A program made the translations under genes and the position numbers. The notes beneath the pieces are model-generated. The model searched no databases. It saw only the letters and a program-made list of their open reading frames with translations, and was not told the DNA's origin. A stretch of DNA of 34,905 bases from Prevotella sp. (lineage in GTDB: Bacteria > Bacteroidota > Bacteroidia > Bacteroidales > Bacteroidaceae): the NCBI GenBank assembly GCA_017389705.1, contig JAFPEE010000176.1, positions 1-34,905 of the forward strand. The letters are read 5' to 3'. This document shows positions 1-34,905 of the stretch, in pieces. Numbering within the stretch: the stretch's first letter is position 1; every line of letters starts with the position of its first letter.

Positions 1-258
1 ATAAGTCGCTAAAAATCAGATAAATAATTGATTTTATTTGTATAATAGTCCATAATCACGAAAGCTGAAGGATGTAAAATGTGCATATGGCATATCAGCA
101 ATAGGCTTGAAGCATAAATACCACACTAGAACTCAGTTATTTAGGTTGCAAAAGATCAAGAAAGCCTTTGTAATGGTTTAGTTCTTGAAATTTAGGTTTA
201 TAATCATAAAGTGCGAATTTGGCGTTTTGTTTGTTTAGGATTTAGAATTTAAAACTTA

Positions 259-296
259 AAATCTAAAGTTTAAGAATTAAAATTTTCTTTAGATTT
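259..296. promoter_or_regulatory. 10-bp inverted repeat, possible operator
   Basis: AAATCTAAAG (259-268) is repeated in inverted orientation as CTTTAGATTT (287-296) with an 18-base spacer. The right arm abuts the -33 position of the promoter of the following XRE gene, a place where a repressor could act, perhaps autoregulation. The surroundings are so AT-rich that chance is a real alternative. Confidence 0.3.
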
Positions 297-328
297 CTTG
301 CAGGAGTCAAAAATTTGTTTTACCTTTG
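297..328 (+). promoter_or_regulatory. Bacteroidetes-type promoter for the XRE gene
   Basis: TACCTTTG at 321-328 fits the -7 consensus TAnnTTTG. CTTG at 297-300 lies 20 bases upstream and is a one-mismatch -33 element (TTTG). Transcription would start near 335, giving a leader of about 40 bases before the ATG at 374. Confidence 0.6.
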
Positions 329-373
329 TAAAATCAAACCAAAATGGGCTTTTTGCCCCTATTTTCGACTTAG

Positions 374-850
374 ATGGAAACAAAAGACAGAATTCGTAAG
401 ATTATGGAAGATCAGCACATGACTCAACAAGTATTTGCTGACTTCCTCCAGCAGTCTCCTGCTACCCTGAGCAGCATCTTTAATGGACGTACTCGTCCTA
501 CTTTAAACATTGTAGATGCTATAAAAATGAAAATTCCTAACATCAGTACAGAATGGCTTCTTTATGGTACTGGTGACATGTATATCTCCCACCCCAATAA
601 TCAGGAAGCATCAGCTTCTGTCGAATCGGGAGGTCCTGTTGAGCCAATGCTTAATTTCGATTCACCAGTTTCACCTCGTCCTGCGATGAGTGTTCCTTCA
701 TCAGTTTCCCAGCAGAATATGAGGGGTACTCATCAGGAATTTGCTCATGAGGAAGTCCGGATTATAGAAAAGGAGCCTCGAAAGGTAACAGAAATCCGGG
801 TCTATTATGACGACCAGACCTATGAGACCTTTGTACCAGCCAAGAAATAG
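374..850 (+). CDS. XRE-family helix-turn-helix transcriptional regulator
   Basis: A 158-residue cytoplasmic DNA-binding protein. Residues about 5-55 form a Cro/CI-type helix-turn-helix domain: helix 2 and the recognition helix are visible around TQQVFADFLQQSPATLSSIFNGRTRP, followed by the WLLYGTGDMY segment typical of Bacteroidetes XRE proteins. The rest (about 75-158) is low in predicted structure, rich in Ser, Pro and Glu, and ends in a short beta-rich tail with no recognised domain. It is monocistronic with its own promoter and is separated from pyrK by 93 bases that carry another promoter. Target genes cannot be inferred; the inverted repeat just upstream suggests autoregulation. The family call is secure, the specific role unknown. 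Confidence 0.85.
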   Translation: METKDRIRKIMEDQHMTQQVFADFLQQSPATLSSIFNGRTRPTLNIVDAIKMKIPNISTEWLLYGTGDMYISHPNNQEASASVESGGPVEPMLNFDSPVSPRPAMSVPSSVSQQNMRGTHQEFAHEEVRIIEKEPRKVTEIRVYYDDQTYETFVPAKK

Positions 851-903
851 CATGGTATAATAAAGAGGTAATAGCATACTTGTCTTAAAAAGTAGTCTTA
901 GAT

Positions 904-935
904 TTTGGCTGTTTTGTGAAAAACAGCTAACTTTG
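904..935 (+). promoter_or_regulatory. pyrKD promoter with a palindrome in its spacer
   Basis: TTTG (904-907) and TAACTTTG (928-935) are separated by exactly 20 bases, a full match to the Bacteroidetes consensus. The spacer is an inverted repeat, GCTGTTTT (908-915) and AAAACAGC (920-927) around GTGA. A protein bound there would block RNA polymerase. The predicted start site falls only about one to three bases ahead of the pyrK ATG, so the transcript would be nearly leaderless. Confidence 0.7.
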
Positions 936-943
936 CAGACGTT

Positions 944-1717
944 ATGAAGAAATATATCCTTGACTTGACGGTTCGGGCTGTCGAACAGCTTAGTCCGAAA
1001 CATGTGCTTATCAGGCTGACGGATGATAAGCCATTGCCTGAGATGTTTCCTGGCCAGTTTGTGGAGGTACGTGTCGACGGTTCGCCATCTACATTCCTGC
1101 GCAGGCCTATTTCCATCAACTTCGTTGACAAGGCTCAGAACGAGCTATGGCTGATGGTGGCCATGGTTGGCGATGGTACACGCCAGTTGGGACGTTTGAA
1201 AGCTGGAGACATGCTGAATTGCGTACTGCCTTTGGGCAATACGTTTACGATGTCTGTTTCCCCAGCTGAGAAAGTATTGTTAGTAGGTGGTGGCGTAGGT
1301 GTTGCTCCTATGCTCAACCTGGGCGCAGCATTGAAAGAAATGGGATGCGAACCTACCTTCTTGTTAGGTGGTCGATCAGCAAAAGACGTGCTGGAGCTGG
1401 ATATATTCAAAAGGTACGGGCGAGTTTGTCTGACGACAGAGGATGGCTCTATGGGTGAGAAAGGCTTTGTGACCAATCACTCCGTATTGCAGGAGCATTT
1501 CGACCGTATTGCCACTTGTGGTCCAACACCCATGATGAAAGCTGTGGCCCGTTATGCCACGGAGAAGGGTATTGAGTGTGAGGCTTCTTTGGAGAACATG
1601 ATGGCCTGTGGCCTGGGGGCCTGTCTGTGTTGTGTGGAAAAAACCACCGAAGGCAATCTGTGTGTTTGTAAGGACGGACCTGTATTTAACGTAAAGCGTT
1701 TGTTATGGCAGATTTAA
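944..1717 (+). CDS. pyrK: Dihydroorotate dehydrogenase B, electron transfer subunit
   Basis: A 257-residue flavo-iron-sulfur subunit that passes electrons from the PyrD flavin to NAD+ in the fourth step of pyrimidine synthesis. The N-terminal half is a ferredoxin-reductase-like FAD domain (RRPIS at 53-57), followed by the nucleotide-binding segment GGGVGVAPM (115-123). Near the C-terminus is the [2Fe-2S] motif with Cys222, Cys227, Cys230 and Cys242, ending in CKDGPVF, all family hallmarks. Length is normal. It overlaps pyrD by 13 bases, so the two subunits are translationally coupled. The ATG at 944 is the only good start and sits just after the promoter. The alternative, another NADH-oxidoreductase subunit, is unlikely with pyrD adjacent. 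Confidence 0.95.
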
Positions 1718-2613
1718 GAGTTAATATAGGCGCTCTGGCGCTAAAGAATCCGGTGATGACGGCTAGCGGTACCTTTGGGTATGGTCTTGAGTTTCAGGAT
1801 TTTATCCCCCTCGACGGATTGGGAGGAATTATCGTAAAGGGCACAACACTTAAGCCCCGTCAAGGCAATGACTATCCTCGCATGGCCGAAACCCCTCAAG
1901 GCATGCTGAATTGCGTAGGACTGCAAAACAAGGGTGTCGATTATTTTTGTGAGCACATCTATCCCCAGATAAAGGACATCGACACCAACATGATTGTCAA
2001 CGTCAGTGGTTCCTCTCCTGAGGACTATGCCGAATGTGCTGCACGGATTGACGCTTTGGACAACATCCCTGCTATTGAGCTGAATATATCGTGTCCTAAT
2101 GTCAAGGATGGTGGTATGGCCTTTGGTGTAACCTGTGCAGGAGCCTCTAGCGTAGTTAAGGCTGTTCGTGAGCGTTATCATAAGACGCTGATAGTCAAGC
2201 TCTCTCCTAATGTGACGGACATTACGGAGATAGCCCGTGCAGTAGAGGCAGAAGGTGCAGATAGTGTCTCTCTCATCAATACGCTGATGGGTATGGCCAT
2301 TGATGTTGAGCGTCGTAAGACCGTGTTGAGCATCAATACCGGCGGCTTGAGTGGCCCAGCTGTCAAGCCTGTAGCCCTTCGTATGGTCTGGCAAGTTGCC
2401 AAGGCTGTGAAGATTCCTGTGGTTGGCTTAGGAGGCATCAGTACTGCCAAGGATGCCATCGAGTTCTTTATGGCAGGTGCCACGGCTATAGAAATCGGGA
2501 CAGCTAATTTCCTCGATCCTGCAATTACCATTAAGGTACGTGACGGCATCAGCCAGTGGCTTGATAGCCATGGATGTCAGTCAGTACAGGAAATCGTTGG
2601 ATGTCTGGAATAA
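1705..2613 (+). CDS. pyrD: Dihydroorotate dehydrogenase B, catalytic subunit
   Basis: A 302-residue FMN-dependent TIM-barrel enzyme that oxidises dihydroorotate to orotate in the cytoplasm. It is a class 1B enzyme: the catalytic base is cysteine (Cys130 in NISCPNVK) and the PyrK partner is encoded immediately upstream. Also seen are [13 protein letters not shown] near the N-terminus, KLSPNVTD in the middle and the FMN phosphate-binding GLGGIS and [12 protein letters not shown] segments near the C-terminus. Length is normal. It starts inside pyrK (13-base overlap) and is followed by a strong hairpin at 2647-2673. It is expressed from the pyrK promoter and no separate one is visible. Confidence 0.96.
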
Positions 2614-2639
2614 TAGACAACTCTTTGCGATAGTTTTTT

Positions 2640-2740
2640 AAGAAATGAGAGCGACTCCTTTGAAGTCGCTCTCAACCAACACAAAAACTAAACTAGACTT
2701 AACTAAACTTATCTCAGATTTTCACAAACCCTTTGATAAG
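2640..2740 (-). ncRNA. Candidate small RNA in the pyrD-aroC intergenic region
   Basis: On the minus strand TATCTTTG (2754 down to 2747) matches the -7 element, though no good -33 element lies at the right distance. About 70 bases downstream the transcript would enter the perfect 10-bp hairpin at 2673-2647. In between is a second possible stem (CTTATC near 2738, GATAAG near 2713). An aroC run-through transcript is an alternative explanation. No RNA family was recognised. Confidence 0.25.
2647..2673. terminator. Hairpin terminator downstream of pyrD
   Basis: A perfect 10-bp stem, GAGAGCGACT (2647-2656) with AGTCGCTCTC (2664-2673), around a 7-base loop. On the plus strand no T-run follows. On the minus strand the stem is followed by ATTTCTTAAAAAA, a weak tail. 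It may end pyrKD, or a minus-strand transcript (see the candidate RNA), or both. Confidence 0.55.
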
Positions 2741-2815
2741 CTGTTGCAAAGATAGTATAAAAGTTTTAAACTACCATGTTTTTTTCGGTTTTTTTAGTAT
2801 TTTCGTCTGAAAATG

Positions 2816-3889
2816 TTATATTTTCGTAGAGTTATTCAACAAATAGTGGTCTAGAATGACACATGCCGCCATTGCTTCCACCACAGGAACAGCTCTGGGC
2901 AGAACGCATGGGTCATGGCGTCCTTTAGCTGTCAAAGTCGTTTCTTGCCCATGGATATCTACGGTCTGTTGTTCGCGGAGTAGGGTAGCAACCGGTTTGA
3001 AGGCTACCCGGAAATAGATGTCTTGTCCATTGGAGATGCCCCCTTGGATGCCCCCGCTATGGTTGGTTGTGGTCGTTATCTGGCCCTTAACAACGTGAAA
3101 TTCATCGTTTTGCTCAGAACCTCGTTGTGTTACGCCACCGAATCCTTCGCCATATTCAAAGCCTTTGACTGCATTGATACTTAGCATAGCAGCCCCCAGC
3201 TCAGCATGTAGTTTCCCGAACTCAGGTGCTCCCAAACCGGCAGGACAACCTTTGATGATGCCCGTAATCACTCCACCAATGGTATCCCCCTCGGCTTTGA
3301 CGGTTTCAATGAGGCGTATCATCTCCTCTGCCTTCTCCGGATCGGGACAGCGCACGATGTTACCCTCCGTCTTGCTCAGGTCATATTTCTTGTAGTCATG
3401 CTCTAAAGCGATATCGCCCACTTGCGATGTATAGGCCTGAATCGTGATGCCCAGCTGTTTCAGTACCAACTTGGCCAAAGCCCCGGCTACACAACGGCTG
3501 ATGGTGATACGGGCAGAGGAACGACCACCTCCTCTATGGTCGCGCGTACCATATTTATAATAGTAAGTGTAGTCAGCATGCGATGGTCGGAACAAGTCTT
3601 TCATGTTGTCGTAGTCGCCAGAATGTTGATTCTGGTTCCTGACCATAAAGCCGATAGGACAGCCTGTCGACTTTCCTTCAAACACTCCACTAAGCACCTC
3701 CACCTGGTCATGTTCCTGACGGCTTGTTGTGATATTACTCTGTCCAGGACGACGACGGTTCAATTCCTGTTGGATGAAGTCCATGTCTATAGGAATCCCG
3801 GAAGGCATGCCGTCAACTATGCCCCCTATGGCCTCGCCATGACTCTCACCGAAAGTCGTCAGCCTAAAAAGATGTCCAAACGTATTCAT
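2816..3889 (-). CDS. aroC: Chorismate synthase
   Basis: A 357-residue cytoplasmic enzyme that makes chorismate from 5-enolpyruvylshikimate-3-phosphate with reduced FMN, the last shared step of aromatic synthesis. Visible signatures are the N-terminal [18 protein letters not shown], the RRRPGQS segment, the [11 protein letters not shown] segment and the C-terminal [14 protein letters not shown]. The reading frame extends 24 codons further upstream, but those codons lie inside slyD and read as low-complexity sequence; the start at 3889 matches the family N-terminus and lies one base after the slyD stop. Length is normal. It is co-transcribed with slyD from the promoter at 4489-4520. The rest of the aromatic branch lies 26 kb away in this window. 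Confidence 0.95.
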
Positions 3890-3890
3890 C

Positions 3891-4460
3891 TTAATTGCAG
3901 TTACCACAGTCGCAGCCTCCACCACAGCCTTGGTCTCCGTGGCAACCTCCGCCACAGCCACCGCAACCTCCGGTCAGGTGAGCCACCAGCTGTTCTATCT
4001 CTTTGGTCGTTGCCGGGCGGCTTTCCAGTACAGAGCCCTTGAAGTGCAGGGTCTCGCCAGCCAGCGGATGGTTCAAGTCAACCTTGACCTTTTCAGCTCC
4101 TACTTCTACCACACGACCGTAGAAGCGCTGTCCTTCCTCGTTCTGCAGGGGGATAATAGCATCCTCGTAGATGTGCTCATGGTCAAACTGGCCATTGACG
4201 CAGAACATCTCATGCTCCAAGTCCAGCACATGCTCCTCCAGATATTCGCCATAAGCCTGTTCCTTGGGAATTGAGAAGTCAAACGTAGCCCCTTTCTCAA
4301 GGTCTGCCAATTCCTTCTCAAAGGCATCCAGTGCCACACCGAAACCAGTAATCAACTGAAAAGGACGCTCCTTTGTGGCTTCTTCCATCATCTCCAGGCC
4401 GTCCTCGCCGTCCACAAACAGCTGGTAGGCCACTTCCATGTATTGATTCTTTTTCTCCAT
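3891..4460 (-). CDS. slyD: FKBP-type peptidyl-prolyl isomerase, SlyD family
   Basis: A 189-residue cytoplasmic folding helper with proline isomerase and metallochaperone features. Residues about 1-150 are an FKBP core with the insert-in-flap arrangement of Sly[21 protein letters not shown] is the diagnostic C-terminal strand of the core. The tail (about 162-189) is a Gly-rich metal-binding stretch with seven Cys and one His, for example [15 protein letters not shown] and CDCGNCN, fitting nickel or zinc binding. It heads a two-gene operon with aroC. The pairing has no obvious metabolic logic. The ATG at 4460 lies about 22 bases after the predicted start site. Confidence 0.93.
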
Positions 4461-4488
4461 AAATGCTTGTTAAGTTTCGTTTTGGCTA

Positions 4489-4520
4489 CAAAAGTAATAA
4501 TAATATGTCTAAAAGCCAAA
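4489..4520 (-). promoter_or_regulatory. slyD-aroC promoter
   Basis: On the minus strand TTTG (4520-4517) and TACTTTTG (4496-4489) are separated by 20 bases, a full match to the Bacteroidetes consensus. Transcription would start near 4482. Confidence 0.75.
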
Positions 4521-4544
4521 TTTATGGACTAAAAATGCATCAGA

Positions 4545-4588
4545 TTGACGAAGGTCAACCATTTTCGTGTTTTGTTGACCTCAGTCAA
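4545..4588. promoter_or_regulatory. Two TTGAC-N4-GTCAA palindromes between divergent promoters
   Basis: TTGACGAAGGTCAA (4545-4558) and TTGACCTCAGTCAA (4575-4588) are both perfect TTGAC-N4-GTCAA palindromes. Their centres are exactly 30 bp apart, near three helical turns. Together they also form a larger inverted repeat (AGGTCAAC with GTTGACCT). The architecture resembles binding boxes of the CRP/FNR superfamily. They lie between the slyD promoter (minus) and the promoter of the small secreted protein (plus). Confidence 0.55.
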
Positions 4589-4625
4589 GAAAAGGGGCTG
4601 TGTTCGCAAACAATTCCTTAAAAAG

Positions 4626-4657
4626 TTTGGTTGGTAACTAAAAACGCCGTACCTTTG
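4626..4657 (+). promoter_or_regulatory. Promoter of the small secreted protein gene
   Basis: TTTG (4626-4629), 20 bases, then TACCTTTG (4650-4657): a full consensus match. The predicted transcript begins near 4664 with a 6-bp hairpin (ATCAGC 4666-4671 with GCTGAT 4678-4683) at its extreme 5' end, which could stabilise the RNA. The leader is about 73 bases. Confidence 0.8.
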
Positions 4658-4736
4658 CATCGTCAATCAGCAAGAGTGCTGATGATCCAACACAGGATAA
4701 CAATAGTATTAATTAAAGAAAGAAAGGGTAACAAAA

Positions 4737-5096
4737 ATGAAAAGATTGTTTATGGTAGTCGTAGCCATGCTGAGCATGACAATGACATTTGCAGAGAATG
4801 AGAATGCAGCCAACGTCAACAACACTGAGGCTTACAACATGACAGTCAATATGAAAAAGCTTGGCCAGGCACTGAACCTGTCTAAGGATCAGGTAGAGAG
4901 CTTTGCTGAGATTCATAAGACTTTCAGCGCTGAGATGCAGTTTGCTGCACAGGCTTCAGGTGAGGAGCGTGAGAAGATGGTCAACAAGGCCATTGGTAAG
5001 GATTTGGCTTACATGGACTACATCCTGAACCGCGACCAGTATCGTCGTTACGTGATGCTGCTGAACATGACTCTCCACAATCGTGGACTGAAGTAA
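4737..5096 (+). CDS. Small secreted or periplasmic protein of unknown function
   Basis: A 119-residue protein. Residues 1-19 are a clear signal peptide (MKRLFMVVVAMLSMTMTFA), so it should be exported. The mature part is predicted mostly helical and ends with DQYRRYVMLLNMTLHNRGLK. Its layout, a short alpha-helical exported protein with a LNLSKDQVESFAEIHKTF-like segment, is reminiscent of Spy/CpxP-type periplasmic proteins, but I do not see a clear LTxxQ motif, so no function is claimed. It is monocistronic, with a consensus promoter, paired palindromic sites upstream and a strong terminator downstream, which suggests a regulated and well-expressed gene. Confidence 0.8.
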   Translation: MKRLFMVVVAMLSMTMTFAENENAANVNNTEAYNMTVNMKKLGQALNLSKDQVESFAEIHKTFSAEMQFAAQASGEEREKMVNKAIGKDLAYMDYILNRDQYRRYVMLLNMTLHNRGLK

Positions 5097-5124
5097 GAAA
5101 GTTTATTTTGTTTCATCATTTATC

Positions 5125-5160
5125 AAACCGTTGTTCCTAAAAGGGGCAACGGTTTCTTTA
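5125..5160 (+). terminator. Rho-independent terminator
   Basis: A perfect 9-bp stem, AAACCGTTG (5125-5133) and CAACGGTTT (5147-5155), with a 13-base loop, followed by CTTTATTTG. It separates the secreted protein gene from the capsule locus. Confidence 0.8.
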
Positions 5161-5182
5161 TTTGATAAAATCAGGCAAAAAG

Positions 5183-5214
5183 TTTGGCCATGTCAACATT
5201 TAATTGTAATTTTG
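5183..5214 (+). promoter_or_regulatory. Capsule locus promoter upstream of upxY
   Basis: TTTG (5183-5186), 20 bases, then TAATTTTG (5207-5214): a full consensus match. The predicted leader is about 38 bases. No flanking inverted repeats of the kind that mark invertible capsule promoters in Bacteroides were seen. Confidence 0.75.
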
Positions 5215-5238
5215 CAAACGCAATGTGCCTTTAGGGCA

Positions 5239-5252
5239 TCTATACGTATAGA
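5239..5252. promoter_or_regulatory. 14-bp perfect palindrome in the upxY leader
   Basis: TCTATACGTATAGA is a perfect palindrome ending six bases before the upxY ATG. In DNA it could be an operator just downstream of the start site; in RNA it could pair between two transcripts or fold against the start codon. Function unknown. Confidence 0.35.
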
Positions 5253-5258
5253 GAAACA

Positions 5259-5807
5259 ATGAGTCAAGTGGAGGGAACGCCCAAATGGTTGGTGCTTCGC
5301 ACCTTTAATCGTAAAGAGATGGAGGTCAGCTCGTTCTTAAAGCAGAATGGTCTCCACCATTTCATTCCGATGACCTACAAGGAGCGTCTTACCAGCAGTC
5401 AGGAGAAGCCCCGTCGTGTGTTGGTGCCAGTCATCCACAACTATGTCTTTCTCGAGAAGTCTGGCGATGAGGCCGATATGCGTACCATGCTGGCTAATTG
5501 CCGGGTTCCGGTGCAGTTTCTGACTCAACGCGAATCAGGTCATCTCTGTGAGATTCCAGACCGCGACATGGTCGAGTTCCGCCTGCTTTGCGACCCGGAT
5601 TATTGCAAGACGCCCACCGAGTTTCTTGATGCCGGTGAGACCGAAGTCCTTCCAGGGCGTGAGGTGGAGGTCATCCATGGCCCCTTTGCCGGGATTCATG
5701 GCAAGCTTCATAAGAAGAACCAGAAATATTGGTTCATCAAGACCGTAGGGGGTGTCAGTGTCATGATGCGTATCTCCCGCTGGTACTGCAAACCTATTGA
5801 TAGTTAG
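5259..5807 (+). CDS. upxY: UpxY-family transcription antiterminator (NusG-like)
   Basis: A 182-residue NusG paralogue. The N-terminal NGN domain begins at WLVLRTFNRKEMEVSSFL and contains FIPMTYKER; a C-terminal KOW-type segment is seen at LPGREVEVIHGPFAGIHGKLHKK. In Bacteroides, UpxY proteins are encoded first in capsule operons and let RNA polymerase read through termination signals within them. Its position here, first gene of a polysaccharide locus, fits. No upxZ-like second gene is present; the next gene is the export protein. It has its own consensus promoter. The structured leader and hairpins at 9622 and 10251-10444 are possible sites of action, by inference only. Confidence 0.85.
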   Translation: MSQVEGTPKWLVLRTFNRKEMEVSSFLKQNGLHHFIPMTYKERLTSSQEKPRRVLVPVIHNYVFLEKSGDEADMRTMLANCRVPVQFLTQRESGHLCEIPDRDMVEFRLLCDPDYCKTPTEFLDAGETEVLPGREVEVIHGPFAGIHGKLHKKNQKYWFIKTVGGVSVMMRISRWYCKPIDS

Positions 5808-5836
5808 TAAGCTAGTAATATAATTTAAGGTATATA

Positions 5837-8464
5837 ATGTTGAGACGTATTATTTTAACAGCCGTATTAGTTGTTGTGACTGCTGTCTGCGCTTTCGCTC
5901 AGATGTCTGACTCTCAAGTTTTAGAGTTCTATGCCCGTGAAATCAAGGCGGGTACCAGCCAGTCGCAGATTGTGACGAAACTCATACAGCGTGGTGTCAA
6001 GGTTGACCAGATCCGTCGACTCCGCAATCAGTACGGAGCCCAGATGAATGGTCAGAGCCAGACAAAGAAAAATATAGGTACAGGTAATAATGTTTCAACC
6101 CTGCGTAGAAATAATGAGCCTGCGCCATCTTCTTCACAACAGTATGTGACAGGCAAGCAGACCGAAACAGGAATCCATCCAACAAATAGGCAATATACAC
6201 AAGGTGACATATGGATAGATGATAATATGCAGCCGAATATGCAGTCGAATATGCAGTCGAATATGCAGTCGGATATACAGTCGAATATGCAGTCGAATAT
6301 GCAACCGAATATGCAGTATAACATGTCGCCAAATATGCAGTATAACATGCAGCCCAACATGCAGCCAGATGTCAATCAGAGTTACTATCCATATTTTCAA
6401 GATGTAGATTTGGACAATGCGAAGAGGGTCTTTGGACGTGATATATTTAATCAGCATGCCTTGAGCTTCGAGCCAAACATGAATATAGCAACCCCCGAGA
6501 ATTATGTGCTTGGCCCTGGTGACCAGGTCATTATTGATATTTATGGTGCATCTCAGAAGAACCTTCAGTTGGAAGTTTCTCCTGAGGGTACTGTTACGGT
6601 TCCAGATTATGGCCCCGTACAGATTGGCGGAATGAGTGTTGCTGCAGCCAATGCTAAAATTCGTCGTAGTCTTGGTTCTCGCTATAGCAGTTCCGAAATT
6701 AGGCTTACTGTTGGCCAGACCCGTACTATCCTCGTCAATGTCATGGGTGAAGTTCGTCTCCCTGGTACCTATACGCTTAGTGCCTTTGCAACAGTTTTTC
6801 ATGCACTCTATATGGCAGGAGGTATCAATGACTTGGGTACGCTTCGTAACATTAAGGTTTACCGTGGTGGACGTCTTATCACGGTTGTGGATATTTATGA
6901 ATATATACTTAATGGTCGTTTAGCGGGCAATATTCGTTTACAGGAGAATGACGTCATTCAGGTGGGTGTCTACGATTGTCTAGTGGACATCGCTGGTAAT
7001 GTCAAACGCCCGATGTCATACGAGATGCGTCGAAGTGAAAGTGTCGGTACACTCATTAAGTATTCTGGTGGTTTTTCGGGTGATGCTTACAAGAAAGCAG
7101 TCCGTCTGATTCGTAAGACAGGTGAGAAATATGCCGTCTACACTGTCGACGAGTTTGATATGAATTCCTTTAGAGTTGATGATGGAGACTCAATTACTGT
7201 TGATGGAATACTTGACCGTTACGACAATATGGTTGAAATCAAGGGAGCTGTATTCCGTCCGGGAAAGTATCAGTTAGGGAAAGGAATCACTTCTGTTCGT
7301 TCCCTTATCCAGCAGGCCGAAGGAGTCACGGAAGAAGCTTTTACTGCCCATGCTATTCTCCATCGTATGAAGTCTGATCGTACTCTCGAGGTCATACCTA
7401 TCGATGTACAGGGCATAATGCAAGGTACAGTGGCGGACCAGCCTTTGCGCAATGAAGATGTACTTTTTATCCCCACAAAGTCTGACCGTATCAGCGACCG
7501 TACACTGACCATCGGTGGTGAAGTGTTCTCGCCAGGCATCTACCAATATGCTGAAAATACCACAATCGAAGACCTTATCATGCAAGCAGGCGGCTTGACA
7601 GATGCTGCATCAACAGCTAAAGTCGATGTCTCGCGTCGTATTGTAGATCCTAAGGCAACCACATCATCCAAGGAGATTTCTAAGACCTTTACGTTCTCTG
7701 TCAAGGATGGGTTCGTAGTCGATGGTTCAGACAGGTTCACGTTGGAGCCCTACGATGTCGTCCAGGTTCGTCGAAGTCCCGGTTTCCAGACCCCTCGTAT
7801 GATTACGGTTTCCGGTGAGGTCATGTTTGAAGGTTCTTACACCTTGATTACTAAAAACCAACGTCTTTCTGATGCAGTCAATGCTGCGGGTGGCGTGACA
7901 GATCAGGCATATGTTCGAGGGGCTCGTTTGGAGCGTCAGATGGATGATGACGAAAAAGCTCGTCGCGACTTCTTGCTCCACCAGCTGCGTATGCAGAGCG
8001 ACGACAAGGATACTATTAATATCAATCAGCTCCAGTTAGGTGACACCTATTCTGTGGGTATTCATCTTGACGAGGCATTGGCTCACCCTGGATCTGATGC
8101 AGACATTCAAATTCGAGAAGGTGACCGTTTAGTAGTTCCGGAATATAATGGCGTTGTCAAGATTTCTGGTGATGTAATGTTCCCCAATACGGTGGCTTAT
8201 CAGGCAGGTAAAGATTACAAGTGGTATGTCAATCAGGCAGGCGGCTTCGGTAACCGAGCCAGAAAGAGTAGGACATGGATTGTCTACCAGAATGGCACCA
8301 TGTCAAAAGTCGGCCGTGGCGTCAAGGTTGAGCCTGGTTGTGAGATTGTCGTTCCGAGTAAGCCCAAGCGTGATGGCTCGCGACTGACACAGTGGTTGAC
8401 TTTAGGTACAAGCGTGACTTCTATGGCCGCTATGATTGCCACTCTTGCTAATGCATTGAAGTAA
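5837..8464 (+). CDS. wza: Polysaccharide export protein, Wza-like with several SLBB domains
   Basis: An 875-residue exported protein that should form the outer-membrane channel for the polysaccharide. Residues 1-21 are a signal peptide ending CAFA; no lipobox is evident. After a helical segment (25-70), residues 130-177 are twelve tandem four-residue units (NMQS, NMQP and variants). The Poly_export domain starts at LGPGD (225-229) and is followed by successive SLBB-like units, each with the pattern I-x-G-E-V-x-x-P-G-x-Y (for example VMGEVRLPGTYTL, IGGEVFSPGIYQY, VSGEVMFEGSYTL). The extreme C-terminus is hydrophobic. Bacteroidetes members are usually this long, well over twice the E. coli Wza. 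It lies between upxY and wzz in the same operon. Confidence 0.9.
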   Translation: MLRRIILTAVLVVVTAVCAFAQMSDSQVLEFYAREIKAGTSQSQIVTKLIQRGVKVDQIRRLRNQYGAQMNGQSQTKKNIGTGNNVSTLRRNNEPAPSSSQQYVTGKQTETGIHPTNRQYTQGDIWIDDNMQPNMQSNMQSNMQSDIQSNMQSNMQPNMQYNMSPNMQYNMQPNMQPDVNQSYYPYFQDVDLDNAKRVFGRDIFNQHALSFEPNMNIATPENYVLGPGDQVIIDIYGASQKNLQLEVSPEGTVTVPDYGPVQIGGMSVAAANAKIRRSLGSRYSSSEIRLTVGQTRTILVNVMGEVRLPGTYTLSAFATVFHALYMAGGINDLGTLRNIKVYRGGRLITVVDIYEYILNGRLAGNIRLQENDVIQVGVYDCLVDIAGNVKRPMSYEMRRSESVGTLIKYSGGFSGDAYKKAVRLIRKTGEKYAVYTVDEFDMNSFRVDDGDSITVDGILDRYDNMVEIKGAVFRPGKYQLGKGITSVRSLIQQAEGVTEEAFTAHAILHRMKSDRTLEVIPIDVQGIMQGTVADQPLRNEDVLFIPTKSDRISDRTLTIGGEVFSPGIYQYAENTTIEDLIMQAGGLTDAASTAKVDVSRRIVDPKATTSSKEISKTFTFSVKDGFVVDGSDRFTLEPYDVVQVRRSPGFQTPRMITVSGEVMFEGSYTLITKNQRLSDAVNAAGGVTDQAYVRGARLERQMDDDEKARRDFLLHQLRMQSDDKDTININQLQLGDTYSVGIHLDEALAHPGSDADIQIREGDRLVVPEYNGVVKISGDVMFPNTVAYQAGKDYKWYVNQAGGFGNRARKSRTWIVYQNGTMSKVGRGVKVEPGCEIVVPSKPKRDGSRLTQWLTLGTSVTSMAAMIATLANALK
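6224..6367 (+). repeat. Twelve in-frame 12-bp tandem repeats inside the export gene
   Basis: Twelve consecutive 12-base units based on AATATGCAGTCG encode NMQS/NMQP/NMQY variants (one unit reads DIQS, one NMSP). As each unit is a multiple of three, copy-number change would lengthen or shorten a linker between the N-terminal helix and the Poly_export domain without breaking the frame. Confidence 0.9.
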
Positions 8465-8500
8465 TAGGTTGGTGTATAATAAATTCAATATTCAAGAATC

Positions 8501-9598
8501 ATGAATAGTGAAAATCAACAAATCAAGTCACGAAGGCAGAAAGGCATCGATTTTATGTTGCTCTTTCATATTCTGCTAAATTATAAAAAATTATTTGCTA
8601 AAGTGTTAGGCATTGCCTTTGTGTTGGGCTGTGTCTATGTATTCTCATTGCCTAAATATTATGAGTGTGAAGTCAAGTTGGCTCCAGAACTTTCCGGCAG
8701 TCGTAGCTCGTCCTCACTGACGTCTATTGCCCGTTCCTTTGGCATGAAGTTAGGAAGTTCTTCGTTGGGCAATGCCAGCGAGGCTCTATTCCCCACATTG
8801 TATCCTGATCTCATGAACTCCGTCGACTTCAAGACCAGCTTGTTCCCCATTCTGGTTCGCCAAGAAGACAGTCTCGCCACCAAGACCTATTACGACTATC
8901 TGCTCAACGATCAGAAGCAGCCTTGGTGGAGTGCTGCCATTGGTGGAGTATTGGAAGCTATTGCTGATATGTTTGCCTCCGAGGACTCTTTGGAGCAGAA
9001 GACAGAAGTCAATCCTTTCCGCCTAACCAAGAAACAGACAGCCATTGTCAAAATTATAAATAAGAAGGTTGTCTGCGATGTCGACAAGAAGACCATGGTC
9101 ATCACCATCGATGTCACCGATCAGGACCCCTTGGTCTGTGCTACTGTGGCTGATTCCGTCAAGCAGCGATTGCAGGACTTTATTACTGATTATCGTACCA
9201 ACAAGGCCCGTGTTGACTTAGAGTACAATAAAAAACTTTGTGCCGAGGCAAAACAGCGTTATGAGAAAGCCCGTTCACTCTATGCCAATTTTGTTGATTC
9301 CAATCAGGACGTGTTGTTGCAGAGTGTTCGCAGTCAGGAAACATATCTGGAAAACGAAGTTCAAATACAATATAATGCATATTCTTCTTATGCAGCGCAA
9401 TTACTTAGTGCCGAGGCTCAGGTGCAGCAGGAAACGCCAGCCTTTACAACCCTTCAGAGTGCCACCGTACCTTTGAAACCAGAAGGTCCTAAAAAGAAAC
9501 GAATTCTATTAGTTTTCCTGTTCTTAGCATTCCTTGGCACTTCTGTGTGGGTATTGCATAAGGAAGGGCAGCTCAAATCGCTATTAGGATTTAGTTGA
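8501..9598 (+). CDS. wzz: Chain-length determinant protein (Wzz/PCP family)
   Basis: A 365-residue inner-membrane polysaccharide co-polymerase that sets polymer length. The layout is classical: cytoplasmic N-terminus, membrane segment at about 33-52 (FAKVLGIAFVLGCVYVFSL), a periplasmic portion with coiled-coil character (about 225-300), and a second membrane segment at about 334-352 preceded by the proline-rich PLKPEGPKKKR. No tyrosine kinase domain follows, so it is a kinase-less type. Its last codons (LKSLLGFS) and the downstream hairpin are repeated 629 bases further on, see the repeats at 9572 and 10201. Confidence 0.9.
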   Translation: MNSENQQIKSRRQKGIDFMLLFHILLNYKKLFAKVLGIAFVLGCVYVFSLPKYYECEVKLAPELSGSRSSSSLTSIARSFGMKLGSSSLGNASEALFPTLYPDLMNSVDFKTSLFPILVRQEDSLATKTYYDYLLNDQKQPWWSAAIGGVLEAIADMFASEDSLEQKTEVNPFRLTKKQTAIVKIINKKVVCDVDKKTMVITIDVTDQDPLVCATVADSVKQRLQDFITDYRTNKARVDLEYNKKLCAEAKQRYEKARSLYANFVDSNQDVLLQSVRSQETYLENEVQIQYNAYSSYAAQLLSAEAQVQQETPAFTTLQSATVPLKPEGPKKKRILLVFLFLAFLGTSVWVLHKEGQLKSLLGFS

Positions 9599-9668
9599 AT
9601 CCCCAATTGATTCATTTGTTCCGAAAGACCAAGAAAAAATATTTTTCTTGGTCTTTCGCTCGATTTGC
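9572..9668 (+). repeat. Direct repeat copy 1: wzz 3' end plus hairpin
   Basis: This 97-base segment, from the final wzz codons (LKSLLGFS and stop) through the hairpin to CTCGATTTGC, recurs as a slightly diverged copy at 10201-10300. Identical blocks include CTCAAATCGCTATTAGGATT and CCCCAATTGATTCA. Beyond the repeat the flanks differ. Confidence 0.9.
9622..9658 (+). terminator. Perfect 17-bp hairpin after wzz
   Basis: CGAAAGACCAAGAAAAA (9622-9638) and its exact reverse complement (9642-9658) flank a three-base loop. The A/T-rich top and the position 23 bases after the wzz stop suggest a terminator or attenuator, though no T-run follows the stem. The second copy at 10251-10290 preserves the stem, including one compensating G-C to A-T change. 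Confidence 0.6.
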
Positions 9669-9783
9669 CTCTACTAATTTTCCATCTTCCTCGACACACT
9701 ATATATTGTTAAGCAGGTCCTAATCGCTTCCTATGTGAGCAAAGAGCCCATGTCTGTCACAGTTTGGCTCCGCTAAGAAACAA

Positions 9784-9822
9784 GTTCCCAGCGTGGGAAC
9801 ACCTTGTTCCCACGCTGGGAAC
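9784..9822. repeat. Nested palindrome
   Basis: GTTCCCAGCGTGGGAAC (9784-9800) and GTTCCCACGCTGGGAAC (9806-9822) are exact reverse complements separated by ACCTT. Each arm is itself a palindrome, GTTCCCA and TGGGAAC around three bases. It can therefore form one long hairpin or two small ones, or act as a pair of protein-binding sites about 22 bp apart. Confidence 0.9.
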
Positions 9823-9867
9823 GTCTGGTTTGCTACGGGCAAAGTCATGCTCATCGAGTAGCCATGT

Positions 9868-9891
9868 TTCAATTTGCAATAACAAATTGAA
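9868..9891. repeat. 9-bp inverted repeat
   Basis: TTCAATTTG (9868-9876) and CAAATTGAA (9883-9891) form a perfect inverted repeat with a six-base spacer. It ends five bases before the 11-bp repeat array and so may belong to the same functional unit. Confidence 0.7.
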
Positions 9892-9896
9892 GTTTG

Positions 9897-9973
9897 GTAG
9901 AGGTTATGTAGAGGTTATGTAGAGGTATAGTAGAGGAAAAGTAGAGGGAAAGTAGAGGGAAAGTAGAGATAGA
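9897..9973 (+). repeat. Seven 11-bp iteron-like tandem repeats
   Basis: Seven units of exactly 11 bases, each beginning GTAGAGG (the last GTAGAGA) followed by a variable A/T-rich four bases (TTAT, TTAT, TATA, AAAA, GAAA, GAAA and a final degenerate one). The 11-bp period places each core on the same face of the helix, as in protein-binding iterons. The GTAGAGG core also occurs at 10362-10368 in the capsule leader. Confidence 0.85.
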
Positions 9974-10200
9974 AAACTTTGCAAAGCACTTATTAATAAG
10001 TAGTTAGATTGGTTTTAGTAGAAGGAAACTAAATCTTTATGATTTTATCGCACATACTTTACGTTAATAAATACTTGTTCCCACGGGAAAACGACAGAAG
10101 ATCATTCTGCTCTTTGACACCAAGTCCATCCTTGACAAGACAATCCATTATATAAACATGCGCACGCAAGAACAGAATGACGCATCGCCGAAGTCAGGAA

Positions 10201-10300
10201 CTCAAATCGCTATTAGGATTTAGTTTAACCCCCAATTGATTCAGATGTTCCGAAAATCCAAGAAAATATATTTTTTTTCTTGGTTTTTCGCTCGATTTGC
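10201..10300 (+). repeat. Direct repeat copy 2: wzz-end remnant with hairpin
   Basis: The second copy of the segment at 9572-9668. Read in one frame it still encodes ELKSLLGFS, the C-terminus of Wzz, with no gene upstream, so it is a gene-end remnant. Its hairpin (CGAAAATCCAAGAAAA 10251-10266 with TTTTCTTGGTTTTTCG 10275-10290) is preserved at 15 of 16 pairs. It runs into a promoter that copy 1 lacks. Confidence 0.9.
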
Positions 10301-10310
10301 ACTACCTTTG
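10280..10310 (+). promoter_or_regulatory. Promoter for the second half of the capsule operon
   Basis: TTGG (10280-10283), 19 bases, then TACCTTTG (10303-10310). The -33 element lies in the right arm of the copy 2 hairpin, so cruciform or protein binding there would affect initiation. The predicted start near 10317 leaves a leader of nearly 400 bases before wzx. Confidence 0.6.
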
Positions 10311-10711
10311 TAGCGTTATAGTGCACTAAACCTATTGAATCTACGGGCTTCGAGCCCTTGTGTAGAGGTGGTAATTGGTTGAACTATACCCTTTTAGCTT
10401 ATTTGCTCCTCCCTTTTTTCTTACGAAGAATAGGGAAAGGGTATTAGTATATAATGGCTATGTCCATCCATATTCCATCTCTATCTTTCAGACAAAGGAC
10501 TTTATATACGACTGCCCCCCAGATAGTTGGTAGTGTACACTTTTATGGATCCCATTGTCGGGAAGTTATTGGAACAAAACATATAGTCAGGATTACTTCA
10601 ATATTGCTGAAAATTTGCTCAATACATGAGTATAACAAAGGCGCTTCAAAACATAGGCCACTATGATAGAAGATGTGGAAACCCTCTTGATTTATCAAAA
10701 TTTTGAAAACA
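10311..10711 (+). promoter_or_regulatory. Long structured leader upstream of wzx
   Basis: No recognised gene lies here. Successive structures are TAGTGCACTA (10319-10328), a GGGCT-TCG-AGCCC hairpin (10345-10357) extended by CTAC and GTAG, and a larger hairpin closed by ATACCCTTT (10386-10394) and AAAGGGTAT (10436-10444) with inner stems TCCCT/AGGGA and TTCTT/AAGAA. Downstream is a weak 70-codon frame from 10454, and a 26-codon frame (10626-10706) that overlaps the upstream edge of the wzx start region. The length and structure fit a regulatory leader, possibly a target for UpxY. Confidence 0.45.
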
Positions 10712-12043
10712 ATGAACGACGCAAAAGAACGTACTAAAAAGGTACGATTGAACATTATCGGTTCGACACTCCTAAAAGGAGTTAATATCCTTGTTAGTCT
10801 TTTGTTGATTCCTTTGACTATTAAATTTGTGAATTCTACCCAATATGGTATTTGGTTGACAATAAGTTCTATTGTGGCATGGATAGGCTATTTTGATTTA
10901 GGGCTGTCTTTGGGATTTAAAAACAAGTTTGCAGAGGCAAGGGCATTAAACAAAGTTAGTTTAGCAAAACAGTATGTCAGCACAACTTATGCCGTGATTT
11001 TTTTGCTGTTTTCTTCTTTGGCATTGATTGGATTGGTCTTGAATTCATTTATTGATTGGGCATCTTTTTTGAATTTAGAATTAAGCTATACTTCAGAGCT
11101 TCAGATGGTATTTGGTATACTGATAGTCTATTTTAGCTCAAATATGATTCTGAGAATTGTATGTACCATGTTAGATGCTTGCCAAAGGAATGTTATATCC
11201 GATTTTATTCTGACTATAGGGCAAATACTTATGCTGGCTGTTATCTATATTATGATGCATGTTATTCCGAAAGGCAGTTTAATTATCTTGTCTTTGGTGT
11301 ATTCATGTACTCCGCTTATAGTTTTAATCATAGCGACGCTCATTGTGTTCAGACTTCCAGAGTTTAGGAGTTTTGCACCCACATTCTCTACTATACACTT
11401 TAAGCTTACTGGTTCAATCTTGTCATTGGGCGTTCAATTTTTTTTTATTATGGTCTCTATGTTGATGATATATCAAATAGTCAATGTCATCATAGCAAGA
11501 AACCTAGGACCGGAAGTTGTTACACAATACAATGTAGCCTATAAATATTTTAGTATATTGCTGATGGGCATGATCGTTATATTGAATCCTCTGTGGGCTG
11601 CTTTCACTGAGGCATATACTAAAAATGACAAAGTTTGGATGAAGAATGTGTTACGCAATATGGAGAAGATGATACCAGTCATCGTACTAGCTATGTCAGT
11701 CATGTTTTTATGTTCAGACTTATTTTTTAAGTTATGGGTTGGTGATGACGTTGACATACCTCTTATTACTTCAGGCTCAATAGCATGCTATGCCTTGATG
11801 CAAGTGATAGCTAACATTTACATGTATTTGATAAATGGAATAGGAAAGGTGAGACTGCAAACCACCATATATGCAACATTCGCACTCTTGGCTATTCCTG
11901 TTATGGATTATTTCTGTAAATTGTTCGGAGTGCCAGGTTTACTTTTTATACCGACATTAGTTTATTTGCTTCAAGCTATTATGGGCAGGATTCAGATTAG
12001 AATGCTAATTAGTGATACGGCGAAAGGAATATGGAACAAGTAA
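10712..12043 (+). CDS. wzx: Flippase for lipid-linked oligosaccharide (Wzx family)
   Basis: A 443-residue integral membrane protein of the MOP exporter superfamily that moves the undecaprenyl-linked repeat unit to the periplasmic face. It has about 12 to 14 hydrophobic segments along its full length, beginning LLKGVNILVSLLLIPLTIKFV, typical of the polysaccharide flippases. I use the ATG at 10712; a TTG at 10703 in the same frame is less likely. Base composition is much more AT-rich than in the housekeeping genes, consistent with acquired capsule genes. It opens the second half of the locus, after the long leader, and is followed by the acyltransferase 20 bases later. Confidence 0.88.
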   Translation: MNDAKERTKKVRLNIIGSTLLKGVNILVSLLLIPLTIKFVNSTQYGIWLTISSIVAWIGYFDLGLSLGFKNKFAEARALNKVSLAKQYVSTTYAVIFLLFSSLALIGLVLNSFIDWASFLNLELSYTSELQMVFGILIVYFSSNMILRIVCTMLDACQRNVISDFILTIGQILMLAVIYIMMHVIPKGSLIILSLVYSCTPLIVLIIATLIVFRLPEFRSFAPTFSTIHFKLTGSILSLGVQFFFIMVSMLMIYQIVNVIIARNLGPEVVTQYNVAYKYFSILLMGMIVILNPLWAAFTEAYTKNDKVWMKNVLRNMEKMIPVIVLAMSVMFLCSDLFFKLWVGDDVDIPLITSGSIACYALMQVIANIYMYLINGIGKVRLQTTIYATFALLAIPVMDYFCKLFGVPGLLFIPTLVYLLQAIMGRIQIRMLISDTAKGIWNK

Positions 12044-12063
12044 TTGCAAAAATTTAGGAGATT

Positions 12064-12792
12064 ATGAATGGTTATTTAGTTGCTTTTGTCATAGCTTTCT
12101 TGGTGCTTTTGTTCAGGAATGTCTCATTTGTTATAGCGTATATTCCGATAGTGAAATTGTTTTTTCTATTAAAAGAGAAGAAAGATAAAAATGGAGGTAG
12201 CTCTTCTGAAATCCCTGTTGCTGAGAAAGCTTCATCGTTAAAGGTTTATTTCCATGAACTTTATTCTGGTTTTGTTGCCTACTATCTTTTTCGTTTGTCT
12301 TATACCCCTTTTCATGGTCTTCGCAATTTTGTTTATAGGTATGTATGTGGAATGAAACTGGGGCTCAACGCTGTCATTTACTATGGTGCAGAAGTGCGTA
12401 ATCCTTCTAAGATAGTAATAGGCAGGGGTTCCATAATAGGAGACCATTCCATATTGGATGGAAGGAATGGTATTGTTATTGGCGAAGATGTGGTGTTTGC
12501 CAGTGATGTTAAGATTTGGACAGAACAGCACGACCATCGAGATCCCTATTTCCGATGTGATACACAAGATCATAAACCTGTAATTGTAGACAATCGTTCA
12601 TGGATAGGTTCACATACGGTTATTCTTCATAGCGTTCATATTGGAGAGGGTGCTGTTGTGGCTGCTGGTGCAGTTGTGACTCACGACGTACCTCCATATA
12701 CGATAGTGGCTGGTGTACCAGCCCAAAAAATAGGTGAGCGTAATCAGGATTTGAGATATTCTTTTAATGGTAGCCATAGACGCTTCATATAA
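12064..12792 (+). CDS. Hexapeptide-repeat acyltransferase, WcaF-like
   Basis: A 242-residue O-acetyltransferase that probably acetylates a sugar of the repeat unit. Residues about 1-35 are hydrophobic, suggesting attachment to the inner membrane, an extension that short WcaF proteins lack. From about residue 110 the sequence forms a left-handed beta helix ([71 protein letters not shown]), ending [12 protein letters not shown]. The histidine in EQHDH matches the catalytic region. The acyl group and sugar are not known. Confidence 0.85.
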
Positions 12793-12802
12793 TCAGGGTA
12801 TT

Positions 12803-13585
12803 ATGAAAATAACAGTAGTTACGGTATGTTATAATGCTGTTAACCTGATAGAACAGACCATTCGCTCTGTCTTAGAGCAGACGTATACAGATATTGAATA
12901 TGTTGTTATTGATGGAGGCAGTGTTGACGGTACAAACGATGTCATTGGGAAATATAAGGAAAGCATTTCCTATGTTGTGTCTGAGCCAGACAATGGCATT
13001 TATGACGCCATGAATAAAGGCATTAATGTATCTACTGGCGATTTTATAAATTTCTTAAACGCAGGGGATGTCTTCTGTAATTCACGTGTCGTAGAAGATG
13101 TGGTGCATGGTATAAAAAAAACGTGTAAGCCTTGTGAAGTCGTTTATGGAGATGTTATGTATAAGTATGCTTTTGGTAAAAAGTACGTTCCTTCAAAGCT
13201 GCTTACAAAGATCAGGTATGATATGGTTTTTTCCCACCAAAGTGTTTTTGTGCAATCGGAAATACTTAAGAATCGTCCCTTTAGCCTAAATTACAGGTTG
13301 GCTGCTGATTACGATTTTTTGCTTTGGGCATATTTGAATGGTTGTTCTTTTGTACAGTTGTCTATGCCAGTATCAATTGTCGATGTAACAGGTGGCGCAA
13401 CAAATAGTAATTTTGTGAAATCCCGGAAAGAATCTTTTGAGATTCAGCTTTCTTATGGGGGGAATCGATTATTATGTTATAGTTGGTTTCTTTGGACTGT
13501 TATATATTTCAAGGTAGTAACTGTCATAAAACGGTATTTACCAAAGAGTATTTTAAAGAAGCTAATTTCTAATTATAATGGGTGA
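12803..13585 (+). CDS. Glycosyltransferase family 2
   Basis: A 260-residue GT-A fold transferase acting at the cytoplasmic face of the membrane. The N-terminus MKITVVTVCYN, the VVIDGGSVDGT segment and SEPDNGIYDAMNKGI are signatures of WcaA/WcaE-like GT2 enzymes; NAGD is the likely metal-binding DxD-type site. The frame is open upstream to 12767, inside the acyltransferase gene, but the family start is the ATG at 12803, 10 bases after the preceding stop. It overlaps wzy by 8 bases. Donor and acceptor sugars cannot be deduced. Confidence 0.88.
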   Translation: MKITVVTVCYNAVNLIEQTIRSVLEQTYTDIEYVVIDGGSVDGTNDVIGKYKESISYVVSEPDNGIYDAMNKGINVSTGDFINFLNAGDVFCNSRVVEDVVHGIKKTCKPCEVVYGDVMYKYAFGKKYVPSKLLTKIRYDMVFSHQSVFVQSEILKNRPFSLNYRLAADYDFLLWAYLNGCSFVQLSMPVSIVDVTGGATNSNFVKSRKESFEIQLSYGGNRLLCYSWFLWTVIYFKVVTVIKRYLPKSILKKLISNYNG

Positions 13586-14840
13586 GAATAGTAATCTAAA
13601 GACTTTCCTGTTGCTATTGTTAATAGCATTTCCTCTTCGTGAATCCATCGTATTGATGATTGGAGAAAGTACCCCAATGAGAATTGGGGAACTGCTGATG
13701 GGGGTATGTCCTTTTATTTATGTCATCTGCAAGGAAGAATATGAAAATAGGATAACTACAACAAGTAAAGTCTTATTGATCTTTTTAGCCTATTCTTTTA
13801 TCTTTGGAGTATTGCTTGCCGATCATTTTCAATCAATGTTTGCCGTCAAATACTTCCTTAGAGGTGTTCTTTTCTTCTTCTTGGTTAAGATTGCTGAGAC
13901 TAAGGTCGTAAATGTTTCTGAGAACTATGTAGAGAAGCTTTTTAAATACACAATAGTCATAGAGTTGGTCTTCTGTTTGATGCAAATGTTAGGTGTGACC
14001 ATCTTATTTGGTGAATTTGAGTCATACAATGCTTCTGAGACATTTGGCTTCAAAAGAGTATCTGGTACAGCTTCAGAACCAGGTTATTTAATACCACTAT
14101 TAACTCCATGCATATATTATTTCCTGTCAGATTATAAAAAATATAAGGTTTGGGTATACCTTTCTTTTGCACTTGTCATATTGTCTTTATCATCATTTGG
14201 CTATGTCGCCGTTTTGGTTGTCATCTTAATGAAGTTAATTATATCTGACAGGAGTGGCGCTATAAAAAAGATAGTGCTATCAGGTATAGGAATCTTATTA
14301 GCTTTGTATACTGCGTCTATCGTCTTTCCTCAATTGAGTGATGCTTATGAGGGGGTATCTACTAAGATACTAGCCTTTGCTTCATCCAATGAAGAAGATA
14401 TGGACTATTCAGGAGCAGAGCGAACTGAGAACATTTTTGTTGCCACAGAAGCTTTGATAAATGGCAGCATAGGCGATATAATTTTTGGACAAGGAATAGG
14501 TGCAACAGCATATTATACCGAAGCTAATGTAATATTGTATAAACCAGCTGAGGAAGCAAACAACTTGTACTTGTCTGTCGCGCTAAACCAAGGCATTATT
14601 GGCTTGTTGCTGTTGCTCTTGATATTTAGGTCTGTGTTTAGGCAAACCAACAAGGATGTTGCATCTTTGTCTTTTTTTGCAGGTATGATTACCCAGTTGT
14701 TGCAATACTTTATAGTTGGCAATTTGTGGCTCTATTTTCTTTGGTATTATATATTCTTTATTATTGCCCTCAATCGGCAAAAGGTTGAAACTGGGGTGGC
14801 GACCGATAATGATAATGTGGATAATATCGTTGAAGAATGA
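13578..14840 (+). CDS. wzy: O-antigen/capsule polymerase (Wzy-like)
   Basis: A 420-residue integral membrane protein with about 10 to 12 hydrophobic segments and one large polar loop in the C-terminal half (about 255-310), the topology of Wzy polymerases that join repeat units in the periplasm. Sequence conservation in this family is low, so the call rests on topology, size and position between glycosyltransferase genes next to a flippase. It overlaps both neighbours (8 bases with GT2, 4 bases with the next transferase), which implies tight translational coupling. A different polytopic capsule protein is possible but less likely. Confidence 0.78.
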   Translation: MGENSNLKTFLLLLLIAFPLRESIVLMIGESTPMRIGELLMGVCPFIYVICKEEYENRITTTSKVLLIFLAYSFIFGVLLADHFQSMFAVKYFLRGVLFFFLVKIAETKVVNVSENYVEKLFKYTIVIELVFCLMQMLGVTILFGEFESYNASETFGFKRVSGTASEPGYLIPLLTPCIYYFLSDYKKYKVWVYLSFALVILSLSSFGYVAVLVVILMKLIISDRSGAIKKIVLSGIGILLALYTASIVFPQLSDAYEGVSTKILAFASSNEEDMDYSGAERTENIFVATEALINGSIGDIIFGQGIGATAYYTEANVILYKPAEEANNLYLSVALNQGIIGLLLLLLIFRSVFRQTNKDVASLSFFAGMITQLLQYFIVGNLWLYFLWYYIFFIIALNRQKVETGVATDNDNVDNIVEE

Positions 14841-15868
14841 TTCATCTAATTTGCAATAATGCGAACTCAAAAAAGGATGGTATAGGAGATTATTCCTACC
14901 ATCTATACAAAGCCTTACAACAGGAATTTGCTGGTGATGTATTTATTCATTCTGCAAGTTCAGGGATTAAAGGAAGATTGGAAAAAGTGTTGTCTTTTAA
15001 AATGTCTCAAGTGCTGGCAAAAGTAAGTTGTAAGTTAAAAACAAATGATATTGTCATATTAGAGTACCCTTTTGTTGAGTGCAATATATTAATATTGTTG
15101 TTTCTTTGGGTATTAAGAGCTGTGCTTTTGCATCGGAATGGAGTTTTTGTGCTATCGCTACATGAGTATGAAAGGGTTAATTTCTTGCGCAAGTTTATAA
15201 CAAGACATTTTATCTCCTCAGCCGATTTGGTTTTAGTAACTGACCAGCAGACTAAGTCTTGGATTTCAAGCAAGTATCACAAACCGGTTTTTATTAGGAC
15301 AATACCTAGTAACATATTTGAAAAGCCAGAAGCTGAGATAAATAAGAATAGGAAAGCATTTATCTATTTTGGCCTTATTACAAAAGCCAAGGCCATTGAT
15401 GAAATGCTTCAGGCATGGAAGAAATTTAATTCTAATCAGGAATACATACTATACTTTTTAACCAGTTCTCAGTTTACAAATGATTATGAAAAATATGGTG
15501 TGAAGTATTTGCCTAATTTGAATAATACTGACGTTGTTCGTTATTTCTGTAAAGCTGCTTTCTGCATCTTGCCAATCATACCATCTGTTTCAGTTATTAA
15601 TGCATCTTATAAAACCTCTTTGCTATATCATTGTATTCCGATAGGCCATTTTGACGAAGAAATATCAGCGGGTCAATTTTGTATAAACGTGAATGGAAAT
15701 AGTGTTGATGACTTGTTGCAAGGGCTGAAAGAGTCTCAAGAGTTGGGGGAGTCAGAATATGCTCACAAAATATCAATCATTAAGAAACTCCCTCAAGCAA
15801 CTTTTGAAAAGACCGCTTCAGAATATATAGAGGCCATAGAATGTTATTATGGCAACTTCAAAAAATGA
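14837..15868 (+). CDS. GT-B glycosyltransferase (family 4-like)
   Basis: A 343-residue cytoplasmic glycosyltransferase. The N-terminal MIHLICNNANSKKDGIGDYS carries the GxGDY-type loop typical of GT-B enzymes; the second half has IYFGLITKAKAIDEMLQAW, the start of the donor-binding domain. The usual C-terminal E-x7-E element is weak, so it is a divergent member. It is coupled to wzy by an ATGA overlap. Strongly AT-rich. Specificity unknown. Confidence 0.72.
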   Translation: MIHLICNNANSKKDGIGDYSYHLYKALQQEFAGDVFIHSASSGIKGRLEKVLSFKMSQVLAKVSCKLKTNDIVILEYPFVECNILILLFLWVLRAVLLHRNGVFVLSLHEYERVNFLRKFITRHFISSADLVLVTDQQTKSWISSKYHKPVFIRTIPSNIFEKPEAEINKNRKAFIYFGLITKAKAIDEMLQAWKKFNSNQEYILYFLTSSQFTNDYEKYGVKYLPNLNNTDVVRYFCKAAFCILPIIPSVSVINASYKTSLLYHCIPIGHFDEEISAGQFCINVNGNSVDDLLQGLKESQELGESEYAHKISIIKKLPQATFEKTASEYIEAIECYYGNFKK

Positions 15869-15946
15869 AGTGATCTTCCTTTAGAGGATGGTAGAATTGA
15901 GATGTGGCATGCCCCGCATGATGAATGATAATGATGACTATAGGTT

Positions 15947-16054
15947 ATGATTCTATGCAATTATATTCCTGGCAAGAAGCAGGAAAAAGGTCGGTCGCTT
16001 GATACTGTCAAGTGGCGCAAAGTACAATTAGATAATTTTCAAAAAGCACGTTAA
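15947..16054 (+). CDS. Possible 35-residue ORF or gene remnant
   Basis: In the 240-base gap between two glycosyltransferase genes lies a frame of 35 residues, starting MILCNYIPGKK and ending QLDNFQKAR, very rich in Lys, Arg and Gln. I recognise no family. It has no clear promoter. It may be the truncated end of a lost gene or spurious. The remainder of the gap shows no other structure beyond short TGGCATGCC-like symmetry near 15906. Confidence 0.2.
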   Translation: MILCNYIPGKKQEKGRSLDTVKWRKVQLDNFQKAR

Positions 16055-16108
16055 CGGTAATGCCCATAAAATAGGGGAACGTTCATGTGTTTGATTTCAA
16101 ATTTTGTT

Positions 16109-17224
16109 ATGAAAGTTGCAATAATACAAGAATGGTTAGTTACGGTTGGTGGTTCTGATAAAGTTACCAAGGCTATATTGGATGTATTTCCAGATGCGGA
16201 TATCTATACACTGGTAGCCAAAAAAGAAATATGCGATGAATTGGGAATTCCATGGAATAAAGTGCATACGTCCTTTATCCAGAAAATGCCTTTGGGAACA
16301 AAAAAGCATAGGGCTTATCTTCCGCTGTTTCCTTTTGCTGTAGAACAATTTGATTTGCGAGGTTATGACGTGATTATTTCTTCCTCTCATTGTGTAGCAA
16401 AAGGAGTGCTGACCAAGGAAGATCAGTTGCATATCAGTTACTGTCACTCTCCAATACGATATGTATGGGATATGTATAATGAGTATTTGGAAGAGTCCAA
16501 TCTCACAAAGGGAATTAAAAGCTGGTTGGTACGATACTTGTTGCATCGTATCAGGAAGTGGGATATGCTGAGTAGTTTCAGGGTTGATCATTTTATTAGT
16601 AATTCTGACTATGTAGGAAGAAGAATCAAAGAAACATATCGTCGTGAGTCAACTACGATTCATCCCAATATTGATATTTCCAACTTTGAACTATGCGAAG
16701 ATAAACAGGATTATTATCTAACGAGTAGTCGATTGGTTGCATATAAGAAGATTGATACGGTCATAGAGGCATTTAATCAAATGCCCGACAAAAATCTCAT
16801 TGTAATTGGCGGTGGACCAAACTTGGAGGCATATCGAAAATTAGCAGGGTCCAATGTTAGCGTCATGGGTTATCAGCCTTTTGATGTGCTGAAGGAAAAG
16901 ATGCAACATGCAAAAGCGTTTGTCTTTGCAGCGGATGAAGACTTTGGTATGATACCGATTGAGGCACAGTCGTGTGGTACTCCTGTGATAGCCTATGGTC
17001 ATGGAGGTTCTCTTGAAACTGTATGTGCTGGAAAAACGGGACTCTTCTTTAAAGAGCAAACCCCCCAAGCCATTATTGAGTCAGTTAAAGAATTTGAAGC
17101 TATGGAGCAGCAACCGTTTTCTCCAATTGAGTGTCGTAAATGGGCTGAGGGCTTTTCAGAAGAACGATTTAAGAAAGAAATCAAGGAGTTTGTGGAACAG
17201 AAATATAAGGAATTCAAGTCATGA
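16109..17224 (+). CDS. Glycosyltransferase family 4
   Basis: A 371-residue GT-B transferase. MKVAIIQEWLVTVGGSDKV is the N-terminal acceptor-domain loop; the donor site is seen in SRLVAYKKIDTVIEAF and ADEDFGMIPIEAQSCGTPVIAYGHGG, which contains the E-x7-E type element that contacts the nucleotide sugar. The frame is open upstream to an ATG at 16085, but the eight extra residues are not family-like; the start at 16109 is preferred. It overlaps the next epimerase gene by four bases (ATGA). Relatives act on mannose or rhamnose residues, but specificity here is not determinable. Confidence 0.88.
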   Translation: MKVAIIQEWLVTVGGSDKVTKAILDVFPDADIYTLVAKKEICDELGIPWNKVHTSFIQKMPLGTKKHRAYLPLFPFAVEQFDLRGYDVIISSSHCVAKGVLTKEDQLHISYCHSPIRYVWDMYNEYLEESNLTKGIKSWLVRYLLHRIRKWDMLSSFRVDHFISNSDYVGRRIKETYRRESTTIHPNIDISNFELCEDKQDYYLTSSRLVAYKKIDTVIEAFNQMPDKNLIVIGGGPNLEAYRKLAGSNVSVMGYQPFDVLKEKMQHAKAFVFAADEDFGMIPIEAQSCGTPVIAYGHGGSLETVCAGKTGLFFKEQTPQAIIESVKEFEAMEQQPFSPIECRKWAEGFSEERFKKEIKEFVEQKYKEFKS

Positions 17225-18234
17225 ACTATATTATAACAGGTGGTACAGGGTTTATAGGTACACATCTGACGAATTTGATATTAGAACAGCATCCTGATGC
17301 CAAGGTGTGGAATCTGGATATTGTAAAGCCAGGGACTCCCAATCCCGTGGTGAAGAACTATAAGCCTGCAGTTCGTGAGGGTGAAACACTGGGGTCTACT
17401 TATGTTGAGTGTGATGTGAGGGAGCCTATAGGCGATTTGCCATTCACCCCGACATCTGGTGATATTATCTTCAACTTAGCTGCAGTCCACCGTACGCCAG
17501 GACATGAGGACATCGAGTATTTCGAGACGAATATTCGTGGGGCAGAGCATGTGTGTGAGTTTGCAGAAAAGCATGGCATCAAGAAAATGGTGTTTACTTC
17601 TTCCATTGCACCGTATGGCGCATCGGAACAGCTGAAAACTGAGGATACATTGCCAACACCAAATACGGCCTACGGTATTTCAAAACTGGTAGCAGAGAAG
17701 ATACACTTGGCTTGGCAAAAGGCTGGTGCTGACCGCCAGCTGACTATCGTTCGTCCTGGAGTAGTGTTTGGACGAGGTGAGAATGGTAATTTCAGTCGTT
17801 TGTATTGGGGTATCCGCAAGCATACCTTTGCTTATCCTGGCCGTAAGGATACGATTAAAGCTTGTGTATATGTTAAGGAACTGGTACGATTTATTCTCTG
17901 GAATGTGGAGCAGCGTGAAACGCCATTCGATATTTATAATTGTACTTTTGAACCGGCCTATACTATCGAACAGATTGTTAAAACCATGAAAAAGGTTGCA
18001 GGATTAACACAGGCGGTTCCATATATTCCTAACACCTTAATAACGCCTGCGGCATTCTGTGCTAAGTTGCTGGGGAGCCCGATGGGTATATGCCCGGCAC
18101 GCGTCAAGAAACTGCAGATTTCCACTAATATTTGTGGTAAGAAGATGGCTAGGAGTGGATATCAGTTCAAATATACATTTGATGAGGCAATAGCCGATTG
18201 GTTTGCTGATAACGGACAGACTTGCCTAGAATAG
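17221..18234 (+). CDS. NAD-dependent epimerase/dehydratase (extended SDR)
   Basis: A 337-residue cytoplasmic nucleotide-sugar enzyme. The NAD-binding motif GGTGFIG (7-13), the NLAAVH strand (85-90), the catalytic serine region TSSIAPYG (126-133) and the YxxxK pair Tyr151/Lys155 are all intact. The C-terminal half should bind the sugar nucleotide. It could be a UDP-hexose 4-epimerase or a 4,6-dehydratase/reductase; nothing distinguishes these securely. It is coupled to the preceding GT4 gene and followed by a 296-base gap with a long hairpin. Confidence 0.87.
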   Translation: MNYIITGGTGFIGTHLTNLILEQHPDAKVWNLDIVKPGTPNPVVKNYKPAVREGETLGSTYVECDVREPIGDLPFTPTSGDIIFNLAAVHRTPGHEDIEYFETNIRGAEHVCEFAEKHGIKKMVFTSSIAPYGASEQLKTEDTLPTPNTAYGISKLVAEKIHLAWQKAGADRQLTIVRPGVVFGRGENGNFSRLYWGIRKHTFAYPGRKDTIKACVYVKELVRFILWNVEQRETPFDIYNCTFEPAYTIEQIVKTMKKVAGLTQAVPYIPNTLITPAAFCAKLLGSPMGICPARVKKLQISTNICGKKMARSGYQFKYTFDEAIADWFADNGQTCLE

Positions 18235-18289
18235 TTATATTAGCATTTTGTAATTCAAGAATACATAAGTTTATTTTACAACTGGCATT

Positions 18290-18396
18290 CTCGGGATTAT
18301 GGCTTGAAGTTTCTCGGCATGAAAAGGGTAGTTTCCTACCGACAAACCGGCCTTCATGTGGCACATGACTGCCCTTTTGCTGCCGATAAACCCGAG
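18290..18396. repeat. Long imperfect hairpin element, possible MITE or structured RNA
   Basis: The gap 18235-18530 holds an extended inverted repeat. Paired segments from outside in: CTCGG (18290-18294) with CCGAG (18392-18396), GTTT (18309-18312) with AAAC (18388-18391), CGGCA (18315-18319) with TGCCG (18381-18385), and AAAAGGGTAG (18322-18331) with CTGCCCTTTT (18369-18378). The apical part contains GGTAG-TTTC-CTACC and TCATGTGGCACATGA. On the minus strand a frame through the element reads GFIGSKRAVMCHMKAG, not a family I recognise. The remaining bases up to 18530 show GTTG-TGAGT-CAAC and no promoter consensus. Confidence 0.5.
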
Positions 18397-18530
18397 GCTT
18401 TTCAACTCGTTGTGAGTCAACAGGTTATAAAAACACTTGAATTTATGAAATGTATTAACAAAATACATAGGGTTAATACGAACAAGGGTAGAATAGAGTT
18501 TTAAGATAGAACAACATAGATAAGATAATT

Positions 18531-19253
18531 ATGAATATAGGACTAATTATTGCTGGTGGAGCGGGAAACCGCATGGGACAGGATATTCCCAAACAGTTTA
18601 TCAACGTGTATGACAAGCCTGTCATTATCTATACCTTGGAAGGCTTCCAGCGGCATCCGCAGATTGATGCCATTGAGGTGGTATGTATTGATGGATGGCA
18701 TGAGGTGCTGTGGGCATATGCCCACCAGTTTAACATTACAAAGCTGAAATGGGTGGTAGGTGGTGGAAAAACCGGTCAGGAGAGCATCCGTAATGGGGTG
18801 TTTAACCTGGAAGGAAAGGTCGGTGATAGTGATATCGTCATCATCCATGATGGTATTCGTCCGTTGGTGGACGAGTCGGTGTTGACTGACGTAATCATGA
18901 AAGCCCAGAAGTACGGGAATGCCGTGACCTCTCTGCCTTACAACGAACAGATTTTTGTGGTCAATCCCGAGGATGAGACGACAACAAAGGAGTATATTCC
19001 CCGTGAGACCTTGCGTCGAGTGTCAACCCCTCAGGCCTATAAGTTTGACAAGTTAGTATGGGCTTATCATGAGGCTTTTGAGAAAGAAATAGGTATCTAC
19101 GGTTCGGCCTATACCAATACGATGATGGTTGAGCTGGGTGAGACGTTGCATTTTGCAGCAGGATCGGATAAGAACATCAAGCTCACGACAAAGGATGATC
19201 TGGAGATGTTCAAGGGATATTTGAAAAAGGATAAGGATAATTGGCTGAAGTAG
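18531..19253 (+). CDS. IspD/TarI-like cytidylyltransferase
   Basis: A 240-residue cytidylyltransferase. The CTP-binding N-terminus is LIIAGGAGNRMGQDIPKQF (5-23) and the HDGIRP motif lies at 106-111; NIKLTTKDDL near the C-terminus is typical of the family. It could be IspD (isoprenoid MEP pathway) or TarI (D-ribitol-5-phosphate cytidylyltransferase). Its place in a capsule locus, next to an SDR gene one base away, favours a CDP-activated sugar or polyol phosphate for the polysaccharide. HDGIRP in place of the common HDAARP of IspD supports a specialised role. Base composition is less AT-rich than in the Wzx-Wzy block. Confidence 0.8.
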   Translation: MNIGLIIAGGAGNRMGQDIPKQFINVYDKPVIIYTLEGFQRHPQIDAIEVVCIDGWHEVLWAYAHQFNITKLKWVVGGGKTGQESIRNGVFNLEGKVGDSDIVIIHDGIRPLVDESVLTDVIMKAQKYGNAVTSLPYNEQIFVVNPEDETTTKEYIPRETLRRVSTPQAYKFDKLVWAYHEAFEKEIGIYGSAYTNTMMVELGETLHFAAGSDKNIKLTTKDDLEMFKGYLKKDKDNWLK

Positions 19254-19254
19254 T

Positions 19255-20310
19255 ATGAATCTGATAGAGAATGCATTATACCAGGAAGACATCAGGAAAG
19301 TTGTTGAACAACCTCTGCCGTGGGAAGAGCTGAAACATAAGTCTGTGCTCATCTCTGGCGCGACAGGACTTATAGGCAGCTTCTTGATAGATGTCATCAT
19401 GTATCTGAATCAAACACAGGAATTGAAATGTAAGGTCTATGCCCTTGGCAGGAGCGAGGAAAAGGCCAAGGCACGATTTGGCTATTGTTATGACACGGAA
19501 TGGTTCCAGTTCATACCTTATGATATTAACCTGCCGTTTGTAAGAGACGATATTGGTACCATAGACTACGTGCTGCATCTGGCCAGCAATACGCATCCTG
19601 TAGCCTATGCCACTGATCCAATAGGTACAATTACCACAAACATCATTGGTACCCAGCATATGTTGGAGTTTGCTTACGCCCATCATGCTAAACGTTGCGC
19701 TTTTGCGTCATCGAATGAGGTGTATGGCGAGAACCGCGGCGATGTGGAGAAGTTTGATGAGCAGTATTGTGGCTATATCGATTGTAATACCATGCGTGCT
19801 GGCTACCCGGAGAGTAAACGGTGTGGTGAGGCATTGTGCCAGGCATATATCAAACAACGTGGTATGGATATCGTTATTCCCCGTCTGACTCGTTCCTATG
19901 GTCCCACCATGCTGATGAGTGATACAAAGGCCATTTCGCAGTTCATTCGCAAGGCTATTGCAGGCGAGGATATTGTTCTGAAAAGCGAGGGTACGCAATA
20001 TTATTCCTATACCTATATGGCTGATGCTGTCAGTGGCTTGCTTTATGTCTTGTTGTCAGGCGAGAATGGCGAGGCATACAATATTGCGGACGATGCCTCA
20101 GACGTGATGTTAAAGGACCTGGCAGCCACCATTGCTGGTACCGTAGGACGAAAGGTTGTCTTTGAGATTCCAGATGCCGTGGAGAGTGCTGGCTACAGCA
20201 AAGCCACCAAGGCCAGGCTTGAAAGCAAGAAACTCCAAACCTTAGGATGGAGAGCACAGTATAACATCAAGGAAGGAATCGGTAGAACGATAGAGATTTT
20301 GAGAAGTTAA
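19255..20310 (+). CDS. NAD-dependent epimerase/dehydratase, partner of the cytidylyltransferase
   Basis: A 351-residue extended SDR. GATGLIG (35-41) binds NAD(P); the serine region ASSNEVYG (151-158) and Tyr184/Lys188 (in YPESK) are the catalytic elements. It resembles the UDP-glucuronate decarboxylase branch, with a 30-residue N-terminal extension before the Rossmann fold. The start codon lies one base after the cytidylyltransferase stop, so the two probably act in one pathway, the cytidylyltransferase activating a sugar or polyol phosphate and this enzyme modifying the precursor or product. The exact reaction is not determinable. Confidence 0.83.
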   Translation: MNLIENALYQEDIRKVVEQPLPWEELKHKSVLISGATGLIGSFLIDVIMYLNQTQELKCKVYALGRSEEKAKARFGYCYDTEWFQFIPYDINLPFVRDDIGTIDYVLHLASNTHPVAYATDPIGTITTNIIGTQHMLEFAYAHHAKRCAFASSNEVYGENRGDVEKFDEQYCGYIDCNTMRAGYPESKRCGEALCQAYIKQRGMDIVIPRLTRSYGPTMLMSDTKAISQFIRKAIAGEDIVLKSEGTQYYSYTYMADAVSGLLYVLLSGENGEAYNIADDASDVMLKDLAATIAGTVGRKVVFEIPDAVESAGYSKATKARLESKKLQTLGWRAQYNIKEGIGRTIEILRS

Positions 20311-20326
20311 AATAAATCCCCTTTTG

Positions 20327-20358
20327 TTTCGCAAAGTCGAAAAAATGCAGTATCTTTG
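20327..20358 (+). promoter_or_regulatory. Internal promoter upstream of the nucleotidyltransferase gene
   Basis: TATCTTTG (20351-20358) matches the -7 element; TTTC (20327-20330) at 20 bases upstream is a one-mismatch -33 element. The predicted start near 20364 lies about 20 bases before the ATG at 20386. It would drive the last capsule genes independently of the upstream operon. Confidence 0.55.
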
Positions 20359-20385
20359 CAAAGTTGTATAAGACTTAAGTAATAA

Positions 20386-21477
20386 ATGCAGATTTCTACG
20401 ATATTCGACTTCATCCGATTCTCCATGGATGATACTATGAAACAGTTCCATCCTGCTGAAGAGTTGGATTGGGAACAGTTGTACGACTTTGCAGTGAAGC
20501 AAGCCATAGTGGGTATCATGTACCATGGGGTAGAGAAGATGGCAGGAGAACAAAAGCCACCGAAAAAGCTGCTGATGAAGTGGTATATGAGGACGGAGAA
20601 GTTGAAGAAGAGAAATCAGCTACAGAATTCCAAAGCTGTAGAGATAGCGGCGCAATTTCAAAAGGATGGTTTCCGTTGCTGCATATTAAAGGGGCAGGGT
20701 AATGCACAGATGTATCCTGTTCCGTCATTGCGAACGCCGGGAGATATAGATATATGGATGAAGCCTCAGAAGGGAGAGGCGACTATGAAAGCGATTAGAC
20801 AAGCCGTGAATGACTATGTGAGGAAAATCTCCAAATCGTCTAACATCCGCTATTATCATGCAGAGTTCCGCATGGACACGACTCCTGTCGAGGCTCATTA
20901 TATGCCTGGCATTATGAATAATCCGATGTATAACAGAAGATTGCAACGGTTTTATTCAGAGCGGCAAGATGAACAATGTGCCCACCAGATAGAGTTACCT
21001 GACGGTGTAGGTAAAATACCTGTTCCTACGTTAGGGTTCAATGTGGTTTTCCAGCTGAGCCATATGATGCACCACTTCTTTGATGAGGGCATCGGACTCA
21101 GGCAGATGATGGACTATTACTATGTACTGAAAGCTCTGAAGGCTGATGACAGACAAGGTATGGAAAATCAGCTAGCCTATCTTGGATTGAAGAAATTTGC
21201 CGGAGCTGTGATGTATATACAGCAACAGGTATTTGGGCTGGAAGATGACTGCCTGATAGTTCCTGTTGACGAAAAGCGTGGTAAAACTCTGATGTATGAG
21301 ATTCTGAAAGGCGGTAATTTCGGTCAGCATTCAGGATTGACGGATCATAGTACTGCAACCAAATATATGCTAAAAAACTGGCGGAGTTTACAGCTGGTGA
21401 AGGAATATCCTGCTGAGGCTTTGTCAGAACCACTCTTTAGAACGTATCATTTTATCTGGAGATTGTGTAATTCCTAA
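20386..21477 (+). CDS. Nucleotidyltransferase-fold protein (NTP_transf_5-like)
   Basis: A 363-residue protein. The key segment CCILKGQGNAQMYPVPSLRTPGDIDIWM, split here for description as KGQGNAQMY and TPGDIDIW, carries the G-D-I-D-x motif of the Pol-beta-like nucleotidyltransferase family found often in Bacteroidetes polysaccharide loci. The remainder is helical with a His-rich stretch (LSHMMHHFFDEG). No substrate is known for these proteins; a role in modifying the sugar polymer or its precursor is plausible from context only. It has its own promoter and is followed 12 bases later by the sugar-phosphate transferase. Confidence 0.7.
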   Translation: MQISTIFDFIRFSMDDTMKQFHPAEELDWEQLYDFAVKQAIVGIMYHGVEKMAGEQKPPKKLLMKWYMRTEKLKKRNQLQNSKAVEIAAQFQKDGFRCCILKGQGNAQMYPVPSLRTPGDIDIWMKPQKGEATMKAIRQAVNDYVRKISKSSNIRYYHAEFRMDTTPVEAHYMPGIMNNPMYNRRLQRFYSERQDEQCAHQIELPDGVGKIPVPTLGFNVVFQLSHMMHHFFDEGIGLRQMMDYYYVLKALKADDRQGMENQLAYLGLKKFAGAVMYIQQQVFGLEDDCLIVPVDEKRGKTLMYEILKGGNFGQHSGLTDHSTATKYMLKNWRSLQLVKEYPAEALSEPLFRTYHFIWRLCNS

Positions 21478-21489
21478 GATATAATTATT

Positions 21490-22911
21490 ATGCGTAATAA
21501 TACACGAACAAATAGTATTATCATGTATATGATCATAGTGATTGATATTATCATACTCAATACACTATTGTTTTTATTGACAGAATTCCATTCCTGGTTT
21601 CAGTATTGGACTCCGAGTAAGGTTCGTACATTACTGTTGCTAAGCAATATAGCTCTGATAATAGCCGAATATTTCTTTTCGCCTATCATCCAGAAACGTG
21701 TTATCTCTGTTGGAGATATTCTTAAACGTGTTATACGCCTAGCTCTAACACAGTCATTTTTCGCTTTCTTTTTTATGAAATCCTTAAGTTTGGATTTTAT
21801 TGGGGGAAGGTTCCAGTCTCTTTTTTGTCTTTTGTTCTTCTTTTGCGTTTTAATATCAAGGGCTATTGAGAGGTATACCATTAAATCATTTCGTCAAGCA
21901 GGTGGAAACATTCGATATGTGACATTTGTTGGCTCCGATCCAGAATTATTAAATATATATCATCGTCTATATGATGATGCCTCAAAAGGTTATGAGATCC
22001 TAGGCTATTATGCAGATGAAGAAATGGATAACATGCCTATAAATATTAAGCTTATACGACTTGGTTCTATGCAAGAGCTTTTGAGTGGAATAGAGAAGAT
22101 GGAAAAGCCTAAGAATTTGAGTATAGGTGATGAACTCTATGTGTGTATTTCACGTAGAGAACATGATATTGTTCGAAAGATATCAAGTTTCTGTAATCGT
22201 AACGTGGTACGCTTCTATTTTGTACCGATGTCCGTAGAGGTGCTAGGTATTGATCTAAAGCGTGAGTTGTTAGACGATATGGAAGTGTTTACAACTTATG
22301 AGAGTCCTCTGGATAGTCCATTGAATATGCTAATTAAACGATTGTTTGATATCGTATTGGCTATATTGGCTCTACTGCTGATATTACCATTCCTGCCAAT
22401 TATTTGGCTGATTATCAAGATACAGAGCCCTGGACCGCTGTTTTTCAAGCAGGTACGTACGGGACTGGACGGCAAGGACTTCAACATGCTGAAGTTCCGT
22501 TCGATGCACGTGAATGCCGATGCGGACCGTCTGCAGGCAACGAAAGACGACCCGCGGAAGTATCCGTTCGGCAACTTTATGCGCAAGGCGAACATCGACG
22601 AGCTGCCCCAGTTCTGGAATGTGCTGATGGGTGACATGTCCATCGTAGGCCCACGACCGCACATGCTGGCTCATACGGAGCAGTACTCCCAGCTGATAGA
22701 CAAATACATGGTGCGCCACTTTGTGAAGCCTGGTGTCACAGGCTGGGCCCAGGTGACGGGATTCCGTGGTGAGACAAAGGAGCTGTGGCAGATGGAGGGA
22801 CGTGTGAAGCGCGACATCTGGTACATTGAGCACTGGAGCATCTGGCTGGACATCCGCATCATCTGGATGACGGTGAAAAGTATGATTATTCCAGATAAAA
22901 ACGCATATTAA
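21490..22911 (+). CDS. Undecaprenyl-phosphate sugar-phosphate transferase (WcaJ-type)
   Basis: A 473-residue polyprenyl glycosylphosphotransferase that starts the repeat unit by moving a sugar phosphate onto undecaprenyl phosphate at the inner membrane. Four membrane segments lie in residues 10-130, followed by a Rossmann-like CoA-binding-type domain, a further membrane segment (about 285-305) and the catalytic domain with PGPLFFKQVRTG, LKFRSM, DELPQFWNVLMGDMSIVGPRP and KPGVTGWAQVTG. Base composition changes abruptly near 22425: blocks of 60 bases at 22021 and 22141 have 20 G+C each, those at 22501 and 22741 have 37 and 38. The catalytic third therefore appears to have a different origin from the rest. 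Confidence 0.92.
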   Translation: MRNNTRTNSIIMYMIIVIDIIILNTLLFLLTEFHSWFQYWTPSKVRTLLLLSNIALIIAEYFFSPIIQKRVISVGDILKRVIRLALTQSFFAFFFMKSLSLDFIGGRFQSLFCLLFFFCVLISRAIERYTIKSFRQAGGNIRYVTFVGSDPELLNIYHRLYDDASKGYEILGYYADEEMDNMPINIKLIRLGSMQELLSGIEKMEKPKNLSIGDELYVCISRREHDIVRKISSFCNRNVVRFYFVPMSVEVLGIDLKRELLDDMEVFTTYESPLDSPLNMLIKRLFDIVLAILALLLILPFLPIIWLIIKIQSPGPLFFKQVRTGLDGKDFNMLKFRSMHVNADADRLQATKDDPRKYPFGNFMRKANIDELPQFWNVLMGDMSIVGPRPHMLAHTEQYSQLIDKYMVRHFVKPGVTGWAQVTGFRGETKELWQMEGRVKRDIWYIEHWSIWLDIRIIWMTVKSMIIPDKNAY

Positions 22912-22925
22912 TAAAACGAGAATAT

Positions 22926-24239
22926 ATGAAGATTGCAATTGTTGGAACCGGTTATGTAGGTTTGGTTAGCGGAACGTGCTTTGCTGAAATGGGAAGCCAT
23001 GTGACGTGTGTCGATGTGGACGCACAGAAAATAGACAAGCTGAAGCGTGGCGAGATGCCCATCTATGAGCCAGGCCTGGAGGAGTTGGTGCGTAGGAATG
23101 TGGAGTATGAGCGTCTGCACTTCACGACAGACCTTACCGAGGTGCTGGACGATGTGGAGGTGGTGTTCTCGGCCGTTGGTACGCCCCCGGATGAGGACGG
23201 CAGTGCCGACCTGAAATATGTATTGGCCGTGGCCCGTCAGTTTGGTCAGAACATCAAGAAGTACACCATTCTGGTAACTAAGTCGACGGTACCTGTGGGC
23301 ACAGCCAAGAAGGTGAAGGCCGCCATTCAGGAGGAGCTGGGCAAGCGTGGTGTGGACATTCCCTTCGACGTGGCCAGCAACCCTGAGTTTCTGAAGGAGG
23401 GCGCTGCCATCAAGGACTTCATGTCGCCCGACCGTGTGGTGGTGGGTACGGAGTCGGAGCGTGCCCGTGAGGTGATGACGCGACTGTATAAGCCTTTCCT
23501 GATTAATAACTTCCGTGTCATCTTTATGGACATCCCCTCTGCCGAAATGACAAAATATGCGGCCAATGCCATGCTGGCTACCCGCATTTCGTTTATGAAC
23601 GACATTGCCAACCTGTGCGAACGGGTTGGGGCTAACGTGGACAGCGTTCGCAAGGGTATAGGCACTGACAGCCGCATAGGCAGTAAGTTCCTTTATGCCG
23701 GCTGTGGCTATGGCGGTAGTTGTTTCCCAAAAGATGTGAAAGCCCTGCTGCATACGGGGTTGGACAATGCTTACCACATGGAAGTGATAGAGGCTGTGGA
23801 GCGTGTGAACGAGCGTCAGAAGTCGATAGTCTACGACAAGATTATCAAGGCTGTAGGCTCGGTGAATGGTAAGACCATTGCTCTGCTTGGACTGGCCTTC
23901 AAGCCTGAGACTGACGACATGCGTGAGGCACTAGCCTTGGTGGTCATCGACAAGCTGCTAAAGGAAGGTGCCAAGATACGTGTGTTTGACCCAGTAGCCA
24001 TGGAAGAGTGTCGTCGTCGTATAGGCGATGCGGTGGTCTACTGTAAGAATATGTATGATGCTGCTGATGGTGCCGACGTCTTTGCGCTGATGACTGAGTG
24101 GCGCCAGTTCCGTATGCCTTCATGGAATGTCATCCGGAAGGTGATGACTGGCAATGTGGTGGTCGATGGGCGCAACATTTACGACCGCCAGGAGCTGGAA
24201 GAGATGGGATTCATCTATACCCGAATTGGAGAGAAATAA
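22926..24239 (+). CDS. ugd: UDP-glucose 6-dehydrogenase
   Basis: A 437-residue cytoplasmic enzyme that oxidises UDP-glucose to UDP-glucuronic acid with two NAD+. The NAD-binding loop GTGYVGLVSG (7-16), the central SNPEFLKEG and the catalytic cysteine Cys266 in GYGGSCFPKD are all present, as is the C-terminal nucleotide-sugar domain with GLAFKPETDDMRE. Length is normal. It lies 14 bases after the sugar-phosphate transferase and shares its high G+C. It suggests that the capsule contains glucuronic acid or a sugar derived from it, such as galacturonic acid or xylose. Confidence 0.95.
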   Translation: MKIAIVGTGYVGLVSGTCFAEMGSHVTCVDVDAQKIDKLKRGEMPIYEPGLEELVRRNVEYERLHFTTDLTEVLDDVEVVFSAVGTPPDEDGSADLKYVLAVARQFGQNIKKYTILVTKSTVPVGTAKKVKAAIQEELGKRGVDIPFDVASNPEFLKEGAAIKDFMSPDRVVVGTESERAREVMTRLYKPFLINNFRVIFMDIPSAEMTKYAANAMLATRISFMNDIANLCERVGANVDSVRKGIGTDSRIGSKFLYAGCGYGGSCFPKDVKALLHTGLDNAYHMEVIEAVERVNERQKSIVYDKIIKAVGSVNGKTIALLGLAFKPETDDMREALALVVIDKLLKEGAKIRVFDPVAMEECRRRIGDAVVYCKNMYDAADGADVFALMTEWRQFRMPSWNVIRKVMTGNVVVDGRNIYDRQELEEMGFIYTRIGEK

Positions 24240-24257
24240 TTAAAAAAGAATACAACC

Positions 24258-25163
24258 ATGATGAGAGCTATTAAAGGATTATTGTTGTCGTTGTTGACTG
24301 CCGTGCTGGTAGGCTGCGGAACGACCAAGACGGTGCCTATTACGGGACGTCAGCAGAACCTGCTGGTAACCGACGGTGAGATGCTCAGCTTGTCGACCCA
24401 GCAGTATAGTGAGTATATGAAGACTGCCAAGCCTTCGACCAATGCAGCCAATACGGCTATGGTGAAGCGGGTAGGGCAGCGGTTGGCGACAGCTGTGGAG
24501 ACCTACCTGAAGAACAATGGCATGGCCGAGGATGTGCAGAACTACAAGTGGCAGTTCAACCTGGTGCAGGACCAGAATGTCAATGCCTGGTGTATGCCCG
24601 GTGGACTGATCTGCGTCTACGAGGGCTTGCTCCCTGTCACGCAGGACGAGGCATCGCTGGCCATTGTGATGGGACATGAGATAGCCCATGCCGTGGCTCG
24701 TCACTCTGCTGAGCAGTACAGTACGCAGGTGAAGCAGCAGTATGGCATGCAGGCCGGTACGGTGCTGGCCAGTGTGTTGGGAGCTGGTGGCAATACCATT
24801 GCTGCAGGACAGACCATTCTGTCACAGGGCTTGGGCTTGCAGAACCTGCACTACTCTCGCAACCACGAGAGTGAGGCCGACCACCTGGGCATCATCTTTG
24901 CGGCAATGGCAGGCTATGATCCTCAGGTAGCTGTCAACTTCTGGCAGCGTATGTCGGCCCAGAGTTCAAACAAGACTGCAGAGTTTCTGAGCAGTCACCC
25001 CTCGGATGCCACCCGTATCAAGCAGATACAGGGCTGGATGCCTGAGGCACTGAAATACTATAAGGGCCAGTCCGCCTCTTCTAGTGCTTCTGGTAAGTCG
25101 AGTTCCTCTAGCATTCCCAAGACGACAAAGACCATTCACATATCAAGCAAGAAAAAGAAATGA
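24258..25163 (+). CDS. M48-family metallopeptidase, lipoprotein
   Basis: A 301-residue zinc endopeptidase. The N-terminus is a lipoprotein signal with lipobox LVGC (Cys20), so it should be anchored to a membrane facing the periplasm. The zinc site HEIAH spans residues 140-144, and NHESEAD (202-208) supplies the third ligand, Glu204. The order matches BepA/LoiP-type periplasmic quality-control proteases, but without the TPR domain. The C-terminus is a Ser/Lys-rich tail. It lies 18 bases after ugd and overlaps the next peptidase gene by four bases, so the two are co-translated. It may have a role in envelope maintenance, possibly in assembly of outer-membrane export proteins. Confidence 0.9.
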   Translation: MMRAIKGLLLSLLTAVLVGCGTTKTVPITGRQQNLLVTDGEMLSLSTQQYSEYMKTAKPSTNAANTAMVKRVGQRLATAVETYLKNNGMAEDVQNYKWQFNLVQDQNVNAWCMPGGLICVYEGLLPVTQDEASLAIVMGHEIAHAVARHSAEQYSTQVKQQYGMQAGTVLASVLGAGGNTIAAGQTILSQGLGLQNLHYSRNHESEADHLGIIFAAMAGYDPQVAVNFWQRMSAQSSNKTAEFLSSHPSDATRIKQIQGWMPEALKYYKGQSASSSASGKSSSSSIPKTTKTIHISSKKKK

Positions 25164-26560
25164 AGAGAAACATATTGTTAGGTTTAGGTTTGGTGGCTAC
25201 GCTGGCTGCGGGAGCCCAGACCAAGGAGGGAGGCATCTCAGCCGAGATGCTCAGTCAAATAGAGCAGCAGAATGCGCCTACAGCCTCTGACCGTGCCCTG
25301 CGTAATGCGCTGGCAGCCAATGCTATCGACCTGCTGGCCAAGAATCAGGCACATGCCGGAGAGCTGGATACCTACTTCAGCGTGGAAACCAAGAAACAGT
25401 CGATTACCGACCAGAAGTCGAGTGGCCGCTGTTGGATGTTCAGCGGACTGAATGTGCTACGCTCCAACTTTGCCCAGCGTACGGACTCGCTCTCCGTGGT
25501 GTTGTCGCAAGACTACCTGTTCTTCTGGGACCAGCTGGAGAAGGCGAACCTGATGCTGCAGGGTGTGATAGATACGGGCAAGAAACCCATTGACGACCAG
25601 CGTGTGCAGTTCTTCTTCCACTATCCGCTGAACGATGGCGGTACGTTCTGTGGTGTGGCCGACCTGGCCGAGAAATACGGTCTGGTACCTGCTGCCGTAC
25701 GTCCGGAAACCTATTCGGCTGACAATACATCGAAGATGTCGAGCATCATCAAGTCGAAGCTGCGTGAGCAAGGGCTGGAGTTGCGCAAGATGGTGGCTGA
25801 AGGTAAGAAGACTAAGGATATTCAGCAGCGCAAGACACAGATGCTTAGCGAGGTATACCATATGCTGGTTATCACCTTGGGTGAGCCGGTGAAGGAGTTT
25901 ACCTACGCCTTCAAGGACAAGAACGGCAAGGCTCTGACGACACCGAGGAAGTACACACCGAAGGAGTTCTATCAGGAGATTGTGGGTGGTCCGCTGAACG
26001 GCACCTTCATCATGGTGATGAACGACCCCCGCAGGGAGTACTACAAGACCTATGAGGTGGAGTACGACCGTCACACCTACGACGGACATAACTGGAAGTA
26101 CCTGAACCTGCCAATGGAGGATATCGAGACGCTGGCCATCGCCTCGCTGAAGGATGGCCGTAAGCTGTACTCGAGCTACGATGTCGGAAAGCAGCTGGAC
26201 CGCCAGCGTGGCTATTGCGACCTGGAGAATTTCGACTACGCGTCGCTGTTCAATACCACATTCACGATGAACAAGGCGGAACGTATTGCGACCTTTGACA
26301 GCGGTTCCACACATGCCATGACGCTGACGGCAGTAGACCTGGATAAGGATGGGAATGCGCTGAAGTGGAAGGTGGAGAACTCGTGGGGCAAGGACTGGGG
26401 ACAGCAGGGCTGTCTCATCATGTCGGCACGCTGGTTCCGTGAGTATATGTTCCGCTTGGTAGTCAACAAGAAGTACGTCAGCGAGAAGCTGCTGAAAGAC
26501 TACGAGCAGAAACCCATCATGGTGATGCCTGAGGATCCGTTGTTCCTACTTGACGAGTAG
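25160..26560 (+). CDS. Secreted C1-type (bleomycin hydrolase-like) cysteine peptidase
   Basis: A 466-residue cysteine aminopeptidase of the PepC/bleomycin hydrolase type. Residues 1-19 form a signal peptide (MKRNILLGLGLVATLAAGA), unlike the cytosolic PepC enzymes, so it should act outside the cytoplasm. The catalytic triad is intact: Cys91 in SSGRCWMFSG, His385 in GSTHAMTL and Asn407 in VENSWG. It starts inside the stop of the M48 gene (ATGA). Its 3' end overlaps the 3' end of copA by 15 bases on the opposite strand. The substrate is unknown; uptake-linked peptide degradation is a reasonable guess. Confidence 0.92.
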   Translation: MKRNILLGLGLVATLAAGAQTKEGGISAEMLSQIEQQNAPTASDRALRNALAANAIDLLAKNQAHAGELDTYFSVETKKQSITDQKSSGRCWMFSGLNVLRSNFAQRTDSLSVVLSQDYLFFWDQLEKANLMLQGVIDTGKKPIDDQRVQFFFHYPLNDGGTFCGVADLAEKYGLVPAAVRPETYSADNTSKMSSIIKSKLREQGLELRKMVAEGKKTKDIQQRKTQMLSEVYHMLVITLGEPVKEFTYAFKDKNGKALTTPRKYTPKEFYQEIVGGPLNGTFIMVMNDPRREYYKTYEVEYDRHTYDGHNWKYLNLPMEDIETLAIASLKDGRKLYSSYDVGKQLDRQRGYCDLENFDYASLFNTTFTMNKAERIATFDSGSTHAMTLTAVDLDKDGNALKWKVENSWGKDWGQQGCLIMSARWFREYMFRLVVNKKYVSEKLLKDYEQKPIMVMPEDPLFLLDE

Positions 26561-28444
26561 CTTCAGCCGGAGACTGTTGAGCACGACACTTACTGAGCTC
26601 ATGGCCATCAGGGCCGAAGCCCACATGGGCGTAATCTGTAATGCGAGCCACCCCTCACCTTCAAGGTCGAAGAGGGTGGCTCCGCCTTTTAACAGGCCTG
26701 CTGCCAAGGGGATGCAGATGAGGTTATAGATGAAGGCCAAGAAGAGATTCTGGTGAATCATGCCTACTGTCTTCTTAGACAGGTCGATGGCCTCAGGGAT
26801 ACGACGCAGGTCGTTGCCCATGAGTGTCACCTGGGCTACATCCATGGCTACGTCAGTACCCTTGCCCATGGCAATACTGACATCGGCACAGGCCAGGGCC
26901 TGCGAGTCGTTGATGCCATCGCCCACCATCGCCACCCGGTGTCCCTGTGCCTGTAGCTCGCGAATCAGGTTCTCCTTGTCCTGTGGCAGCACCTGACTGC
27001 GGTAATGGCTGATATGAGCCTGCTGGGCGATGGGAGAAACACGTTCCTCTTTGTCGCCACTCATCATATAGACCTCGATGCCCAATTGGTGCAGCAGGTC
27101 GATGGCCTCAGTGGCATGAGGCTTTAGTTGTTCGTCAGTATCAGTGGGCTGAGTGAGGGTGCCCGTCTTGTCGACCACCATGGCATCGACCTTCCGCAGC
27201 TGTTCCAAGGCTGTGGCATCCTTGATGAGTATGTTCTTTTCGGCCGCCTTGCCGATGCCCACCATGAGGGCTGTCGGGGTGGCCAGTCCCATGGCACAGG
27301 GACAGGCGATGACCAGTACGCTGACAGCAGAGAGGATGGCCTGTGGCAGGTATTCGTGACCTCCGATGAGGTACCACGCCAGGAAGGTGAGCAGGGCAAT
27401 GCCTCCTACGGCAGGAACGAAGATGAGGGCTATGCGGTCTACAATATGCTGAACGGGAGCCTTTGAGCCTTGGGCCTCCTGTACCATGCGGATCATGTTG
27501 GCAAGGACAGTCTTCTGACCTACTTCCTCAGCACGGAAGCGGAAAGTTCCTTCTCTGACAATGGTGCCTGTCAGTACTTTGTCGCCCCTATGTTTTTCTA
27601 CGGCAATGGCTTCGCCAGTCATCATGCTCTCGTCAATGTAAGCGACAGAGTCGCCTACCAGCGAACCATCGACAGGAATCTTCTCGCCTGGTCGTACCTC
27701 AATGGTGTCACCTTTCTGGAGAGCAGAAAGAGGAACTTCAACCACCGTGCCGTTATCGACCAGGTGAGCAGTCTTAGGCTGAAGTCCCATCAGTGATCGG
27801 ATAGCTGATGCAGTACCGTGCTTGGCACGTTCCTCTAACAGTCGGCCTGTCAGGACGAAGGTGATAATCATGACAGAAGCATCGAACCACGTGTGCCACT
27901 CGATGCCCTGACTGCCCCAATAGCTGTCGCCCCAGAAGGTGTTGAAGGTGCTGAACAGGAACGAGATGCCCGTAGAGAGAGCTACTAGCGTGTCCATATT
28001 GGCAGAGCCATGCAGTAGCTGACGGAAAGCATTGACATAGAACTGCCGTCCGCAGTACATCAGGTTGAGGAGTGAGAGGATGAGCATGACTTGGTTGGCC
28101 ATATCTCGCGTACCTATATTAATATAGCCCATGGAGATGGCCATGACGAGGAGAGCAAAGAGCCACGACATGCATACCTTGGTACAGAGTGACTTGTAGG
28201 TCTGGCACTCGATGGCCTCGACATTGCGGTCTTCTTCGATGACCATGTCGTAACCTATCTTGCCGAGGTTCTCCTTCATCTGCTCAAGGGTGATAACCTG
28301 CGGGTCGTATTCCACCAAAGCAGTACGGGAGGGTAGGTTGACGGTTGCCGACTGGATGCCCTCAAGGGCGTTCAGCTTCTGCTCTACTCGTGCAGAACAT
28401 CCTGCACACATCATGCCTAATATGGCTATCGTTTTCTTTTCCAT
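26546..28444 (-). CDS. copA: Cu+-type P1B ATPase lacking the nucleotide-binding domain
   Basis: A 632-residue inner-membrane copper exporter by motif content. One metal-binding domain has GMMCAGC (Cys13, Cys16); TGE (276-278) lies in the actuator domain; CPC (381-383) is in membrane helix 6; the phosphorylated Asp425 is in DKTGT; GDK (463-465) and GDGIND (508-513) follow; YN (573-574) and MAMSS (613-617) match the Cu+ signatures of helices 7 and 8. Between Asp425 and GDK only 38 residues remain, where CopA proteins normally carry the whole nucleotide-binding domain with its SEHPL motif, roughly 100 residues more. The frame is unbroken, so this is not a simple frameshift. Normal P1B ATPases are about 730-740 residues. 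Near-leaderless start. Confidence 0.9.
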   Translation of the reverse strand: MEKKTIAILGMMCAGCSARVEQKLNALEGIQSATVNLPSRTALVEYDPQVITLEQMKENLGKIGYDMVIEEDRNVEAIECQTYKSLCTKVCMSWLFALLVMAISMGYINIGTRDMANQVMLILSLLNLMYCGRQFYVNAFRQLLHGSANMDTLVALSTGISFLFSTFNTFWGDSYWGSQGIEWHTWFDASVMIITFVLTGRLLEERAKHGTASAIRSLMGLQPKTAHLVDNGTVVEVPLSALQKGDTIEVRPGEKIPVDGSLVGDSVAYIDESMMTGEAIAVEKHRGDKVLTGTIVREGTFRFRAEEVGQKTVLANMIRMVQEAQGSKAPVQHIVDRIALIFVPAVGGIALLTFLAWYLIGGHEYLPQAILSAVSVLVIACPCAMGLATPTALMVGIGKAAEKNILIKDATALEQLRKVDAMVVDKTGTLTQPTDTDEQLKPHATEAIDLLHQLGIEVYMMSGDKEERVSPIAQQAHISHYRSQVLPQDKENLIRELQAQGHRVAMVGDGINDSQALACADVSIAMGKGTDVAMDVAQVTLMGNDLRRIPEAIDLSKKTVGMIHQNLFLAFIYNLICIPLAAGLLKGGATLFDLEGEGWLALQITPMWASALMAMSSVSVVLNSLRLKLLVK

Positions 28445-28451
28445 GACGCGG

Positions 28452-28459
28452 CAAAGGTA
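28452..28459 (-). promoter_or_regulatory. -7 element of copA
   Basis: TACCTTTG on the minus strand (28459-28452) ends seven bases before the copA ATG (28444). Transcription would begin at or within a few bases of the start codon. No good -33 element is at the expected spacing. The start cannot be moved downstream without losing the GMMCAGC metal site. Confidence 0.5.
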
Positions 28460-28503
28460 GAAAATATTTATGAATTATACGTGATTAATTGCAAAATATT
28501 GCG

Positions 28504-28511
28504 TATATTTG
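28504..28511 (+). promoter_or_regulatory. -7 element of the potassium channel gene
   Basis: TATATTTG (28504-28511) fits TAnnTTTG; no TTTG is found at the right -33 spacing. It is divergent from the copA promoter 45 bases away. It supports the ATG at 28539 over an upstream TTG at 28509, which would overlap the promoter itself. Confidence 0.45.
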
Positions 28512-28538
28512 CAACCGAATTGCAAAAAAGTCATCAGT

Positions 28539-29354
28539 ATGAAGAAACCACATTGGCTTGAGAAAGAGCGACTCTATAGCATTATGTTCGAGTCGGAAAA
28601 ACCCATAGGACGAATCTTCGATATGGCGGTCATGATAGCGATATCGCTGAGTATCATTATCTCCTTTATTGAGACTGTCCCCTCGCTGGCTCATACGTAT
28701 AAGTTTATACTGGAGATACTGGAGTATCTGCTCACCTTTTTCTTTACCTTAGAGTACATAGGCCGTGTGTACTGCTCACCACGCAGAAAGGAATATGTGC
28801 TGAGCTTCTTTGGCATTATTGACTTGCTGTCCATCTTGCCGCCATACCTCTCTTACTTCCTGCCTAATGCGAGGTACATGATTTTGCTGCGTTCATTCCG
28901 CTTCATCCGTATTTTTCGTGTATTCAAGTTGTTCAGCTTCATCAATGAGGGCTACATACTGATGCACTCGCTTCAGAAGAGTCTTACCAAGATATCCGTC
29001 TACTTCTTGTTTGTGCTGATTCTGGTTACTTGCTTGGGAACGCTGATGTTTATGGTGGAAAGTGGTCAGCCCAACACGCAGTTCACCGACCTGGCGACAT
29101 CGGTCTATTGGGCTATTGTCACGATGACCACCGTAGGATATGGCGACATTACCCCAGTGACACCTGTCGGGCGGCTGTTGTCGGCATTTGTCATGCTGCT
29201 GGGTTATACCATCATTGCCGTACCTACGGGTATCGTTACTGCAAATATTATCGACGAGACGAAGGAAAAGCCTAAGGATGGCCATTGTCCGCGTTGTGAC
29301 GCTATGGTTCGCAAGCACGACCACTACTGTTCGCACTGCGGAGAAAAACTGTAA
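28539..29354 (+). CDS. Voltage-gated-type potassium channel (ion transport family)
   Basis: A 271-residue inner-membrane channel with the Kv architecture. Segments S1-S4 occupy about residues 25-145; S4 carries regularly spaced arginines (LLRSFRFIRIFRVFKLF). The pore loop TMTTVGYGDITPVT contains the selectivity filter TVGYGD, and S6 follows (LLSAFVMLLGYTIIAVPTGIV). The C-terminal 30 residues are a zinc ribbon with two CxxC motifs (CPRC and CSHC). Physiological role is not known: membrane potential or osmotic control is likely. The frame is open upstream to a TTG at 28509, but the ATG is preferred. Monocistronic. Confidence 0.9.
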   Translation: MKKPHWLEKERLYSIMFESEKPIGRIFDMAVMIAISLSIIISFIETVPSLAHTYKFILEILEYLLTFFFTLEYIGRVYCSPRRKEYVLSFFGIIDLLSILPPYLSYFLPNARYMILLRSFRFIRIFRVFKLFSFINEGYILMHSLQKSLTKISVYFLFVLILVTCLGTLMFMVESGQPNTQFTDLATSVYWAIVTMTTVGYGDITPVTPVGRLLSAFVMLLGYTIIAVPTGIVTANIIDETKEKPKDGHCPRCDAMVRKHDHYCSHCGEKL

Positions 29355-29443
29355 TGGGAAGTGCATTTGAGGTGCATTACTGTTGCTTTCAAGGGACAAA
29401 ATGAATAAAATGTAAGCAAAATCACAAAATTTCTTTCATTTTA

Positions 29444-29475
29444 TTTGTGTGTTTCGCAAAAAAGCGTTATTTTTG
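29444..29475 (+). promoter_or_regulatory. Promoter of the aromatic amino acid operon
   Basis: TTTG (29444-29447), 20 bases, then TATTTTTG (29468-29475): a full consensus match. Transcription would begin near 29482, about 21 bases before the leader peptide. Confidence 0.8.
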
Positions 29476-29502
29476 CAGCCAGTTAGCAAAACTAAGAGAA
29501 AT

Positions 29503-29580
29503 ATGACAATGTTAAACGCTTACTTTTACGGCTATTATTTTTACTTTGCAGGCACCTGTGGAGCGGAAGACCGTATGTAA
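29503..29580 (+). CDS. Tyr/Phe-rich leader peptide of the pheA operon
   Basis: A 25-residue ORF starting MTMLNA and containing YFYGYYFYF (residues 7-15), in which eight of nine residues are Tyr (five) or Phe (three), then AGTCGAEDRM. It lies 21 bases after the predicted transcription start and 85 bases before pheA, immediately before a terminator. This is the classical form of a leader peptide whose translation speed reports charged tRNA-Phe and tRNA-Tyr levels. It is too short for usual gene finders. Confidence 0.88.
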   Translation: MTMLNAYFYGYYFYFAGTCGAEDRM

Positions 29581-29657
29581 GAAATAAAGAGAAGAAATAA
29601 AAAAGAAAAATGAAATAAGGTCCCGCTTCACAACCCAGTGAAAGCGGGAATTTTTTT
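29558..29657 (+). promoter_or_regulatory. Transcription attenuator: antiterminator and terminator
   Basis: The terminator is TCCCGCTTCAC (29621-29631) with GTGAAAGCGGGA (29639-29649), followed by seven T (29651-29657). The 5' arm with its upstream bases GG (29619-29631) can alternatively pair with GTGGAGCGGAAGACC (29558-29572), which overlaps the leader peptide codons just after the Tyr/Phe run: GTG-CAC, G-T wobble, AGCGG-CCGCT, AA bulge, GACC-GGTC. A ribosome stalled on the Tyr/Phe codons would leave that segment free (antitermination); one that reaches the stop at 29580 would cover it and let the terminator form. Confidence 0.85.
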
Positions 29658-29665
29658 AAGAAGAT

Positions 29666-30508
29666 ATGAAGAGAATAGCAATACAAGGACTGATAGGGTC
29701 GTTCCACGATATTGCCGCCCACCTGTACTTCGAGGGTGAGCAGATACAGCTTATCTGCTGCTCGACGTTCGAGGATGTGTTCAGCAACATCAAGCAAGAT
29801 CCCACGGCCATCGGCATGCTGGCCATAGAGAACACCATAGCAGGCTCGCTGCTACATAACTACGAGCTGTTGCGCGACTCCGGTACTACCATTGTGGGTG
29901 AGCACAAGCTGCACATCTCGCACTGCATCTGCTGTCTGCCAGATGACGACTGGGATACGATAACTGAGATTCATTCGCACCCTGTGGCCCTGATGCAATG
30001 TCGTCAGTTCCTGGCTCAGCATCCGCAGATGAAGCATGTAGAGGCTGAGGATACGGCAGGCAGTGCCAAGATGATTGCCGAAGGCCAGAAGAAAGGGTGG
30101 GCTGCCATCTGTCATGCCGAGGCAGCCAGACTCTACGGACTGAAAGTGCTGGAAGACCACATAGAGGACAACAAGCATAACTTCACACGTTTCCTGGTGG
30201 TGTCAAACCCTAACAAAGCCGACCTGCTTCGTCCGCTGACGGAGGCCAACAAGGCCAGCATCGTCTTCTCGCTGCCTCATGAGGAAGGCTCCCTGTCGCA
30301 TGTGCTGGCTATCCTCTCGTTCTACAAAATCAACCTGACGAAGATTCAGTCGCTGCCCATTATCGGAAGGGAATGGGAATACCTGTTCTATGTTGATGTG
30401 ATGTACGACGACCTGACACGCTACCGTCAGTCTATTGACGCGATAATCCCACTGACCAAAGACTTTAAAATATTAGGAGAATACAAAGATGGAAAACAAA
30501 CCATGTAA
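29666..30508 (+). CDS. pheA: Prephenate dehydratase
   Basis: A 280-residue cytoplasmic enzyme that converts prephenate to phenylpyruvate for phenylalanine. The catalytic part (about 1-185) has AIENTIAGSLLHNYELL and the conserved TRF triad at 174-176 (HNFTRFLVVS). The C-terminal ACT domain (about 195-275) should bind phenylalanine, though the usual ESRP motif reads QSLP here. There is no fused chorismate mutase; that activity is in the DAHP synthase two genes on. It is the first full gene of the operon, after the attenuator, and overlaps the aminotransferase by 20 bases. Confidence 0.95.
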   Translation: MKRIAIQGLIGSFHDIAAHLYFEGEQIQLICCSTFEDVFSNIKQDPTAIGMLAIENTIAGSLLHNYELLRDSGTTIVGEHKLHISHCICCLPDDDWDTITEIHSHPVALMQCRQFLAQHPQMKHVEAEDTAGSAKMIAEGQKKGWAAICHAEAARLYGLKVLEDHIEDNKHNFTRFLVVSNPNKADLLRPLTEANKASIVFSLPHEEGSLSHVLAILSFYKINLTKIQSLPIIGREWEYLFYVDVMYDDLTRYRQSIDAIIPLTKDFKILGEYKDGKQTM

Positions 30509-31679
30509 GGTACAACCTGCAGAGAGACTTAACTTAGTAAGTGAATATTACTTCAGTCGTAAGCTGAAGGAGGTGGCCCAGCTGAATGCCGAGGGCAAGG
30601 ACATTATCAGCCTGGCTATAGGCAGTCCTGACATGCCTCCCTCGGAAAAGACCGTTGAGAAGCTGTGTGAGGTGGCCCATCAGCCCAGTGCCCACGGCTA
30701 TCAGCCTACGATGGGTACGCCAGAGCTTCGTGAGGCCATGGCAGGCTTCTATAAACGTTGGTATCATGTAGACCTGGATGCCAAGAGCGAACTCCTGCCG
30801 CTGATTGGTTCGAAGGAGGGTATTCTGCACGTCACGCTGGCCTTTGTCAATCCTGGCGACGAGGTGTTGGTGCCCAATCCGGGCTATCCCACGTACACGT
30901 CTTTAAGTAAGATTCTGGGTGCGAAGATTGTAAACTACGACCTGCGTGAAGACAATGGCTGGCAACCCGATTTCGACGAGTTGGAGAAGATGGATCTGAG
31001 TCGTGTAAAACTCATGTGGACGAATTATCCCAATATGCCGACTGGTGGACGAGCCCAGATGGAGACCTACGAACGTCTGGTGCAGTTTGCTAAGGAGCAC
31101 GGCATCGTAGTGGTCAACGACAACCCCTACAGCTTCATTCTGAGCGAGGAGCACCTGAGTATCCTGCAGGTTCCTGGAGCCAAAGAATGCTGCATCGAGT
31201 TCAATTCGATGTCGAAGAGCCATAACATGCCTGGTTGGCGTGTCGGCCTGTGCGCCTCGAATGCTGAGTTCATTCAGTGGATTCTGAAGGTACAGTCGAA
31301 CATCGAGAGCGGTACCTTCCGTGGCATCCAACTCGCTGCTGCTGAGGCTTATAAGAACGATGAGGCTTGGCACCATGAGTTTAATATCGAAACCTATGCG
31401 CGTCGTCGTCAGTGGGCCGAGAAGATTATGGATGTCTTGGGTTGTACGTATGACAGACAGCAGGTGGGTATGTTCCTGTGGGGCAAGATTCCTGCTGACA
31501 TCAAGAACGTAGAAGACTTGACCGAGAAAGTCTTGCATGAGGCTCGTGTCTTCATCACCCCAGGCTTCATCTTTGGGAGCAATGGCGAACGCTACATCCG
31601 CATCTCCCTTTGTGCCAAGGAAGAGAAAATAAAAGAGGCTTTGGAAAGGATAAAGAAAACCCTCGAAATGTCGAAATAA
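30489..31679 (+). CDS. Class I/II aminotransferase (aromatic operon)
   Basis: A 396-residue PLP enzyme of fold type I. The cofactor lysine is Lys243 in SMSKSHNMPGWR; Asp211 (VVVNDNPYS) contacts the PLP ring nitrogen, and the NPGYPTYTSL segment (129-140) is conserved. Relatives include LL-diaminopimelate and aspartate/aromatic aminotransferases; the position between pheA and the DAHP synthase-mutase gene argues for transamination of phenylpyruvate and 4-hydroxyphenylpyruvate, or of prephenate. It overlaps pheA by 20 bases. It ends in a CGAAATAA element that is then tandemly repeated downstream. Confidence 0.93.
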   Translation: MENKPCKVQPAERLNLVSEYYFSRKLKEVAQLNAEGKDIISLAIGSPDMPPSEKTVEKLCEVAHQPSAHGYQPTMGTPELREAMAGFYKRWYHVDLDAKSELLPLIGSKEGILHVTLAFVNPGDEVLVPNPGYPTYTSLSKILGAKIVNYDLREDNGWQPDFDELEKMDLSRVKLMWTNYPNMPTGGRAQMETYERLVQFAKEHGIVVVNDNPYSFILSEEHLSILQVPGAKECCIEFNSMSKSHNMPGWRVGLCASNAEFIQWILKVQSNIESGTFRGIQLAAAEAYKNDEAWHHEFNIETYARRRQWAEKIMDVLGCTYDRQQVGMFLWGKIPADIKNVEDLTEKVLHEARVFITPGFIFGSNGERYIRISLCAKEEKIKEALERIKKTLEMSK

Positions 31680-31724
31680 CGTCATGTCGTAATCTCGAAA
31701 TAACGAAATAACGAAATAACGAAA
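31672..31724 (+). repeat. CGAAATAA short tandem repeat
   Basis: CGAAATAA occurs at 31672-31679, where it holds the aminotransferase stop codon, and then three times in tandem at 31696-31719, with a partial fourth at 31720-31724. The array lies just before the DAHP synthase ATG (31730) and could alter spacing to that start by slippage. Confidence 0.75.
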
Positions 31725-31729
31725 ATATT

Positions 31730-32794
31730 ATGGAACTGGAACTTCAACCATTGAATTTACCGAGTGACAACGAACGCCCCTTCGTCATTGCAGGACCCTG
31801 CAGTGCCGAGACTGAGGAGCAAGTGATGAACACAGTCCGCCAGCTGGCCATGAAGGGTTGTCATAACTTCCGTGCAGGAGTGTGGAAACCGCGCACCAAG
31901 CCAGGTGGCTTCGAGGGTAATGGCGAGAAGGCGCTGCCCTGGATGAAACAGGTAAAAGAGGAGACACACATGCTCATCTCTACCGAGGTGGCCACCCCTG
32001 AGCATGTTGAGCTGGCTTTGAAATACGATATGGACATCCTGTGGATTGGTGCCCGTACTACTGCTAACCCCTTTGCCATGCAGGCTTTGGCTGATGCCTT
32101 GAAGGGTGTCGACATCCCTGTCTTTGTGAAGAATCCTGTGAACCCTGATTTGGAGCTATGGATTGGTGCTATGGAGCGACTCAACCAGGCAGGCATCAAG
32201 CGCTTGGGAGCCATCCATCGCGGCTTCTCCAGCTTCGAGCAGAAAATCTACCGTAATGCGCCTATGTGGCAGATACCCATCGAGTTGCATCGTCGTATAC
32301 CTGATCTGCCTATCATCTGCGACCCCAGTCATATCGGAGGCCGTCGTGAGCTGATAGCCCCCCTGTGTCAGCAGGCTATGGACTTAGGTTTCGATGGTCT
32401 GATTGTCGAGAGCCACTGCGATCCTGACAAGGCTTGGAGCGATGCCCGTCAGCAGGTAACGCCAGAGGTGCTCGACTACATCCTGGGCTTGCTGATTATC
32501 CGCGATGAGCACGTCACTACTGAGAGCATCCAGCAACTGCGTAAGCAGATTGATTCCCTCGACAACCAGCTGATGGAGCTGCTGGCTAAGCGTATGGAGG
32601 TCTGTCGTGAGATTGGTCGCTACAAGAAGGAACATAATATGACTGTATTGCAGACGAGTCGTTACAACGAGATTCTGGAGAAGCGTGGTGTGCAGGGCTC
32701 GCTGACAGGCATGTCGCCCGACTTCGTAGCTAAGGTATTCGAGAATATCCACGAAGAGTCAGTAAGACAACAAATAGAAATCGTCAACCAATGA
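31730..32794 (+). CDS. Bifunctional DAHP synthase / chorismate mutase
   Basis: A 354-residue two-domain enzyme. Residues about 1-260 are a DAHP synthase of the KDO8P-like type (PFVIAGPCSAET, WKPRTKPGGFEG, GAIHRGFSS, CDPSHIGGRRE), which joins phosphoenolpyruvate and erythrose-4-phosphate in the first step of the shikimate pathway. Residues about 265-354 are an AroQ-type chorismate mutase helix bundle (LRKQIDSLDNQLMELLAKRMEV, IGRYKKEHN). The fusion places the first step and the branch step under one control. It overlaps tyrA by four bases. The arrangement, mutase at the C-terminus, is usual in Bacteroidetes. Confidence 0.94.
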   Translation: MELELQPLNLPSDNERPFVIAGPCSAETEEQVMNTVRQLAMKGCHNFRAGVWKPRTKPGGFEGNGEKALPWMKQVKEETHMLISTEVATPEHVELALKYDMDILWIGARTTANPFAMQALADALKGVDIPVFVKNPVNPDLELWIGAMERLNQAGIKRLGAIHRGFSSFEQKIYRNAPMWQIPIELHRRIPDLPIICDPSHIGGRRELIAPLCQQAMDLGFDGLIVESHCDPDKAWSDARQQVTPEVLDYILGLLIIRDEHVTTESIQQLRKQIDSLDNQLMELLAKRMEVCREIGRYKKEHNMTVLQTSRYNEILEKRGVQGSLTGMSPDFVAKVFENIHEESVRQQIEIVNQ

Positions 32795-33585
32795 AAATTC
32801 TTGTTTTAGGTGCAGGCAAGATGGGAAGCTTCTTCATCGACCTGCTGAGTTTCGACCACGAGGTGGCTGTTTTTGAGCGCGACCCTAAGCGCATGCGGTT
32901 TACCTACAACTGTCAGCGTTTTACCAGCTATGACGAGATACGCGAGTTCAAGCCTGAGTTGCTGATCAATGCAGTGACGCTGAAGTATACCATCCCAGTG
33001 TTTGAAGAGGTGATGCCCTATCTGCCTCAGGATTGTATCATCAGCGACATTGCTTCGGTAAAGACCGATTTGAAGGATTTCTATGAGCAGACAGGGCGTA
33101 GCTACGTGTCTACACACCCCATGTTTGGTCCTACGTTCGCCAATCTGCAACAGCTCAGCGAGGAGAACGCCATCATCATCAGCGAGGGCGACTACATGGG
33201 TCGCATCTTCTTCAAGGACCTCTACCAGAAACTGGGACTGAACATCTACGAGTACACCTTCGAGGAGCACGACAAGACGGTGGCTTACTCTTTGAGTATC
33301 CCCTTCGTGTCGACCTTCGTCTTTGCTGCCGTCATGAAGCATCAGGACGCGCCAGGTACCACCTTTAAGCGCCATATGCGCATAGCCAAGGGGGTGCTGA
33401 ACGAGGACGACTACCTGTTGCAGGAAATACTCTTCAACCCCTATACCCACGACCAGGTGTCGCAGATTCGTACGGAGCTGAAGGAACTCCTGGAAATCAT
33501 CGACAATAAGGATGCCCAGGGTATGAAAGGTTATCTGACGAAGATTCGCAATAATGTGCGGCGCGACATCGAGATTAAGCGCTGA
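32791..33585 (+). CDS. tyrA: Prephenate dehydrogenase
   Basis: A 264-residue NAD(P)-dependent oxidative decarboxylase that converts prephenate to 4-hydroxyphenylpyruvate for tyrosine. The N-terminal GAGKMGSFF nucleotide-binding loop, SDIASVKT and STHPMFGPT are TyrA hallmarks. It has no ACT or mutase domain. It starts within the preceding stop (ATGA). Its own stop overlaps the pepD 3' end on the other strand by 11 bases, so no room remains for an intervening terminator. Confidence 0.93.
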   Translation: MKILVLGAGKMGSFFIDLLSFDHEVAVFERDPKRMRFTYNCQRFTSYDEIREFKPELLINAVTLKYTIPVFEEVMPYLPQDCIISDIASVKTDLKDFYEQTGRSYVSTHPMFGPTFANLQQLSEENAIIISEGDYMGRIFFKDLYQKLGLNIYEYTFEEHDKTVAYSLSIPFVSTFVFAAVMKHQDAPGTTFKRHMRIAKGVLNEDDYLLQEILFNPYTHDQVSQIRTELKELLEIIDNKDAQGMKGYLTKIRNNVRRDIEIKR

Positions 33586-34905
33586 GACGTTTCAGCAGCT
33601 CGATCAGCACAGCCCAGATGTCATCAATGGTTTTGAGCTCCACTCTTTCGCTGGTAGAGTGGGGCTCTACTATTCTTGGGCCGATGCTGGCCATCTGGAT
33701 GCCAGGATAGTGTTGCACAAAGTAGCCTGCTTCCAATACGAAGTGCATGGCCACCATTCGTGGACGCCAGCCCAGCACGTCTTGGAAGGTATTGCTGGTC
33801 AGCTGTAGGAAAGGCGACTCTTGATTCTCTTGCCAGGCAGGTGCCGACATGATGGTTTCGCTGCTAGCACCATGCTCCTTGAAGACCTTGGCTATCTCAA
33901 GGCTCAACGCCTCCATGTCTGCATCGATGAAGCTTCGTGTATGGGTAGAGATGAAAATGTGAGACTCCTCATTGCCTTCTTCAGTCTCTATACGTCCAAC
34001 GTTGTTAGAGGTCTCTACCGTTCCCTTCATTGCTTCCGACATCTTGACCACCCCTTGCGGAATCTGTTCCAGGCACGACAGCAGGGCTTCGAAGGCTTTG
34101 GTGTCGATAATGGTATCCTGTCGTTCACATTTCTCGATGGTGCAGGTCAACTTGGCATCGTTGGGGTATTCTTCGCTCAGCCACTGGTTCATCATCTCCT
34201 GTTGTTGTTTCAGAAACTCTGACGCTTCGCCGGAAGGAATACAAACAACGGCTTCGCTACTGGAGGCGATAGAGGCATTGGCTTCACCTATCTTGATAGA
34301 TGCCACGTCGAAGTCGTACTCATTGTAGACAGCTGCCAGGATGGCCCACATGGGGATGACAGCCGAGCAGCGTCCCTTGTTGATGTCGACGCCTGAGTGA
34401 CCACCCAGACCTCCCTCAATGCGGATGCGATACCAGCGGCGCTTGCCGCCTGGGGCAGGCTGACGTTCTATGGGGATGCGATGAAACTGCAATGTCGCAC
34501 CAGCCGCACCAGTCGTGATGGTGTCGTAGTCCTCAGAGTCGAGGTTAATCACCTTGCGGCCCTTCAAGAAGTCCTTCGACAGATTGGCAGCACCCGACAT
34601 GCCGTCTTCCTCGTTAGTGGTTGTCATCACCTCCAGTGCCGGATGCACGATGCTGTCGTCTTCCAGCACGGCCAGCGCCATCGACAGTCCTATGCCGTTG
34701 TCTGCGCCCAACGAAGTGCCGTGTGCCTTCATCCATCCGTTTTCGACGTAGGCGTCAATGGGGGCGGAGAGGGGATTCTTCATCCCCACGCACACCATGT
34801 CCATGTGGTTCAGCAGCACGATGGGCTCAGCCCCTTCATGACCTGGCGTAGCAGGCTTGCTAATCACCACACAGTTCTGCTTGTCGCGCTTGTAGTCGAG
34901 CTTCA
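33575..34905 (-). CDS. pepD: Aminoacyl-histidine dipeptidase (PepD, M20 family), 5' end outside window
   Basis: The last 442 residues of a cytoplasmic zinc dipeptidase. The reading frame stays open to the window edge, where the first visible residues are KLDYKRDKQNCVVISKPATPG; roughly the first 40 residues are missing. Metal ligands and catalytic elements are seen in order: LLNHMDMVC, the bridging Asp in GADNGIGLS, TNEEDGMSG and NLDSED. Full-length relatives are about 480-490 residues. It converges on tyrA with an 11-base overlap. The start codon and promoter are not visible. Confidence 0.93.
   Translation of the reverse strand, partial: KLDYKRDKQNCVVISKPATPGHEGAEPIVLLNHMDMVCVGMKNPLSAPIDAYVENGWMKAHGTSLGADNGIGLSMALAVLEDDSIVHPALEVMTTTNEEDGMSGAANLSKDFLKGRKVINLDSEDYDTITTGAAGATLQFHRIPIERQPAPGGKRRWYRIRIEGGLGGHSGVDINKGRCSAVIPMWAILAAVYNEYDFDVASIKIGEANASIASSSEAVVCIPSGEASEFLKQQQEMMNQWLSEEYPNDAKLTCTIEKCERQDTIIDTKAFEALLSCLEQIPQGVVKMSEAMKGTVETSNNVGRIETEEGNEESHIFISTHTRSFIDADMEALSLEIAKVFKEHGASSETIMSAPAWQENQESPFLQLTSNTFQDVLGWRPRMVAMHFVLEAGYFVQHYPGIQMASIGPRIVEPHSTSERVELKTIDDIWAVLIELLKRLSA

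Follow-up and report, generated by a model that had tools for sequence, protein, structure and literature searches.

A candidate two-amino-acid attenuator upstream of the pheA operon in Prevotella and related Bacteroidota

The window analysed here is a 34,905-nucleotide stretch of DNA from Prevotella sp. (contig JAFPEE010000176.1) that carries pheA, a class I/II aminotransferase gene, a gene for DAHP synthase fused to chorismate mutase (DAHPS/CM) and tyrA in that order (Table 1). The encoded PheA protein is 99% identical to its counterpart in a goat abomasum Prevotella MAG and 97% identical to those of named Prevotella strains, and the gene order is the same at all 73 near loci with at least 3.6 kb of DNA after pheA (duplicates included). 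An ion channel gene (PF00520) is found at 28509–29354, its product ending in a CPRC...CSHC motif that we take to resemble a zinc ribbon.

Table 1 Features of the pheA operon and its leader region in the window.
Feature	Position	Strand	Description and basis
Bacteroidota-type promoter	29444..29475	+	TTTG (29444–29447), 20 nt, TATTTTTG (29468–29475); motif match
Leader peptide ORF, 25 codons and stop	29504..29581	+	encodes MTMLNAYFYGYYFYFAGTCGAEDRM; read from sequence and translation
Control-codon run YFYGYYFYF (five Tyr and three Phe)	29522..29548	+	read from sequence
Protector (1:2) hairpin	29544..29563	+	CUUUGCAG/CUGUGGAG, 29544–29551 with 29556–29563; leader RNA MFE and centroid
Antiterminator 5' strand (strand 2), within leader ORF	29557..29572	+	duplex with 29619–29632
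Purine-rich linker, leader stop codon to terminator	29582..29618	+	read from sequence
Strand 3, common to antiterminator and terminator 5' arm	29619..29632	+	folding and duplex energy
Intrinsic terminator	29621..29657	+	hairpin 29621–29649, T tract 29651–29657 (seven T); predicted
pheA, prephenate dehydratase	29666..30508	+	Pfam PF00800, E 6.6e-58
Class I/II aminotransferase	30489..31679	+	Pfam PF00155, E 7.8e-60
DAHP synthase fused to chorismate mutase (DAHPS/CM)	31730..32794	+	Pfam PF00793 and PF01817
tyrA, prephenate dehydrogenase	32791..33585	+	Pfam PF02153, E 1.5e-10

An initial annotation of this DNA had proposed a 25-residue leader peptide containing YFYGYYFYF, a Rho-independent terminator ahead of pheA, and pairing of 29558–29572 with 29619–29631. 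All three were recovered. Eight of the nine codons in the run specify Phe or Tyr, and the terminator hairpin, with one bulged A, has a folding energy of −16.3 kcal/mol, its T tract ending 8 nt 5' of the pheA ATG. The antiterminator duplex, now delimited as 29557–29572 with 29619–29632, comprises 14 pairs and a two-base bulge at −23.3 kcal/mol, and none of 100 shuffles was as good. Beyond these elements we add a protector hairpin, a promoter of Bacteroidota type and the taxonomic spread described below. The protector hairpin, assessed in the window leader alone, partly hides the antiterminator strand in both the MFE and the centroid structure. The promoter carries TTTG at the −33 place, which we take to be an element of Bacteroidota promoters. 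The attenuator hairpin was absent from the output of a generic promoter and terminator scan, probably owing to its bulge; the promoter model of that scan is not of the Bacteroidota type. Around hisG, two chorismate-binding genes, the homoserine dehydrogenase gene and ilvD of the window genome (about 1.5 kb each way), no similar attenuator was seen, a result that says little given that the look covered ATG starts and dense runs only and that some of these operons begin outside the loci.

The predicted antiterminator and terminator helices exclude one another. The MFE structure of the whole leader consisted of the terminator and the protector hairpin, and that of the RNA from 29553 onward, from which strand 1 of the protector hairpin is removed, was the antiterminator; folded alone, 29553–29635 gave a z score of −5.65. 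A ribosome was then modelled with an assumed footprint that extends 15 nt 5' and 12 nt 3' of the first nucleotide of the codon in the A site. When that codon was 12 (Tyr), 13 (Phe) or 14 (Tyr), the antiterminator in the full leader RNA had a probability of 0.93, 0.49 or 0.56, respectively, compared with 0.14 at codon 11 and at most 0.02 at the remaining codons, and with the ribosome absent or at the stop codon the probability of the terminator was near 1.

To place the leader in a comparative setting, pheA genes were located by scanning named genomes (best 80 of 530) and by searches at the levels of genus, family, order and phylum, in which 163 of 200, 71 of 81, 43 of 99 and 102 of 118 genomes, respectively, had a match. 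The 250 upstream regions collected (duplicates included) comprised 110 near regions including the window (90 distinct sequences), 60 further regions from the genus, 40 from the family, 28 from the order and 12 from the phylum; all but the near regions were picked by choice, and 11 of the 12 phylum-search picks lie in the window's class, with one outside. The small ORF of the initial annotation proved widely conserved. Scored as at least six Phe/Tyr within 10 residues, a Phe/Tyr-rich leader was detected in 240 of the 250 regions (near 108/110, genus 57/60, family 39/40, order 25/28, phylum 11/12), a level reached by none of 750 composition shuffles and by 12 of 250 reverse strands. Two of the ten regions without a leader (L013 and L047) are cut by contig ends. 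Outside the window's class a leader was present at one of four loci (L250, but not L313, L314 or L315), a thin sample.

The remaining elements accompany the leader. A terminator of −7 kcal/mol or lower, sought by a finder that does not demand a T tract directly after the stem, followed the leader in 232 regions, and in 231 of the 250 these were joined by antiterminator pairing of −8 kcal/mol or lower. At most one in 100 region shuffles gave as good an antiterminator duplex in 222 of the 232 regions tested. Scanning of 239 regions revealed a TAnnTTTG box upstream of 228 leaders, compared with 13 of 239 shuffled segments; in 182 of the regions the box was accompanied by TTTG at the −33 place. 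Residues outside the Phe/Tyr run differ between families. The linker from the leader stop to the terminator was A- and purine-rich in all five sets: between a point 30 nt beyond the run and the terminator, its mean A content was 57% in the nearest set and 46–50% in the four others. Such a linker may keep the RNA open.

The position of strand 2 relative to the reading frame was next compared between genera. Within the genus, the strand-2 core occupied one leader frame at 153 of 158 loci, where it is mostly read C-E-A. Among 38 loci of the family set, in which 39 of 40 loci come from other genera, the core was in another frame within the ORF at 26, mostly read V-K-R-E, lay across or past the stop codon at 8, shared the Prevotella frame at 2 and was not found by pattern at 2. 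The antiterminator motif is thus kept while its reading frame changes between genera, indicating that it is constrained as RNA. The pattern failed at 27 of 36 order and phylum loci because the arms differ there, and in the order set the distance from the end of the run to the stop codon ranged from 9 to 75 nt. Both Tyr synonyms are freely used, and Phe is mostly encoded by TTT in the nearest set.

Base changes breaking the antiterminator in related genomes, which the initial annotation had named as counter-evidence, were generally absent: of the 207 distinct leaders compared, 199 had native partners whose pairing was stronger than the median for 120 swapped pairs. The initial annotation had also proposed a look for covariation in both stems, and it was found in one. 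Two terminator columns covary (C-G 53 / T-A 44 and C-G 57 / T-A 32 in 99 genus rows, as raw counts that ignore relatedness), but the inner antiterminator pairs hardly vary in the 104 distinct genus rows, and this invariance within the genus leaves no covariation visible in the antiterminator core. The outer antiterminator pairs were standard in 60, 64 and 72 of the 104 rows at three columns, pointing to the lack of a fixed register; other outer columns tried gave 93 of 104 at a fourth and at most 10 at three more, kinship again ignored.

The stall model was extended to 210 distinct leaders. With full-length free RNA, the terminator was favoured in 204 of them, and at equilibrium some stall position favoured the antiterminator in just 67, so that the switch must depend on timing during transcription. 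On the premise that the switch is set ahead of synthesis of the terminator 3' arm, a truncated-transcript model was devised after the full-length equilibrium model, and the results of both are given here. In transcripts ending before the 3' arm, 192 of 210 leaders had strand 3 paired when the ribosome stood at one or more codons of the run and released when it stood at some position further on. Strand 3 was paired in the untranslated truncated leader as well in 177 of 210, and the protector hairpin alone therefore does not explain termination without translation. On the simplest view of these models, the decision between the helices would be kinetic.

We then asked how the leader relates to the genes behind it. 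DNA after pheA was examined at 40 other loci (6–7 kb each, save 2.4 kb for L315), comprising 2 without Tyr in the run, 8 without a leader, 10 Phe/Tyr controls and 20 new pheA loci; a pheA was called clustered if the aminotransferase, DAHPS/CM or TyrA gave a tblastn match on the same strand. Leaders were present at 27 of the 40 loci, 4 with a lone pheA and 23 clustered, with a TyrA match at 17 of the latter. The four lone pheA leaders (L256, L257, L297 and L299), from four different families, have 0, 0, 1 and 0 Tyr in an 11-residue run, versus at least two Tyr in the run of 22 of the 23 clustered leaders, L301 with one Tyr being the exception. Two further Tyr codons occur near the end of the L257 leader, outside the run, and the antiterminator of L297 is weak (−7.9 kcal/mol). 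The difference has a Fisher P of 0.0003, which is inflated by the choice of the first 20 loci; among the 20 new loci, at most one Tyr was found in 2 of 2 lone versus 1 of 13 clustered leaders. The 13 loci without a leader were 7 lone pheA genes, 5 clustered ones and L315, where the DNA was too short; of the 28 clustered loci examined, the 5 without a leader include 3 picked for that reason. Leader composition thus tracks operon content, which supports the proposal of the initial annotation that the operon senses both tRNA-Phe and tRNA-Tyr.

Genomes in which pheA is split off or undetected extend this comparison. In all 8 cases where the leader region is visible (L276, L277, L278, L286 and L291–L294), aminotransferase, DAHPS/CM and tyrA genes without pheA retain a leader containing Phe as well as Tyr, with tyrA on another contig in L278; a further locus, L284, starts at the aminotransferase, its leader region falling outside the visible DNA. 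Terminator and antiterminator were detected by script in 6 of these 8 leaders, L278 having no good U tract and L286 being a case where the script picked another hairpin. In G302, a lone pheA follows a Phe-only run (MRRNSFRFFFFFAFFF...) and the aminotransferase-DAHPS/CM-tyrA operon follows MIKNISVFAYFYYYFYFSKK. G292 is similar, with MTRFFTHFFFFFTQQ before pheA and MNNTFGYYAFYYYFFYNN before a tyrA-like gene and DAHPS/CM. DAHPS/CM feeds both Phe and Tyr and pheA only Phe, and the leader pattern therefore fits a sensor for the products served. Among the 11 genomes read with neither prephenate dehydratase (PDT) nor TyrA detected, none had such a leader within 900 nt of its lone DAHPS/CM gene, although a divergent tyrA could be missed by this detection.

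Ten genomes of the same genus (G003, G010, G017, G026, G061, G075, G076, G084, G145 and G266), 94–99% complete, have an intact DAHPS/CM with pheA and tyrA undetected, and to judge from their gene content they are probable Phe/Tyr auxotrophs. In one of them (L289 in G061), a hairpin with a T tract, matching the attenuator terminator in sequence type, lies just 5' of the lone DAHPS/CM gene, with leader ORF, pheA and tyrA not found; it is perhaps an attenuator fossil, or perhaps the terminator of the preceding gene.

Trp codons also occur in or beside the run, in 4 of 11 class/phylum, 4 of 25 order, 1 of 39 family, 0 of 57 genus and 5 of 108 near leaders (L043, L056, L065, L066 and L081, which share one run, and L221, L229, L232, L236, L241, L242, L244, L245 and L303). 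Trp was present anywhere in the leader in 9 of 13 further clustered leaders. Leaders of this kind possibly read the third aromatic amino acid as well, although the numbers are small.

Several other readings of the element were weighed against these data. In one, the attenuator senses Phe only, and the Tyr codons are tolerated one-base neighbours of Phe codons with no role of their own. Enterobacterial pheA leaders indeed use Phe codons, and F and Y exchange at some leader positions. Nevertheless, we regard this as very unlikely, since Tyr is as common as Phe (1090 Y versus 995 F in 240 leaders, duplicates included), the antiterminator of the window is most probable with the ribosome stalled at a Tyr codon, and Tyr is scarce where pheA stands alone and retained, alongside Phe, where the operon lacks pheA. 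A small functional protein, for example a membrane peptide that is aromatic-rich by chance and is followed by an ordinary terminator, would account for the amino acid conservation of the peptide among the nearest loci, which takes in the C-terminal part as well as the run. This fits poorly with the wider comparison, in which the stretch after the run is shifted to another frame or shortened in other genera while the RNA motif is kept, the spacing between run and stop varies severalfold in the order set, residues outside the run differ between families, and the leader is missing before the lone DAHPS/CM gene; its chances seem to us slighter still.

Least probable of all is control of the terminator by another leader device, such as a T-box, a riboswitch or a protein-bound attenuator, to which the ORF would be incidental. 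The terminator and its competing helix exist as that reading demands, but the strand able to pair with the terminator 5' arm comes after the Phe/Tyr run in 231 of 250 regions. Moreover, no Rfam family, including Bacteroid-trp (RF01692) and T-box, matched at gathering score anywhere in the window or in 12 of 13 relatives' loci, and none lay over the leader in any of the 13. The one match was Flavo-1 at L246:454–531 (78.6 bits), about 400 nt upstream of pheA and outside the leader. The arrangement is thus best read as a transcription attenuator of the classical, ribosome-mediated kind with a sensor for two amino acids, an assignment that we hold with high confidence.

The classical attenuators of enterobacteria, trpL, hisL and pheL, consist of a leader ORF with codons for the operon's product, followed by protector, antiterminator and terminator helices. 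The window leader shares with them the ORF with operon-product codons and the order of the helices. It differs in mixing Phe with Tyr control codons ahead of an operon for the synthesis of both amino acids, in having strand 2 inside the ORF in a frame that shifts between genera, and in matching no Rfam leader model at cut-off. Weak, sub-threshold matches over the leader include Thr_leader (RF00506) at 16.0 bits (E 1.2) and Phe_leader (RF01859) at 14.0 bits (E 9.7) against cut-offs of 55; both families are amino acid attenuators as here, and the window leader is a member of neither. Attenuation has reportedly been the subject of a comparative study by Lopatovskaya and others.

The closest precedent comes from Flavobacterium psychrophilum, also a member of the Bacteroidetes, in which a structured 5' element of the same gene, pheA, is common to other Flavobacteriaceae and has no Rfam hit, and strong clues of leader-peptide attenuation precede amino acid operons (PMC9723704). 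The excerpts of that report also name the promoter consensus TAnnTTTG and describe flavobacterial messages as lacking Shine-Dalgarno sequences, and they make no mention of dual Phe/Tyr sensing, an antiterminator comparison or a link to operon content (PMC9723704). For the pheA gene this report is the earlier one. Small ORFs in long 5' UTRs of Bacteroides thetaiotaomicron have been called reminiscent of leader peptides (PMC7366714), and Bacteroid-trp (RF01692), which from its name precedes trp genes, is a putative cis-regulatory RNA in Bacteroidetes (PMC2864571), like the present leader, yet has no match in the window. No Phe/Tyr leader is described in the excerpts of these three papers (PMC9723704, PMC7366714 and PMC2864571). 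Nor was a Phe/Tyr leader of this operon among the matches listed, as titles and abstract openings, in a search on Bacteroidota leader peptides and attenuation; attenuators of Bacteroidetes may have been mentioned earlier in subscription journals.

The ORF, the possible structures, their conservation, the coevolution of the strands, the promoter motif and the operon are features of the DNA and of its comparison; from them we infer the start site, ribosome stalling, its timing, early termination of transcription and a response to each of the two amino acids. In the proposed pathway, RNA polymerase would start near 29480 and transcribe the leader ORF while a ribosome translates it. When charged tRNA-Phe and tRNA-Tyr are plentiful, the ribosome would pass YFYGYYFYF and cover strand 2, leaving strand 3 free, so that the terminator folds and transcription stops before pheA. 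Scarcity of either charged tRNA would stall the ribosome in the run, so that it covers strand 1; strands 2 and 3 would then pair ahead of synthesis of the terminator 3' arm, allowing transcription of the pheA-aminotransferase-DAHPS/CM-tyrA operon.

On balance, we favour the broader proposition that the pheA/tyrA leader is a two-input sensor across the class, with a codon mix that evolves together with the controlled genes: Phe and Tyr before dual-product operons, Phe alone at lone leader-bearing pheA genes, no leader in the absence of pheA and tyrA, and Trp added in some outer lineages, where all three aromatic amino acids may be read. The mechanism belongs to an old class; what looks new is the combination of two amino acids in one sensor, the distribution of that sensor across the bacterial class and the way it varies with operon content. 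The arrangement stands before most of the pheA genes read here, in a class whose messages lack Shine-Dalgarno sequences, as stated for flavobacteria in the excerpts of PMC9723704, and the leader offers a direct test of transcription-translation coupling in that class. The natural splits of the operon suggest that selection fits the sensor to what the downstream genes produce.
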